NCBI GenBank assembly: GCA_025060325.1
Contig: JANXBW010000003.1
Location: forward strand, 171,231 to 235,230
From: Thermoguttaceae bacterium
GTDB taxonomy: Bacteria > Planctomycetota > Planctomycetia > Pirellulales > Thermoguttaceae
Length of the DNA: 64,000 nucleotides
Direction of reading: 5' to 3'
The notes beneath the pieces were generated by a model that did not search any database, was not told where the DNA came from, and worked only from the letters and a program-made list of their open reading frames with translations. Of this stretch, positions 1-64,000 are shown piece after piece; position 1 is the first letter of the stretch; the number at the start of each line of letters is the position of its first letter. The position numbers and the translations under genes are program-made.

Positions 1-2
1 TG

Positions 3-596
3 GGGCGTTTTGTGGAGGTCGAAAGCGGCCAAGCGCGATTCTCGGCCTTTCAGATGGCTGTCCTTGTTGACGAAAGGCCGGGGGATCACCAGGGAGTAAT
101 CGTCCAGCATCCGCTTTTTCAGAAGCTGGAGAACTTGGCCGAGATTGATTTCGGGCGCTATCGACTTCCGCTTGAACTTTTGCCTAACACGATTGAAAAA
201 GGGATCGGCTTTCGCGATCCCTTAGGGGAGCTTGCCGAGCGTACCGGACATCCATTGCCGGCGAAATGGTGGCTTGCCCAGGCGGCGCCGGTCCAGGTGC
301 GAGGCGAGCCGGTCGGATGGTGGGTGGTGGTTCAGGAAGCATACGACAATTTTGAAGGCACAATCGGCTGGACGCTCAGCCAGCTTCAGCGCGGGCTTAT
401 TGTTTATGCCGGCGCAGCCCTTGCGGCGGTGCTCCTTATTTTCGGCGGAGTATGGCTCCTGGTGCTGTGGCTGCTTCGTGGAAACGGTGCTTGGTCGCGA
501 AGGAGGGGCGAAGGGTTCTCCGGGGCGCCATCGACCGCTTCGGCTTCCGAGGCCGACCTGCCCACTCAAACTTTTGCCCAGCCTAGCGCGGGATAG
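3..596 (+). CDS. C-terminal part of a membrane-anchored protein, possibly the cache-like tail of a planctomycete Ser/Thr kinase (5' truncated)
   Basis: The reading frame is open to the left window edge, so the true start lies outside; the GTG at 12 is probably internal. The visible 197 residues comprise a soluble segment ending in an Ala-Pro-Val-Gln/Val-Val-Val-Gln-Glu pattern, then one strong hydrophobic helix (about residues 133-160, Gly/Ala/Leu-rich ending in LVLWLL), then a basic RRR stretch and a low-complexity Ser/Ala/Pro tail. The pattern resembles the C-terminal cache sensor and membrane anchor of planctomycete protein kinases, but no kinase motif is in view. That identity is inference; a membrane protein of unknown function is the safer reading. 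A 511-bp gap separates it from the next gene. Confidence 0.5.
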   Translation, partial: GRFVEVESGQARFSAFQMAVLVDERPGDHQGVIVQHPLFQKLENLAEIDFGRYRLPLELLPNTIEKGIGFRDPLGELAERTGHPLPAKWWLAQAAPVQVRGEPVGWWVVVQEAYDNFEGTIGWTLSQLQRGLIVYAGAALAAVLLIFGGVWLLVLWLLRGNGAWSRRRGEGFSGAPSTASASEADLPTQTFAQPSAG

Positions 597-1107
597 GTTG
601 GGCTTCCACGAGCTAGCTTTAGCTTCCGGGTGAGAGAAGTATAGTCTGCCGGCGAAAGGGAAATATGAAGATCGGGCCATGGATGTCGCCATCGAGTTGT
701 TGACGCGGGCAGTTGGCACCCGCGTTGGAAGCGCGGACAGTACGTTCTTGCTTCCAGCGATCGGGATCGGGCCTAAATACCGTGGTGCCGCCCACGGCAA
801 ACTGTGGCCGGTTTTTCCGGCGAGGTGCGACCGCAGGACTTAAGCGCGTTGACGAATCGAAAGGCCCTGTTCCGAGTCCTTGCTAAGCCGTTGACAAACC
901 TGCGCACAAAACGTTTTGCGGAGGAGCCCTCGGCAATCGGCTAGATTTTGTTGGGTGGCTAGTGGGGGTTCAGTTTGAGAAGACTAGTGGCACGCTAACT
1001 AAGCAAGTTCATCTGGCGGACACCCAAGCAATCTTTAACACTTAAGCAAGCTTTGGTAGTAAAGTTCCGCAAGGAAGGAAGTTTTCTCCCGTTGGTGGAG
1101 TGGTGAA
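597..1107. other. non-coding gap
   Basis: No convincing gene on either strand. A short inverted repeat (CCGTGG/CCACGG near 780-798) has no following T-run. A TTGACA hexamer at 891-896 has no good -10 at the right spacing. The last bases hold the ribosome binding site of the next gene. Confidence 0.5.
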
Positions 1108-2307
1108 ATGGGTTTTGCCCGACAATTTAGCCGGGTTATTTCCGCGATTTTGATTGTCGCTGGGGCGTCCACGATTGGGCTCTGGCTGCTCTTTGACAGC
1201 GGCTTACTTTTGGCAATACCGAGTCGTGCCCAGGCCGAGGAGGGCTCGGCCCAAATAAGCGAGGCGATGGCAAAAGCGAATTGGCAAAAGCTCCTTGGCC
1301 AATGGCGGGAAATCCTGGGCCGAATGCAGAAGCACTACTGGGACTATCGTTTAGTTCCGCCTGCCGATGCTCGAAGGATCGAAAAAGATTGGGAGCTTCT
1401 TCGGCAACAGGCCCGGCAGCTTGAGCCTCAGTTGATCGAGGCAGCCTATGCCCTCTTTCGGTTTGGCCCGCGCAAGTATGTCGACGAAGGGGCCTTCCTT
1501 CTGGCTGTGGCGGGATCTTATTACGACCAGGACAATTTCGAGGAAGCATATCGGCTCGGGTGTCGACTAATTGAAGCCGGGCATCCAAATCCGGCGGTCT
1601 ATGCCCTCACCGGTGTCGCAGCTTTCACTTTGCACGAATACGACCGGGCAAATGAGTATCTTCAGATCGCGGATAAGCGCGGGGTCTTATCCGAGGGGGG
1701 CAAGAGGGTTCTTGAGGATCTTGCCTACTACCGGCAGGCTTGGGAGCGCGAAAAAAGCTTACGGCAAAAGGAGGCGGCGGCCGGCAATCTCCCGCGGGTG
1801 CTTCTTGTCACTACAAAAGGCGAACTCGAACTGGAACTGTTTGAAGATCAGGCACCGAACACAGTGGCCAATTTTATCTCGCTTGTGGAAAAGAAGTTTT
1901 ATGACGGAGTACCTTTTCATCGGGTGATTCCCCATTTTGCCGCGCAGACGGGTGATCCCACTGGGACCGGTCTAGGAGGGCCGGGTTATCGGATTGCCTG
2001 CGAGTGCTACCGGCCGGATTACCGCATTCACTTTCGTGGCAGTGTGAGCATGGCCCATGCTGGTCGAGATACAGGGGGCTCCCAGTTTTTCATCTGCTTT
2101 ATGCCGCAAAAACACCTCGACGGAAAACATACTGTCTTCGGACGGGTTGTTCGCGGGATGGAAGTTCTTTCGCGAATCGCCCGGCGGGACCCCGAGGACC
2201 CGGCCCCAGCCGAGCCAGACCGCATCGAACAGGCTAAAGTCCTGCGCAAGCGAGATCATCCGTACAGGCCTGTGACCTTGCCGCTTGCGGAAGGCCCCCG
2301 CCGCTAA
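1108..2307 (+). CDS. secreted or membrane-anchored peptidyl-prolyl cis-trans isomerase (cyclophilin) with N-terminal helical repeat region
   Basis: A 399-residue protein. Residues about 8-42 form a hydrophobic export signal or anchor ending near SRAQA, suggesting work outside the cytoplasmic membrane. Residues about 60-220 are helical and TPR-like (AVAGSYYDQDNFEEAYRLG). From about residue 231 the cyclophilin domain follows: the FHRV motif, QTGDPTGTG, GSQFFI and HLDGKHTVFG are all present. The catalytic Arg of FHRV is retained, while the Trp of the usual W-L-D-G-K-H is His here, as in many bacterial cyclophilins. The domain catalyses proline isomerisation and the repeats probably bind a client or partner (inference). 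GGAG lies about 8 bases before the ATG. It stands alone, upstream of threonine aldolase on the same strand. Confidence 0.88.
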   Translation: MGFARQFSRVISAILIVAGASTIGLWLLFDSGLLLAIPSRAQAEEGSAQISEAMAKANWQKLLGQWREILGRMQKHYWDYRLVPPADARRIEKDWELLRQQARQLEPQLIEAAYALFRFGPRKYVDEGAFLLAVAGSYYDQDNFEEAYRLGCRLIEAGHPNPAVYALTGVAAFTLHEYDRANEYLQIADKRGVLSEGGKRVLEDLAYYRQAWEREKSLRQKEAAAGNLPRVLLVTTKGELELELFEDQAPNTVANFISLVEKKFYDGVPFHRVIPHFAAQTGDPTGTGLGGPGYRIACECYRPDYRIHFRGSVSMAHAGRDTGGSQFFICFMPQKHLDGKHTVFGRVVRGMEVLSRIARRDPEDPAPAEPDRIEQAKVLRKRDHPYRPVTLPLAEGPRR

Positions 2308-2536
2308 CGGCTGGAGAAAGGACCCATGCGGGAACAGTTTTAATAACCCTCTTCTTAAAAGGGAATATAAGCGCGGGGTTAACCGCCCGGATACAATCGG
2401 AAGGTGTGGCCCCAAGGGGGAATGGGAAGGAATCGCCGTAATTTCTCGCGACCGCAAGGAAGTCGGTGGTGTGTTGTTGTCGAGCCTGCTAGCTGACGGT
2501 GGGGACGGTCTTTGTGGGAAGGGAAAGTTTACAACA

Positions 2537-3616
2537 ATGGGCGGAGCAAATGGTCTGAGTGATTTCCGCAGTGACACGGTGACTAGGCCGACACCTGGCA
2601 TGCGCCGGGCAATGGCGGAGGCGGAAGTAGGCGATGATGTCTTTGGCGAAGACCCAACTGTCAACCGCCTCGAAGAGCGGATCGCCGAGCTTCTGGGCAA
2701 GGAGGCGGGTCTTTTGGTGCCATCTGGAAGCATGTCGAATCTCGTCGCCGTGCGGACGCTGTGCCGGCCTGGTGACGAAATGATCTGCGAGGCGGAAAGC
2801 CATATTTTCAACAACGAGCAATCGGCCTACGCTCAAATCTGTGGTGTGGCGGCTCGCCCTGTACAGGGTTTGCGGGGTATTCTTCGACTGGAGCAACTTT
2901 TCGAATGTATCCGCCCGCCGGGGATCCATCATGCCCGAACTCGACTTCTGACGTTGGAGAATACCCACAACCGCGGTGGAGGTACTATCCAACCATTCGA
3001 CGAGCTAACACGAATCTGCCGATGGGCACATCAGTCCGGATTGGTCACGCATTTGGATGGGGCGCGGCTGTTTAACGCCGTGGTGGCGACTGGTATCCCT
3101 GCTTCTGACTGGGCGCGGCATTTTGACACCGTGAACATCTGCTTCAGCAAGGGTTTGGGGGCGCCGGTTGGTTCAGCGCTTGTCGCCACGAAGGAGCTTA
3201 TCGCCGAGGCCCGCCGACATCGAAAAGCTCTGGGTGGAGGCATGCGACAAGCGGGCATCCTGGCAGCCGCGGCCCTCTATGCGCTGGAGCACCATATTGA
3301 TCGCCTGGCAGAGGATCATGCTTTGGCCAAGCGGTTGGCCGCCGGCATTGCCGAGATCCCGGGCCTAACACTTGATCCGGAAGTTGTGGAGACCAATATG
3401 GTCTTTTTCCGAGTTGACCCGGCCTGGGGTTCGGCCAGCTTGCTCTGTGAGCGGCTGAAAGCGGAATTTGGCGTTTTGATGCTGCCCTCAGGGCCTCAAC
3501 GCATCCGAGCCGTCACGCATTTGGACGTGGGCCCCCAGGACGTGGAGCGCGCCCTGGCGGCTCTCTCCCAACTAATGGGGGCAAAGGTGTACCCAGTTGG
3601 GGCGGCCAGGGTGTAA
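2537..3616 (+). CDS. ltaE: low-specificity L-threonine aldolase (PLP-dependent)
   Basis: Fold type I PLP enzyme that cleaves L-threonine or allo-threonine to glycine and acetaldehyde. The 359-residue protein opens with the family hallmark DFRSDTVTRPTPGMRRAM and contains VGDDVFGEDPTVNRLE, a THLDGARLFNA motif carrying the conserved Asp, and the PLP lysine in CFSKGLGAPVGS (Lys205 from this start). The length fits the family. The frame stays open 84 codons further upstream, but that stretch has no family resemblance, so the ATG at 2537 immediately before the conserved N-terminus was chosen; the ribosome binding site there is weak (GGGAAAG). A plus-strand terminator-like hairpin lies downstream. 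Confidence 0.93.
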   Translation: MGGANGLSDFRSDTVTRPTPGMRRAMAEAEVGDDVFGEDPTVNRLEERIAELLGKEAGLLVPSGSMSNLVAVRTLCRPGDEMICEAESHIFNNEQSAYAQICGVAARPVQGLRGILRLEQLFECIRPPGIHHARTRLLTLENTHNRGGGTIQPFDELTRICRWAHQSGLVTHLDGARLFNAVVATGIPASDWARHFDTVNICFSKGLGAPVGSALVATKELIAEARRHRKALGGGMRQAGILAAAALYALEHHIDRLAEDHALAKRLAAGIAEIPGLTLDPEVVETNMVFFRVDPAWGSASLLCERLKAEFGVLMLPSGPQRIRAVTHLDVGPQDVERALAALSQLMGAKVYPVGAARV

Positions 3617-3850
3617 GTCGGCCGTATAACTCCCCCTACAAAGGGAGGGATTGGCCCAAGAGCTTCTGTGGGGGCCATTGCCAGCCGGTGAGGCTGGCCT
3701 CCTGTGGGTTAGATACCGGCAGAACCGGCGAAAAGAGGCCGGGGAGGCACCAGACGGCGGCCACCGAAGTAAAAGTTCAGAAAATCGCGGCAAGCTCGAT
3801 TCGTTAAGCGAAATCTTAACCGAGAATCTCCGCGAAGTTCTTCCCATTAC

Positions 3851-3887
3851 CCCCGGCGCCCTGCGACTATTTGCGGCCGGGGTTTTT
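3851..3887 (+). terminator. probable intrinsic terminator
   Basis: CCCCGGC (3851-3857) pairs with GCCGGGG (3876-3882) and is followed by five T residues on the plus strand. It lies 235 bases after the threonine aldolase stop and before the convergent FmdB-type gene. A second hairpin at 3680-3698 (GCCAGCC/GGCTGGC, loop GGTGA) has no T-run. Confidence 0.6.
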
Positions 3888-3938
3888 CAGTCTGTCCCCG
3901 CTCACGGAGTCCCGCCTTTCGGACAGAAACGACCGGGT

Positions 3939-4220
3939 TCACTTGGGTCGCCGGATAAGGTCAGGCCCCGGCCCGCACACCTTTTCGTAGCCTGCACTAG
4001 TGCGGCGATACTGGGTAAAGCCGTGCCGTTCCAGGTTCTTAGGACTAAGCAAGCTCTTAACGCCCCGCATCGGTTTAAAAGGTGCAAAGGCGCGTCGGCA
4101 GGTGGTGCCGCACTGAGGACATGCGCACTGCGTGGGTGAGTCCACTGATTGGAGAAGCTCAAAACCCTCCCGACAGTAGTCACAACCCTCCGACTCTGGC
4201 AAATACCGATAAAGCGGCAT
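3939..4220 (-). CDS. FmdB-type zinc ribbon protein
   Basis: A 93-residue small protein starting MPLYRYLPE, the usual opening of the FmdB/CxxC regulatory zinc ribbon family. Two cysteine pairs are visible, CDYC and CPQC, with a further Cys before and after the second, enough for one zinc site. The family is widespread and its role is poorly defined; FmdB was named as a putative regulator, so no specific function is assigned. The frame extends upstream, but the ATG at 4220 matches the family start. A GGGGGG run about 10 bases before the ATG may act as a weak binding site. It converges with the threonine aldolase gene. Confidence 0.78.
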   Translation of the reverse strand: MPLYRYLPESEGCDYCREGFELLQSVDSPTQCACPQCGTTCRRAFAPFKPMRGVKSLLSPKNLERHGFTQYRRTSAGYEKVCGPGPDLIRRPK

Positions 4221-4721
4221 AGGCCTTTGACCCCCCGAGCTACTTTCCAAGACCAGGCGCTTCGTCCCGCGGCCTGGAGATTGAAGACCGCGGCTTTCCC
4301 GGAGTATCGGTCGCCTTGAGCTACCGGCCGAACGAAACAAGCCGCGAGCAAAGGATTCAGGTCCCTTTCGAAATCAATTTTAGGTTGCCTCAAACCGATC
4401 GAGATTTTCGCAAGGTCTCAGGGACAGGCGGGCCGGTTGCGGTCGTACGGGACCCGGGAAAAGAGGCGGTTGCGTCCTGAATTTAGGAAGACGGAGGCTC
4501 CTCGAGGAGGGGGCCTGCCCCGGTTTTATGGAGATTGATTGGAGACGCATCCCCCACGGGGTAGGAGGGATGGCCCCCGAACGCTTCTACCCGCGGGCGG
4601 GGAGGGAGCTAGTTTGGTAGTTTCCTTGCTTTCCCTTGGCATATTCGGAAATAATGTCAAGGGACGTAGTGTTCCCCGCGACGGTGCGGGGTATGGTCGC
4701 AAATAGAGGAGGAGGTCAAGG
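4221..4721. other. non-coding gap
   Basis: Nothing recognisable. Open frames here have no domain pattern and no ribosome binding site, except the AGGAGGAGG purine tract near 4707-4715 that serves the next small gene. Confidence 0.45.
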
Positions 4722-4922
4722 TTGGTTACAACCCACCCCGTCTCTCTCCGTTGGCGCGAACTGTTCCGGCCGGGCAATATCACTGAGGAAACCTTCCAAA
4801 AAGCCGAAAAGCTCTTAGAGACACTTAGGCCGGAAGATCCCCTTCGTCACCGACTGTATCAGGAATTGCAGGAGATCAAGCGGCTACACGTTCAGAAAAA
4901 GTCGGCCCGAAAGCAAAAGTAG
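4722..4922 (+). CDS. small charged helical protein, unknown function
   Basis: A 66-residue protein with a TTG start, supported by a strong purine-rich site (GAGGAGGAGG) about 7 bases upstream. Residues about 20-58 are rich in Glu, Leu, Lys and Arg and should form helices (for example EETFQKAEKLLETLRPED); the end is basic (KKSARKQK). It has no Cys, membrane segment or recognisable domain. The binding site and the coherent composition argue for a real gene. I do not recognise the family. Confidence 0.6.
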   Translation: MVTTHPVSLRWRELFRPGNITEETFQKAEKLLETLRPEDPLRHRLYQELQEIKRLHVQKKSARKQK

Positions 4923-5166
4923 CTTTGCCACCGGCTACTGATCGGCCGCGGACTTCGCGGTAGAATTCCGGGGTCATAGTGGGCCCAGGCGCTCAACTTG
5001 TCGGGTTTTGGCACCTTTCCGGGCTCGCGCGGTACCCCGCAGCCCTTCCGAAGTCAGTTACCGCCTTTTTCGGTGGTGAACCCGGTGGATCTCGGACAGG
5101 GGGTCATTTTCCTTTCTGAGTTCTTGCAGTCCCTCATCGACTAGTTCTTCCCCAGGAGGGAAATAC

Positions 5167-5661
5167 TTAGGGTAATTCCTGGAGGCTAGCCAACTTCTCA
5201 AGAAGGGCTACTTGTCGGCGAAGTTGAGCGACCGCCTCACTGGGCTCATGCATGAGCGTCTCTGGCCCACCCGGCGGGCTTTTTCGCTCCAGATCCCGAA
5301 GCAGCCTTTGGCACCAGGCTAAGAGATTGACCCGCTCGTGGGTACCAATGCCGGCTGCCTCTAGCTTTCTTGAAAGCGCAAAAAGTTCTTGGATGTCGCT
5401 CGGCGACAAAAGCGCTTTCTCACCAAGCTCCGCGGCAAGTTGACGTAGCTCTGCCGGACTAATCCGAGTCAGCTCGTACCGCGAAAGAACCCGTTTGAGT
5501 GCCCTGCTATTTCCGTCCACTTTTAACTCGTCAAGCGCATCCGTGCGGCCGGGCGCGGTAATCCCTTCCGAGCTGGGACCATTTTTCTGGCTAGAAGACA
5601 GCTGCTGAATAACCCCCCGAGCGAACAGACTGAGCACAGAGCCGGTAAGCGTCGAAAGCAT
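5167..5661 (-). CDS. hypothetical protein, alpha-helical
   Basis: A 164-residue protein starting MLSTLTGSVLSLFARG. A GGAGGG site sits about 9 bases before this ATG, which favours it over the 54-codon upstream extension. The N-terminus is mildly hydrophobic. The rest is helical with a regular heptad-like pattern of Leu and charged residues (about residues 55-160), ending with a possible coiled coil (VAQLRRQVALLEKLASL). No catalytic motif is seen and the family is not recognised. It lies downstream of the HYExAFE gene on the same strand with a 279-bp gap, so it may have its own promoter. Confidence 0.62.
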   Translation of the reverse strand: MLSTLTGSVLSLFARGVIQQLSSSQKNGPSSEGITAPGRTDALDELKVDGNSRALKRVLSRYELTRISPAELRQLAAELGEKALLSPSDIQELFALSRKLEAAGIGTHERVNLLAWCQRLLRDLERKSPPGGPETLMHEPSEAVAQLRRQVALLEKLASLQELP

Positions 5662-5940
5662 GCGACAAGGCCCTCCGTAGCGAATTGGGGAAACGGCAAG
5701 GGATAAAGATTTCCCGGTTACTGCCCCGCCGGTGGGCCAACTGGGGTTGCAATCCTCGTGCCAAAGTCCTAAGGGCGGCATTCCGCGGGGATCAGGCGGC
5801 GATTGCGGGGGAGCGGGAAACAAGCGTCGGCAAAAATTGCAGCTAACTTAAGCGGGAATTGCCAGCCGCCACGTTAATGACGCGGGATTCAAATCGCGGG
5901 TGCGGTGATTACGGGGAAAGTGTATCACGGGGGAAGTGTA

Positions 5941-6546
5941 TCAGCTCGTTACTGCCGCGGCGGGAAAAACGTTTTGCCCACCCTGAGTTTCGTTCCCGGC
6001 ACCTGGAGGAGCAGGAAAATGGGCAAGCTTTCTGGCGGGTAAATACTCACAAAACGGTCGAGCAATTTCCCGAAAAATCTTGACCGGAACCATCACCGTG
6101 CCCCACCGGGGCGAAAGCTCCCGGGCCCAGCGTCCGTACTCTCGAAGCGGCGTCGCTAAGAAGGCGTATCGTTCGCTTTCGAAGAAGAACTCAAACTCGG
6201 GGGCAGTAGGGGACCGGTCTCCGACCACTTTATAAGCAAAGACCAGTAACCCGCGAAATCCGGCCCCGAAGAATTGTTCCCACTGCTCTAAACTTCGTAA
6301 ATCGTCCACAAATGACCAGTTCTTCCAATACTGCGGGTGAAGCCGGCCTGTGGGGAAGCGTCGCCCCTTCACATCCACAAGCCACCCTCCGTGACTCCCG
6401 GTGGCCACGATAAAGTCCAAATTTTTAAGCGTTTCCCCCGCGGCGATACGGGCCCTTCGGGCTTCGTCCACAGCAACATAAGGGACGGCCAAAGCCCGCA
6501 GATACGCTTCGAAAGCCCGCTCGTAAGGGTTTCGCCGATCGGCCAT
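5941..6546 (-). CDS. HYExAFE family protein
   Basis: A 201-residue protein with the signature NPYERAFEAYLRAL followed by VPYVAVDEARRA near the N-terminus, matching the HYExAFE family typical of planctomycetes. A later LDFIVATGSHGGWLVDVKGR looks like the core of a restriction-endonuclease-like fold (Asp, then Asp-Val-Lys), which would suggest nucleic acid binding or cleavage; that is inference from the pattern and no activity is established. The ATG at 6546 just before the conserved segment was preferred to a TTG 12 codons upstream; neither has a strong ribosome binding site. Confidence 0.82.
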   Translation of the reverse strand: MADRRNPYERAFEAYLRALAVPYVAVDEARRARIAAGETLKNLDFIVATGSHGGWLVDVKGRRFPTGRLHPQYWKNWSFVDDLRSLEQWEQFFGAGFRGLLVFAYKVVGDRSPTAPEFEFFFESERYAFLATPLREYGRWARELSPRWGTVMVPVKIFREIARPFCEYLPARKLAHFPAPPGAGNETQGGQNVFPAAAVTS

Positions 6547-6947
6547 CGATGGTCTTGCGCCGCCGAGACTGCTGGAAGCCAAAAATGAAGCCGAGGCCCA
6601 GGGGCCTACTGCCCGGCAAGAAGCACAACCATGTGCCGACAGTAAACTAATCTCCTGTCGAGATTTCTCGGAGTTGATGCAACTCTCGTGAAGCTGCCCT
6701 ATTTTCCGCGGTTGTCGCCCCCAAGAAAAGCCTTGTATGGCGTCCTTCGCCAGTTTAGGCGCGGCGCATTGACTATTGGCCCCCCCGACCTATGGCACAA
6801 AATTCTGTCGCAGCGTTCTGGGAGGCTGGCCGGGCCGGCAAAAGACACCCACCCCGGCGACTGCTTAGCAGTGAAGTTGTAAACGGAGTTCTCGCGGGTG
6901 TCCCTCCTTGCCCGACAAAAAGCCGATATCCTTCTCCCAAACTGCGC

Positions 6948-7205
6948 CTATTTGGCCCGGCTCCGCCACATGTCGGCTGCCGATTCGGCCCAGTAGGTCT
7001 TAACCAAAAGCGGGTCAAAGCCGGTATCCTTTCGGTACCGAAAAGGGTCCAACCACGCAGCTCCGCCCTTGCCCGAGCGCCTTTCGGCGTCAAATGATTT
7101 TCCAATGTATGTCGGCTCCCCACCCCACCCACGCGAGCACCCGTTTAATCCAATCCCCGCGAGCCCATCACGAAAATTGCCGGGAGCCGCCAACCCGCGC
7201 AACAT
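6948..7205 (-). CDS. possible small ORF, unknown
   Basis: An 85-codon frame with an ATG start. The C-terminal half (DPFRYRKDTGFDPLLVKTYW onward) has a protein-like composition, while the N-terminal part looks like translated spacer, so the true start may be internal. No ribosome binding site is convincing and no family is recognised. It may be a short planctomycete gene or chance. Confidence 0.28.
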   Translation of the reverse strand: MLRGLAAPGNFRDGLAGIGLNGCSRGWGGEPTYIGKSFDAERRSGKGGAAWLDPFRYRKDTGFDPLLVKTYWAESAADMWRSRAK

Positions 7206-7419
7206 GTTTTCAAGCCCCGACCTTCCGCTTCATTGTTTGGATCGGCCGGACCGCGCGACTGCCCGCGGCTTGCCCCGGGTGCCTAACTCCCTCCGAAGCA
7301 CTTCTAATCTCCACATACATAATGGATTTTATAACACATGCCTAGTTCGTTTGATTGCGTAGAGTAAGATGACCGCGTAGGATATATGGACCTGGGAAAA
7401 AGGCAAAATCATGCGTGTG

Positions 7420-7446
7420 AGAGAAAACCCGCCGGCAACCGGCGGG
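7420..7446 (-). terminator. intrinsic-terminator-like hairpin on the minus strand without an assigned gene
   Basis: CCCGCCGG (7428-7435) and CCGGCGGG (7439-7446) form a perfect 8-bp stem with a 3-base loop. Read on the minus strand the stem is followed by TTTTCTCT. No minus-strand coding gene is recognised upstream, so it may end an unannotated small RNA or antisense transcript. Confidence 0.45.
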
Positions 7447-7930
7447 ACGCGCTGTTTGGGCGCTTGCGCGTTTCGAGAGGGGGGTTGTTCCGCGGTTTGT
7501 GGGTGCTGCGCCGGTTCCGGGACAACCCGGGTGAGTCTGTGCCGTTTATGCCAATGATCACAGCGATTCGGTTTTTGGGCTGCCCGTCGGTGTGCCGAAT
7601 TGGGTAAAGTACAGGGCTCAGGAACAACTTCGCAAGTCCGCCAGCGGATGTCGCTCACTTGGTCTGAGTCGGAGCAGGTCAGCTTAGTGGCTAGGATTGG
7701 ACCGGAACTTGACGGCTGGTTAAAGTTTGCCAAAAACCTTTGCGGTCGGATTCATCGGGTTGCGCTTGCGAGAATCTAGGTAGACTTTGCGTCCTAGGGC
7801 GCTTTTAAAGGGGCGGGAGGGGGCTGGTCCTTATAGCGACAGTGTGCGGTCGCCGCGCTTCTTGGGAGGCGTTTACGAGGAGAGCATTCCTGGGAGCTTC
7901 CTGCCAGTGTTACCGTATCGGTTGCCTGGG

Positions 7931-10900
7931 ATGTTTTTTATCCCCCCGGATTTGGTGGAGCTTCTCCGCCACCGGGCAACTTATCAGCCGGATGAAATTG
8001 CATTCACTTTTCTGGTCGACGGAGAGGATCAGCAAGTCCATATCACCAACCAGGAGCTGGACAGGCAAGCACGAGCTATCGGTGGGTGGCTTCAATCACT
8101 AGGTTTGGAAGGTGAGCGCGCCCTGCTTCTTTATCCGCCTGGTCTGGAGTTCATCGCTGCTTTCTTTGGCTGCCTTTACGCGGGGGTGGTAGCCGTACCG
8201 GTTTATCCGCCGCGAAAGAACCGCTCGCTTCAGCGAATTCAAGCCATTGCTGAGGACGCCCAGGCGAAGGTCGCTTTGACAACCGATGCCGTCATTCGTC
8301 GGGTGGAGCCCCTGATTGACGAGACGCCTCATTTGAAGGAACTTCGCTGGCTTGCCACCTGCCATGTTCCTCGGCACATGGAGGACCGTTGGCAAAAACC
8401 CCCGATTACCCGCGAGACGTTGGCTTTTCTTCAATACACCTCCGGATCAACCGGGGCACCGAAGGGGGTAATGCTCAATCATGGGAATTTGCTTCATAAC
8501 TCCGCTCTGATCGCCTACGTGTTCGAGCACACCCGGTCAGGCCTCGGGGTGTTTTGGCTTCCCAGCTATCATGACATGGGGCTTATCGGCGGAATTCTTC
8601 AGCCCCTTTTCGTCGGCCGGCCCAACATCTTGATGTCGCCGATGGCTTTTTTGCAAAAGCCCTTGCGGTGGTTATGGGCGATCTCCCGATTTCGGGCCAC
8701 CACAAGTGGCGGCCCAAATTTTGCCTACGAGCTTTGTGTGGACAAAATTCCGCCGGCCCAGCGGGCGCAGCTGGACTTGTCTAGCTGGCAGGTGGCTTTT
8801 AACGGCGCGGAGCCGGTCCGAGCCGAGACGATCGAGCGATTTACCGAGGCCTTCGAACCATACGGATTTCGCCGGGAGGCCTTTTTCCCGTGTTACGGGT
8901 TAGCCGAGGCAACGCTTATTGTGACAGGGGGTTACGCCAAGGAGCCGCCGGTGATTCGCTGGTTCGAAGCCGAGGCGCTCGAACATGGCCGAGTGATACC
9001 GGCTGCCCCGCATTCACCGGGTGCCCGGCCGTTGGTGGGCTGTGGACAAAGCCTCCCTGACCAGCGGGTGCTTATTGTCGATCCCCATACGTGCCGGCGC
9101 CTTCCCGAGGGTTTCGTTGGGGAAATTTGGGTTCAAGGTCCCAGTGTGGCCATGGGCTATTGGAATCGCCCGGAGGCGTCGGCGGCCACCTTCGGCGGTT
9201 ATTTGGAAGGAACCGGCGAAGGGCCATTCCTGCGGACCGGCGACCTGGGGTTCTTATGGGGAGGTGAACTTTTTGTTACCGGGCGGATTAAGGATGTCAT
9301 CATCCTCCGAGGGAGGAACATTTATCCTCAAGACATTGAATTGACGGTCCAGCATGCCCACCCATGGCTTCGGCCAGACGCGGGGGCTGCCTTCACGGTG
9401 GAGCAAAATGGGCGGGAGCGCTTGGTCGTGGTCCACGAGGTGGAGCGCCGGGTGCGGGGGCACCTGGAACCGGTTGTCCAAGCCATCCGCCGGGCTGTGG
9501 CCGAGGAACACGACCTGGCTGTTGACGCAATTGTCCTGATCAAAGCTGGCACGATTCCCAAGACTTCAAGCAACAAAATCCAGCGGCATGCCTGCCGCCA
9601 AGGCTATTTGGAGAAAACCCTCGCCGCCTTGGCATGGTGGGAGCGCTCGGACGTGGAACTGCCAGTGCTTGGGGACGAGGTCCGCGAGCCGGAATTGGCC
9701 GAGGTGGCTGCCGGTGCCGTAGCCGCTTCTTCGATCGGGCCTTCTACGCCTGGAGGTCCCTGGCACGGCTTTTCCGACGAAGCGTCAGCACTGGAGCCAA
9801 CCGGGACCAAGGAGGTCTTTCGAACTCGGGAGTCTACCGAGCGATCGGACGGCGACCTGCGGGGACCATCGTCGCGGGGCGGGGATGGGTCTACGAGCAG
9901 CAAGGGACTTGCGGAAGGACTTTCAACCAGGAAACAAGGGAGTCGTGCCGAGGGGGCTCAGGCTGGCGGCCATACTCCCGAAGAGCGCTCAGACGGGCAG
10001 GCCAGGACCGGGATGGGCTCCCCGGAATTGAAAACAAATTGGACGGGCAACGGTAGACCTTTGGAAGACCTTGTCCTTGAGTATGCCCGGAGGGTTGTCC
10101 GGCACCGGGCGGATGAAATCACTTTGGAGACCTCGATAAGCGAATTGGGGCTGGACTCGCTTCAGAGGATGGAGCTGATCTCGGCTCTCGAAGGGGAGCT
10201 GGGCGGGAAGTTGGCCCCGGAGAGGCTGGCCGAGCTGGAAACTTTCGGGGATGTAGTGCAGGCGTTGCGGGAACAGGTGGGCGATAGGTGGCGGGTGGCA
10301 AAGTCTCCCTTGCCCCCGGCCACTGTACAAATGTCAGCCGAATTAGTTCCCGAATATGATCGCCTCCGCGACCGGCTAAAAGTTATCCGCTCGGCCGGCC
10401 TTGAGCACTGGCAAATGCCGGTGGTGGACGGCGGAGTGGGTCGGGTGACTTGGCAGGGAAAGCCCGCGACCAGTTTCTTGAGTGCAGATTACCTGGGTCT
10501 GTCCCAGCACCCGCTTGTGCAGGAGGCAATTGCTCAGGCTGCTAACCGCTGGGGCAGCTCTGCGGGGGCCGGATTGCGTTCCGGTGGCCGGCGGCCGATC
10601 CATAGCGAACTTGAATCCGCTCTTGTCAGATTCTTAGGTGCGGAAGCTGCGCTTTGTACGGCAAGCGAGGTTGTCGTCCATCAGGCGATTTTTTCGGAGA
10701 TTCTCTCCCGGCAAGATTGGGTTCTTCACGAGGCGAGCTATCCCCGCTCATTTTTGATCCCCGCCCTTGCAGCCGGGGCCACGCTGGAAGAGTTCTCGGC
10801 GGCCGATCTTCAAGAATTGGAAAGGCGGCTAGCCCTGGAGCGAGGTAAGTACCGGCGGGCTTTTTTGTGCGTCCAGGCGGTTTCTCCGATTGAGGGAACA

Positions 10901-11554
10901 GTGGCCCCGTTGCGCGAATTGGTGGAACTGAGAAACCGGTTCGGTCTTATTCTTGTGGTAGAAGAAACTCATAGCCTTGGTGTACTGGGGCCAAAGGGGG
11001 CGGGCATCGTCGACCAATTCGAGGTTGACCGCCAAAGTGTGGATATCTCTATCGGTGGGCTTGGAGCTGCCCTCGGAGCTGCCGGTGGGTTTGTAGCGGG
11101 TCGACAAGCGTTGGTGGATTTAGCTCGGTACTCGGCCGCCGTAATCGCCCAGGAATTTGCCTTATCTCCTGTAAATGCCGCGGCAGCTCGAGCCGCTCTT
11201 GGGGTTTTAGAAAGCGAGCCCCAGCGTGTCGCTGCTCTTGCCAACCGATCGCGAGTCTTTCGGCAGGCCCTTGCCGAAAGAGGTTGCCAGGTCCTGGGAG
11301 ACTCAGGCGTTCCGATTGTTCCCCTTGCCGTGGGGAGTTCCGTCCGGGCAATCCAACTTGTCCAAAAGCTGGCCGATCGGCAGGTGCTGGCATTGGCGAT
11401 TGGTGCCCCGATGGTCAAAGAGGGTCATGCCCGGATCCGCTTCCTTTGCACCTTAGCCCACGAAGAAGCTGATCTCCTTCGCATCGCTGAAGTGGTTGAA
11501 GAAGTCATGAACGCCGCCCCGGCTCCCTTTGCCCGGGGAAAGTCCGGGGATTAG
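7931..11554 (+). CDS. fatty acyl-AMP ligase - acyl carrier protein - alpha-oxoamine synthase-like fusion; PLP lysine replaced
   Basis: A 1207-residue fusion. Residues about 1-575 are a fatty acyl-AMP ligase: the P-loop YTSGSTGAPKGVMLNHGN, the FAAL-type segment WLPSYHDMGLIGG and SGGPNFAYELC, and a final Lys in KTSSNKIQR. Residues about 580-705 are a low-complexity Ser/Gly/Glu linker. About 710-780 is an acyl carrier domain with GLDSL (Ser743, phosphopantetheine site). About 800-1195 is a fold-type I domain like 8-amino-7-oxononanoate synthase or serine palmitoyltransferase (SADYLGLSQHPLVQEA, HSELE, ETHSLGVLGPKGAG). The expected PLP lysine (GTLGKALG) reads GGLGAALG, with Ala1046. The ligase should load an acyl chain onto the ACP; without Lys the last domain is probably non-catalytic or needs a partner, as LCB1 does in eukaryotic serine palmitoyltransferase (inference). 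The start could instead be GTG 7907, which has a better GGAG site. Confidence 0.85.
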   Translation: MFFIPPDLVELLRHRATYQPDEIAFTFLVDGEDQQVHITNQELDRQARAIGGWLQSLGLEGERALLLYPPGLEFIAAFFGCLYAGVVAVPVYPPRKNRSLQRIQAIAEDAQAKVALTTDAVIRRVEPLIDETPHLKELRWLATCHVPRHMEDRWQKPPITRETLAFLQYTSGSTGAPKGVMLNHGNLLHNSALIAYVFEHTRSGLGVFWLPSYHDMGLIGGILQPLFVGRPNILMSPMAFLQKPLRWLWAISRFRATTSGGPNFAYELCVDKIPPAQRAQLDLSSWQVAFNGAEPVRAETIERFTEAFEPYGFRREAFFPCYGLAEATLIVTGGYAKEPPVIRWFEAEALEHGRVIPAAPHSPGARPLVGCGQSLPDQRVLIVDPHTCRRLPEGFVGEIWVQGPSVAMGYWNRPEASAATFGGYLEGTGEGPFLRTGDLGFLWGGELFVTGRIKDVIILRGRNIYPQDIELTVQHAHPWLRPDAGAAFTVEQNGRERLVVVHEVERRVRGHLEPVVQAIRRAVAEEHDLAVDAIVLIKAGTIPKTSSNKIQRHACRQGYLEKTLAALAWWERSDVELPVLGDEVREPELAEVAAGAVAASSIGPSTPGGPWHGFSDEASALEPTGTKEVFRTRESTERSDGDLRGPSSRGGDGSTSSKGLAEGLSTRKQGSRAEGAQAGGHTPEERSDGQARTGMGSPELKTNWTGNGRPLEDLVLEYARRVVRHRADEITLETSISELGLDSLQRMELISALEGELGGKLAPERLAELETFGDVVQALREQVGDRWRVAKSPLPPATVQMSAELVPEYDRLRDRLKVIRSAGLEHWQMPVVDGGVGRVTWQGKPATSFLSADYLGLSQHPLVQEAIAQAANRWGSSAGAGLRSGGRRPIHSELESALVRFLGAEAALCTASEVVVHQAIFSEILSRQDWVLHEASYPRSFLIPALAAGATLEEFSAADLQELERRLALERGKYRRAFLCVQAVSPIEGTVAPLRELVELRNRFGLILVVEETHSLGVLGPKGAGIVDQFEVDRQSVDISIGGLGAALGAAGGFVAGRQALVDLARYSAAVIAQEFALSPVNAAAARAALGVLESEPQRVAALANRSRVFRQALAERGCQVLGDSGVPIVPLAVGSSVRAIQLVQKLADRQVLALAIGAPMVKEGHARIRFLCTLAHEEADLLRIAEVVEEVMNAAPAPFARGKSGD

Positions 11555-12077
11555 TACGCGCTTAGCTCCTCTGGTTAGTAAGACCACAAGCTGCGTGTGC
11601 ACGATCTTGGCCAGCAGGGAAACTGCGGCCAAAACGCGGGGATCGCTGCGTTTGGGATCTAGGCCCCGGCGTAACGATTTGCCTTTGGTGGCCCAATCTG
11701 ACCCGGGCGACTTCACCTCTACTTCATGCTCAGGAGCGAGGACCGCCGTGGTCTTTGGCCAATCCACAGGTCGGAAACTTCTTCGGCCAAGGCAAGGAGA
11801 AAAGACAAACTGGCGTAACGCGAAACGTGACCTGGCGGTCAGAATTCTGGCTGTGCCTTTGGGGCTAGTTGAAAGTCGACGAAGCGAAAGCCGGATATGC
11901 CGGAGCGCATTCTCTCCTGACCGGAGGTCTGCCGTACCGAGTAACTGTTTACGAGGCTGTCGGCATCAGGTCTTATTTGAGGATTCCACCGTGCTCCAGG
12001 GGGAGTCCTCAGTCGATCTAGTCAAGTTTAGGAAAAGTACTCGTGTAAGGAGCGACCTTGGCGCTTACCGCAAGGTG
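11555..12077. other. non-coding gap
   Basis: Contains overlapping open frames on both strands (about 11529-12137 plus, 11453-11767 minus). Neither has a domain, a good binding site or a clear coding pattern, so neither is called. No clear terminator for the fusion gene was found. Confidence 0.4.
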
Positions 12078-13085
12078 TCATTTGTCCCCGGCAGCTGGTC
12101 GCCAAAACCGCCCCTGGAAACTGTCCCGACGGATTAGCTCTTTATCGATCTCACGAATCACCTCCGACTTTTGGAGCGACCAAGCCGGGGCAAGGAGGAA
12201 CTCCGCCGGGGCATCCCCGACAAGCCGTTCCACCACACTCCCAGGGGAAAGATGCTCAAGGAAGGTGGCCACGCTGTGGACGTATTGGGTGCGATCCATG
12301 GGCTGAAACTGCCCCTGTCGCCACAAGCTTTCTAAGTCAGTGTCCTTGAGGACATGCAGATTGTGGATTTTGACCGCGTCAACGCCTAGCTCATTTAGCT
12401 TATCCGCCGTGTGAACGATCGCCTCCAACTCCTCCCCGGGAATTCCTAAGATGACGTGGGCCACTACGAATAGTCCGCGGGCCTTGGCCCTCCTGATGGC
12501 CTGAGCATTATCCGCGGCCGTATGATGACGTCTCAGCCAGCCCAGAGAGCTGTCGTGGAACGTCTGCACGCCAATTTCCAGCTGGACCCAAGTGATTTGG
12601 GCTAAATCCACTAGGGCGTCGAGGACCGCCTCTGGCAAAGCGTCCGGTCGGGTACCGATGGCAACTCCCACCACACGTGGATGGGAAGCCGCAGCACGCC
12701 AAAGGTCGACCAGTCGACCCAGCTCCCCGTGCGTATTTGTGCCCGGTTGGAAATAGGCAATAAACTGATCAATCCTGCGCTTGGCTGCAACGCGGGCGAT
12801 TCCCTGTTCGATTTGCTCGTGTACGGATAAGGCGCCAAGTCCCAATCGTCTGCTCGGCGCGGTCGCCACAAGATCGCAAAAGATGCACCCCTTGTCGCTG
12901 ATTGTTCCGTCAACATTAGGACAACTGCAGCCGGCATCCAAGGAAAGCTTCCACACCCGCCCGCCGAATTTTTGCCGCAAGAAGAAGCTAAGAGCGTAGT
13001 ACCTCAGCCCAGCCAGCCGCCAAGCTGGAAGGTCCTCGCTAGCACTGATCCGCGGGCTCTCCAAAGGTCCAAAACTTGACGACAT
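12078..13085 (-). CDS. TIGR01212-type (YhcC-like) radical SAM protein
   Basis: A 335-residue radical SAM enzyme. The cluster-binding cysteines are in CPNVDGTISDKGCIFC (Cys55, Cys67 and Cys70), the spacing typical of the YhcC family rather than the classical CxxxCxxC. Further family marks are YFQPGTNTHGEL, GVAIGTRPDALP, WVQLEIGVQTFHD and HVILGIPGE. Members use a 4Fe-4S cluster to cleave S-adenosylmethionine; the substrate is not established, so only the family is assigned. Length fits. It starts at an ATG with a weak site. It lies on the opposite strand to its neighbours and appears monocistronic. Confidence 0.92.
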   Translation of the reverse strand: MSSSFGPLESPRISASEDLPAWRLAGLRYYALSFFLRQKFGGRVWKLSLDAGCSCPNVDGTISDKGCIFCDLVATAPSRRLGLGALSVHEQIEQGIARVAAKRRIDQFIAYFQPGTNTHGELGRLVDLWRAAASHPRVVGVAIGTRPDALPEAVLDALVDLAQITWVQLEIGVQTFHDSSLGWLRRHHTAADNAQAIRRAKARGLFVVAHVILGIPGEELEAIVHTADKLNELGVDAVKIHNLHVLKDTDLESLWRQGQFQPMDRTQYVHSVATFLEHLSPGSVVERLVGDAPAEFLLAPAWSLQKSEVIREIDKELIRRDSFQGRFWRPAAGDK

Positions 13086-13400
13086 CGATTTATCTCAGCT
13101 AGACTGGCATTCAGTGGGGGCCGCGGGATTTTCAAAGAAGATGACCGCGCGTGGATTGTTTCATTCGCAGATGCCGAAATCGCCCAGGTCCGTGCTTGGG
13201 GAACCGTTTCGGGCCGCTGGCCTTAAGGCAGCACTTAAAACGTATTCATCCTTTGAATAGTACGGCCCTCGGTTGACCGGGGTGAAATCATAAGCAACGT
13301 GTTGACTATGGGACCAGGGGCTGTGGGCCTAGGTAGTCGGGAAAGTGAAACGCCATCTCCCGGACCTTGTCAAACCCGAATCGCTTATGGGGAGTCGGCA
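13086..13400. other. spacer between divergent genes
   Basis: A 315-bp spacer between the minus-strand radical SAM gene and the plus-strand FHA gene, so it should hold both promoters. TTGACC and TTGACT hexamers occur, but none pairs with a convincing -10 at 16 to 18 bases. Confidence 0.4.
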
Positions 13401-13910
13401 ATGTACGGACAGCTTAACCCGGTAGGCGGGGGGGATCCTATCCCCTTGCTGAAGACGACACTTCTTATCGGGCGGCGCGAGACCTGTGATGTGGTGCTGC
13501 GATTTCCAAATGTTTCGGCACACCATTGCGAGCTTTTCCTTAAAGATGGTTATTGGTATGTGCGCGACCTGGATAGCCGGAATGGAACCCGGGTCAACGG
13601 CACGCGCGTGACCCAAAAGCGTTTGGACCCAGGCGACATTTTGGCGGTCGCCAGCCACAAGTATCGGATCGACTACTCGCCTCAGGAATTGGGTGCCGTT
13701 TCACCACCTCCCCCGGATCCAGTCGAGGCGGATATCCTCGGCAAATCGCTCTTAGAGCGGGCCGGCCTTGACCGAGGATTGGAGGATCGAGTCCGGTGCA
13801 CCCGCCCGCGAAAATTTGGTCCACTGCCCTCAGGCCAGGAGGATGAAGAAGGATCGCAAGAGTCGCGCTCGATCCTGCCTGAAGACGACGAAGACGTTCA
13901 AATCGGTTAG
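13401..13910 (+). CDS. FHA domain protein
   Basis: A 169-residue cytoplasmic protein. Residues about 15-95 form a forkhead-associated domain, a phosphothreonine-binding module: LLIGRRETCD (Gly24-Arg25), NVSAHHCEL (Ser39 and the following His) and DSRNGTRVNG (Asn61-Gly62) are the usual binding and structural residues. The last 75 residues are acidic and disordered (EDEEGSQ, PEDDEDVQ). The domain fits signalling with Ser/Thr kinases, which are abundant in planctomycetes; the partner is unknown. ATG 13401 is preceded by GGGGAG; an in-frame upstream extension of 34 codons lacks domain content and was dropped. Confidence 0.88.
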   Translation: MYGQLNPVGGGDPIPLLKTTLLIGRRETCDVVLRFPNVSAHHCELFLKDGYWYVRDLDSRNGTRVNGTRVTQKRLDPGDILAVASHKYRIDYSPQELGAVSPPPPDPVEADILGKSLLERAGLDRGLEDRVRCTRPRKFGPLPSGQEDEEGSQESRSILPEDDEDVQIG

Positions 13911-14387
13911 AAATTGTTCGCCTCGGGATTTCTGGGGGAGTTGGACTTCACCTCCCGAGTTGGCCGAAGAAAAACGAGGTCCCCCAGGGCGGCGGGGTAT
14001 ACCTTGCCTACTGCGGAAGCAGCCGAATGATTTGAAGGGAGCTGGCGATCCAGTATGGTCACTTTCTGCCCTCGCTTAGTTAAGCGGCTGTTGAAAGGGA
14101 ATCCGGGGGAGTATCGCGGTTTCCACTTTGTGCGTCTCCTGCCCGCAAGTTAGCTACTTTGCGTGGAACGTCAAGCTGGCGTCGCGGTTGGGGAAGGATA
14201 CCCTAAGCCAGGCGAACTCTCCGCAGTTACGGGTTCCCCGGTGCCGGCACACGCTTGCAAGGTGCGTGGAACGTGGGCGCGCCCGAGGGATTGGGCCTGG
14301 TTTTCTTGCCCCTCCTGCCAGAGAATAGCATCCCGTGCGGAGGCCCACCTCTCGACAGCAGATTGCAAACCCGGCTTGAGATAGGAA
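13911..14387. other. non-coding gap
   Basis: No gene supported on either strand; the frames at about 14128-14384 mirror one another and have no domain. The final bases contain a GATAGGAA site for the next gene. Confidence 0.4.
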
Positions 14388-15071
14388 ATGAGTAGGGAAA
14401 AGCTGGCAAAATCAACGGTCATTTTTGCCCTTTTTTTGCTCCTCAGCGAGTCAGCGTCTGCGCAGATGTTTGGCACACGCCGACTGGGTACCAATCCCTT
14501 GGGACGGACGCGGTCGCTGATGGAAGAGCTCGAGAGTCGAGGCTTCCTCACCCTTCAGGGGGGAACACCAACCGGTGGCCCGCGGCCCAATCCTCTCGCC
14601 AGACCCACCAGGTGGAGCGGGTCAAGGTCCGCCGGCTGGACCAGTCCCTCGACGGGGCCGACTTTTCGGCTTGAGCGGGCAGTTCCTGCCCCGACTTACA
14701 CTCCCGGAGGCTTCTCCGGGGACAGAGTATCAATCGGTCAGATGTATCCCCCCCGGCTTCAGGTTGGTTTCAACCCCCCGGAAACTTCGACGAACCCTCA
14801 GTCGGCGGTGATTGGCCAGCAGCTTCGTCAGCTGCTCCACTTGGCTCAAGGAGAGACGGTGGAAGTTGAGCTTCAGGGCGAGAAGGCCATACTACGGGGT
14901 GTGGTCGCGTCCGACCGGGCGAAAAACTTGGCAAAACTATTGGTCCTCTTTGAACCCGGGGTGTCCGCTGTTGACGATTCGGGCTTACTTGTCCGTTTGC
15001 CTGATTCAACCGGCCTTCCGAGCAATAATCCCGCTGGGCCGACCGCTCCTCAGTCCCCTGAATCGCCCTAA
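14388..15071 (+). CDS. secreted BON-like domain protein
   Basis: A 227-residue exported protein. Residues 1-25 are a clear signal peptide (STVIFALFLLLSESASAQ, cleavage likely after ASA). A Gly/Pro/Arg-rich, probably disordered region follows to about residue 140. About residues 142-205 look like a BON domain (IGQQLRQLLHL, then a glycine-centred strand VELQGEKAILRGVVAS and KLLVLFEPGVSAVDD), a fold usually found in envelope proteins that contact membranes or surface partners. The role here is not known. The start has a good upstream site. Its last 302 bases overlap the end of the opposite-strand lipoprotein gene. Confidence 0.72.
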   Translation: MSREKLAKSTVIFALFLLLSESASAQMFGTRRLGTNPLGRTRSLMEELESRGFLTLQGGTPTGGPRPNPLARPTRWSGSRSAGWTSPSTGPTFRLERAVPAPTYTPGGFSGDRVSIGQMYPPRLQVGFNPPETSTNPQSAVIGQQLRQLLHLAQGETVEVELQGEKAILRGVVASDRAKNLAKLLVLFEPGVSAVDDSGLLVRLPDSTGLPSNNPAGPTAPQSPESP

Positions 15072-16446
15072 TTAAGGTGGTTTCAGCTGCGACTGCCGCG
15101 CCGGGCAGGGGTCCATTGGCGGGGAAACTAGGGATTCTTGCCGCATGAGAAGGGGCGCTGCTTTCTGCAAAACTTGAAAATGGAGTGCTCTCCGCGTCCG
15201 TGTCCTCCCTTGTGCCCCGGATTACGTAACCTGCCCCAGAATCGCTTTTTTCCAGGCGGAACTCCTTTCTTCCGTCTTGCCCGAATGGGCTTCCTTTGTC
15301 CTGGCGGGACGACCGGAGCCCCCACTCTGGCGGCCAGGGCGGCTTAGTGCCGCCACCAAGCCCGGGTGGTGAATCTTGCCCCTCTGGCGGCATATCGACA
15401 GACCTCACCCGTTCGGCCGGTGAATATCGCTCGGGTGGCCCTTCGACGCCTGAGGCCTCGCACGTCTCTGGAGCTCCTAATCCTCGCGGGAGCCCTGCGC
15501 CAAGCAACTTGGCTGCCACGTCGGGTGGTATTTCAATCGTCGTCGATTCGACTCGGCTTCGGGAATTTGAGGGCGGGCTCGGACCCTCCGGGGAATTTTG
15601 GCGATACGACTTTGTTCCAGCTTCAGGTATCCGGTCCCCTTGGGGTGTGGTTAGCTTCGCGCCGCTGCTCGGGGGGTGGTGTGTCCCGGCGGTGTTTTCT
15701 GCGCTATCTTTTCGGGCCGATCCCTTTTCGTCGTCGCTCGGGCCCGGAAGGGTCTTCCGCACTGGGCGGGAAACAATGACCTGCCCGGTTTGTGCATCCT
15801 CGAACCGGGCAATGATCATCAATCGTCGACGCGGCGAACCGAGCTCATCCACGGGAATCCACACGCTATACGAATGGCCCAGTTTGGACCGGCTGTAATG
15901 TTGCCTTAGATGCTCCGGCAGAAAGACGTATCGGCACAGGGGTTTAGTCTGAGGTTCTGCCGCATTCTCGTCCTCGAAAACGTACACAGTTAGGGTTCCG
16001 TCAACAACGATCGGTTTATCGTCCGGATGTTCGAAAAACATAATCCTCCCGCCGAATCCGCGAAGTGGCTTCTGGCCGGGTTCGGAAAGAACCGTATCCG
16101 TCCACACATCGACCATGTGCATGGGAGTTCGCGGTTTTGGCGGAATCAAGTCTTGCCATTTTCGTGGGTCAAGCGGGAGAGGTTTAGCACCCACTAACGC
16201 GCAGCCGGTGTGTGCTAGGAGGAGAAAGCCAAGCAAAAGGATGGCTAGGGATTCGTGTTTTACGCCGCGCGGATTCGCGTGCGGGCCTGTTTCGGCCGGG
16301 GAAACAGCAGGCGACGGAAGGTCCCGACTGCGATCGCAGGACTTTATTGGCGGCACATTGTTTGGAAGTGTCAACTCTGAAGGCAGCCGGGCTTTGCCTA
16401 GCTGCTGGTGGGTAGAAGTGGTTCTGAAAAGATAAGTAGTGTTCAT
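14770..16446 (-). CDS. planctomycete lipoprotein-like protein, unknown function; 3' end antisense to the BON gene
   Basis: A frame of 558 residues from the ATG at 16446, which lies 4 bases after the TGA of the secretin-like gene, suggesting translational coupling. A hydrophobic signal followed by Cys (LLGFLLLAHTGC) occurs at residues 66-82, unusually far from the start; no in-frame start codon lies just before it, so the start is unsure or a frameshift may be present. The core (about 100-250) carries a planctomycete-type pattern, DVWTDTVLSEPGQKPLRGFG and KLGHSYSVWIPVDE. The rest is Pro/Ser/Arg-rich and low complexity, except TTIEIPPDVAAKLLG. Its pairing with a secretin suggests an outer-membrane or secretion-associated role (inference). 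The stop may lie earlier in evolution of the family; the 302-bp convergent overlap is odd. Confidence 0.68.
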   Translation of the reverse strand: MNTTYLFRTTSTHQQLGKARLPSELTLPNNVPPIKSCDRSRDLPSPAVSPAETGPHANPRGVKHESLAILLLGFLLLAHTGCALVGAKPLPLDPRKWQDLIPPKPRTPMHMVDVWTDTVLSEPGQKPLRGFGGRIMFFEHPDDKPIVVDGTLTVYVFEDENAAEPQTKPLCRYVFLPEHLRQHYSRSKLGHSYSVWIPVDELGSPRRRLMIIARFEDAQTGQVIVSRPVRKTLPGPSDDEKGSARKDSAENTAGTHHPPSSGAKLTTPQGDRIPEAGTKSYRQNSPEGPSPPSNSRSRVESTTIEIPPDVAAKLLGAGLPRGLGAPETCEASGVEGPPERYSPAERVRSVDMPPEGQDSPPGLGGGTKPPWPPEWGLRSSRQDKGSPFGQDGRKEFRLEKSDSGAGYVIRGTREDTDAESTPFSSFAESSAPSHAARIPSFPANGPLPGAAVAAETTLIRAIQGTEERSAQRDYCSEGRLNQANGQVSPNRQQRTPRVQRGPIVLPSFSPGRTRPHPVVWPSRPEAQLPPSLLEPSGAADEAAGQSPPTEGSSKFPGG

Positions 16447-16450
16447 CGCA

Positions 16451-19400
16451 TCAATTAAGCTGAGGCTCAACCGGGCCATGAGCAGGCTTCCCTTCCTGGG
16501 CCGGTGGCTCCAGCGATGGTTGCTGCTCCGATTGAGACTTCGCGGCCGGGGTTGGCGGCGGAGCAAGGTGCGGAGTGGGCTGCGGCAGGCAGCGGGCTTC
16601 TGCTGGGATCCGCCGCGGTGTCAGTGTGGGAAAGATCACAGGCGTTTCCGTTAAATGCCCGGCCAGTCCATCCTCTGCGGGAAGTCCCACTTCCCCATGG
16701 ATTTGCAGCACGTCGGAAAGAACAAAATGAATTCGCGCTGCTTCTTCCTGTTTAATCCGCTCGGCCTCAGCGGGATTGCGCACCACCCGGGGAGTGAGGA
16801 TGATCAGTAGCTCGGATCGCCGTTCGCGGGCATTGTCCATCCGAAACAGTCGCCCCACCAGGGGAATGTCTGCAAGATAAGGAATCCGTCGCGAGCCAGC
16901 GGTATTGTACTTAGTGATTAGGCCGCCGATGACTATCGTTTCCCCGTCAGCAGCACTGACTGTCGTCTGGGCCGTGGTAACGTTGACAGATGGAGAGCGG
17001 ATCACCTCACCACCACTAATTGAGACGGGAATTCCTTCCGATTCCGGCCCCAATTCCGATTTTTCTGCATCGACCTGCATCACCACCATTCCATCCGGGC
17101 TGATTCGCGGCGTGACTGAGAGAATTAAACCGACCGGTTCGAGTTCCACAGCATTAAACTGCGTGCCGGCGTAGAACCGGGTTCCTACGATCCGGGGTAC
17201 GCGTTTACCAACCTGGATAAAAGCTGGCTGGTTATCAAGCGTCATAATTTGCGGGCGGGATAGCACCCGCAGTTGCCGACGATCCTGCAAAGCTCGGAGC
17301 AAAATGCTGAGGTTCTCGCTGCTTGCCGAGAAGACAAATCCCCCATACCCCAACTCGCTGTTGCTGCGCCCAAGAGAAAAATGCGTCAGTCCCTGTGTAC
17401 CAATTTTTTCGGACGTTGAGAGCGACAAGGCACTCCCGGCGTTGCCCAGGGGTTGATTGTTGAAGTTAAAACCCGGGTTAAGTGTCGTAGAGATCACGCT
17501 TCGGTCAAAAAGCACCGAGTCCTGCAGCCCGAACTCGGCCCCGAATTCATCAACACTTGCTAGTTCCACCTCCACAATGAGTGCCTGAATGAGGACCTGC
17601 GGAGGAAGTTCGTCTAGCTTCTCCACAAGCTCCATTATGTCGGGAAAAAAGCGAGGTGTAGCGCTAATGATCAGGGCGTTGCTCACCGGCTCGGGGACCA
17701 CTACTACCTCCGATTCGATTTGCAGGAAAGGGCTAAGGACACCCGGGGCTGCCAATTGGAGTTGCCGCTCCGTGCGGAGAAAATCGTTGATTGATCGGGC
17801 CACATCGGCAGCCGGCGCATTCTTTAGCCGATAGACCGTGTTAATCCGTTGACGAACTTCCTCTTCGTCCAGCCGCAAGAGAAGGGCCTCCACAATAGCT
17901 AAATCGCCACGCGAACCGGTGGCAATGATGCTATTAGTTCGCACGTCCACAGAAAAGCGAAGGGGCACAAGGGTGGTTTCCCCCTCCGCTCCCGCAAGCT
18001 GTGCCCCAGTGGGTTGCGGGGGAAACAGCGTCCGCAGCAAGTTAGCCAGCGCGGTAGCATCAGCGTTGAAGACTCGAAACACCTTGATTTGGGCGACCGC
18101 ACTGGGCGTATCCAGCTGCTCGATTAGGGCAGCGATAAGCTCCATGCTTTCGGCGGGCGCCGTAATGACCAGGGTATTGGTTTGCGAATTAGGCACAATC
18201 TGCACGTCAGTAAGAAGCCCGGAGCGGACCACCTCTTGCTTTTCCCGATCAATGCCGACAAGTTCGAGGATCGCAGACTTCCGCTGGAGTCCGCCCACCG
18301 CGGCCGAGATCGCCGACTGGAGAGTGTTGGCAATGTCACTTGCCAGGGTAAATCGAAGTTTGAAAATCCGCGTCTGCAAGACGGCCTGGCTTTCCCCCTC
18401 CAGTTGGTTGACAAGAAGTTCCACCTCCCGCATGTCACTGGGCGAAGCGCGGACGATGAGCGAGTTAGTGGCCGTGTCGGCAATCACCTGAACATCGGGC
18501 GACAAACCACCCCTGTTGACAAAAGCGCTGGCAATTGTTGTGCGAGCCACATTCGCGTTGGCACGCTTAAGCGGAAAAATTTTCAGCTCCGCGTGTGGAC
18601 TAACTGGCTGGTCGAGCTTCTCGATAAGCCTCTTGGTTGCTTCAAGGGCCTCGCCCCAACCGATAAGGAGTAACGCATTCGGCTTGACAAGTGGCGTAAT
18701 GCTTACTCGGCCCTGGCGATTGCCTAAAAGCTCCGCCTGCACTTGGGAGATAAGCCGGCTCAAGGACAAACAGTTGACATGGCGGAGCCTGTAAATTTCG
18801 ATCTGCGGCTCGGCTAAAGCGCTTAGGCGTTCAAGTTCGGCGATGATTCGGCTTAATTCTTCCACATCGCGTTGCCGGCCCCGAAGGATCAGGACATCCA
18901 AGTCAGGTAAGCTTTCGACCTCCACATCGCCTCGCACAGCCGGTATCAGTTGGCCCTCTTCCCGGGTCGGCTGCCCGGGGGCAGTGACCGGCTGCGGGCT
19001 AGGTGCCGGGGGGCCAACTTGCTCTTGGTAGGAGGTGGGGACAACGCCGCCCTCTAAATCTTGATGGCCTTGCCGTGAAGCCTCCTCCAGTGCAAGCAGG
19101 CTTGCACCGGCTGGTCCCAAAAGCGGGGCTACCTGATCCACTAAACCCAGTCGGCCCTGAGACGGGCCGGCCATTCCCGCACTGTTATCTCCTGGCGAAG
19201 TTGCCCCGGCCGGAACGGTGGTTTTCCCCTCCGAAGCCTGCCCGGCGCGAAAGGCATCGAGGGCCTCTTTAAGCTTAAGCGGGTCGATTCGCCCAACCGG
19301 AAGCACACGGACGACCGTCTGACCATCCATCGGCCGATCTAGGGCCCGCACAAGGCTCGCCAATTGACGGGCCAAGTTCCGCGGCCCTTGTATCCACACG

Positions 19401-20410
19401 CCCTTGTTCGCGTGGTCAAAGCCTAGTTCCGCTCGCCGGCCGCGGGCATCCTCAAAACAAAGTTCCGCTCGCCCCGGGTGCGGAGTTGCTACCTGCCCCA
19501 GCCGCGCCCCAAGCAAGAGCCCAAGTTGTTCGCGGATTTGGTTTACTGGAAGGTGCGAGACCTCGACGAAAAGGCTTTCTGATTCTTCTGCCGGGGGGAA
19601 TGCGGGCCTAAGTCCCGCTGAGCGCGGCCGAGGAATGACGGCAGTGACATACTCATCCGGCAGCTGAGATGGCCCTGGGGAATCCGCGGGTACCCTAGCG
19701 TCGGGCATGCCGGAACCCGCCGCCACGCCCATTCCCGCGCCCGTAGAGGGGGGCGGTTGAGGGAAGCCGGTATGACCGGGCATGCCTGAACCAGGTTCGG
19801 GCCAAATTCTTTGATCCGACGAGCGCCCCGAAGACTCAGGCACTACCCCCAGTAGACTTACAAGTTTACTAATCTCAGGTATACGGCTGGCCGGGGCTAC
19901 CACGAAAATCCGCCCGGTGGTTGGATCTCCAGCGATGCGAATCCCTTGCTCCTGGGCAAATGCTTGTCGAACCTGATCAACTACGGCTGGAACCTTGTCG
20001 GGCGGGCAGATATAGGCTTGAACCTCGGCTTTACTGGCAAGTGGCGCTGCCCTGGGTTGGTCGAGCCGACTTATGAGCTCGGCAATTACCGGAATCAACT
20101 CCTCCGGCGCGGCGACGAGGAACTGATTGCCTTCGTGATCGACGACAAGTTGGGCACCACCAAAGCCCGATATGATCTCCCGCAGCGGGCCCGCAAGTTC
20201 AGTGGCCTCTCGATGGCGCAGCGGGAAGCTGTGGAATTGCTGCCGTCCGGAAGGCAAATTGCCTAAGGTAGGAGATGGTTGGGCGAGGACTGCCGAGCCT
20301 GGCTCCGGGCTAGCCAGAAGCAATGGGCCTAGGAGAAGCGCCGTCCCGACTAAATTGACTCGGCAAGGACGTGGGTGAGGAAGCTTTCCAAATTTTCCCG
20401 AAGCGATCAT
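16451..20410 (-). CDS. large secretin-like protein (type II secretion GspD-related)
   Basis: A 1319-residue exported protein, about twice the length of a normal GspD. A signal peptide is at about residues 18-45 (GTALLLGPLLLASPEPGSAVLAQ). Numerous N-domain-like repeats follow (for example FPLKRANANVARTTIASAF and VQVIADTATNSLIVRASP; similar units recur four or more times through about residue 900). The C-terminal secretin domain, about 950-1240, has QVLIQALIVEVELASVDEFG, VPRIVGTRFY and the final ELLIILTPRVVRNP motif. Secretins form an outer-membrane ring for type II or type IV systems; no ATPase or pseudopilin gene is nearby, so the system is not identified. GGAAGGA precedes the ATG. Confidence 0.88.
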   Translation of the reverse strand: MIASGKFGKLPHPRPCRVNLVGTALLLGPLLLASPEPGSAVLAQPSPTLGNLPSGRQQFHSFPLRHREATELAGPLREIISGFGGAQLVVDHEGNQFLVAAPEELIPVIAELISRLDQPRAAPLASKAEVQAYICPPDKVPAVVDQVRQAFAQEQGIRIAGDPTTGRIFVVAPASRIPEISKLVSLLGVVPESSGRSSDQRIWPEPGSGMPGHTGFPQPPPSTGAGMGVAAGSGMPDARVPADSPGPSQLPDEYVTAVIPRPRSAGLRPAFPPAEESESLFVEVSHLPVNQIREQLGLLLGARLGQVATPHPGRAELCFEDARGRRAELGFDHANKGVWIQGPRNLARQLASLVRALDRPMDGQTVVRVLPVGRIDPLKLKEALDAFRAGQASEGKTTVPAGATSPGDNSAGMAGPSQGRLGLVDQVAPLLGPAGASLLALEEASRQGHQDLEGGVVPTSYQEQVGPPAPSPQPVTAPGQPTREEGQLIPAVRGDVEVESLPDLDVLILRGRQRDVEELSRIIAELERLSALAEPQIEIYRLRHVNCLSLSRLISQVQAELLGNRQGRVSITPLVKPNALLLIGWGEALEATKRLIEKLDQPVSPHAELKIFPLKRANANVARTTIASAFVNRGGLSPDVQVIADTATNSLIVRASPSDMREVELLVNQLEGESQAVLQTRIFKLRFTLASDIANTLQSAISAAVGGLQRKSAILELVGIDREKQEVVRSGLLTDVQIVPNSQTNTLVITAPAESMELIAALIEQLDTPSAVAQIKVFRVFNADATALANLLRTLFPPQPTGAQLAGAEGETTLVPLRFSVDVRTNSIIATGSRGDLAIVEALLLRLDEEEVRQRINTVYRLKNAPAADVARSINDFLRTERQLQLAAPGVLSPFLQIESEVVVVPEPVSNALIISATPRFFPDIMELVEKLDELPPQVLIQALIVEVELASVDEFGAEFGLQDSVLFDRSVISTTLNPGFNFNNQPLGNAGSALSLSTSEKIGTQGLTHFSLGRSNSELGYGGFVFSASSENLSILLRALQDRRQLRVLSRPQIMTLDNQPAFIQVGKRVPRIVGTRFYAGTQFNAVELEPVGLILSVTPRISPDGMVVMQVDAEKSELGPESEGIPVSISGGEVIRSPSVNVTTAQTTVSAADGETIVIGGLITKYNTAGSRRIPYLADIPLVGRLFRMDNARERRSELLIILTPRVVRNPAEAERIKQEEAARIHFVLSDVLQIHGEVGLPAEDGLAGHLTETPVIFPTLTPRRIPAEARCLPQPTPHLAPPPTPAAKSQSEQQPSLEPPAQEGKPAHGPVEPQLN

Positions 20411-21415
20411 GCGTCCTTCCCGCTACTTGCCGCCGAGTTTCGGAGAAAAGTTGGCATTACCCCTATCTCTTAACGGGCACGAGCCAGTGTTTCGGCTCGG
20501 GTTAGCCGCCAAACGAAAGCAAGGCCCCAAACGCGCAAAGGGCCTAGTTACCCGGGGGCGGTGGAACCCCCCCAGCCAAAGATCCTGAGGATTCCCACAT
20601 TCGCTGGTTTGTCTACCGAACTCCGCAAAGCACTTGCCGGGCGTCCCCTAAATCCTTTCGGGGTGTGCCTTGTCAGGGGAGCTTTCCCTTGCTCTGACGC
20701 GATTTAGTGGCCGGTTGTTGGAAAGATGAGCCCTCATTCGCCCGGGGCGATCAAACCGCATCGAAAGCTTGGGTCCCGGTCGAAATTCTTTGGAGAGCGC
20801 CCACCTTCCGGGCCAGTCCCAGAGACCAGACCCAATTCCCACCCAATTTGAGCCGAAGCCGGTTGAGTAGCTAATGTCGAAAAGTCCTGGCACGACTCCT
20901 TACCCGTGGGACTCCGCCCCCAGTTAGCAGGATGCTATAGGCCGGTTAAGTCGGGGGGCAAGATCAGTTCCGGCTGGCATACCGGGGGAAGCCCGAGGTA
21001 GGGTTGCCTTGGGTATCGGAGCGATCCGCGAGGTTTCGCAAGGTCCTAAAAGGGATTTGCGGGAAATGTCAGAACTTCCCATTTTTGCGGGTTTCAACTG
21101 GCAAACGGGCGTAATCAGTTTGGCCCGGAAGGAATCGGAGCCTCGCGTTGGACCTGTGGCAGTAAGTCCGAGGCACTGTCACCAGAAGTTCTCATCTGGA
21201 GTGCGTGGCACGAGGCGGAACAGATGCTGCTTGGCATGGAGAAAAGCTGCGAAAAGTTTGGCCGAAATGACGCATGTGGCAGCCGGAACACTTACGCAAA
21301 CAAAGGTAAATCGTCTTTGATTTCCTTGCAGATGCCGAAATAAGGCGTATACAATGTCAGTGGCGGCATAGCAGAGGCAGAGCGGGTCGGTTCGGTTGGG
21401 GGTCTTTTCGGCAGG
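20411..21415. other. non-coding gap about 1 kb
   Basis: Separates the minus-strand secretin gene from a plus-strand gene, so both promoters should be here. The open frames at about 20648-20893 and 21009-21320 have no recognisable content. A loose inverted repeat AGGCCC/GGGCCT near 20521-20546 lacks a T-run. Confidence 0.4.
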
Positions 21416-21913
21416 ATGTGGTCGATGGCCGGATTCTGGTGGCCAATTTTAGCGCTGCTTGGTGGATTGGGCTGCGCCGGCGGGTGGATGGCCCTCCGCT
21501 ATCTTCACCATTTATGGTGGATGCGTCGACTCAGGCGGGCCTGTCGACAATTTCACCTGCAGCGTGAGCGCTTGGAAGCGCGGTTTATTAAGTTGGCTCA
21601 AGGTCGCGCGCAGCCAGGTGCCCCCCGCTGGGCGGATTGTCGATTCGAAGACGGTGTGACTTACGCCCGCAATCGCCTCACCGGTGAGATTTCGGCTTTT
21701 GTCGGCGTTTCGATCGAGCTTGAACCCCCTAGCCAGTTTGCTCCGATTGACCGTGAGGAACTCCTCCGATCCGGCACTGCCGTTTTCCGGTACGATGGTC
21801 GCCAGTGGGATACCGATGGCCGACTGATCTACGACCTTTCCCCCCAGGAAGCAATTTACTTCTATAAGAGCGATCTTAAACCCCTCGTTCGGGAGGTAGC
21901 CCGGAGGGGATAA
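21416..21913 (+). CDS. hypothetical protein with N-terminal membrane anchor
   Basis: A 165-residue protein. Residues about 5-30 are a transmembrane or signal segment (WWPILALLGGLGCAGGWMAL), followed by a basic helical stretch (RRLRRACRQFHLQRERLEAR) and a globular C-terminal half rich in conserved-looking aromatic residues (FRYDGRQWDTDGRLIYDLSP). The half-length helix after the membrane segment suggests a bitopic protein with the body in the cytoplasm. I do not recognise the family. ATG 21416 and ATG 21425 are both possible, after a weak GGCAGG site. Confidence 0.68.
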   Translation: MWSMAGFWWPILALLGGLGCAGGWMALRYLHHLWWMRRLRRACRQFHLQRERLEARFIKLAQGRAQPGAPRWADCRFEDGVTYARNRLTGEISAFVGVSIELEPPSQFAPIDREELLRSGTAVFRYDGRQWDTDGRLIYDLSPQEAIYFYKSDLKPLVREVARRG

Positions 21914-22175
21914 TCTTTCTGTCGGCACCTTTATCGGCTTGGGTTGGAGAGGACCGGACCGGGGAGTGGCGCCTGCCGTGCCATCTAATTCCGCAGCGAG
22001 CAACCTAGGGCCTTTTTCATGCGCAGAGGCCCCCCGACTCGTCAAGATTGCCACTGGCTCTGGTTATGAAACGGAGTTGAGGCGATCCAATTCGGCAGGT
22101 GGACGACAGACCGTCAGAGACCCATGGTCAGCTTAGCAGGATCTTCCTAACTATAAGAGGAGGCGGGCGCCAGCG

Positions 22176-22577
22176 GTGGATGTCGACTTTCGCACCTGGT
22201 ACGATCAGCTGATCAAGCCCCCTTGGACACCACCGCCGTGGATGATCGGCCTGATCTGGTCAATCCTTTATCCGCTCATTGCAATTTCGTTCGGATATGT
22301 TTTTCTGCAGGTGATTCGAGGGAAGATTCCCGCCTGGGTAGCGATCCCCTTTCTCATCAACTTGGTGGCAAATCTCTTGTTTATGCCTATCTTCTCAGGA
22401 TGGAAGAACCTCTGGTTAGCTTCGGTGGATGTCGTTGTTGTTTGGCTATCTATTCCCTGGGCAATGTGGACGATTTGGCCCTATGCCCAGTGGGTCGCGT
22501 TGTTTCAGGTTCCTTATTTGTGTTGGGTCACCATCGCCACAACGCTAATGCTCTACATCTTGTTCGCCAATCCTTAG
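22176..22577 (+). CDS. TspO/MBR family protein, short form without the first membrane helix
   Basis: A 133-residue integral membrane protein of the tryptophan-rich TspO/peripheral benzodiazepine receptor family, which binds tetrapyrroles and related ligands. The family motif is WYDQLIKPPWTPPPWMIG, followed by LIWSILYPLI. About four membrane segments are visible (residues about 22-45, 55-72, 80-98, 105-130) with many Trp. Typical TspO proteins have five, so the N-terminal helix before the WYxxL motif is missing; upstream in-frame sequence reaches a stop without encoding one. A GAGGAGG site precedes the GTG start by about 12 bases. Confidence 0.87.
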   Translation: MDVDFRTWYDQLIKPPWTPPPWMIGLIWSILYPLIAISFGYVFLQVIRGKIPAWVAIPFLINLVANLLFMPIFSGWKNLWLASVDVVVVWLSIPWAMWTIWPYAQWVALFQVPYLCWVTIATTLMLYILFANP

Positions 22578-22714
22578 AGGGGCCCGTCACTTTTTCTCGC
22601 GGTGCCAATCCTTTTGTGACAAGACGCGCCAAATCGCCCCGTGTGGTTTTCGCCCGCGCAGCCCTTGGCGTCCACATTCGTGGACCAAGTTAGTTTACAG
22701 GACTTGGCGATGAC

Positions 22715-22844
22715 TAAATAGCTCCACACGGTAGGGATGGTGCAAGTATCTCAACTTGATCTTGCCAAATAAAAAGGCTCGGCTTTCTCTACGACTTACG
22801 CCAGCAAACTGCCAAGCGCTACACTTCCGTTGTGGAGCTATTTA
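22715..22844. repeat. 130-bp segment bounded by 14-bp perfect inverted repeats (MITE-like)
   Basis: TAAATAGCTCCACA at 22715-22728 is the exact reverse complement of TGTGGAGCTATTTA at 22831-22844; allowing one inserted base the match extends to 17 (CGG inside). The ends sit at TA dinucleotides, the target of IS630/mariner-type elements. The 102-bp interior encodes nothing. A long-range RNA hairpin or regulatory palindrome pair is an alternative. Confidence 0.5.
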
Positions 22845-23011
22845 AAAACAAATTTCGGGCGGGTTAACCGGCGCAGTTTAGACACCTAGTCCTGCTCAAA
22901 CTGGGACCGGGTAGAAAAGCATCAAAAAGAAGATGAAGCCGCAGACGCTAATGCTTCAAGATCTTGTGCCGAGTCCTTGTGTTTGGTCATTCAAAGTACG
23001 TTTTGGCCCAG

Positions 23012-23085
23012 TGGGCGATGCAGGACTTGAACCTGCGACCCCCAGCTTGTCGAGCTGGTGCTCTAGCCACCTGAGCTAATCGCCC
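23012..23085 (-). tRNA. tRNA-Val(GAC)
   Basis: 74 bases. The acceptor stem GGGCGAT pairs with ATCGCCC, the D arm TAGCTCAGG and T arm GGTTCAAGTCC are canonical, and the anticodon loop TCGACAA between CCAGC and GCTGG gives anticodon GAC. The discriminator is A and 3' CCA is not encoded. It stands alone between TspO and rplQ. Confidence 0.95.
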
Positions 23086-23940
23086 AAAGCTCTCGTTGCT
23101 TCCAGGCGAGCACTCCGGCTCGGAACCGTTGCGGCTGTCCATCAAGCCGCTTCCTTGCCAGTCCCCCAGGGGCGGCCCCCCTTGCGGCGAGCCAAAATCC
23201 CAACTTCTTGCAAAAGCCTACACCCGGGCGGTGCTTCCGGGATGGGGGCCTCGCCTCTTGCCGCGCAACTCAAGGATCGGTGGGGCTGCGGCCTGCGTCC
23301 CTGCCGCCCTCTCGCCCGCACCGGCTCGCAACCCAAAGCCAGGTTCCGGGTCCGAAAACTATTTTGGACTACGGAAGCTGAGCCGGCAAGCCCTGCTCCG
23401 ATTTAGGGCGCAAAGGCCATTCGTATCGGAGGGGCCAGTCCGCCCCTAACCGCCGGCCGTCACAAGGAGATTCAAACACCTGGCTTACGGCAACCGAATG
23501 GTGCCCGAGAGCTTGCACGAGGTATTGGTTCTTGAGTCCCGGCCGTGGGGCGGAAACGGAATACCCACTGAAACTCTAGCTTTAGCCGCCGGATTCGAGC
23601 CTAAATGCTGTGAGAGCCAGCCAATTAGATTTTTTGCGAAATTCCCGGAGAAAAAGTTCGAGTCCGTTGTGCCTGCTCGACTCAGGAATATAAGGGCGAA
23701 AACTCGCATCCATGTAATGTGGGGAAATCGCCCCAATAAGCCCGGACACGGCACCTGCTGCCCATGTCAAAACGCGGCTTTTCGGGCTCTGCCGGGCAAC
23801 AAGCTGGCAAGCAAGGCCACGGACCTTTAGATTGTTACGACAGCTACCCAGCCTCGGAAAATATCCCGAATGTCCAACTTCTGCTACCGGCCGCCTTGCC
23901 TCGCCCGCCACCCTCTCGCCGGTCCACGTCGATTACAGTC
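23086..23940. other. non-coding gap after the rplQ end of the ribosomal cluster
   Basis: 855 bases with only unsupported frames on both strands. No strong terminator hairpin with a T-run was found just downstream of the rplQ stop. The region upstream of the tRNA gene presumably holds its promoter. Confidence 0.4.
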
Positions 23941-24513
23941 TTAAGTAGCGCTTTCAAACACTGGCCGAACGGGCGTCTTCTTCACGCGGTCGTGCTTGCC
24001 GACAAACTCCAGTATCGCCCGCGGTGCATTATCCCCTAACCGAGGCTTTACCAACTTAAGGATCCGCGTATAGCCACCGGGGCGGTCTTTATACCGGGGA
24101 GCCAGCTTGTTAAAGATAACCCGGACTGCTTTCTTATTGTGGAGCAACTTTAGGACGTGTCGCCGGGCGGCTACCACCGGCGCCATAGTGCGATTCCACT
24201 CATACCAGGCCGCGCTCTTGCGCCATTGTTCCCATGCTGTACTTCGCCTGGGAGCAGTTGGCTCCATCGCCCGGGCCTTTTCTAACTGTGGCAAGACCCG
24301 CTTGGCAATTGTGATACACCGCTCGATAAGCGGGCGGACTTCCTTCGCCTTGGCCAAAGTGGTGATGATCCGACCCGGCTCGGCCGGCTTGCACGGATCG
24401 TCCTCGCGGTAATCGGCCTCCGTTAAGATAAGCGCGACGGCCAAACTCCGCAAAAGCGCCCGCTGATGTTTAGGGTTTCGGCCCAGTTTGCGTCCACGTT
24501 TACGATGTCGCAT
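23941..24513 (-). CDS. rplQ: 50S ribosomal protein L17, enlarged
   Basis: A 190-residue L17, about 65 longer than the usual 120-127. The start MRHRKRGRKLGRNPKHQRAL and the end YKDRPGGYTRILKLVKPRLG are standard. The extra length lies in two places: about 12 residues (EDDPCKPAEPGR) before the IITTLAKAKEVRPLIER segment, and about 45 residues (KARAMEPTAPRR to about APVVAAR) in the middle. L17 sits at the exit-tunnel side of the large subunit. Last gene of the alpha operon, after rpoA, with AAGG before the ATG. Confidence 0.96.
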   Translation of the reverse strand: MRHRKRGRKLGRNPKHQRALLRSLAVALILTEADYREDDPCKPAEPGRIITTLAKAKEVRPLIERCITIAKRVLPQLEKARAMEPTAPRRSTAWEQWRKSAAWYEWNRTMAPVVAARRHVLKLLHNKKAVRVIFNKLAPRYKDRPGGYTRILKLVKPRLGDNAPRAILEFVGKHDRVKKTPVRPVFESAT

Positions 24514-24655
24514 TGCCTTAAGCCTTTCGTATAAAAAGCCGACTCGTACTTGAAAGAGCCGGCGCCAATGTGCTCAAACCGCTGCTAATTGTCTCTCTGG
24601 TGAATCGTCAACGGAGCCTGTTGATTTATGGTCTGAATGAGCCAGAGAGCTTCAC

Positions 24656-25657
24656 TTAGTTTTGGGAACTTCCCGCCAATGTCGCCAAATTCATCCCAAG
24701 CGACAGGCCTAGCGGACCGAGCTTTTCCTTAACCTCCGCCAAGGCGCCTTCGCCAAAGTTGGCCATGTTCAGCAGCTCGGATTCGGATCGCGCTACCAGA
24801 TCACGAACCGTCCGGATGTTGTGGGCTTCAAGCGAACCTAAGACGCGAGGCGAGAAGTTAAGCTCGCTGACCGCCAAATTAAGCTTTGCCTCAAGCCCCG
24901 GGGGAAGGCTGCTACTAGGCCGGGTAGGCGGTTCTGCGTGAACCCGCGGACCAAGTTCCATATACTGCACAAACGGGTTGAGATGCTTGCGAAGAATCTT
25001 GGCCGCCTCTACAAGGGCCATCTCCGGCGACACAGCCCCGTTGGTCCAAATCTCAAGAATCAGCTTGTCATAATTACTCTTCTGCCCCACCCGAGTTTCT
25101 TCCACTTCATAGCGAACCCGCACCACCGGGCTAAACAAAGCGTCAATAGGGATTACCCCTATTTCCTGCACATGAGGCATGCGTTCGGAAGCGGGCCAAT
25201 AGCCCCGACCGTTTTCCACAGTCATTTCCATTTGGAAGGGAACATCGTCGGTCAAGGTGGCGATGACATGATCCTTGTTGATTACCTCCACCATGCCGTC
25301 GGTTTGAATGTCGGCGCCCGTGACGACACCGCGGGTGTTTCTGTCGATCCGGATGATGCGAGGCTCCGAACTATAATTACGCACCACGAGCGACTTGACG
25401 TTAAGAATGATGTCGGTCACATCCTCGACAACACCAGGCAGGGAAGTAAATTCGTGCAAAGCGCCGTTGATTTTGACCTGAGTGACCGCACTTCCCTCCA
25501 AGCTGGAAAGAAGCACCCGACGAAGGCTATTGCCGATGGTGATTCCGAAACCCCGTTCAAACGGCTGCACAATGAACTTGCCGTACGTCGGCGACAGAGT
25601 CTCTCGCTCGCAGACAATCTGGCTGGGCAATTCGAAGCCACGCCACCTGATACGCAT
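24656..25657 (-). CDS. rpoA: DNA-directed RNA polymerase subunit alpha
   Basis: 333 residues. The N-terminal assembly domain has [20 protein letters not shown] and [13 protein letters not shown]. The C-terminal domain (about 250-325), which binds UP elements and activators, shows the standard [19 protein letters not shown] and [20 protein letters not shown] helices. The frame extends 11 codons upstream, but ATG 25657 starts [11 protein letters not shown], the family-like N-terminus. It follows rpsD by 62 bp and precedes rplQ, the usual alpha-operon order. Confidence 0.97.
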
Positions 25658-25719
25658 GTTAATCCTCTCCCGCTGTCTCGGCCAAAACAAATTGACTCCC
25701 GGCTTGTACTACCCTCGCC

Positions 25720-26346
25720 CTATTTGGAGCAAAACTCGATGATAAGCTGCGGGTCCACTTTAATGGCCACATCCTCAAGAGTGGGCAACCGCAAGACGTG
25801 GCCCTCCGGCGGAGGACCTTCTACCCGGCTTAGATAATCCGGAACGGGTGCCCTGTTGATTTCCATCGCCGCTTTGACAACCTCCAAAGACCGCGGCCGA
25901 TCCTTTACGGAAATCACATCGCCTACGTCCACCTGGTAGCTGGGAATATCCACCCGCCGGCCGTTGACCAAAATGTGCCCATGCCGAACCAATTGCCGCG
26001 CATGGCGCCGCGAAAGCGCAAAACCGAGTCGATAAACCACGTTGTCCAATCGTCGTTCCAACAGGGACATCAACACTTCGCCAGTGTTACCTTTGGACCG
26101 TTCTGCCCGCTGGAAATACCGGCGGAACTGCCGCTCCAAGATCCCGTAAAAGTGCTTTACTTTTTGCTTTTCTCGCAGCCGTATCCCGTATTCCGTCAAC
26201 TTTCCGCGGCGAAAACCATGCATACCGGGCACGGACTGCCGGCGCTCCAAGGCACACTTATTCGTGGCACACCGTGTGCCCTTGAGCATTAACTTCATGC
26301 CTTCGCGACGGCACAACCGACAAACAGGTCCTGTATACCTCCCCAT
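25720..26346 (-). CDS. rpsD: 30S ribosomal protein S4 (zinc-binding form)
   Basis: 208 residues, normal length. Four cysteines near the N-terminus (CRLC, then C and C in [13 protein letters not shown]) make this the zinc-binding C+ form. The S4 RNA-binding domain is clear in [20 protein letters not shown] and [18 protein letters not shown]4 nucleates assembly of the small-subunit body and often represses its own operon. In the alpha operon between rpsK and rpoA. Confidence 0.97.
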
Positions 26347-26499
26347 GGAACTAGTCTCTTAAGCTTTCTGCTCAAGCGAATATGTACAACGCTGTAAACG
26401 CCGGAATAAATTTTGCCCAGGAGTTATCGACACTGGATGGCCGGCTGAGTGGCTGCGCTAAGCATCCGAAAGTTTTCCCAAGCCCGGCAGCCCCCGCCC

Positions 26500-26889
26500 T
26501 TATACGCGACGACGCTTTTTCGGGCGGCACCCGTTGTGCGGAAGCGGAGTGACGTCTTCGATCGATTTAATAATCAGACCGGCAGTCTGCAGAGCAGTGA
26601 TAGCACTTTCCCGCCCACTGCCTGGCCCTTTGACCTTAACGTCGACTTCTTTGACGCCCATTTTCAGAGCCTTTTGGGCAGCCTGTTGGCCTGCCAACTG
26701 ACCTGCATAAGGAGTGCTCTTGCGGCTACCTTTAAATCCGCAGGTGCCGGCACTGGCGTAGCAAAGTACATCACCCTTCTGGTCCGTGATGGTGACGATT
26801 GTGTTGTTGAAAGTGGCCTTGATGTGGGCGATGCCGGAAGTTACGTGTCGCCGGATCTTCCGACGCTTGCCACCGCTATATTTCGCCAC
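26500..26889 (-). CDS. rpsK: 30S ribosomal protein S11
   Basis: 129 residues, normal length. Core motifs are [36 protein letters not shown] and the C-terminal [18 protein letters not shown], which reaches the platform next to the mRNA exit. Start is GTG after GAGGTGG. Follows rpsM by 218 bp. Confidence 0.97.
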
Positions 26890-27107
26890 GGCTTACCACC
26901 TCGCAAAATTGCATTCGGCAACCGATTTCTCGTCAACACTCAAATAGGCTGAACAACTAGCCCGAAAAACCCCGAGATCGTTTTGAGGGCGTTGGGGACT
27001 CCCAGTCGCAGAAAGCACTGAGGAAACAAAGACGGTTACCTGCCAAAACCGTTCCCGGTCGTGGTGCCAAGCCAAGCCCGACCAACGGCCAAAAAGCCCC
27101 GGGCATC

Positions 27108-27491
27108 TTACCGCAAGTCCTTGACGCCCTTCTTTCCGGCAACCGTCTTTTTAGGACCTTTCCGTGTTCGGGCGTTGGTACGGGTCCGCTGCCCCCGGAC
27201 GGGCAAGTTCTTACGATGCCTGATGCCCCGGTAGCAGTTTATGTCTTTCAGCCGCTGGATATCTTGGGCGACCTGCCGGCGAAGTGCACCCTCGACGACA
27301 TAATCTTTATCCAGGATGGCGGCCAATCGGCCTAACTCATCCTCCCGGAGGTCCTTCGCCTTCACCCGGGGATCGATGCCAGCTTTATGACAGAGCTCAC
27401 GCGCCACCGCCGGCCCCACCCCATAGAGGTAGGTCAGGGCATAGACGGTTTGCTTATCTCCTGGGATGTCAACGCCTAATAAACGCGGCAT
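27108..27491 (-). CDS. rpsM: 30S ribosomal protein S13
   Basis: 127 residues with the MPRLLGVDIPGDKQTVYALT opening, the helix-hairpin-helix GVGPAVARELCHKAGIDP, and the C-terminal RGIRHRKNLPVRGQRTRTNA tail that contacts the P-site tRNA. AGGAAG precedes the ATG. In the alpha operon, downstream of rpmJ with a 299-bp gap. Confidence 0.97.
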   Translation of the reverse strand: MPRLLGVDIPGDKQTVYALTYLYGVGPAVARELCHKAGIDPRVKAKDLREDELGRLAAILDKDYVVEGALRRQVAQDIQRLKDINCYRGIRHRKNLPVRGQRTRTNARTRKGPKKTVAGKKGVKDLR

Positions 27492-27790
27492 AGCGACTTC
27501 CTACTTAGTCCTCGTGTCTTTACGCAATTAACCAGCCAGCGCTTGTTATCTGGTTCAGGTGGTTTCCAAGCCAGGTTCCCGATCGCCATAGAGGTGAAAG
27601 CTACCCGCCAGCCAGGCACCGCTTCGAAGACCCCTCCCGAAACAAGAATTTTATGACTCCCCGTGGCCGGCCGGAAATTCACCTCCGAGCACAATCAAAC
27701 TGAACGCGCCAAGGCACGCCGATCAGCACCAAACTTAGTGCCAAATGGAACCAAAGCCTCTTCAAACCGGGGCGCGCCAGCTGAATAATC

Positions 27791-27904
27791 CTAACCTTGT
27801 CGCTGCTTATGCTTAGGATTTTGGCAGATGATGTAGATCCGCCCTTTTCGGCGGACAACTTTGCAATGAGCGCAGATCCTTTTGACGCTTGCCCTAACTT
27901 TCAT
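27791..27904 (-). CDS. rpmJ: 50S ribosomal protein L36
   Basis: A 37-residue gene, short enough to be easily overlooked. It opens [20 protein letters not shown] and ends with a Cys and a His in [12 protein letters not shown], giving the zinc-binding C-C-C-H form of L36. ATG at 27904, TAG stop. It sits between map and rpsM, its standard place before the alpha operon. A 247-bp gap separates it from map, where infA would be expected; no infA was found there. Confidence 0.95.
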
Positions 27905-28151
27905 GGATGTGGACCCTTAAACTCTAACCGCCCACACCGTCTGTCCCGGGGGGCTCCCAGGCGCGCAATTTCTTTCTCAAACTACTTCCAGCTTCTGCGA
28001 TCATTCCTCCAGCTCTTCTGGCACCCCCAGCACCCGAGCACGGACCATACTGCTCCTACGCACTTTTTACGCAAAGCTGCCACAAATTGGGCAACCTTTT
28101 TTCGGTCGCGGCAAGCGCGCCCTGCCAGGGTGGCTGGAAATGCCTCGACAT

Positions 28152-29015
28152 TCAGCTCGCCGCGGAATCCTCTCCCGGCGCTAAAATCGGACCCCTTTGG
28201 GCCGTGGACTCTGCCCCTTCCGCCGGCACAAAATCGAGTTCTCCCTGTGGCCCGGCAGTTAAAACCACCGGCCCATCCTTGGTAACGGCAATCGTATGCT
28301 CGAAATGCGCGCTTGGTAACCCGTCGGCAGTCACCTGCGTCCAATGGTCCGGCATCAGGCGGACGCGCTTCGTTCCCATATTGACCATTGGCTCGACGGC
28401 GATCACCAACCCCGGCTGGATGCGGAAGTCCCCCCGGCGGCGAAAACTTTCGCTCACGAAATTGGGGACTTGCGGCTCCTCATGCATCTGACGGCCAATT
28501 CCATGGCCAACAAAAGCCTCGACCACGGAAAACCCGTGGTCCCGGACATACGCCTCCATTTCGGCGGCCACCTCGCTCCAGTAGGACTTTTGGCCAAGAA
28601 GCCCGATCGCAAGCAAAAGTGCACCACGAGTTACTACCACGAGCTGTCGGACGCGATCGGGCACCGGCTCGATGATAAAAGTGGCCGCTGCATCGCCGCA
28701 CCAACCCCCGCTTCGGCAACCGGTGTCAATGCTAACGATGTCGCCCGGCTGGAGCCGTCGCGGTCCGGGAATCCCGTGCACCACCTCCTCGTTGACCGAA
28801 ATGCAAGTTACCGCCGGATAGGGGACCTTCCCGGGGACCCCTTTAAAAAGCGGCTGAACCCCTTTGGCGGCAAAGAATTCTTCTACGGCCCGATCAATCT
28901 CGGCGGTGGTAACGCCCGGCCTTACCATACTTTTGGCCAAGGCCAGCGCCTGCCAAACGACAAGCCCGGCCTTGCGCATTGCCGCGATTTCCTTGGGGGT
29001 TCGGAGCGTTACCAC
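28152..29015 (-). CDS. map: type I methionine aminopeptidase
   Basis: 287 residues; removes the initiator methionine from new proteins in the cytoplasm. The five metal ligands of the family can be placed: Asp in SIDTGCR, Asp in CGDAAATF, His in GHGIGRQMHEEP, Glu in AVEPMVNMG and Glu in HFEHTIAV. The C-terminus has about 30 extra residues beyond the core. Start is GTG with GGAG about 10 bases upstream. It lies between adk and rpmJ, a common arrangement with secY. Confidence 0.95.
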   Translation of the reverse strand: MVTLRTPKEIAAMRKAGLVVWQALALAKSMVRPGVTTAEIDRAVEEFFAAKGVQPLFKGVPGKVPYPAVTCISVNEEVVHGIPGPRRLQPGDIVSIDTGCRSGGWCGDAAATFIIEPVPDRVRQLVVVTRGALLLAIGLLGQKSYWSEVAAEMEAYVRDHGFSVVEAFVGHGIGRQMHEEPQVPNFVSESFRRRGDFRIQPGLVIAVEPMVNMGTKRVRLMPDHWTQVTADGLPSAHFEHTIAVTKDGPVVLTAGPQGELDFVPAEGAESTAQRGPILAPGEDSAAS

Positions 29016-29099
29016 ACCCCGCCAACTCCAGCATGGGGCAAGCCAAGCTAACCAGCGGGAGGGGCAAATCTCAGGGCGGTCCGCCGGCCCGGGGCTCTC

Positions 29100-29669
29100 C
29101 TAGCGGTTCTTTGCCGCCACTGCCTCCAAAACGCCGATAATCCGCTCAAATACTTCGTCCACCGTCCCTACGCCGTCCACCGAGCGCAACAGCCCCGTCT
29201 TACCGTAATAATCCAAAAGCGGCTTAGTTTGGTTGCGGTAAGCCACCAACCGTTGACGAATAACTTCCGGCGAGTCGTCGGCTCGCCCCCGGCCAGCCAA
29301 CCGCCGAAACAGCTCTTCCTCAGGCACCTGCAATTCCAGAACCACATCCAGTGGTGTGCCCCGGGCGGCAAGCATTTGGTCCAAAGCTTCCGCCTGAGGA
29401 ATGGTCCGGGGGAAACCATCAAGCAAAAAGCCCCGCGAACAATCTGGTTGACTTAGTCTTTCCTCAACGATTGCCAAAATGATGTCATCCGGGACCAATT
29501 GGCCCCGAGACATATACTCGTCGGCCTTGCGACCGATCTCCGTCTGCGCATCCCGCGCCGCCCGAAGCATATCGCCTGTGGACAAATGGACTACGTTATA
29601 ACGCTGGATAATCAGGGCTGCTTGAGTACCTTTCCCTGCTCCGGGCGGACCAATGAATACTAATCGCAT
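29100..29669 (-). CDS. adk: adenylate kinase, short-LID form
   Basis: 189 residues; converts ATP plus AMP into two ADP. The P-loop is FIGPPGAGKGTQ, the AMP site has VHLSTGDMLRAA, and GFLLDGFPRTIPQ follows. The LID is short (RLAGRGRADDSPE), without the zinc-binding long LID. The ATG at 29669 has GAGGAGT upstream and matches the family N-terminus MRLVFIGPP. Directly downstream of secY. Confidence 0.96.
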   Translation of the reverse strand: MRLVFIGPPGAGKGTQAALIIQRYNVVHLSTGDMLRAARDAQTEIGRKADEYMSRGQLVPDDIILAIVEERLSQPDCSRGFLLDGFPRTIPQAEALDQMLAARGTPLDVVLELQVPEEELFRRLAGRGRADDSPEVIRQRLVAYRNQTKPLLDYYGKTGLLRSVDGVGTVDEVFERIIGVLEAVAAKNR

Positions 29670-29704
29670 ACGGCTGACTCCTCGGTGCAATGACCCGCCC
29701 AGCT

Positions 29705-31066
<1,362 letters not shown>

Positions 31067-31248
31067 CGCCGGTGGTCCTTAATCCGAGCGAATGCCGAAA
31101 GCCCCGGCTTGGCTTCGGCTGGGCCTAATAGATTTGGCCAATATCCCTTCCCGGGGAGCATCCCGCTGTGGACTACAACTTGCCAATTCACGCCCCAACC
31201 AATCGGCTGCAAGCTGTTTATCTCACCAAGCAGTAAAGTGAGCACTGT

Positions 31249-31767
31249 TTAGGCCTTCGCAGCTCCCACCGTGCGAGAAGCCTTGGTCTTTTTCGACTTG
31301 TTCTTGGGGACGGGCTTCTTGCCGGGGAGGAGAATCACCTGACCGCCGGCCTTGGTGATTTTTTCTTTGGCGCTTGCGCTAAAGCGATGGGCCGCCACCT
31401 TCAGTGGTTTTGTCAACTCGCCGTCACCAAGTACCTTGAGGATGTCGTGATTCTCTTTGACAATACCCCGCTCCCGCAGCACCGTGGGGTTAACTTCCTC
31501 GCCCGGCTCGAAGTACTTTTCCAGCACTCCCACGTTGACGTTGGCCACCACGTCCGCGAAGCGGTTATGGAAACCGCGTTTTGGAATGCGGCGGATGAGC
31601 GGCATCTGGCCACCTTCGAAGCCCATCCGCAGTGACCAACCACTTCGAGAGGCCTGGCCTTTGTGGCCCCGGCCGGCTGTCCGACCATGTCCGGAGCCGA
31701 CACCGCGACCGACACGCTTCGGTTTGCGATGCCGCGTTACTCCCCGATGAACATCACTCAGATTCAT
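31249..31767 (-). CDS. rplO: 50S ribosomal protein L15
   Basis: 172 residues with the glycine-rich N-terminal segment RVGRGVGSGHGRTAGRGHKG and the core FEGGQMPLIRRIPKRGF. The C-terminus has an extra Lys/Ala tail (KNKSKKTKASRTVGAAKA). Its ATG overlaps the rpsE stop by 4 bases (ATGA). rpmD, which normally lies between rpsE and rplO, is absent. Confidence 0.96.
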   Translation of the reverse strand: MNLSDVHRGVTRHRKPKRVGRGVGSGHGRTAGRGHKGQASRSGWSLRMGFEGGQMPLIRRIPKRGFHNRFADVVANVNVGVLEKYFEPGEEVNPTVLRERGIVKENHDILKVLGDGELTKPLKVAAHRFSASAKEKITKAGGQVILLPGKKPVPKNKSKKTKASRTVGAAKA

Positions 31768-32252
31768 GAGAGCGGAACTCCTCGTAGTCGCTCAGTGTCC
31801 GCCTTGTTACGGCACTGCTGCAAGGCCAGAATGGTCGCCTTGACCAAATTGAGCGGGTTATGAGAGCGGAAGCTTTTGGTCAGGATGTCCGTGATGCCGG
31901 CAGCTTCGCACACAGCTCGGACCGCCATGCCCGCGATAATGCCCGTGCCAGGGCGGGCAGGGATTAATACCACCTTCGATGATTCGTATTCGCCCCAAAC
32001 TTCGTGGGGAATTGTTCCCCCTTCCAGCTGAATCTTGACCATGTTGCGTTGGGCCGCCTTAATGGCTTTTTCCACTGCCGGCGGGACCTCGTTGGCTTTC
32101 CCGTAGCCCCATCCCACTCGACCTTGTCGGTCACCGACGACCACAAGCGCAGTAAAGCTGAAGCGCCGCCCACCTTTGATGACGGCGGCACAACGGCGGA
32201 TTTGGATTACCTTTTCAACTAGTTGACCAGCTACTGCTTGATCCGTGGACAT
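31764..32252 (-). CDS. rpsE: 30S ribosomal protein S5
   Basis: 162 residues. Motifs are KVIQIRRCAAVIKGGRRFSF, GYGKANEVPPAVEKAI and PARPGTGIIAGMAVRAVCEA. S5 helps maintain decoding fidelity. GAGGTGAC precedes the ATG. Stop overlaps the rplO start; a 280-bp gap separates it from rplR. Confidence 0.97.
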   Translation of the reverse strand: MSTDQAVAGQLVEKVIQIRRCAAVIKGGRRFSFTALVVVGDRQGRVGWGYGKANEVPPAVEKAIKAAQRNMVKIQLEGGTIPHEVWGEYESSKVVLIPARPGTGIIAGMAVRAVCEAAGITDILTKSFRSHNPLNLVKATILALQQCRNKADTERLRGVPLS

Positions 32253-32532
32253 AATGAGCTGTCACCTCGCCTTCAGCTTGGGTTCCCAAAAAGCCCCTTA
32301 GGCTGAGCCGATCTGGAAGCCCCGCAGCATGCAGTCGGCACAATGAAAGCCCTGCTGGCTTATGCCCGCAGGCAGCGGCCCTTCTTATGACCAACGGGGC
32401 CCCGTCCATTGAGCTAGCATTCTTGGGCGGCAAAGTACGATCCGACGGACCGCGGTGGAAATCCCTAGAACTCTCACCACTGAAGTCGCAGTTCCCCTTC
32501 CCGGCAGCAACGGGACCGAGATCAATACGCGG

Positions 32533-33030
32533 TTATTTTCCGCCGGACTTCTTCTTGCCCGCCTGAGCAGTTGCCGCGGCGGCCTTTTGGACTTTTTCAG
32601 CCTTTGGCTTCTTTTCTGCCGGGGGCTTTTCCACAACTTCCTCAGGAGCCTTCTTCGGACCAAGGTCAAGCCCGGCGTCGCGAGCCGCGTCGGCCAGGGC
32701 GGCCACTCGGCCATGATACTTGTAACGTCCCCGGTCAAAGACGACCTGCTTAATCCCCGCGGCCAGAGCCCGTTCCGCGATGGCCTTGCCTACGAGCTTG
32801 GCTGCCTCGACATCTCCCCCGTGCTTGCGATCGCCGAGGATTTCCTTCTCCAAAGTACTTGCTGCAGCGAGGGTCCGGCCAGTGGTGTCGTCGATGACCT
32901 GAGCATAAATATGCTTGTGACTCCGAAAGACACTTAGTCGGGGCCGGCTAGAGACCCTCTTGATCTTATTGCGAACACGAAAACAACGGCGCTGCCGCTG
33001 ACGGTTAAGTTCTTTTTGTTTGTTGGCCAC
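32533..33030 (-). CDS. rplR: 50S ribosomal protein L18 with charged C-terminal tail
   Basis: 165 residues, about 45 longer than usual. The 5S-rRNA-binding core is standard ([38 protein letters not shown]). The extra C-terminus is Lys/Glu/Pro/Ala-rich ([20 protein letters not shown]), probably disordered. GTG start with a weak binding site. Confidence 0.95.
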
Positions 33031-33357
33031 TTTTGTCCACCCAGTTGCCGATTGTTCTCACATCCCGGAGCCGTTTCCACCTACCGTCCCGCACAAATCC
33101 TTGGTCCAACGCAGGGGAGTACGGCCTCCTCCAGCAACCACACATCCTATGGACTAATATCCGGGGATGGACCGGCGGAAGCCATATCCGTCCGCTTGAA
33201 AAAACCAGTGCGAAGCTTGCAAGTACCCGAATTTGGCCGCGCTCAACTTTTTAATTGTGGACTCAGCAAGCACAAATCAGGGTGCCGAAAGTTATCATCC
33301 GTGGTTTGGTGAGCCGCCAACAAAATTCCAACCGAAGTACCCGGTAACGCCCCGGGA
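33031..33357. other. 327-bp gap between rplF and rplR
   Basis: No gene, hairpin or other element could be supported on either strand. This is the longest spacer inside the spc operon. Confidence 0.4.
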
Positions 33358-33906
33358 CTACTTCTTGCCGACGCCTTTGCGCTCTTTGATGCGGACGACT
33401 TCGCCTACATACCGCAAGCCCTTGCCCAGATAAGGATCGGCTTTGCGGATAGCGCGAATCTCCGCCGCAAACTCGCCTACACGTTGTTTATCAATTCCCC
33501 AAATGCGGATATGCTGCTGGTCCGGGCAAGTAACCTTCAGGTCCGGCGGTATGGGGATGTGCACCTCGTGAGCAAATCCCACGCGGAGGTGTAGTTCCTT
33601 GCCCACGATTGCCGCGATGTAACCCACCCCGGTGATTTCCAACTGCTTTTCGTAACCTTGGGTGACACCGATCACCATGTTTTGAATCAGGGCACGCGTC
33701 AGGCCATGGTAGGCCTTTGTCCACCTGGTCTCCACGGCGGGTTTGACCCGGATGACGCGGGCCTGAGGGTCAAATTCCACCGCTACTTCCGGACGATGTT
33801 GATAAGAGAGCTTCCCCAAAGGTCCCTGGACCTCCACCGTCCGGTCGGTGATGGTGACCTGAACGTTTGCCGGAACTGGAATAGGCTTTTTACCGATTCG
33901 CGACAT
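33358..33906 (-). CDS. rplF: 50S ribosomal protein L6
   Basis: 182 residues, normal length. The MSRIGKKPIPVPANVQVTI opening and the second-domain segment ADPYLGKGLRYVGEVVRIKE are clear. It sits next to the factor-binding site of the large subunit. AAAGGAT precedes the ATG. Confidence 0.97.
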   Translation of the reverse strand: MSRIGKKPIPVPANVQVTITDRTVEVQGPLGKLSYQHRPEVAVEFDPQARVIRVKPAVETRWTKAYHGLTRALIQNMVIGVTQGYEKQLEITGVGYIAAIVGKELHLRVGFAHEVHIPIPPDLKVTCPDQQHIRIWGIDKQRVGEFAAEIRAIRKADPYLGKGLRYVGEVVRIKERKGVGKK

Positions 33907-34097
33907 TGCCGTTTTATCCTTTTGGCCCAGCTTTTGCTCGACCCTCCCGGGCTTGCCGCGGAGGCTTCCAGCCGAAATTGGGGGGTTGCGCTGCGCCTTA
34001 AGCGAAGATTCTTATTAGCCAATACTTTCGCGACGTCCGCCGAAATATCACGGGGCGCCGCTTCGATGTGAGCCGGGTGGCCGTAGCAGGATCGTTC

Positions 34098-34493
34098 TTA
34101 CCACACTTTGCAGATGATCTCGCCTCCTAGCTTGCGCTGGCGAGCTTCTCGATCACTCATCAGCCCGCGGCTTGTGCTCAGGATGTAAATCCCCAGGCCA
34201 TTCAGAACTGGCTTCAGTTTTTGATATCCACAATAGATCCGTCGACCGGGGGTACTCACCCGCTCGATGTGCCGGATTACCCGCTCGCCATTGGGACCGT
34301 ACTTGAGGTAAATCCGCAGGTTCTTACCCGGTCCGGCGTCGATTTCCTCAAAGTCCCAAATGTATCCTTCCCGTTTGAGCACTTCGGCTACGCCCCGCTT
34401 AAATTTGGAACTGGGAAGATCGACATAAGGATGCTCCACGCGGACCGCGTTGCGGATTCGGGTCAGCATGTCGGCGATAGGGTCTGTCATCAT
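34098..34493 (-). CDS. rpsH: 30S ribosomal protein S8
   Basis: 131 residues. DPIADMLTRIRNAVRV at the N-terminus and STSRGLMSDREARQRKLGGE at the C-terminus mark the family. S8 is a primary 16S-binding protein and often the repressor of the spc operon. Starts ATG-ATG; the first is used here. Confidence 0.97.
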   Translation of the reverse strand: MMTDPIADMLTRIRNAVRVEHPYVDLPSSKFKRGVAEVLKREGYIWDFEEIDAGPGKNLRIYLKYGPNGERVIRHIERVSTPGRRIYCGYQKLKPVLNGLGIYILSTSRGLMSDREARQRKLGGEIICKVW

Positions 34494-34509
34494 AACCGCT
34501 CAGGTCCCT

Positions 34510-34695
34510 TTACCAACTCGCCTTACGTACACCAGGAATCAGTCCCCAATCAGCCAGCTTCCGCAGGCAGATTCGGCACACACCAAACTTGCGGTAGAAC
34601 CCCCGTGGTCTGCCGCAGAGCCGACACCGATTCCGTCGCCGAACGGCGAACTTCGGCTCCCGCATCGCTTTGACAATTTTCGCCTTAGTGGCCAT
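34510..34695 (-). CDS. rpsN: 30S ribosomal protein S14, zinc-binding type Z
   Basis: 61 residues, the short form with two CxxC pairs ([20 protein letters not shown]), so one structural zinc. ATG with AAAGGT upstream. It sits between rplE and rpsH as usual. Confidence 0.97.
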
Positions 34696-34725
34696 TGTCG
34701 AAAGACCTTTGACTAACCGTGAAGC

Positions 34726-35271
34726 CTAGCCTGCCCGGAAAGGCATCCCCAGAAGCTGAAGCAAAAGCCTCGCCTCCTCGTCACTTTCGGTAGTAGTGAC
34801 GATAGTGATATTCATTCCCTGCGGCCGCGAGTAACGGTCCGGATTAAGTTCCGGAAAGACAAACTGCTCGGAAAGCCCCAAGTTGTAGTTTCCGTGACCG
34901 TCGAAGGCCTTCGGATTAAGCCCGCGGAAGTCGCGAACTCGCGGCAAGGCCAGGGAAATCAACCGATCGAGGAATTCGTACATCCGGCGACGCCGCAAAG
35001 TCACCATGCAGCCGATGGCCATTCCCCGACGCACCCTAAAGCCGGCCACCGATTTTCGTGCCCGCGTGACCACCGGCTTCTGCCCGGTAATGAGGCTGAG
35101 GGCATCCACAGCCTCCTCCAGGTACTTCTTATCCTGAAGGGCTTTACCCACGCCCATGTTGACAACAATCTTCTCCAGCCGCGGCAGCGATAGGGGATTC
35201 TTCCGCCCCAATCGCTTCGCCAGCTCGGGCACAATCTCCCGTTGATAACGTTCCTGTAACCGAGGGATCAT
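34726..35271 (-). CDS. rplE: 50S ribosomal protein L5
   Basis: 181 residues; binds 5S rRNA. The KIVVNMGVGKALQDKKYLEE and QKPVVTRARKSVAGFRVRRG segments and the C-terminal EARLLLQLLGMPFR are family marks. The ATG overlaps the rplX stop by 4 bases (ATGA), indicating translational coupling. Confidence 0.97.
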   Translation of the reverse strand: MIPRLQERYQREIVPELAKRLGRKNPLSLPRLEKIVVNMGVGKALQDKKYLEEAVDALSLITGQKPVVTRARKSVAGFRVRRGMAIGCMVTLRRRRMYEFLDRLISLALPRVRDFRGLNPKAFDGHGNYNLGLSEQFVFPELNPDRYSRPQGMNITIVTTTESDEEARLLLQLLGMPFRAG

Positions 35272-35636
35272 GACGCCTTCGCCTCAATCTGAGCGTAACG
35301 CTTTCGTGGTGGGGCGATGCGGCCGATTTCAGCACCACACTTCTTACAAACGCGGACCTTGCTCCCATCCTCCAGATACTTGGCTCCCGTGCGGGTAGCC
35401 CGACCACAAGATGTACACACCAAAAGCACATTCGACCAGTGGATGGGCATCTCGATTTCGATTCGCCCGCCCTGGGGGTGTTTCCGGCTACGGCGCAAAT
35501 GCTTAATGGCTTTGTTGATGCCCTCGACCACCAGTTTTTGGTTCTTGCGGTCGACGCGGAGGACGCGCCCCCGTTTGCCGCGGTCTTCGCCGGCGATTAC
35601 CTCAACGATGTCATCGCGGCGGATATGCATTGCCAT
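35268..35636 (-). CDS. rplX: 50S ribosomal protein L24
   Basis: 122 residues. The KOW motif (IRRDDIVEVIAGEDRGKRGR) is at the N-terminus. Two CxxC pairs (CTSC and CKKC) form a zinc ribbon near the C-terminus. A first assembly protein of the large subunit near the exit tunnel. Stop overlaps the rplE start. Confidence 0.96.
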   Translation of the reverse strand: MAMHIRRDDIVEVIAGEDRGKRGRVLRVDRKNQKLVVEGINKAIKHLRRSRKHPQGGRIEIEMPIHWSNVLLVCTSCGRATRTGAKYLEDGSKVRVCKKCGAEIGRIAPPRKRYAQIEAKAS

Positions 35637-35677
35637 TGCTCAAGTCTCCGTGAACTCTCAGGCCCCAGTCCCTTCCC

Positions 35678-36046
35678 TCAGACCACCTCGCTCGCTAAGC
35701 TGACAATTTTCATGAAGTTTCGTTCACGTAGTTCCCGCGCTACAGCCCCGAAGATTCGTGTCCCTTTGGGATTGCGCTCCTGGTCGATAATGACAGCTGC
35801 GTTGCTATCAAATCGCACATAGCTTCCGTCCTCCCGGCGGGTTGGCTGTTTGGTGCGGACCACTACCGCTCGCACTACCGCCCCCTTTTTGAAGTCGCTG
35901 CCGGGAATCACGCTCTTGACGCTACAGACGATGATATCCCCGACGCGAGCATACCGCCGCCGAGAACCACCCAAGACCTTAATACACATCAACTCACGAA
36001 CACCGGTATTGTCAGCAACTTGAAGGCGCGTCTGCGTCTGAATCAT
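35678..36046 (-). CDS. rplN: 50S ribosomal protein L14
   Basis: 122 residues. [20 protein letters not shown] at the N-terminus and the conserved [15 protein letters not shown] and [20 protein letters not shown] segments are present. Lies at the intersubunit bridge. It is separated from rpsQ by 202 bp. Confidence 0.97.
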
Positions 36047-36248
36047 GGCCTAACCACCCGCCCGTTCCGTAAAAAAGCCGCTTATTTCCACCAAGAAAAT
36101 CGATGGGCTTTGTTGGAATTTGGGGGTCCGTGTTTCCCGGAGCTCCAGTGCCGGCTCCACGAAACCAACCGCCTGCCAGGCGAAGATCTGCGGAATACTT
36201 ATTCAAAAACGCTCCGGCCTGATCGGAGCCCCAAGCAATCGCCAGAAC

Positions 36249-36611
36249 CTAAGCTCCGGGTGGAGCTGGTCCGGCAGAAGCGGGAGACGATCCTTGCGCT
36301 TGTTGACCTGCCTGGGGCAACACGTCCATGTCCGATGTTTCCGTCTGGAGCGCTTCTCTTGCCGCTACATCCAGTCGAGTAATTACCCGGACCAGCCGCC
36401 ACCGTTTTAAACGCGACAACGGCCGAGATTCGATAATCTCCACCGTATCGCCAACGTGAGACTCGTTGTTTTCGTCGTGGACGTAACAAACGGTTTGCTT
36501 ACGGATGTACTTCCCGTACCGCGGGTGCTTCGCCAATCGGGGCACCTCCACCCGCCGGGTCTTGTTCATCCGATCGCTTGTGACAATTCCAATTAAGCGT
36601 TTCCTCGGCAT
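36249..36611 (-). CDS. rpsQ: 30S ribosomal protein S17 with C-terminal extension
   Basis: 120 residues against the usual 80-90. The core is standard (IGIVTSDRMNKTRRVEVPRL, VGDTVEIIESRPLSRLKRWR). About 30 extra residues follow, rich in Gln, Pro and Ala (QAGQQAQGSSPASAGPAPPG), likely disordered. A strong GGAGGAATTAGAGGG site precedes the ATG. Confidence 0.95.
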   Translation of the reverse strand: MPRKRLIGIVTSDRMNKTRRVEVPRLAKHPRYGKYIRKQTVCYVHDENNESHVGDTVEIIESRPLSRLKRWRLVRVITRLDVAAREALQTETSDMDVLPQAGQQAQGSSPASAGPAPPGA

Positions 36612-36685
36612 CCCTCTAATTCCTCCGGCAGGGACCGCTCAGCCGGCCCAAATAATCCACACCCCACACGTTCGCCAGCCTGAGG

Positions 36686-36907
36686 CTATTTCGTGCTCTG
36701 TGCTCCTGCTGCCTGCTGCTGCCGTTTTCGCTCGTTTTGAATGGTCAAAATCCTGGCGATGAGCCGCCGATGCTTGCGAAGCTCGCTGGGCGCATCTAAT
36801 CGCTCCGTCTGAGCCTGAACGCGCAAGCGAAAGAGTGCTTCCCGCGTTTCCTTCAGCACCTGAGCTAGCTGCTCGTCGCTCATTTGTCGAAGTTCGCTTA
36901 CCTTCAT
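36686..36907 (-). CDS. rpmC: 50S ribosomal protein L29
   Basis: 73 residues. The two-helix fold is evident from ELRQMSDEQLAQVLKETREA and RKHRRLIARILTIQNERKRQ. Located at the exit tunnel, a docking site for nascent-chain factors. ATG with GAGGGT upstream. Between rplP and rpsQ as usual. Confidence 0.96.
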   Translation of the reverse strand: MKVSELRQMSDEQLAQVLKETREALFRLRVQAQTERLDAPSELRKHRRLIARILTIQNERKRQQQAAGAQSTK

Positions 36908-37034
36908 TGCTGCCTGTACCCTCAGGCGAAAGCTGCTTTAGAACTGGCCCCTGTTGGCAAATTTGTATTTAAGATTTGGAAGGTAGTGGCTTTGCCCCAG
37001 CCAGGTACACAGTCCCGACTGAACGGCACGCCGA

Positions 37035-37451
37035 TCACATGGGCTGCCGCCGAATAAAGCGGACCTTCACCGGCAGCTTGTGGGCCAAGCGGCTAAAGCA
37101 GAGCTTGGCTGCCTCTTCGGTCACACCGCCAATCTCAAAGAGGACTGTTCCCGGCTTGACAACTGCCGCCCAATACTCCGGCTCCCCTTTACCCTTACCC
37201 ATCCGGGTTTCTAAGGGCTTTGCCGTAATGGGTTTGTGGGGGAAGATGCGGATGTACAGTCTCCCTTCGTTTCGCAGATATTGCTGGGCGGCGATACGGC
37301 CGGCCTCGATCGTCTGAGCGCTAATCCATCCACCCTGGACCGCCTGCAGACCGTAATCGCCAAAGACGACTCGGTTGCCCTGTGTGGCCTTACCTCTTAT
37401 ACGTCCTCTTTGGGCCTTTCGGAACTTTACCCGCTTGGGCATCATCGCCAT
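37035..37451 (-). CDS. rplP: 50S ribosomal protein L16
   Basis: 138 residues. [20 protein letters not shown] opens the family core; the loop GRMGKGKG-type region is represented by [21 protein letters not shown]16 contacts A-site tRNA. The ATG at 37451 has GGAGAGGA upstream; two later ATGs are alternatives. The start lies 62 bases inside the end of rpsC in a different frame. Confidence 0.95.
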
Positions 37452-38109
37452 GGGCTTGGTCCTCTCCGAACATGCCGCGATTAATCCACACTTTTACCCC
37501 AATCCGGCCCTGAGGAATAAGCGCCTCGGCAAAGCCGTAGTCGATGTTGGCCATGAGCGTCGACAGTGGCATGGTGCCGGCGATTTCCTTTTCCGACCGG
37601 CACATTTCGGCGCCGCCCAACCGGCCGGATACTTGGATCTTGATCCCCTTTGCCCCGGCCTTCATTGTCTCCTCGATGGCCCGTTTCATCGTCCGCCGGA
37701 AGCTTGCCCGCCGGGAAAGCTGATCGGCTATATCCTCGGCTACAAGCTGGGCCACCAACTCCGGCTGCCGAACTTCGACAACATCCAACCGAATCCGCCG
37801 CCCAGTCAGCTCCTCGAGCTCCCGTTGCAATTCCTCTTTCTTTTCGCCTTTGCGGCCGATGAGGATCCCCGGGCGGGCCGAGTGGACAATCACCCGGACC
37901 TCATCCCGAGTGCGCTCAATCTCGATCTTGGCCACCATGGGATACATGGGGCGGCCCTCGGCGTCTTTTCGATTCTTAATGAAGTCGCGAATCTTCTGAT
38001 CTTCCACCAGAAGATCGGCGTACTCCCTTTTGCTTGCGGCGTACCACCGGCTCGCCCAAGGTAAGGTAACACCCACCCGAAAACCGATCGGGTTAACCTT
38101 TTGACCCAT
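37390..38109 (-). CDS. rpsC: 30S ribosomal protein S3, end overlaps rplP
   Basis: 239 residues. Family marks are [15 protein letters not shown], the KH domain around [20 protein letters not shown], and the C-terminal [20 protein letters not shown] and [15 protein letters not shown] 38109 has GGGAGC upstream. The stop is at 37390, so the last 62 bases, coding for the tail after GMFGE, also encode the N-terminus of L16 in another frame. S3 forms part of the mRNA entry channel. Confidence 0.95.
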
Positions 38110-38116
38110 GGCCGCT

Positions 38117-38479
38117 TTAGCTCCCTTTTGCCAACACCACTGTAATGTGGGACATCCGCCGCAAATAGATCGAGGCCGCTCCCCGCGCCCGGGGCCGAAG
38201 CCGCTTGAGGGACGGGCCTTGATCAACACGAACTTCCCTCAAGACTAACCGCTCCGCGTGGCGTTCGTCCTGATCTTCCGCATTGGCCACCGCACTCTTA
38301 ATGACCTTTTCCAAGAAGCGAGCACCCCGCTGCGGCTGGAAGCGGAGGATCGTCAAGGCCTCCTCAGCGGTCTTGCCACGGACCATGTCCGCTAGGAGCC
38401 GGACCTTTCGAGGGCTGATCCGGGCAAAACGATGTTTGGCCACGTACCGGGGTTCGGTGTCGTTAACTGACTTGGCCAT
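38117..38479 (-). CDS. rplV: 50S ribosomal protein L22
   Basis: 120 residues. [20 protein letters not shown] and [20 protein letters not shown] are the family core; the loop lines the exit tunnel. ATG with AAAGGTG upstream. It ends 7 bases before rpsC. Confidence 0.97.
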
Positions 38480-38576
38480 CTGTTACACCTTTGAAGTCAC
38501 ACTCAAAGCGACGCCAAAAACCCCCTTCCTCAACACGAAAGAGGCCCTGGGCCATCGACCGGGACGTCCGCAAACA

Positions 38577-38861
38577 CTATTTCCGCTTGGCCTCTTTCTT
38601 GCCTGCACCACCGTGGCCGCGGAAGGTTCGCGTCGGGGCAAACTCCCCTAGGCGATGGCCTACCATTTCTTCGGTCACAAAGACCTTCACGTGGGTCTTG
38701 CCATTATGGACCAAGAAGGTATGGCCCACGAACTCCGGGATAATAGTGCAGGCACGAGCCCAAGTCTTAATGGGCCGACGCTCATTGCTTTCGTTTAATT
38801 GCTGCACCTTTCGGTACAGTTTGGCGTCAACGTAAGGACCTTTTTTAAGTGAGCGTCCCAT
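38577..38861 (-). CDS. rpsS: 30S ribosomal protein S19
   Basis: 94 residues. [19 protein letters not shown], the [20 protein letters not shown] segment and the C-terminal [15 protein letters not shown] are standard. In the head of the small subunit. Directly downstream of rplB. Confidence 0.97.
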
Positions 38862-38872
38862 AGGGTGCCTCT

Positions 38873-39733
38873 TTACCGCTTAATCTTTGCCTCCCCGTAC
38901 CGCCGCGACACTCGCCGCCGCAAGATGAACTTGTCGGAAGGTTTGCGCGGCTTGCGTGTTTTGCCACCTTTTGCCGACTTCCCAGTGGGGCTGCACGGAT
39001 GCCGGCCGCCCTTAGTCCGCCCCTCGCCACCGCCGTGCGGGTGATCGATGGGGTTCATCGCCGTACCCCGGACATGCGGCCGCCGACCCAACCAGCGGCT
39101 TCGTCCAGCCTTGCCCAGGCTAATGGCGTCGTGATCGAGGTTGCCTACAACGCCGATGGTGGCCCGGCAAGCGGCGGGAACGCGGCGAATTTCCCCGCTA
39201 GGGAGCTGAATCTGCGCCCAGCCCGCATCGCGAGCCATCAGCACAGCCCGTGCGCCGGCCGCTCGACATAACGCCGCCCCTTTGCCAGGTTGCATCTCGA
39301 TCGCATGGATTTCCAAGCCAAGGGGGATTTCCGAAAGCGGTAGACAATTGCCCACCTTCGGTGGGGCGCCGGGACCACTCATTACCTCATCGCCCACCTT
39401 CAGGCCATCGGGGGCAAGAATGAATCGCTTCTCTCCATCGGCGTAATGAAGCAGCGCAATGCGAGCACTTCGATTGGGATCATACTGTATTGACGCCACC
39501 CGGGCAGGGATGCCGTCTTTCCGACGCCAAAAATCAATGACGCGGTATTTCCGTTTATGCCCACCTCCCCGATGCCGGGCTGTGATCTTGCCCTGGTTGT
39601 TACGCCCACTGCCCCGGACCATCGGGCGCAATAGCGACTTGGGGGGTTCTGCCCCCGGCGTTAACTCGGCAAAGTCGCTGACGCTGGCGTGACGCCGTCC
39701 GGGGGACGTTGGCTTGTATACACGGATACCCAT
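38873..39733 (-). CDS. rplB: 50S ribosomal protein L2
   Basis: 286 residues, normal length. [20 protein letters not shown], the [20 protein letters not shown] segment and [20 protein letters not shown], which holds the conserved His near the peptidyl transferase centre, are all present. GGAGATAG precedes the ATG. Confidence 0.98.
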
Positions 39734-39855
39734 GATCTATCTCCACGGTCGATTGCCGATATTTGCCTCAGCGCCGGAGAAGCCGCCTTTTCATCCACAG
39801 GCCCAAACCCGCGGCAAGAAGGTATTTGAGGGCCCAATACCATCCAGGTATAGCT

Positions 39856-40167
39856 TTAGAAGAAGTCGATCCGATAATCCGGATGCAGGGTTACGATTGC
39901 CTTCTTCCAAGACCGGGTATAGCCCCGCTTGAACCGGAAGCGTCGCGGTTTCCCACGGCGATTCTGTGTGTTCACCCGCACTACCTTGACATTGAAAAGC
40001 TCCTCCACGGCCTCGCGGATCATCTTCTTGTTGGCAAGCGGATGAACCTCGAACGTGTACTGGTTAAACCGTTCCGCCCGTTGGAGGCTCTTTTCGGTCA
40101 CAAGCGGGCGAATGATGATCTGATATGCACTTAGCTGTAAGTTAGTTTGGGTGATATCACGTCCCAT
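39856..40167 (-). CDS. rplW: 50S ribosomal protein L23
   Basis: 103 residues. IIRPLVTEKSLQRAERFNQY and NKKMIREAVEELFNVKVVRV are the family core. The exit-tunnel docking site for trigger factor and SRP. Weak ribosome binding site; the spacer to rplD is 152 bp. Confidence 0.95.
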   Translation of the reverse strand: MGRDITQTNLQLSAYQIIIRPLVTEKSLQRAERFNQYTFEVHPLANKKMIREAVEELFNVKVVRVNTQNRRGKPRRFRFKRGYTRSWKKAIVTLHPDYRIDFF

Positions 40168-40319
40168 GATTGATTGACCACTTCACTAGGGACAACAACC
40201 CGGGGCTTAACCCGCAGATAATCAGGTCAAATGTTCGCGGCTACCCGTTGGGATAGAAGTTGCCTCTCCTCGTCCCTTCCCCACCGATGGCAGACTTCCA
40301 AGGGTTGGCACCGGCAACT

Positions 40320-41051
40320 TTAGGAGGAAGTTGCGGCGGCTAACTGGCCAGCGGCCTTTCGGCCCGCCTTCTTTTCCTGTTCCTCTTTGATTTTCTTCCT
40401 AAACGCATCTAGTGCGGCCGTTGTCATCAACAGCCGCTTGGGACGGAGAACTTCCAGTGCGTTTAGGTCGCTAACGGGCATCACCCAAGCGTCGGCTAGA
40501 TTGCGGACGCTCTTGTACACGTTGACATCATACTGCTCGACCACCACGAGCGTTTTAAGCCCATCCAGCTCCAGGGCTTTCAAAGTGGCCGCCATTTCCC
40601 GGGTCTTCGGCTCGGCAAATGTCAGCTCGTTAATTAGCTTGACTTCGCCATCGCGAAAGCGGGCGGCCAACGCCATGCGCGTCGCCAGCCTCAATGCTTG
40701 TTTGGGCAAGCGGTAGTACCAGTCCCGCGGCCGAAGTGCGTGAGCGTGCCCACCGCCAACCCGCGTCGGCGATCGCCTCGAGCCAGCACGCGCCCGGCCC
40801 GTCCCTTTTTGCCGATAAAGCTTCCGTGTGGAACCGGCGACCTCGCCCCGGCTTTTGGTCTTCACGGTGCCGAGGCGCTTGTTCGCCTGGTACATTACCA
40901 CGGCATCGTGTAAAAGCTGCTTGGAAATTCGAGGCGCAAGCTCTGCGAGGTCTAGTTCATAACTACCAACCTGCTGGCCTGCGCGATCAAATACTGGCAA
41001 AACCAACATGCTCTTTTCCCGTTTATCAGCACGGACCTGGCTTTCCGTCAT
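40320..41051 (-). CDS. rplD: 50S ribosomal protein L4
   Basis: 243 residues. The tunnel loop is RKLYRQKGTGRARAGSRRSP, with WYYRLPKQALRLATRMALAA after it. The C-terminus has a Lys/Glu/Ala-rich tail. L4 represses the S10 operon in some bacteria. GAGGTG precedes the ATG used; an internal ATG 14 codons later is possible. Confidence 0.96.
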   Translation of the reverse strand: MTESQVRADKREKSMLVLPVFDRAGQQVGSYELDLAELAPRISKQLLHDAVVMYQANKRLGTVKTKSRGEVAGSTRKLYRQKGTGRARAGSRRSPTRVGGGHAHALRPRDWYYRLPKQALRLATRMALAARFRDGEVKLINELTFAEPKTREMAATLKALELDGLKTLVVVEQYDVNVYKSVRNLADAWVMPVSDLNALEVLRPKRLLMTTAALDAFRKKIKEEQEKKAGRKAAGQLAAATSS

Positions 41052-41179
41052 AAAGCAGCACCTCGGGGACTACCGTTGACAGGCACGCTCCGAGGGGGTC
41101 GCCACCCACAATTAACCCCACGAAGACCCGAAGCACTGTACAGCCAACCACCACCAATGAGTGCCGCTAAGCTCCGCTG

Positions 41180-41944
41180 TCAGTTGGTTGATGCGGCGGC
41201 CATCTGGCCGTCTTCTTTACGGATCGGTGGTAAGAGCGGCTTCAGCGGTTTTGCAGGCAGCTTATTCGTCGATCGAATAATCAAAAATCCTCCGTTTGGC
41301 CCCGGGACTGCTCCTTTGACCAAAAGCAGATTGTTGACTTCGTCCACTTGCACCACTCGGAGGTTGCGCACCGTACAACGGGCAGCCCCATAATGACCGG
41401 CCATCCGCTTCCCCTTAAAGACGTGGTGCGGGTCGGAGTTCATCCCGATCGACCCTGGATGCCGGTGAACTTTCTTCACACCGTGGCTGGCTCGCTGACC
41501 GCGGAAATTGTGTCGCTTCATTACGCCGGCAAAGCCGCGGCCCTTGCTAATGCCGGTGACATCGACGGCCCCAACCTCCTCGAAAATGGACACGTCGATC
41601 ACTTGCCCGACTTGATAACCGGCAACCGGGGTACGAATCTCGCGAATGAAACGCTTGGGCTCACAATTGGCCTTTGGCGGAGGGGTTACACCTGCGAGGA
41701 GGAGCGCCTTCTGGCGTTTGCTGTCAAGATGGGCAACGTGGCCGCGTTCGGCCCGGGTGGCAAGACGACGAGGTTTATCGAGGAAGCCTAGTTGGATGGC
41801 CTCATAGCCGTCGCGCTCCAAGGTCTTCACCTGAAGCACGTGGCAAGGACCGGCTTGAATAACAGTGACCGGGATGACCTTTCCCGAAGGATCATAAATC
41901 TGCGTCATCCCGACCTTTCGGCCAAGGATTCCAACAGTCGCCAT
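41180..41944 (-). CDS. rplC: 50S ribosomal protein L3
   Basis: 254 residues. GILGRKVGMTQIYDPSGKVI, VTGISKGRGFAGVMKRHNF and the loop SIGMNSDPHHVFKGKRMAGH are family marks. Start ATG with GAGGTAAC upstream. C-terminal extension of about 25 residues. Confidence 0.97.
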   Translation of the reverse strand: MATVGILGRKVGMTQIYDPSGKVIPVTVIQAGPCHVLQVKTLERDGYEAIQLGFLDKPRRLATRAERGHVAHLDSKRQKALLLAGVTPPPKANCEPKRFIREIRTPVAGYQVGQVIDVSIFEEVGAVDVTGISKGRGFAGVMKRHNFRGQRASHGVKKVHRHPGSIGMNSDPHHVFKGKRMAGHYGAARCTVRNLRVVQVDEVNNLLLVKGAVPGPNGGFLIIRSTNKLPAKPLKPLLPPIRKEDGQMAAASTN

Positions 41945-42196
41945 AGCTTGTTACCTCATCCCCATCTTGCCGCTGGGACCACCGGCTACATTCCGGCGTT
42001 ACCCATCCGGCTTCCCTTCATGCCGCAGTCCGCTCCGTTTACAACCAGACCGAACCGCTAAGGCAAACGCGTGCAATAGACACCCCGCTTTTAAAATTTC
42101 CCTCCAACCTCTGGGCTTGGAGGTAGCTCAAAAGTCTGAATGGAGCCTAACCCCGTTGCCCCGGTTAATTCCGCCCCAAACTACACTTCCCACTTG

Positions 42197-42523
42197 CTAA
42201 CCCGTGGTTGCTTTAATCTTCACCTCAACCCCCGCTGGCAAGCTTAGTTTGTTTAGCTCCTCAATGGTCTTTGAAGTTGCTTCCCGGATTTCAATCAGCC
42301 GCTTGTGAGTGCGAATCTCGAACTGTTGCCTTGCTTTCTTATCGATAAAGGGGCTCGACAGTACTGTATAGCGCTCGATCCGCGTCGGCAGAGGGATCGG
42401 CCCAAAAACTTTTGCCCCGGTCCGTTTGGCGGTCTCCACAATTTCCCTCGCGTGCTCATCCAGAACCGCGTGGTCGTAGGCCTCCATCCGAATACGGATG
42501 ACTTCGCTGGTTTTTCCTGCCAC
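42197..42523 (-). CDS. rpsJ: 30S ribosomal protein S10 (first gene of the S10 operon)
   Basis: 108 residues. [20 protein letters not shown] and [20 protein letters not shown] are the family core. Also NusE, a partner in antitermination. GTG start with GGAGAAAG upstream. A 790-bp gap separates it from fusA and holds a terminator and a promoter candidate, so the S10 operon probably has its own transcript. Confidence 0.97.
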
Positions 42524-42644
42524 CGACGCTTTCTCCAGACCTCAAACGGAATTTAAAAGACCGGGTCAATCTTTCTCAAGTTGCTGTTATTTATGAACTA
42601 AGGTTACAGCAAATTGGCAAAACCCCAAAAAGGCCGATTTAAAA

Positions 42645-42673
42645 AGGGTATCGGTTAATACGTTTTCCGTCAA
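42645..42673 (-). promoter_or_regulatory. candidate promoter of the S10 operon
   Basis: On the minus strand TTGACG (42668-42673) and TACCCT (42645-42650) are 17 bases apart, about 120 bases before the rpsJ start. It lies after the fusA terminator. The -10 is imperfect. Confidence 0.4.
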
Positions 42674-42840
42674 CGGCCTTCGGGTGCCAAGTTTCCCGCC
42701 GCCCCCGGACCCCGATTAAGCTCACCTCTTGCCCGGCGCCCAACCGAAAGCCCACTCGCTGAAAGTTAAACCGCACTCCGTCGGTGCGTAGCTAAGTGCG
42801 AGGGCCTAACTTACTCCATTCGGCGCCGCGACGATCCCGA

Positions 42841-42868
42841 AGAAAATCCCCCAAACCTTCCGGGGGAT
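42841..42868 (-). terminator. intrinsic terminator after fusA
   Basis: On the minus strand ATCCCCC (42862-42868) pairs with GGGGGAT (42846-42852) over a 9-base loop, followed by TTTCTTC. It lies 446 bases after the fusA stop. Confidence 0.5.
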
Positions 42869-43313
42869 CTCGAAGCAGCGAGGCAGGTACCGGGCAGGTT
42901 TGTGGCCGGCCATTCGCGGCGGGGATCAGCCATTTTAAAGCCGACGCCCTATTACCTGAAAGACCCCCAGAGCAAAAAGGGCGCAAAATATTCCCGGTAT
43001 CTTCCACCAGTGCCTGATTTATCCCGGGGCCACCAAAAGTGGAAGTTTCCACTGGATAGAGGTGCGCCCGTAGTTCGCCAGAGCTTGCAGCCAGGGGTGC
43101 TTACACGCGGGTTTTTCCTGCCGCGGGCCCCTCCCTGAACCGCGGCGAAACATTGTTATACGTCTAGCGGCTTTCACGCTGGTTGCTATTGCTTGGCGAT
43201 ACCCTCCCAAAAGCGACCCGCTTCAGCCGAGAGCACCAAACTCCGGGGAGAACCTCCCCCGCAGGCCCAAGTTTAGGTTCATTCCCTGCTCTCTCGGGCG
43301 GGAGAATCTGTCG

Positions 43314-45386
43314 CTAAACGATCGTGGCCATTACTTCGGCCGGTACCGGAGCATAAGAGTGCGGCTCCATCGAGCAACTTGCGCGGCCTTGCGAAAGGGT
43401 CCGCATCGCGCTTGAATAGCCAAACATATTGGCCATGGGCACAAGCGCTTCGATTACCCGCATGGGCCCCCTCTGGAAAGTCTTTTCGATACTGGCCCGG
43501 CGGCGCTGAAGGTCTGCCACGAAATCCCCGATGTATTCCTCTGGGGTGACAACCTCCAATCGCATAATCGGCTCCATGACAATCGTGCCCCCTTCCCGCA
43601 AGGCCCGTTCGAAGGCATCGGCCGCCGCCATCTGGAAGGCAAGTTCGTTAGAGTCGGTTTCGTGGACCTTGCCACCCAAGACGGTTAGCTTCACCTGCGT
43701 CAAGGGGAAGCCGTAGAGTCCCGTGCCCTGGACTTTTTCCTGAAGCACTTGCAGAGCTGCCTTGAGGAAGGGTGCCGGGAGCTCTTCGCCGCATTCGGCT
43801 GTCACCAGGAACGGTTGTCCCTTTTGTTCCCAGCGCTCAATCCGCACACGCAGTTCGGCAAATAGGTTTTGGCCGGCTAGGTTTCGATGGCACACCCCGA
43901 CCACTTCGGCCGGCTTCTCCACCGTCTCGCGATAGCTGACCCGCGGAGGATACACCCGCACGTTGAGCCGAAATTCTCGTTCAAGCCGATGGCGGATGAC
44001 CTCTAAGTGGAGTTCCCCCATCCCGGAGATGATTGTCTGGCCGGTTTCTTCAACTTCCCGGGCATCGAAAGTGGGATCTTGGCGTTTCATTAACTCGAGC
44101 ACTTCCGCCAGCTTCTTTCTTTCGGCAGAGCTTTCCGGCTCGATAGCCATCGATATGACCGTCTCGGGAAAACTAATCGGCTCAAGGAGAATGGGATGAC
44201 GCGGATCGCACAACGTATCGCCTGTGACGGAGTAACGCAGGCCAACAATGCCTATGATATCGCCGGCGAAAGCTTCCGAAATTTGTTCGCGCCTGTCAGC
44301 CTGCACGCGCCAAAGTTGTGGCACATTCTCCTTTTTGTTTTTTCCCGGATTCAGCACGCGAGAGTTAGACTTTAGATGCCCAGAGTAAATTCGGACATAA
44401 TGTAGCTCAGCATGCCGATCCACTTGGATTTTAAAAACAAGCCCGGCAAATGGCTCTTTAGGATCGGGCTTTCGGTAAATCTTTTTGCCGGGCTTTTCCG
44501 GGTCTTCGCCCTCCACCGGCGGAAGGTCGAGGGGACTTGGCAGATACCATGCCACCGCATCAAGAACTGGCTGCACACCAATCCCTTGAAGTGCCGAGCC
44601 GCAAAAAACAGGAACAATTCGGTAAGCTAGAGTCCCCCGACGGATTGCCCGACGAAGTAGATCTTCGTCCACTGGCTGATCGGCCAGAAGTCTCTCCGTC
44701 AACTCGTCGTCATAAAGTGACAAGTCATCAAGAAGCCGGCTTCGCCATTCCTCGGCACGCTCGCGTTCTTCTTCCGGGATGGGCGAGGCGATGATTTCCG
44801 ATCCCTCGCTTTCCTTGGTAAACGTCAGCATTTGCATCGACAGCAAATCAATAATAGCCCGGAAGGGATTCTTAAAATGCGCCGGACCGGCTCCCACCGG
44901 CAGGGTCAATGCCACCGGGTGGGTTCCCAGCCGCTCGCGAATTTCCTCTAAGGTGCGGAAAAAGTCCGCGCCTTCGCGGTCCATCTTGTTGATAAAGGCA
45001 AGCCGGGGAACACGATAGCGATCGGCCTGGTGCCAAACGGTCTCGCTTTGGGCCTCGACCCCTTCCCGTGCACTAAAGACCACCACTGCCCCGTCGAGAA
45101 CCCGGAGGCAGCGCTCAACTTCCGCCGTAAAGTCAACGTGTCCCGGGGTGTCGATAAGGTTAATGACTACATCTTTCCAGTTAAACGTCACCGTGGCAGC
45201 ATTGATCGTGATGCCCCGTTCTTGTTCCTCCGGATCATAGTCGGTGACAGTGGTCCCCTCGTCCACAGAGCCTACGCGGTGGACAAAGTGCGCGTAGAAA
45301 AGCATCCGCTCGGTAAGCGTTGTCTTACCGGCATCAATGTGGGCAACGATGCCGATGTTGCGAATGCGGCCTATATCCGCTGGCAT
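43314..45386 (-). CDS. fusA: translation elongation factor G
   Basis: 690 residues, normal length; a ribosomal translocase GTPase. G1 is AHIDAGKTTLTERML, G3 is DTPGHVDFTAEVERCL and G4 is NKMDREGADF. Switch I reads EERGITINAATVTFNWKD and domain IV has the GGKVHETDSNELAFQMAA segment. Third gene of the str operon, after rpsL and rpsG; tuf is not here but at 61061-62260. Confidence 0.97.
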   Translation of the reverse strand: MPADIGRIRNIGIVAHIDAGKTTLTERMLFYAHFVHRVGSVDEGTTVTDYDPEEQERGITINAATVTFNWKDVVINLIDTPGHVDFTAEVERCLRVLDGAVVVFSAREGVEAQSETVWHQADRYRVPRLAFINKMDREGADFFRTLEEIRERLGTHPVALTLPVGAGPAHFKNPFRAIIDLLSMQMLTFTKESEGSEIIASPIPEEERERAEEWRSRLLDDLSLYDDELTERLLADQPVDEDLLRRAIRRGTLAYRIVPVFCGSALQGIGVQPVLDAVAWYLPSPLDLPPVEGEDPEKPGKKIYRKPDPKEPFAGLVFKIQVDRHAELHYVRIYSGHLKSNSRVLNPGKNKKENVPQLWRVQADRREQISEAFAGDIIGIVGLRYSVTGDTLCDPRHPILLEPISFPETVISMAIEPESSAERKKLAEVLELMKRQDPTFDAREVEETGQTIISGMGELHLEVIRHRLEREFRLNVRVYPPRVSYRETVEKPAEVVGVCHRNLAGQNLFAELRVRIERWEQKGQPFLVTAECGEELPAPFLKAALQVLQEKVQGTGLYGFPLTQVKLTVLGGKVHETDSNELAFQMAAADAFERALREGGTIVMEPIMRLEVVTPEEYIGDFVADLQRRRASIEKTFQRGPMRVIEALVPMANMFGYSSAMRTLSQGRASCSMEPHSYAPVPAEVMATIV

Positions 45387-45558
45387 AAGCGTCTATCCCA
45401 CAAAGTTCCAGCCAAGGCGGAAGATAGCAGCCCAGGGCTTCAACCAGTCAGCGAAAAAACACAAGTGGTCTCGATCCTTACCGAAATCGGCGCAAAAGTT
45501 TGCCGCGCCGAAACACCGAAAAAAGTCCCATGGCGCGGCAGAACAGCTAGGCAAAAAG

Positions 45559-46032
45559 TTACCAGGCGAAGTGGGCAAAAGCCTTGTTGGCCTCGGCCAT
45601 CCGGTGGACGTTTTCCCGCCGTGTGATGGCCGCACCTTCGCGGTTGTACGCGGCGATTAGTTCGGCCGCCAGCTTTTCGTACATTGGCCGGCCTTTTTTC
45701 TCTCGGCAAGCCTGGATGATCCAACGGATTGCTAGCGACTGCTGACGCTTCTTGTTGACCTGCATTGGCACTTGGTAAGAAGCACCACCCACTCGGCGAG
45801 AACGAACCTCCAGGTTAGGTTTCACGTTCTCCACCGCCTGGGTAAAGATCTCCATCGGGTCCTTATCCGGCACCCGCTTCTTGATCTCCTCCATCGCCTG
45901 ATAGAAGATCCTTTGGGCGACGGTCTTCTTGCCGTTGCGCATGATACAATTGATGAATTTGCTCACAAGAAGCGAGCCGTAGACAGGGTCAGGCTTGAGC
46001 GTCGCTTCGCTTGCCGTCTTCTTTTTTGCCAT
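45559..46032 (-). CDS. rpsG: 30S ribosomal protein S7
   Basis: 157 residues. [40 protein letters not shown] and the C-terminal [17 protein letters not shown] are family marks. S7 organises the head of the small subunit. Strong GAGGTAAAAGG before the ATG. A 172-bp gap follows to fusA. Confidence 0.97.
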
Positions 46033-46234
46033 CGCCTTTTACCTCGGTCGCCGGGGTAGTGTCGTTTAACAACCGGTACAGTAAAACTTCCCCGAAAGAA
46101 CCTAACCTCGCAACTATGCCCGGGAAAGCAGGCCGCAAAATCTCGCTACCAACCGGCCCACGCAATCGACTTATGATCGCCAAGACTACCCAACAAACTC
46201 CCACCCTATGGAGCGCTCACCAACGGGGGCGCCT

Positions 46235-46603
46235 TTACTTCTTCTTGGCGCCGTAACGACTGCGGGACTGCTTTCGGCCTTCAACACCCAAGCAGTCCAA
46301 GGCGCCACGGATTACCTGATAGCGCACCCCCGGCAGGTCCCGCACACGACCACCGCGGACCAGGACAATTGAGTGTTCCTGAAGGTTGTGACCTTCGCCC
46401 GGGATGTAAACAGTGGCCTCCTTCCCGTTGGACAAACGGACGCGGGCGATCTTCCGAAGAGCCGAGTTCGGCTTCTTCGGCGTCATCGTTTTCACCTGAA
46501 GGCACACACCCCGCTTCTGCGGACAACCGTCCAGAAGCGGTGACTTACTTTTCTTGCGGACTTTCCGCCGAGGACTCCGAACTAACTGATTAAAAGTTGG
46601 CAT
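46235..46603 (-). CDS. rpsL: 30S ribosomal protein S12
   Basis: 122 residues. [20 protein letters not shown], then [20 protein letters not shown] and [20 protein letters not shown]. The Lys at the classical streptomycin-resistance position (in TPKKPNS) is the wild-type residue. First gene of the str part of the cluster. Confidence 0.97.
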
Positions 46604-47001
46604 AGTCTTTTTCTCACAAATCTATCCTATTGCTGGTCACAATAGTGATGTTCCATCTCCCACCTCGACCCCAACGGGTAACGAACATCTGAAAGCGCGG
46701 CCGTGTGCCCTCCACGCCCGAGGTCGCTTTCGCGGGTTATTCGGCCGACCCGGCTACCCCATTCCAGGCCGATGCCATCGGGGAAGCCGACCCGCCACCC
46801 GTGCCCTCGGGGCGCCTAACACCCTTTTAAAAAGCTACTGGGCATGGGCTAAAACGTCAATCGGCGGTTTGGCCGGATAAGCACGCGGCCGTAACAAACT
46901 GTAGCCCCGCCGAGCCTCGGGGCTCTCCCAGCCAACAACGGGGCCTCCAATCAGACCACGTACTCAGACCGCCGCCCAAAGAAAGCAATTGTCTTTGCGA
47001 A
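46604..47001. other. 398-bp gap rpoC-rpsL
   Basis: Contains the promoter candidate and a perfect inverted repeat AGCCCCG/CGGGGCT (46903-46909 and 46918-46924) about 80 bases after the rpoC stop, without a good T-run. No gene. Confidence 0.4.
46832..46860 (-). promoter_or_regulatory. candidate promoter upstream of rpsL
   Basis: TTGACG (46855-46860) and TAGCTT (46832-46837) on the minus strand are 17 bases apart, about 230 bases before rpsL. Same -35 as the candidate before rpsJ. The -10 is weak. Confidence 0.3.
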
Positions 47002-50000
47002 TCACAGGCTGGGCGGAGGCGGTGCCTGACTGGCTCCGACACCGGTGGTTTGGACTTCCGCCCCGGAGCGAGCTCCCGCGGTAACCCCCGCCGCCTCTCC
47101 TCGCCGCGGCAGATCGGCATCCAAAAGCGGGAAGGAAGGCTCCGCTTCGGCGCCCCGGCGGGCACCCAGCTCCATAAGAGCCTCCGGGGAGATGCGGACT
47201 TCGGCCCGCTGGTATTTTTGGAAGCCGGTTCCGGCGGGGATCAGACGACCAAGGATGACGTTCTCCTTTAGCCCCACCAACCGGTCGACCTTGCCAAACA
47301 GGGCGGCCTCGGTGAGGACTTTAGTCGTCTCCTGGAAGCTGGCCGCCGAGATGAAGCTATCGCTCTGTACCGCCGCCTTGGCAATGCCCAAAAGCTGCGT
47401 GCTGGCCGTTGCGGGCGTAGGTCGGGTCACCTGGGCGGGCACACCGCCCGTCATTTCCACCCGGGCATTCTCCTGCTCGAAGACCTCCCGGGGCACAATT
47501 TCGCCAGGACGGAACTTCGTGTCACCCGGGTCGACGATTTTTACGCACTTCATCAACTCTTCGTTGCGACGGCGGAATTCGAACTTATCAATGAGAGTGC
47601 CTTCCAGCAGGCCTGTATCCCCACCGTCTTCCACCCGGACCTTCCGCAGCATCTGAGCAATGATGATTTCAATATGCTTATCGTTAATATCAACTTTCTG
47701 ACTGCGGTAAACGTTCTGGATCTCCTGAAGCAAGTATTGCTGGAGCGCTTCTTCGCCGGAGATCCGCAGCACGTCTTGCGGGTTGAGCGGACCATCTACC
47801 AGCGGATCCCCTGCACGCACATGGTCACCCGTGTGGACCCGGAGATGTTTACCCGGTGAGACCAGGTGTTCTCGCTCAATGCCGGTCTCGCTCCGGATAA
47901 TGATCGTGCGCTTGCCGCGGCGCTTTTCACTGAGGATTTCCACCCGACCGTCAATCTCGGCAATCACGGCCGGATCCTTGGGCTTTCGGGCCTCAAAGAG
48001 GTCAGTCACCCGAGGCAACCCACCAGTGATATCTTGCGTCCGGGTGATTTCCCGCGGCGTTTTTGCCAATAACGTACCTGGGGTGACCTCCTCCCCCTCT
48101 TCAACTTCCAGAGAGGTTTTTTCACGCAGGTAGTAAAAGTCCAAAATCCTGCCGTTGGCATCCTCAATAAGGATAGCCGGCTGGTAACGGCCTTTGTGTT
48201 CCTTGATCGATCGCCGCACACCACCGTCGGGCAATCGCTCAATAAGCAAGGTTTCCCCTTCGATAATTTCGTCGAACCGAACGCGACCACCTACCTGGGC
48301 CAAAACGGGCGTGCTATGCGCGTCCCACTCGGCCAGGACATCGCCCGGCTTCACCTCCACGTTCTCCTCGACCTTGAGGATTGCACCCCGCGGGACGGCG
48401 TAACGGTCAAGTTCGCGGCCCCGAGCGTCGACAATCAGAATCGAATCGTTCTGGCCCAACACCACCAGCTGACCCTTCGAGTTCCGCACGTGCCGCACGT
48501 AGGTGAACTTAACAATGCCCGCCATTTTGGCCCGAACTTCCCTTTCTTCCACCGTGCGGGCAGCAGCCCCACCGATGTGGAATGTTCGCATGGTGAGCTG
48601 AGTCCCAGGCTCGCCGATGCTTTGAGCGGCGATAATGCCGACGGCCAAACCTTCTTCAGCGAGCTGACCTGTGGACAGGTCCATGCCATAGCACAGAGCG
48701 CACACCCCAAGCGGAGCCTCGCAAGTCATCGGGCTACGGACCTGGATTTTGGTCATCCCCAGCTCTTCGATCTTGCGGGCGGCCTCGCTGGTGATCAGCT
48801 CGTTTTCCCGGACGATTACTTCGTCCGTAATTGGGTTGACTATCGTGCGGCGACTCACCCGGCCGCGGATAGCGTCGGCCAAGCTGACCTCGACCTTATC
48901 GCCGCGATACACCGCCCCTTTAGAAATACCTTGGGTGGTGCCGCAGTCATACATCGTCACCACCACGTTTTGGGCCACGTCGACCAGTTTCCGAGTCAGA
49001 TAACCGGAGTCAGCGGTCTTCAAAGCGGTGTCGGCCAAGCCTTTACGAGCCCCGTGGGTCGAGCTGAAGTACTCAAGAACGCTCAGCCCCTCGCGGAAGT
49101 TGGCTTTGATGGGCGTTTCGATAATCTCCCCGGAGGGCTTGGCCATTAGTCCACGCATGCCGGCCAGTTGCCTAATCTGCTCCGGACCACCCCGAGCGCC
49201 AGAGTGGGCCATGAGGAAGATCGGGTTAACGTAGCCCGGCCGGCGGAAGTCGGTCTCTAAGGCGCGCATCATCTCCTGAGTGATGGTGTCGCGGGCGCGG
49301 GTCCAGATGTCAAGCACCTGGTTGTAACGCTCCATTTCGGTCATTGTCCCGCGCATCGCTCGGCGGTTGATCCAGCTAACTTCCTTTTCCGCCGCTTCGA
49401 TAATCCGCCACTTGTCTTTGGGTGTAATCAAGTCATCAACGGCGAAGCTTAGCCCGCTGCGGGTGGCCCAGCGGAAGCCCATCACGTTCATATCGTCCAA
49501 GAACTTGATGGTGGCCTTTCGGCCGAGGATTTCGTAGCAATCCGAAATGACCGTGGCCAAGTCGCCCGACTTTAGTGCCTGATTATAGAAAGGCATCCCT
49601 TTTGGCAGGCTGCGGTTAAAGAGCACACGCCCGACCGTGGTCTCAATCACCGAGCCCGGGGGAATGTCCGGGCGATTCTTCACGGTCATTCCGTCCGGCA
49701 GGCGGACTTTGATCTTGGCGTGGGTGGCCACTTTGCCCGTGGCATGCGCAAATTCCACTTCGTCGAAGGAGGCAAAGCACATCCCGTCACCCTTGGCCTT
49801 GGGCACTTCCATCGTCAGGTAGTAACAACCCATGACGATGTCCTGGGTGGCACTGATGATCGGTCCGCCGTGGGCCGGGCTAAAAATGTTGTGCACAGAA
49901 AGCAGCAGCGTGTACGCTTCCACCTGCGCCTCGATCGAAAGCGGCAGGTGAACAGCCATTTGGTCGCCGTCGAAGTCTGCGTTATACGCCTTGCAAACAA

Positions 50001-51348
50001 GGGGATGGAGCTGGATCGCGTTGCTGTCGACCAGAACCGGTTCGAACGCTTGAATCCCCATCCGGTGCAAGGTCGGCGCACGGTTAAGGAGCACTGGGTG
50101 GTTTCGTGTGACTTCCTCGAGGATATCCCACACTTCCTCGTCCCGACGCTCGAGCATCTTCTTGGCGCTTTTGATTGTGTCGGCATGCCCAAGCTCGCGC
50201 AACCGCCGAACAATGAAAGGTTGGTAAAGCTCGAGGGCAATTCGCTTAGGAAGCCCACACTGATAAAGCTTAAGCGTCGGACCCACGACGATGACGCTCC
50301 GCGCCGAATAGTCAACGCGCTTTCCGAGCAAGTTCTCCCGGAATCGCCCCTGCTTACCCTTGATCATGTCGGTGAGGGACTTAAGCGGCCGATTGCTCGA
50401 GCCAACCACCGGCCGTTTACACCGCCCGTTGTCGAAGAGGGCATCAACCGCCTGCTGAAGCATCCGCTTTTCGTTGCGGATGATGACTTCCGGCGCATTT
50501 AGATCCACAAGCTTCTTGAGGCGGTTATTACGGTTAATGATCCGCCGATAAAGATCGTTGAGGTCACTTGTGGCGAAATTCCCGGAATCAAGCGCCACAA
50601 GGGGCCGGAGGTCAGGGGGAATAACCGGAATGACATCAAGCACCATCCACTCCGGCCGGTTGTCGCTGTCGCGGATACCTTCAACCAACCGTAAACGCTC
50701 GATAAGTTCCTTCCGCCGCTGCTTGGAAGTCGTGGTGGCCAGCTCCGCACGCAGTTCCTGGGACAACGAAACAAGGTCCAAGCCCAGGAGAAGCTTGCGG
50801 ATTGCCTCCGCGCCCATGTCGGCCTTGAAGGCGCCTTCACCGTATTCGCGCCGGGCGTCACGGTATTCTTGTTCGGTGAGCGTTTGCTGTTTTTCTAGCG
50901 GGGTGACACCCGGGTCGATGACCACATAATCTTGGTAGTAAATGATCTTTTCCAGATCGGCGCTTTTCATGTCCAGGAGGATGGCCAGCCGGTTCGGCAC
51001 AGCACGGAAGAACCAAATGTGGACGACCGGCGCAGCCAGTTCGATATGCCCCATTCGGGTACGACGCACGCGGCTGTGGGTAATCTTCACGCCGCAGCGG
51101 TCGCACACCATCCCCTTATACTTCATGCCCCGATACTTACCGCAGGCGCACTCGTAGTCTTTCTCCGGACCAAAAATTCGTTCGCAAAACAGCCCGTCTC
51201 GCTCCGGCCGATATGTCCGGTAGTTGATCGTCTCCGGCTTCTTTACTTCGCCGAAGGACCAACTGCGGATATCGTGCGGCCGAGCCAGGCTGATCTTGAC
51301 CGCAACGTAATCGTTAACCCTTTCGTAAGTGGTGTCGCCGAAGCTCAC
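47002..51348 (-). CDS. rpoC: DNA-directed RNA polymerase subunit beta'
   Basis: 1448 residues, the catalytic largest subunit. Zinc-binding cysteines occur near residues 70-95 ([15 protein letters not shown]). The Mg-binding [14 protein letters not shown] is at about 455-465. The bridge helix and trigger-loop region lie around [20 protein letters not shown] second cysteine cluster is [13 protein letters not shown]. The C-terminal tail is low-complexity. GTG start after AAGGAGGA. Follows rpoB with a 379-bp gap. Confidence 0.98.
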
Positions 51349-51727
51349 CGTCGGTCCTCCTTCTACTGGACCACTTCGAGACCGGAACGCACGCGCCGCG
51401 GAACGGCAGACAACAAAGTTCGGGGTCGAAGCTTAACCGTCAACGCTTCTTTGCCGCTGAAGCGACTGGCTCCCTGCATCCTCGATCGCTAAAAGTCGCG
51501 CACCCCACGCCCGCAGGAACCTTCCTCTAGTTCCCTAATAGCGTCGCTGTTAACGAATCCGGATCGACACGCCACAAGCGCCCCCTCTGGCAAATTCCTC
51601 CCACCAACCAAGAGTTCTTTCAGCTTCCTTGAACCTCCCTACCCCCGCAACGTCTCAATTCAGATGTTAAGGTCCTCACCCAGTAGACCTGCCTGAGGAG
51701 GGCCGGATCACAATCGACCGCCGGTGA
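51349..51727. other. 379-bp gap rpoB-rpoC
   Basis: No gene, hairpin or promoter could be supported. An unusually long spacer for a polymerase operon. Confidence 0.4.
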
Positions 51728-54700
51728 TCAGATCCGCCCTTTCTCTAAAACCATGTTCAGCGCAAGACCACGGATCTCGTGCAACAACACATTGAAGCTT
51801 GCCGGGGTACCGGCCTCCAACGTGTTTTGACCTTTGACCATGGCCTCGTAAATCTTGGTGCGGCCTTCGACATCGTCGCTCTTAACTGTTAGCAATTCCT
51901 GAAGCGTGTAGGCCGCCCCGTAGGCCTCCATTGCCCAGACCTCCATCTCGCCGAAGCGCTGCCCACCGAAGCGGGCCTTCCCACCCAATGGCTGCTGAGT
52001 AATGAGCGAATACGGGCCCGTTGCCCGAGCGTGGATCTTGTCGTCTACAAGGTGGTGCAGCTTCATCATATAGATGTAGCCGACCGTCACCTCCTGCTCA
52101 AAAGGCTCACCAGTCCGGCCGTCATAGAGGATGGTCTTCCCATGACGCGGCAAACCAGCCTCTTCCAAGCAGCGGGTGATGTCCTCTTCCGATGCACCGT
52201 TAAAGACCGGGGTAATCGCCCGGAACCCTAAGGTGGCAGCCGCCCATCCAAGGTGGGTTTCCAAGATCTGACCCACATTCATCCGGCTGGGGACTCCCAG
52301 GGGATTCAAAATGATCTGAACCGGCCGGCCATCCGGTAGGAAGGGCATGTCCTCCTTGGGCAAGATTCGAGCAATCACTCCCTTATTTCCGTGCCGACCA
52401 GCCATCTTGTCGCCCACGGAAATTTGCCGCTTCGTCGCGATGTACACTTTGACCATCTGCAGCACACCGCTGCGGAGCTCGTCGCCCCGCTTCAACGAGT
52501 TAATGCGGTGATTCGCTTCGTCGATCGCCTCCTCCAACTCCGGCCAGTACTTGGCAGCCACTGATTCCACTGCCGGACGGTTTTTCTGCCCACGAACTCC
52601 CAACTGGTCGGCCAACGACTTTCCGGACTTGTACTCCTTGAGGAATCGCTGAGCCAACTCGGACAAGTACTGATAATCGCGTCCCTCGGTCAGCGGCGCT
52701 CCGTCGTCGTCGGTCAATTGCCGCTTCAGGACGGATTCCACCTCGGAGATCATCCGGATAAAGACCTGGGCAATCTGGCGGTGGCCCTCAGCCTCTGCCT
52801 CTTTCAGTTGCTCTTCAAACTTTTTGCGCTCTTGCTCGCTTAAGGCACTCCGGCGCGAAAACTTCTGAGTAGCAATGACGATCCCTTCAACACCGGGCGG
52901 GACCTCCAGCGAGGCGTTCTTCACATCTTCGCCGGCACGACCGAAGATCGCCTGAAGGAGTTTTTCCTCCGGCGTCAACTCCGTTTTGGACTTCGGCGCT
53001 ACCTTGCCCACCAAGATATCGCCATGGCGAACATAGGTCCCGACACGGACTACCCCGTTTTCGTCCAAATTGCGGAGCAACTTTTCGCCCACGTTGGGGA
53101 TATCGCGGGTAAACTCTTCCCGGCCCAGCTTGGTTTCCCGGACCTCGGCGTCAAAGCTGTCGATATGGATTGACGTATAGGTGTCGTTATGTACAAGCTC
53201 TTCGCTGATGATGATCGCGTCCTCGAAGTTAAATCCCTCCCATGCCATGAAGGCGACGAGGATATTCCGCCCGAGCGCAAGCTCCCCATTGTGCGTTGCC
53301 GCCCCGTCGGCTATCACATCGCCCGCTGCCACCTGTTGCCCGGGCTGGACAATAGGCTTTTGGTTCAGGCAGGTTCGCTCATTCAGCCCTACAAACTTTC
53401 GCAAATGATAAACATCGTGGTACCCGTCGCCCTCGATTTCGATTCGCAAGGCGTCAACATAAGTGACGGTTCCCCCGCGCTTAGCACGAACAACCATGCT
53501 CGAGTTACGGGCGGCAATCGGCTCCAGCCCTGTAGCTACCAGGGGAGGCTCCGTGACCAAAAGCGGCACCGCCTGCCGCTGCATGTTGGAACCCATCAAC
53601 GCCCGGTTGGCGTCATCGTGCTCTAAGAAAGGAATGAGGGCTGCCGACACACCCACCAACTGTGCCGGCGACACGTCGATGTACTGCACCTCTTTTACCG
53701 GGACGACTTTGAAGTCGCCTTTGTAGCGAGCCGTGACAGTTTCGCCCACAAGCCGACCGTTTTCGATCGGCGCATCGGCCGGCGCCACGCACACTTCATG
53801 CTCTTGGTCTGCCCGTAACCAATGAATCTCGTCCGTGAGCACGCCGTTTTTCACCACGCGATACGGCGTAATTAGGAAGCCGTATTCATCCACTTTTGCA
53901 AAAATACCCAGACTGGAGATAAGACCGATGTTTTGACCTTCCGGGGTCTCAATCGGGCAAACTCGGCCATAGTGGGAAATGTGGACGTCGCGGACGTCGA
54001 ACCCGGCACGCTTGCGGTTTAGTCCCCCAGGTCCCAAGGCGCTCAGCCGGCGCTCATGCGTCAGCATAGACAAGGGGTTCGTCTGGTCGACCACCTGGGA
54101 AAGCTCACCCCGGCCGAAGAAGTACTCAATCGCAGCGGAGACGCTCTTGCTGTTAATCAGCGTCCGCGGCGTCATCTCCTCGGCGTCTTTGAGGTTCATT
54201 CGCTCCTGGACCGCGCGACGCAGCTTTAAAAACCCCTTGCGGAGCTCTTCGCAAGCAAGCTCCCCGATCGTTCTGACACGGCGGTTGCCCAGGTGGTCAA
54301 TGTCATCAAGCTGGGCGTAAGGATCCCCCTCATGCAGGCGAACCAAATACTTTATGGCTCCAATCAGGTCCTCCGCTCGGAGGATCATTTCCTCTTCGGA
54401 CACTTCAAGCCCCAATTTACGGTTGATGCGGAACCGTCCCACCCGGCCCAACCGATACCGATTCGGATCGAGGAATTTTTCATAGAAGAGTTGCTTGGCC
54501 TTTTCCAGCTGAGGTGGATTGCCGGGCCGCAGGCGTTGGTAGATCCGCAACAGCGCTTCTTCGTGACTGCCGGTGGGATCCTCCACCACGCTGTTGACGA
54601 TTACCATATTCTTTGGGGCCGGCATCACCTCCACACTGGTTAAGCCAGAGGTGCAGATAAGCTCTGCCTGATCCGTGCTGATTTTCTGACCGCATTCAAC

Positions 54701-55477
54701 AATGACTTCGCCGGCTCGCTCGCTTTCCTTTGGATAAACAATATCCCCAACGGCGATTTTGCCTTGTAACTTGGCAGCAGATTCCCTCCCTGTGATCTTT
54801 TCCACGGTTGTTTTGTAAAACGCCCGCAAGATGGCCGCATCGTCGCCAAACCGCGGGTCCATTGCCCGCAGGAAGGTCATTGCGGAAAACTTGCCGCTTT
54901 GATCGATGCGTATGCTGAGCGTTTCCTTCCGGCTGATAAAGATTTCAATCCAGCTTCCCCGCTCGGGGATGATCCGGCAGACCAGGATTCGCCGCTCGCC
55001 CTGCTCGGTGTCCTCAACGTAGTCGATACCGGGGCTCCGGTGGAGCTGACTGACTACCACACGCTCGGCGCCGTTGATAATAAATTCGCCGCCGCCGAGC
55101 ATGATCGGTATGTCGCCCAAATAGACCGACTCTTCTACAGGTTTATCCTTAACTAATCGCAAGTAAACATGGAGCGGGCGGCTATATGTTAAGCGGAGTT
55201 CGCGGCATTCATCCGGCCGATAACGCGGCTTACCCAACTCGTACCACAGGTATTCCAACCGAAGCGTCTTGTCATAACTTTCGATTGGGAATACTTCCCG
55301 CAATAGCGCTTCCAGCCCCTGATTCTTTCGCTGCTGCGGGGGCACATCGGGCTGGAGAAACTCTTCGTAACTTCGCGTCTGGATTTCCGTCAGATCGGGG
55401 ACCTCAAAGTCTAACTGCGTCCGACCGAAATAGCGGATCTCTTTCGTCACCAGACGCCGTTGTGCAGGTGCCGCCAT
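51728..55477 (-). CDS. rpoB: DNA-directed RNA polymerase subunit beta
   Basis: 1249 residues. The rifampicin pocket ([20 protein letters not shown] and [20 protein letters not shown]) has the usual Asp, His and Ser at the classical sites, so the wild-type form. The flap and C-terminal [20 protein letters not shown] segment are standard. GGGAGG precedes the ATG. A 686-bp gap precedes it, after rplL. Confidence 0.98.
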
Positions 55478-56163
55478 GAAAATCTGACCTCCCTCAAAAA
55501 GCGTTCGTTCCCCGCATTGAGCAGGCGGTAACGGGTCCCTCTATCTGCCCGTTCATCTGAGACTTACTTCCGCTTTTGAACCCTCGGAAGCTAGTCCCCG
55601 CAGTTCACCGTGCCTCGCAATGCACAGACCCCACCCTGCCTCCACGCGAAGATGTCCACAACACTCGAAAGACTAAGTCAACAACCCTCATCAGAAAGGA
55701 TCTTGTGCTTTAAGTGAGGCTAACTCCCCCAAGCTTCTAGAAAGTCGAAGTCCTGGAGCTCCGCGGCATGTGGTAGGCTCGTGCCACCCCTCACCAATTG
55801 ACCCTCGCCCAGTTGTCAAAGCCGAAGGAATAACCGCGAGCACAAAAACCTGGCGAGCATATCCTGGACCTTCTGTTAATGGGTCTTCCGGGAGCGCGAC
55901 TCGCGCTGTCGACAACACCGATAGCAAAGGGGAATTCCGCGACCAGACCAACCGCCCCAGTACATAGTGAGGGCATTTCTCGGGCGCGAAGCGCAAAGTC
56001 CGCCCGGCCTCCGCATTCGGGGTTTGACAGAAAGGCCACATTTAATTTCCGAAAGGCTGCCCGGACTCAAGACGGCGCTTACCCTCCCAAAATGCCCGTG
56101 TTGGCCGCGGCCGATCGCCAGCGCAAGATCCCCAACCGCCGAAGCTGCTTCCTGCGGAAGACC
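55478..56163. other. 686-bp gap rplL-rpoB
   Basis: The rplL-rpoB spacer is an attenuation site in some bacteria, but no hairpin with a T-run was found here. Frames in this region have no coding support. A promoter for rpoBC is possible but not identified. Confidence 0.4.
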
Positions 56164-56580
56164 CTACTTAATGGTGACCTTCGCACCAGCGGCTTCGAGC
56201 TTCTTCTTCAAAGCCTCAGCGTCCTCCTTAGAGACCTTCTCTTTGATCTTGGCCGGGCAAGATTCGACAAGATCCTTCGCTTCTTTCAGACCCAAGCCGG
56301 TGGCTGCCCTAAGCTCCTTAATGACGTTGAGCTTGGCGTTCGCCTCAAAGCTTTCCAGGATCACATCGAACTCGGTCTTTTCCGGCTTCGCCTCAGCGGC
56401 AGCCGGTGCCGCAGCCTGAGCAGCGACCATTACCGCCCCGCCTGCTGCCGGCTCAATGCCGTACTTCTCCCGAAGGTAATCACTTAATTCCTTGGCTTCG
56501 ATCAAAGTCAACTTAGCAATGCGATCCCCAAGCTCGATAGTTGAGGGCGAATATGCCCGGGTTGCCGTCGCTTCTGCCAT
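56164..56580 (-). CDS. rplL: 50S ribosomal protein L7/L12
   Basis: 138 residues; stalk protein that recruits translation GTPases. N-terminal dimer helices ([20 protein letters not shown]), Ala-rich hinge ([16 protein letters not shown]) and C-terminal domain ([35 protein letters not shown]). The ATG at 56580 has GAAGGA upstream and is better than a TTG two codons earlier. Confidence 0.97.
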
Positions 56581-56785
56581 AGTCAACGCATCCTTCTTTC
56601 GTCAGCAAACCTCTCAGACCAACCTGCAACCGTTTACGTTTTATTTGGCCGTCCCGCTGAAATGATTTCCTTCAACTTTCACAACACAGATCGGCCGGCC
56701 AAAACTTGTCCGGACTTAACCAACTCCTAGTCACCTTGCCGAGGAACGAAACTTCCACATTACCGATTACCATCGCTCGGCGGCA

Positions 56786-57328
56786 TCAGCCGGCGGACTG
56801 TGCCGGCGCCTCGGATGGCTTTGAAAGCTTTTCGATCTGACTGGCCAATCGACCAGCGGGCGCCGTCAACTGAGCGGCCAGCTGACCACCGACACCTATG
56901 ATCTGGCCCACGAGCATCGACAACTGCTCTTGACGGGTCGGCCATTTGCTGACTTCTTCCAATTCTTCTGGCGCCAAAGTGCGGCCGGCGACCAGCCCGC
57001 GTCGGATCTGAAACGGCTTGAATGCGTCATCCTTGGCCATACGGACGATCTCTTTGGCCAAGGTGACAATATCGTCACCCCCCCAGCAAATGGCGCAGGG
57101 ACCGCTGATCCCGTCGAACAACGGCGCAAGCGGCGTGCCGGCCGTCGCTCGACAAGCCAGCGAATTCTTCACCACCAAAAGATTAATCCCTTTCTGGCGT
57201 AGCTGGGCCCGCAACTTGACCGTCGCATTGGCCTTCATGCCAATGACGTTGACCAAAACGGCCTCTGAAACGCCAGCAAGCCGTTTACGGTAACTTTCGG
57301 TTATCAACGCCTTAACGTACTTGCTCAT
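56786..57328 (-). CDS. rplJ: 50S ribosomal protein L10
   Basis: 180 residues. MSKYVKALITESYRKRLAGV, LRQKGINLLVVKNSLACRAT and the C-terminal L12-binding helix after LAAQLTAPAGRLASQIEKLS. Base of the stalk; it often represses its own leader, and an inverted repeat lies upstream. Weak ribosome binding site near the ATG (CAGGCA). Confidence 0.96.
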   Translation of the reverse strand: MSKYVKALITESYRKRLAGVSEAVLVNVIGMKANATVKLRAQLRQKGINLLVVKNSLACRATAGTPLAPLFDGISGPCAICWGGDDIVTLAKEIVRMAKDDAFKPFQIRRGLVAGRTLAPEELEEVSKWPTRQEQLSMLVGQIIGVGGQLAAQLTAPAGRLASQIEKLSKPSEAPAQSAG

Positions 57329-57388
57329 TGCCTGTCAGTCGCTTTGGCTAACAAGGCTGGTTTCCGCCGGCTAATGCCTCCCATGACC

Positions 57389-57449
57389 TGCCAGGCTTCG
57401 CCCCACCAATCAGCACAAATGTTCTCTTGCTCGCGTCGACAGCCTGGCA
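57389..57449 (-). promoter_or_regulatory. hairpin in the rplJ leader, candidate L10 autoregulatory element
   Basis: On the minus strand TGCCAGGCT (57441-57449) and AGCCTGGCA (57389-57397) form a perfect 9-bp stem enclosing 43 bases, 61 to 121 bases before the rplJ start. Position matches known L10 leaders, but the conserved core was not confirmed. Confidence 0.45.
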
Positions 57450-57541
57450 CCTGATCTCAAACCCCAAACCGCAGTATCCGGTTGTTTTCCGCCCTTGTGG
57501 TTCCCCCAGTACCCCAAAAAAGCATTAATTCCCAAGCGACT

Positions 57542-58222
57542 TCAAATCGCCACCCTAATTCCCGGCGACATTGTTGCCGAAATAGTCACCGACCGGATAA
57601 ACTGCCCCTTAACGCTGGAGGGCCTTAGGCTGTTGACGTAGTCGATAAACGCCTGAATATTTTCCACAAGCTTTCCGGCATCGAAGCTTAACTTGCCCAC
57701 CACCGCGTGAACATTTCCCGTGGAGTCATTGCGGAACTCCACCTTGCCCGCTTTGTATTCCCGGACTACCCGGCCAACATCCATCGTGACCGTGCCGGTT
57801 CGCGGAGAAGGCATCAAACCACGGGGTCCCAAAATTTTGCCCAACGGCCCTACAACCCCCATCATATCCGGCGTGGCGATGCAGACGTCAAAATCCAAAA
57901 ATCCATTTTTGATCTTCTCCGCCAAGTCCGCGCCGCCCACAATATCCGCTCCGGCCGCCCTCGCCTCATCCACTTTGTCCCCTTTGGCAAAAACCGCCAC
58001 GCGAAGTGTCCTACCGATGCCGTGCGGCAGAACGACCGATCCACGCACTGTCTGATCCGCTTGCCGCGGGTCGATTCCTAGGCGGATGGCTACCTCTACG
58101 CTCTGGTCGAACTTGGTGTTGTTAAATGTCTTGAGCAGTGCCACTGCTTCGGGAAGAGGCAGCGGCCGCTTCCCGGGAACTTTCGCCAAAAGTGCCTGCA
58201 TCCGCTTGGATCGCTTGGCCAT
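57542..58222 (-). CDS. rplA: 50S ribosomal protein L1
   Basis: 226 residues, normal length. [40 protein letters not shown] and [20 protein letters not shown] are the family core. L1 moves the E-site tRNA and often represses rplK-rplA. GAGGCG before the ATG. Follows rplK by 238 bp. Confidence 0.97.
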
Positions 58223-58460
58223 GTGTACGCCTCGTTACCGCACGTTACAAAGTCTAGGATTTTCGCCCACGAACGGCTCGCTGTCACCCTCCCTGTTTCC
58301 CTCCAGCAAGGTGCGCTTACGCCAACGTCACTGCCCCTCTCCGCACACGCAAGACACTTTCACCTCCAGGTTTTGCTGGCACAACTTGGCCACGCCGTCT
58401 CACCCAGGCATTAAACGGAAAAACCACAGAGACGAGAGTAACGCACCGATGGGCTGACCC

Positions 58461-58886
58461 CTAATCGACCACTTCGATGCCCATACTGCGCGCCGCACCC
58501 TCCACAACGCGAATCGCTCCCGCCAGATCTTTCACGTTCATGTCGACCATCTTTCGCTTGGCGATGGCCTCGATCTGGGCACGGGTCAGCCGGGCCACCT
58601 TTTCCCGCGGCGGATTCCCCGAGCCCTTAACAATCTGTGCTTCCTTTTTCAAAAGTTCCGAAACAAGCGGTTGCTTAACCTCGATTTCAAACGTCTTATC
58701 TTTGTAAACGCGGACAACAATGGGGACCTTTAAACCCTGGTCCTTCCTCGTCCTATCGTTGACCTGTTGGACAAACTGTCCCAAATTAATTCCGAACTTT
58801 CCCAACGAAGTTCCCACCGGCGGTCCGGGAGTCGCTTGCCCGCCGGTGATATGAAGCTTGACAACTCCCACTAGTTCCTTGGCCAT
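58461..58886 (-). CDS. rplK: 50S ribosomal protein L11
   Basis: 141 residues. GVVKLHITGGQATPGPPVGT and FGINLGQFVQQVNDRT at the N-terminus; the 23S-binding C-terminal domain has VARLTRAQIEAIAKRKMVDM and GAARSMGIEV. No clear ribosome binding site; a small inverted repeat (AGTTAG/CTAACT, 58909-58924) lies just upstream. Confidence 0.97.
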   Translation of the reverse strand: MAKELVGVVKLHITGGQATPGPPVGTSLGKFGINLGQFVQQVNDRTRKDQGLKVPIVVRVYKDKTFEIEVKQPLVSELLKKEAQIVKGSGNPPREKVARLTRAQIEAIAKRKMVDMNVKDLAGAIRVVEGAARSMGIEVVD

Positions 58887-59100
58887 TGATCGGGCACCAA
58901 AACGATAAAGTTAGTAAGCTAACTCACTTAGGCTTTCGATTCCCAGCTAAATTCCCTCGCAAAAAAGGGACCGCGGTAGCGGCTCGACAATCCACGGGTA
59001 AAAGCCATGTGGCATATACGAAAAAGGAACAAAAATTGTAACGCTGCGGGCAATTCTTGGGAATAATCTCGGCGGGAAAAAAGCTGTAACCGGCCGCCCT

Positions 59101-59763
59101 TTACACCAACTCCACCTGCCAGTACTGGAGCTCGACTGGGGTACTCCTCCCGAAAATATTGATCATCACCGTCACGCGGCCACTGGCTTCGTCAATAGCA
59201 GAAACTTCCCCCTGGAAGTTCTCAAAGGTTCCCTCGTTAATCTTCACCTTGTCGCCAGTCTTAAAGTTAATTTTCAGCCGCGGCGCTTCTCCCTCTTTTT
59301 GCTCCTGCTTAGCCAGGATCCTTGCCACCTCGTGAGGATGGACCGGACAGGGCTTGCCCGCCGCCCCGGCGAAATCGCCCACACCTGGCGTCTCCCGTAC
59401 GAGAAACCAGGTATCGTCGTTAAGTTCCATCTGAATAAGCAAATATCCCGGGTACAGCTTCCGCTTGGTTACCCGCTTCTTGCCCGCCTTGAATTCGGTG
59501 ACAGTCTCCGTCGGGATAATGATCTCGCCGAAGTACCGATCCAATCCCGCGATCTTTATCCGACGCTTTAGCCCTTCGCAAACCGCCTCCTCTCGCTGGG
59601 TCTGAACTTTAACGATGTACCAGTCCATTTTGTCGGATTTCTTTTCCGGCTGCGGCACCTCTCCCTTGCCGGCGGAAGATGCCACGGTTTGGCTTTCGGA
59701 GGCCCCCTGGAGCGGTTGCTCCCCTGCCAAATTCTCTTGATTGATCGCTTCAACCCGGCTCAT
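59101..59763 (-). CDS. nusG: transcription termination/antitermination factor NusG
   Basis: 220 residues. About 45 N-terminal residues are Glu/Gln-rich and not part of the core. The NGN domain begins at DKMDWYIVKVQTQREEAVCE and contains KLYPGYLLIQMELNDDTWF. The KOW motif is FKTGDKVKINEGTFENFQGE near the C-terminus. ATG 59763 sits behind GGAGGTG; the earlier GTG lies in that site. Follows secE. Confidence 0.96.
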   Translation of the reverse strand: MSRVEAINQENLAGEQPLQGASESQTVASSAGKGEVPQPEKKSDKMDWYIVKVQTQREEAVCEGLKRRIKIAGLDRYFGEIIIPTETVTEFKAGKKRVTKRKLYPGYLLIQMELNDDTWFLVRETPGVGDFAGAAGKPCPVHPHEVARILAKQEQKEGEAPRLKINFKTGDKVKINEGTFENFQGEVSAIDEASGRVTVMINIFGRSTPVELQYWQVELV

Positions 59764-59988
59764 CGCACCCACCTCCGAGCCGCCTTACAACCTTCCGCCC
59801 GATCAAAGGAAAGCTCCGGAAAAATCGCTTCTTTACCTTTGTTTTTAAGTTTCCCTCCGCCGGCAATCTTCGGGAACATCGTCCCTCAAGAATTCGCGAC
59901 GGAGATGCCCTTGTCCAACTCAAGGTGGGCCAATGACTCTAGCTGACCCCTCCCGTCAAAGCGTCCGCCTTTCCCGCCGAAAGCAAGC

Positions 59989-60495
59989 TCATAGGATGTT
60001 GAGCCAATGAAAAACCAACCGCCAGAAAAAGTCAAAAGTGTAAAGAACAAACGCCAACCCGAAAATTGTCACTAATACGACGATTGAGCTGCGGATAACT
60101 TCGGTCCTTGTCGGCCAGGAGACCTTGTGCAATTCCGCCTCCACGGCGATCAAAAAGTCAGCAAACCGGGGCATGTTAACGACCCGGTATGCCACCCAAA
60201 GCGAAATTAGCGTTAGGGTCAAAGGCAAGCCATACCGAACAAATTCACGGATCCATCCTTCGGTGGATGGATTTCGCCCAAGGCCGGCCAAACCGAAGTA
60301 CAACAGCCACCCGTTAATCCAGTCGATCCAATTCCCCGGGAAACCCCGAAGCCCAAACCGAAGGTACTCAAAAAGGGAGTAAACCCCCGCCAGGAGCACG
60401 ATGCCAATCCCGGCCGCGGTGAGCTGCCGGACAATCCGTCCCTGGTTGGGCTTGTAAAGGGTCGTCCGAAAAAGTTCTCTAAAGAATTCCTTCAC
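59989..60495 (-). CDS. secE: protein translocase subunit SecE, long form
   Basis: 168 residues, longer than the common 60-130. Three or more hydrophobic segments (QLTAAGIGIVLLAGVYSLF; LPLTLTLISLWVAYRVV; SIVVLVTIFGLAFVLYTF) are visible, and the essential amphipathic region AELHKVSWPTRTEVIRSS precedes the last helix. GTG start; binding site poor. Upstream of nusG as in nearly all bacteria. Confidence 0.93.
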   Translation of the reverse strand: MKEFFRELFRTTLYKPNQGRIVRQLTAAGIGIVLLAGVYSLFEYLRFGLRGFPGNWIDWINGWLLYFGLAGLGRNPSTEGWIREFVRYGLPLTLTLISLWVAYRVVNMPRFADFLIAVEAELHKVSWPTRTEVIRSSIVVLVTIFGLAFVLYTFDFFWRLVFHWLNIL

Positions 60496-60826
60496 GGAGC
60501 TAACCGATCAAAATCATCAGGTCTCTCACGGTGCTATTTCCTACCGGCCAGCACTGACAACCCGTTTGCACTCCGGTTGTGTGCCACAAGGGTAACCCTA
60601 CCAACAAGCTGGCCGACATCCCCCTGGCCGGTGCGGACATCCGAAAGAGCACACGACAAAGCCGCTCCCACCCAAGATCCCACAGGCGAATGGCGATCAA
60701 AGACGGGTCTTCGCCCTGAGGGCAAGTAGCAACCTTTAGGAAGCGCAACGTCTAGGTGGGAAGGCCGCGGCGCGGAGCTCTTTAGGATTCCGACGAAGAC
60801 AACCAAAGCGTGCCCTCAACAAGAAG
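60496..60826. other. 331-bp gap between tRNA-Trp and secE
   Basis: rpmG (L33) is common at this place, but no frame here carries its sequence or cysteines. No other gene supported. Confidence 0.45.
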
Positions 60827-60899
60827 CAGGGGCGGAGAGACTCGAACTCCCAACCGCTGGTTTTGGAGACCAGTGCTCTACCATTTGAGCTACGCCCCT
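60827..60899 (-). tRNA. tRNA-Trp(CCA)
   Basis: 73 bases. Acceptor AGGGGCG/CGCCCCT, D arm TAGCTCAAATGG, anticodon loop CTCCAAA giving CCA, T arm GAGTTCGAGTCTC. Discriminator G; 3' CCA not encoded. In its conserved place between tuf and secE. Confidence 0.95.
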
Positions 60900-60964
60900 G
60901 TGGACTTCCCTGCCATCAAACCGGCAGTCAGCCCGTCCGAATCCATTGGCCATCGGCAATTGAA

Positions 60965-61001
60965 ATTATATCGTCAATAAGCTGAACCCGCTCAGTGTCA
61001 A
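60965..61001 (-). promoter_or_regulatory. possible promoter of tRNA-Trp and secE-nusG
   Basis: A perfect TATAAT (60965-60970, minus strand) lies 66 bases before tRNA-Trp. TTGACA (60996-61001) is present but 25 bases away, too far for a standard pair, so the -35 is unclear. Confidence 0.35.
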
Positions 61002-61060
61002 CCCTTTTATCGATTTCACTCGGCCTAACTTTTCAACGACCGACCAAAGCGGGTCCCCGA

Positions 61061-62260
61061 CTATTCCAAAATCTTCGTCACAACCCCGGAACCGACGGTC
61101 CGGCCACCCTCCCGAATGGCAAACCGCAAATTCTCATCCATGGCCACCGGGGCGATAAGCTGCACTTCCAACCGGACGTTATCACCCGGCATGCACATCT
61201 CGGCTCCCCCGAGGAGCTTCACTTCCCCAGTGACGTCAGTCGTGCGGAAGTAGAACTGCGGCCGATAACCACTGAAGAATGGCGTGTGCCGCCCACCTTC
61301 CTCTTTGGATAGAACGTAGACCTCAGCCTCGAACCGGGTGTGTGGGGTGATGGAACCGGGCTTTGCCAAAACTTGACCACGCTCTACTTCATCCTTCTTA
61401 ATCCCGCGGAGCAAGCACCCCACATTGTCGCCCGGGAGCCCTTCGTCAAGCGTCTTGTTGAACATCTCGATGCTAGTCACCACGGTCTTCCGGGGCTCGC
61501 GGCTAAAGCCCACGATCTCCACTTCATCGCCGGGCCGAATAACGCCCCGCTCAATTCGCCCGGTGGCTACGGTACCGCGACCTTCAATGCTGAAAACGTC
61601 CTCGACCGCCATCAGGAACGGCTTGTCCCGCTCGCGAACAGGCTCAGGGATGTAAGTGTCAAGCTTCTCTAGAAGCTCTTCGATGCAGCGGGTAGCTTCC
61701 GGATCCGTGGGGTTTTCCGCAGCCTTCAACGCTGATCCACGAATAATCGGAATTTCGTCACCGGGATAGCCGTACTTGTTCAGGAGCTCCCGCAGTTCAA
61801 GTTCCACCAGCTCCAATAGCTCCTCGTCGTCGACCAGATCGACCTTGTTGAGGAAGACCACGATTGCGGGAACGTTCACCTGCCGAGCCAGCAGGACGTG
61901 CTCTCGCGTTTGCGGCATGGGTCCATCCGCCGCCGACACCACCAGGATTGCCCCATCCATCTGGGCGGCGCCAGTGATCATGTTCTTGATGTAGTCGGCG
62001 TGACCCGGGCAGTCGATGTGGGCATAATGCCGGTTGGTCGTCTCGTACTCCACGTGGGCCACGTGAATCGTCACGGTCTTTGTCGCGTCGCGGACGGTTC
62101 CGCCCTTGGCGATTTCCGCATAGCTCTTAAACCTTGCCAAGCCCTTTCTCGATTGGACAGCCAAAATTGCCTCGGTCAGCTTGGTCTTCCCGTGGTCAAT
62201 ATGGCCGATCGTTCCGACGTTAACGTGCGGTTTGGTTCGCTGAAAAGCCTCCTTGGCCAT
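61061..62260 (-). CDS. tuf: translation elongation factor Tu
   Basis: 399 residues, normal length; delivers aminoacyl-tRNA to the ribosome. G1 is [16 protein letters not shown]3 is [14 protein letters not shown] and G4 is [10 protein letters not shown]. Switch I is divergent: where most bacteria have ARGITINTAHVEYE, this protein has [15 protein letters not shown], keeping the Mg-contact Thr. Domain III has [13 protein letters not shown]. The only tuf in the window. GGGAGAAAG upstream of the ATG. Confidence 0.97.
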
Positions 62261-62416
62261 TTTTCGCTCTTTCTCCCGTCAATCGCTAACAGTTACCAAT
62301 TTACCTTACGGTGAACGGACAATTCACACCTTCAACCCGCCTCCAACTAACCGAACTGAGGCCCTGCCGCCACCCGAGCTCCAATCCTCGCGAAGGCGAA
62401 CTCGGCGAAATGGGAG

Positions 62417-62446
62417 AATATAACACCAACGGCTAAACCCGAGCAA
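62417..62446 (-). promoter_or_regulatory. candidate tuf promoter
   Basis: TTGCTC (62441-62446) and TATATT (62417-62422) on the minus strand are 18 bases apart, about 155 bases before tuf and after tRNA-Thr. Confidence 0.4.
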
Positions 62447-62568
62447 GCCGGGCGGATTCGCCGAAACAATCAAGGCGGTTCCAAGTATTGCTAGCCCCTG
62501 GGGATGGCCGGCTCCCGCCACCAAGAGGGAAAATTGCTTCTTCTACCACCTCCACGCAGCCGGTCAAG

Positions 62569-62640
<72 letters not shown>

Positions 62641-62650
62641 ATCACGGTCC

Positions 62651-62686
62651 ATAAAAACCACCCCCCAGCTACACGACTGGGGGGTG
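62651..62686 (-). terminator. intrinsic terminator between tRNA-Gly and tRNA-Thr
   Basis: CACCCCCCAG (62659-62668) and CTGGGGGGTG (62677-62686) form a perfect 10-bp stem with an 8-base loop. On the minus strand it is followed by GGTTTTTATG. It would end the Tyr-Gly transcript before tRNA-Thr. Confidence 0.7.
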
Positions 62687-62745
62687 TTATCCTCCCAAGA
62701 TTGTGAAGACCCGTCACGCTTTGCACCAACCGCGGAGCCACTAAG

Positions 62746-62816
62746 AGCGGGTGAAGGGAGTCGAACCCTCGTCGTCAGCTTGGAAGGCTGCTGCTCTACC
62801 GTTGAGCTACACCCGC
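62746..62816 (-). tRNA. tRNA-Gly(TCC)
   Basis: 71 bases. Acceptor GCGGGTG/ CACCCGC, anticodon loop CTTCCAA giving TCC, T arm GGGTTCGACTCCC. Discriminator T. Between tRNA-Tyr and tRNA-Thr as in many bacteria. Confidence 0.95.
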
Positions 62817-62945
62817 GTCGCGGCAAATCCCATTATATAGATTAGGTCCTTGCCGGACCAACGTCAGTGCCAGCGGCCGAAAGACCACCTAACCTACTGT
62901 CGACTGCCCGCTTCCCCCAAAATTGGGGATAAAAATCGACGTCAG

Positions 62946-63028
62946 TGGGGGGTGCAGGATTCGAACCTGCGAAGGCCGAAGCCATCAGATTTACAGTCTG
63001 ACCCCTTTGACCACTCGGGAAACCCCCC
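62946..63028 (-). tRNA. tRNA-Tyr(GTA)
   Basis: 83 bases with a long variable arm (GGCTTCGGCC). Anticodon loop ACTGTAAA gives GTA, T arm AGGTTCGAATCCT. Discriminator A. First tRNA of the Tyr-Gly-Thr-tuf block. Confidence 0.95.
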
Positions 63029-63195
63029 AACCTAATCTTTCGGGAAATCTCGCTCGCCTCCGGTGCACCCCGTCCTCAATTAACCGCAAGCTGCCTAACC
63101 CAGAGATATCTTCCGGGTCCATTTCGAGCCGAGGCCTTACCAAACTTTTTAACACGTCGGTCTTAGCCTGGCAAGCCCCAGCCGAGACTCAGCCC

Positions 63196-63387
63196 TCACT
63201 CTTTGACCCCCTTCACCTCCAGTCCGATGAGCGGTACAACCCCCCCTTGATGCAAGTGACCCCGCACGGTGTCGGCAATCGCTGTTATTCCCGTGCCCCG
63301 AGAAAAGGCCAATCCCAGCAGCCCCAACCGCCGCCGGCTAGGGAGCACCGCGGCATCGCCGGGTGTCTTTTCCACCGGCCAGCTCAC
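63196..63387 (-). CDS. possible small ORF, unknown
   Basis: 63 codons, GTG start with GAAAGG upstream. The second half (GITAIADTVRGHLHQGGVVP) has protein-like composition, but no family is recognised. It could be a short gene or a remnant. Confidence 0.3.
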   Translation of the reverse strand: MSWPVEKTPGDAAVLPSRRRLGLLGLAFSRGTGITAIADTVRGHLHQGGVVPLIGLEVKGVKE

Positions 63388-63558
63388 CGCCCATGCCTTT
63401 CGAAGCCCAAAGAACCGCGCTCACCGGCCGGCTCGCCCAACGGTTGTGCCACGCCCGGTTGGCAAGAGGCTTTCTTGACCCACGCGATGGTGTGGGGACT
63501 AACCTGAAGGCACCGGACACCCTACCACTAGTTCCCCTATCCCCAGGCCTGACTCGTA

Positions 63559-63588
63559 CTGTTTTTGATCGATCTGTTTTTGATCGAT
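63559..63588. repeat. 15-bp perfect tandem duplication
   Basis: CTGTTTTTGATCGAT occurs twice in direct succession (63559-63573 and 63574-63588). The unit contains the palindrome ATCGAT. Confidence 0.85.
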
Positions 63589-63711
63589 TTCTGTCAAAGC
63601 CCAAAACTCCCGCTTTCGGCCGACAACCTTCCCACACCCCCGCCCAAAGGATTTTGAAGACAGTGTTTTTAGGCGGGCCAAACTTGCCTGCTGAAGGATG
63701 CCTGTTGGAAG

Positions 63712-63888
63712 CTACCTAACGATTTCCCGCCCCTGCTCCACCAGGGCCTCGCCCCGGTGGGCAACGTCGGCAAAAACCACTTTGAATTCCCGCCAGGTCT
63801 GTCGTAGTGTTCCGAGTGCCGGCCAGGGTGCCCCTTGATCTGGGAGGCTTGCCGCGTGCGGCAGTCGCCGCTTTTCAAGGGGCCTCAT
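63712..63888 (-). CDS. small hypothetical protein of 58 residues
   Basis: A short frame from ATG 63888 to TAG. The C-terminal half (TWREFKVVFADVAHRGEALV and on to the end) is well composed and looks like a real helical protein end. No strong ribosome binding site precedes the ATG, which lies close to two out-of-frame ATGs. I do not recognise the family. Confidence 0.42.
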   Translation of the reverse strand: MRPLEKRRLPHAASLPDQGAPWPALGTLRQTWREFKVVFADVAHRGEALVEQGREIVR

Positions 63889-64000
63889 TGAGCATCATGC
63901 TGGCGTGCTGATAATCTCTACGGAACCCAGCTTATCTCGTCTCTCCGTTGACACTACTGGTAGAGTAAGGGATGGGGCATTTTTATAAACAAACCAGATT

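Follow-up and report, generated by a model that had tools for sequence, protein, structure and literature searches.

In eukaryotes, the subunits of serine palmitoyltransferase (SPT) are either catalytic or non-catalytic, and the beginnings of such a split are difficult to examine there. In bacteria, the joint use of a dedicated loader, a carrier and a synthase has a precedent in AasR, AcpR and SPT, as described in the available part of one report (PMC9386255). In addition, the same adenylating-carrier-oxoamine synthase order as analyzed here occurs in a single chain in the A-CP-PLP2 (AOS) fusion of Planctomycetes, e.g., Blastopirellula marina A3ZWL3, as given in the portion of PMC3870968 available to us. 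Spt-like proteins were reported for 138 Planctomycetota MAGs in the accessible part of a Black Sea study, some of them within longer proteins (PMC11334938). Another lipid-forming enzyme of interest is the cysteate acyl-ACP transferase SulA, which, according to the part of PMC9304779 at hand, takes acyl-ACP, and acyl-CoA only poorly, and is set apart by Lys281 from SPT, where Ala is present.

Here, we describe a locus in which a fusion of this order has lost the PLP lysine of its synthase domain. It is located in a 64,000-nucleotide stretch of DNA (the window) from a Thermoguttaceae genome assembly (4.78 Mb, 89 contigs, 95.6% complete). The host is a planctomycete related to heat-loving Thermogutta. 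That the synthase domain is a pseudoenzyme inside a known kind of fusion is well supported.

Fusion protein and its cofactor site

An earlier note on this DNA had claimed a fusion of fatty acyl-AMP ligase (FAAL), ACP and oxoamine synthase, and both the length of the open frame and the Pfam domains agree with it (Table 1). Pfam placed AMP-binding at residues 13-411 (231.6 bits), the AMP-binding C-terminal domain at 455-566, PP-binding at 714-779 and Aminotran_1_2 at 851-1181. An alternative start is possible at GTG 7907, from which the window encodes MLPYRLPG, the opening of database relatives P0003 and P0004. The first domain combines adenylation motifs with a FAAL family match: YTSGSTG, YGLAEAT, GRIKDVIILRG and Lys549 in PKTSSNKIQR are all present (their roles in FAALs are presumed here), and its best NCBIfam models are mostly FAALs, every one scoring under its curated cut-off. 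From these intact motifs, FAAL and ACP are predicted to be active. The linker measures 129-139 residues over the compared part in seven lysine-less relatives. The last domain belongs to fold type I of the alpha-oxoamine synthase (BioF/KBL/SPT) family, and its predicted fold has a mean pLDDT of 91.9. Domain order and a frame of approximately 1,100-1,300 aa, a range taken from relatives, match the planctomycete FAAL-ACP-oxoamine synthase fusion.

Table 1. Coordinates of the fusion gene, its domains and altered cofactor-site residues in the window
Feature	Position	Strand	Basis
FAAL-ACP-oxoamine synthase fusion	7931..11554	+	open frame of 1207 aa; Pfam, NCBIfam
Fatty acyl-AMP ligase domain, aa 1-570	7931..9640	+	Pfam, NCBIfam, motifs
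Variable linker	9668..10069	+	comparison of lysine-less relatives
Acyl carrier protein domain, aa 714-779	10070..10267	+	Pfam
Phosphopantetheine Ser743 in LGLDSLQ	codon 10157-10159	+	motif in ACP domain
Lysine-less oxoamine synthase domain, aa 807-1195	10349..11515	+	Pfam, alignments
Pro938 at His stacking on PLP ring	10742..10744	+	alignment
Glu1011 at Asp binding PLP ring nitrogen	10961..10963	+	alignment; VEETHSLG vs VDEAHS
Ala1046 (GCT) at PLP Schiff-base lysine	11066..11068	+	alignment with relatives

The replacement of the PLP lysine by Ala1046, also proposed in that note, was confirmed. SIGGLGAALG of the fusion aligns to the GTLSK block of its relatives, and lysine-bearing paralogs from the same genome align with the fusion gap-free across this block. 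No substitute lysine was found near Ala1046 within the aligned block, and the nearest homologs show the same loss. The claim that the upstream motif deviates as VEETHSLG held as well, with Glu1011 at the position of the ring-nitrogen Asp. Instead of the stacking His and the phosphate-site Ser/Thr, the window has Pro938, Pro986 and Gly1043 (the roles of these three sites are those we assume from E. coli BioF). With the lysine and further pocket residues gone, PLP chemistry is not expected, as the description of the domain as non-catalytic had implied.

The loss extends beyond a single sequence. In all seven compared members of the genus clade (window, P0003, P0004, G052, P0006, P0007 and G028), the Schiff-base lysine typical of alpha-oxoamine synthases is replaced by Ala, Thr or His. 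As a reference, we used 125 positions that are at least 95% conserved among lysine-bearing fusions; 40 of these are gone in all seven members, including the lysine, the stacking His, the phosphate-site Ser, G913 and T1043. The seven retain 48% of the 125 positions on average, compared to 68% in the lysine-less fusion of G001 and 66% in a lysine-less Pirellulaceae copy (L094). The two other synthases of the window genome, the true BioF L002 and L003, retain 54%, and therefore 48% retention alone is no proof of a pseudoenzyme. The ring-nitrogen Asp is still there in P0006, P0007 and G028.

The draft state of the window genome, in 89 contigs, could point to an artefact or a shifted lysine in an enzyme that is in fact active. 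However, separate genomes and database proteins have the same loss and other pocket residues are also gone, which makes this explanation extremely improbable; sequencing error or a shifted lysine as such is ruled out by its recurrence in seven clade members. A different possibility is a new PLP-free function, for example binding of an acyl chain or a regulator. It would be consistent with residues newly fixed in the former pocket, i.e., E913 and Tyr-Pro-Arg at 937-939 (six of seven members), and with retention of His1014 and Ser1015 in the clade, but no recognizable catalytic set is present and the residue replacing the lysine varies (Ala, Thr, His), and we consider such a function quite unlikely.

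Lysine loss among relatives and constraint on the domain

The FAAL-ACP-oxoamine synthase fusion is widespread in the order: an oxoamine synthase match (E 1e-60) was obtained in 381 of 396 sampled genomes, and frames of more than 1,100 residues contain most of the best matches listed in the order search. The alignment with homologous fusions suggested in the earlier note gave a mixed outcome, in that the nearest homologs lack the lysine but more distant fusions mostly have it. Within a sample of 61 family genomes, lysine was present in 26 of the 29 fetched loci besides the window's own; the other three had Ala (L004, G052), His (L005, G028) and Tyr (L016, G001), and G001 holds a second fusion, with Lys. 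Thus, lysine is missing in all three examined genomes of the genus (Ala in the window and G052, His in G028). Searches of the family, order and class yielded 47 further fetched loci, of which 40 have Lys and seven are repeats of the window, G052, G028, G001 and Pirellulaceae copies; these states apply to fetched loci only and not to the other search matches.

Database proteins gave a similar distribution. Among 147 such proteins (for one search, the best 120 of 214 matches), we found 135 with Lys, five with Ala, two each with Tyr, His and Thr, and one with Asn (P0050). In this tally, the window is counted twice, G001, G028 and G052 recur, and proteins with a different architecture are also included. 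Ala occurs at the lysine position in P0003 and P0004 and Thr in P0006 and P0007, and P0005 is 99.8% identical to the G052 protein. A scan of genome contigs, with patterns drawn from lysine-less sequences, found Lys in 75 of the best 80 of 314 loci; the others were G052, G028, G001, Pirellulaceae L094 (Thr) and L167, which reads Gly in an alignment that looks shifted there. Likewise, among the matches listed in order and class searches with a profile itself built from lysine-less copies, only lysine-less copies exceeded 600 bits, the next scoring 512.

Each of the three genus genomes has three oxoamine synthase matches, one being the fusion. A lysine-bearing fusion was not found elsewhere in the window genome; given genomes that are 92-98% complete, a copy may be missing from the assembly. 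A separate 507-residue ACP-synthase protein with lysine is encoded in G119, the lysine-less Pirellulaceae genome, and seemingly in G293 too. With regard to a single origin of all lysine-less copies, three changes of lysine state are needed on the FAAL tree and two on the synthase tree, and well-supported branches force only one (L037 was left out by the motif filter, and P0048 from the FAAL tree).

The lysine-less domain is a maintained pseudoenzyme, with an open frame, a stable length (389-390 residues in all seven members) and a confidently predicted fold. The window and G052 share 92% identity in FAAL and 59% in the synthase domain, which is intact; as their synonymous sites have reached or come close to saturation, dN/dS gives only bounds. 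The ratio of synthase to FAAL path lengths was 8.4-20.8 in eight lysine-less pairs vs 0.52-1.35 in 10 lysine-bearing pairs, all hand-picked and with some rows common to several pairs. Fast change of the dead domain equally fits weak constraint. A synthase that has changed 8-21 times as much as FAAL might also be decaying toward loss, its open frame being only a matter of time; yet frame, length and 59% identity persist despite synonymous sites at or near saturation, and seven sequences have an uninterrupted domain of preserved length, which renders decay very unlikely.

In the dead domain, constraint is distributed over the whole length and not focused. Helix 807-826 behind the ACP, with conservation of 0.62-0.69 in lysine-less vs 0.51 in lysine-bearing rows, is the only 20-residue block more conserved in the lysine-less rows by >0.02, in a comparison with 27 lysine-bearing rows that leaves out P0048, L043, L059 and P0097. 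This even spread, very strong constraint on FAAL and much weaker constraint on the synthase would also be expected if function resided solely in the FAAL-ACP half, with the dead domain as a leftover for folding or dimer formation and acyl-ACP passing to an unrelated lipid enzyme. A scan of 10 window proteins around the fusion points in the same direction, since none matched a lipid family and four had no match at all. On the other hand, the synthase is untruncated in seven relatives, with a length constant within one residue, and the lysine-less clade has 24 newly fixed residues, such as E913, Q1074, W827 and R1066; we therefore regard restriction of function to the FAAL-ACP half as a serious but rather doubtful alternative.

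Gene neighborhoods were considered as a clue to function and rejected, as the neighbors are uninformative. In each of the three genus genomes, the fusion adjoins an FHA gene and a radical SAM gene for tRNA modification. Near lysine-bearing fusions, the two commonest gene clusters (eight loci each) were a porin-type cluster and one without a clear family.

A SulA-like synthase in the same genomes

A search of the genome for a separate lysine-containing synthase, as the earlier note had advised, was successful. The window genome encodes two other oxoamine synthases, both lysine-bearing and both candidate partners of the fusion: L002 is a standard BioF (443.8 bits vs a cut-off of 426.45), and L003, encoded on a different contig from the fusion, is a SulA-like synthase of lipid type that scores under the cut-off of every family matched. 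Its best PDB matches were 28eh (302 bits) and 7u7h (284 bits), by their structure names a cysteate-C-fatty acyltransferase and the cysteate acyl-ACP transferase of Alistipes, respectively, with serine palmitoyltransferase next. A second Lys of L003 is aligned with the lysine of 28eh and 7u7h, and the equivalent of Lys281 is present at PLP-Lys+30 in all eight planctomycete L003 orthologs (P0007, L039, L040, L059, P0019 and P0048, where a wrong motif was caught, are left out of this comparison). In Pirellulaceae G119, a search with a query other than L003 gave four oxoamine synthases, all without the SulA lysine. With the single cysteate-synthase model TIGR03844, none of the eight genomes scored above the cut-off, and one of 14 controls did. 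No plain lipid-synthesis gene was detected by Pfam among nine neighbors of the SulA-like gene in three genomes; G001 had one match to a GNAT acetyltransferase.

L003 orthologs (E 1e-85) occur in eight of 119 family genomes: all four with a lysine-less fusion and four of the 115 others. The corresponding p of 8.8e-6 holds if genomes are independent, which by kinship they are not. In an RpoB tree (sequences from 28 of 30 genomes), the genus groups with T. terrifontis; its grouping with G001 is less firm. Both of these also have the SulA-like gene, and G031, G054 and G096 of this clade are without it. Judging from this tree, common ancestry accounts for part of the co-occurrence. As the distribution of the SulA-like genes tracks ancestry, their link to the lysine-less fusion is backed by no more than two losses of Lys. 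T. terrifontis (G024) has a lysine-bearing fusion together with the SulA-like gene; hence, the dead domain is not required for having SulA. The pattern fits a SulA-like gene older than the loss of lysine. Its presence also turns the synthesis of sulfonolipids by planctomycetes into a hypothesis that can be tested.

Proposed role and known systems

Our preferred, though tentative, explanation is that the lysine-less domain is a pseudoenzyme scaffold that presents FAAL-loaded acyl-ACP to a separate enzyme that has the lysine, with L003 as the best candidate. In this model, Ser743 of the ACP would receive a fatty acid from FAAL. The dead synthase domain, still folded and dimerizing, would hold the loaded carrier for the separate condensing enzyme. 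It may dock this partner (SulA-like L003 as the candidate) as LCB1 supports LCB2, and the product would be a sphingoid-like or capnine-like base. Folding and dimerization, partner docking and the type of product are inferences. A broader scenario, in which bacteria reinvented the LCB1/LCB2 split and a dead, loader-carrying synthase works with a SulA-like enzyme to make capnine-type sulfonolipids in thermophilic planctomycetes, is conceivable but unlikely. A lysine-less bacterial clade, lysine-bearing sister fusions and the cultured T. terrifontis R1 together would make the birth of a pseudoenzyme subunit directly accessible to study.

An LCB1-like role of the lysine-less domain is plausible. 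However, the earlier LCB1-like reading does not stand as specific kinship: the domain scored 162 bits with the best bacterial oxoamine synthase, 109-127 with LCB2 chains (127 with human LCB2) and 75-107 with LCB1 chains. Homology to LCB1 in particular is ruled out by these scores (75-107 bits vs 162), and any likeness to eukaryotic LCB1 is, on this comparison, convergent. The fusion resembles LCB1/SPTLC1 in missing the PLP lysine, but differs from it, as described in the available part of PMC3794620, in being closer to bacterial synthases and LCB2 and in carrying FAAL and ACP.

We did not find a lysine-less form of the FAAL-ACP-oxoamine synthase fusion in a literature search covering titles and openings of abstracts, with most subscription journals outside its scope. 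In the consulted part of PMC3870968, examples with a replaced lysine stand in its table under Aminotran_3, whereas here an oxoamine synthase type lost the lysine and pocket residues. FAAL fusions or lysine loss are not mentioned for the Spt-like proteins in the accessible part of the Black Sea study (PMC11334938). L003 is closest to SulA among solved structures and has the equivalent of Lys281 (SulA as described in the part of PMC9304779 available); it differs in coming from a planctomycete and in that no cysteate synthase accompanies it above the TIGR03844 cut-off.

The Rhodobacterial AasR-AcpR-SPT system likewise consists of an acyl-ACP synthetase, a dedicated ACP and an oxoamine synthase; as presented in the available part of PMC9386255, the three are individual proteins and SPT is active, whereas the fusion is a single chain whose synthase is dead. 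For the lysine-bearing fusion that is usual in the order, the best interpretation, by inference, is a self-contained version of this trio.

Gene neighbourhood

The radical SAM and FHA genes beside the fusion of the window are common to all three genomes of the genus.

Coordinates and strands of the fusion's neighbours, of a secretin in the window and of the SulA-like gene
Feature	Location	Strand	Remark
MnmL/YtqA-type radical SAM gene	window, 12078-13085	-	adjoins fusion
FHA gene	window, 13299-13910	+	adjoins fusion
Large secretin	window, 16451-20410	-	six Secretin_N stretches
SulA-like oxoamine synthase (L003)	window genome, contig 55, 1450-2667	-	Lys281 signature

Replacement of the lysine in other fusions

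In Pirellulaceae genome G119 (L094, L178), a distant fusion carries Thr instead of the PLP lysine, and a 507-residue ACP-synthase protein that has the lysine is encoded separately. Two fusions, one with the lysine and one with Tyr, were detected in G001 (L053, L054), an apparent duplication. Asn occupies the lysine position in the fusion P0050, in which the stacking His and DEAH motif are also altered. This protein retains 93% of the positions conserved in lysine-bearing fusions, placing it near the lysine-bearing type.

Other architectures

A BioF-like synthase lies within a 642-residue frame in G046 (L058), possibly another fusion. Among the matches listed for the class-wide search with a profile of lysine-less copies, frames of ~2,560-2,620 residues with oxoamine synthase matches were found in G135, G192, G204, G207 and other genomes of family f16, an architecture longer than the usual fusion.

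SulA-like synthases

A SulA-like synthase with the Lys281 signature also occurs in the genome taken as T. terrifontis R1. L003 is a candidate enzyme of sulfonolipid synthesis beyond Bacteroidota.
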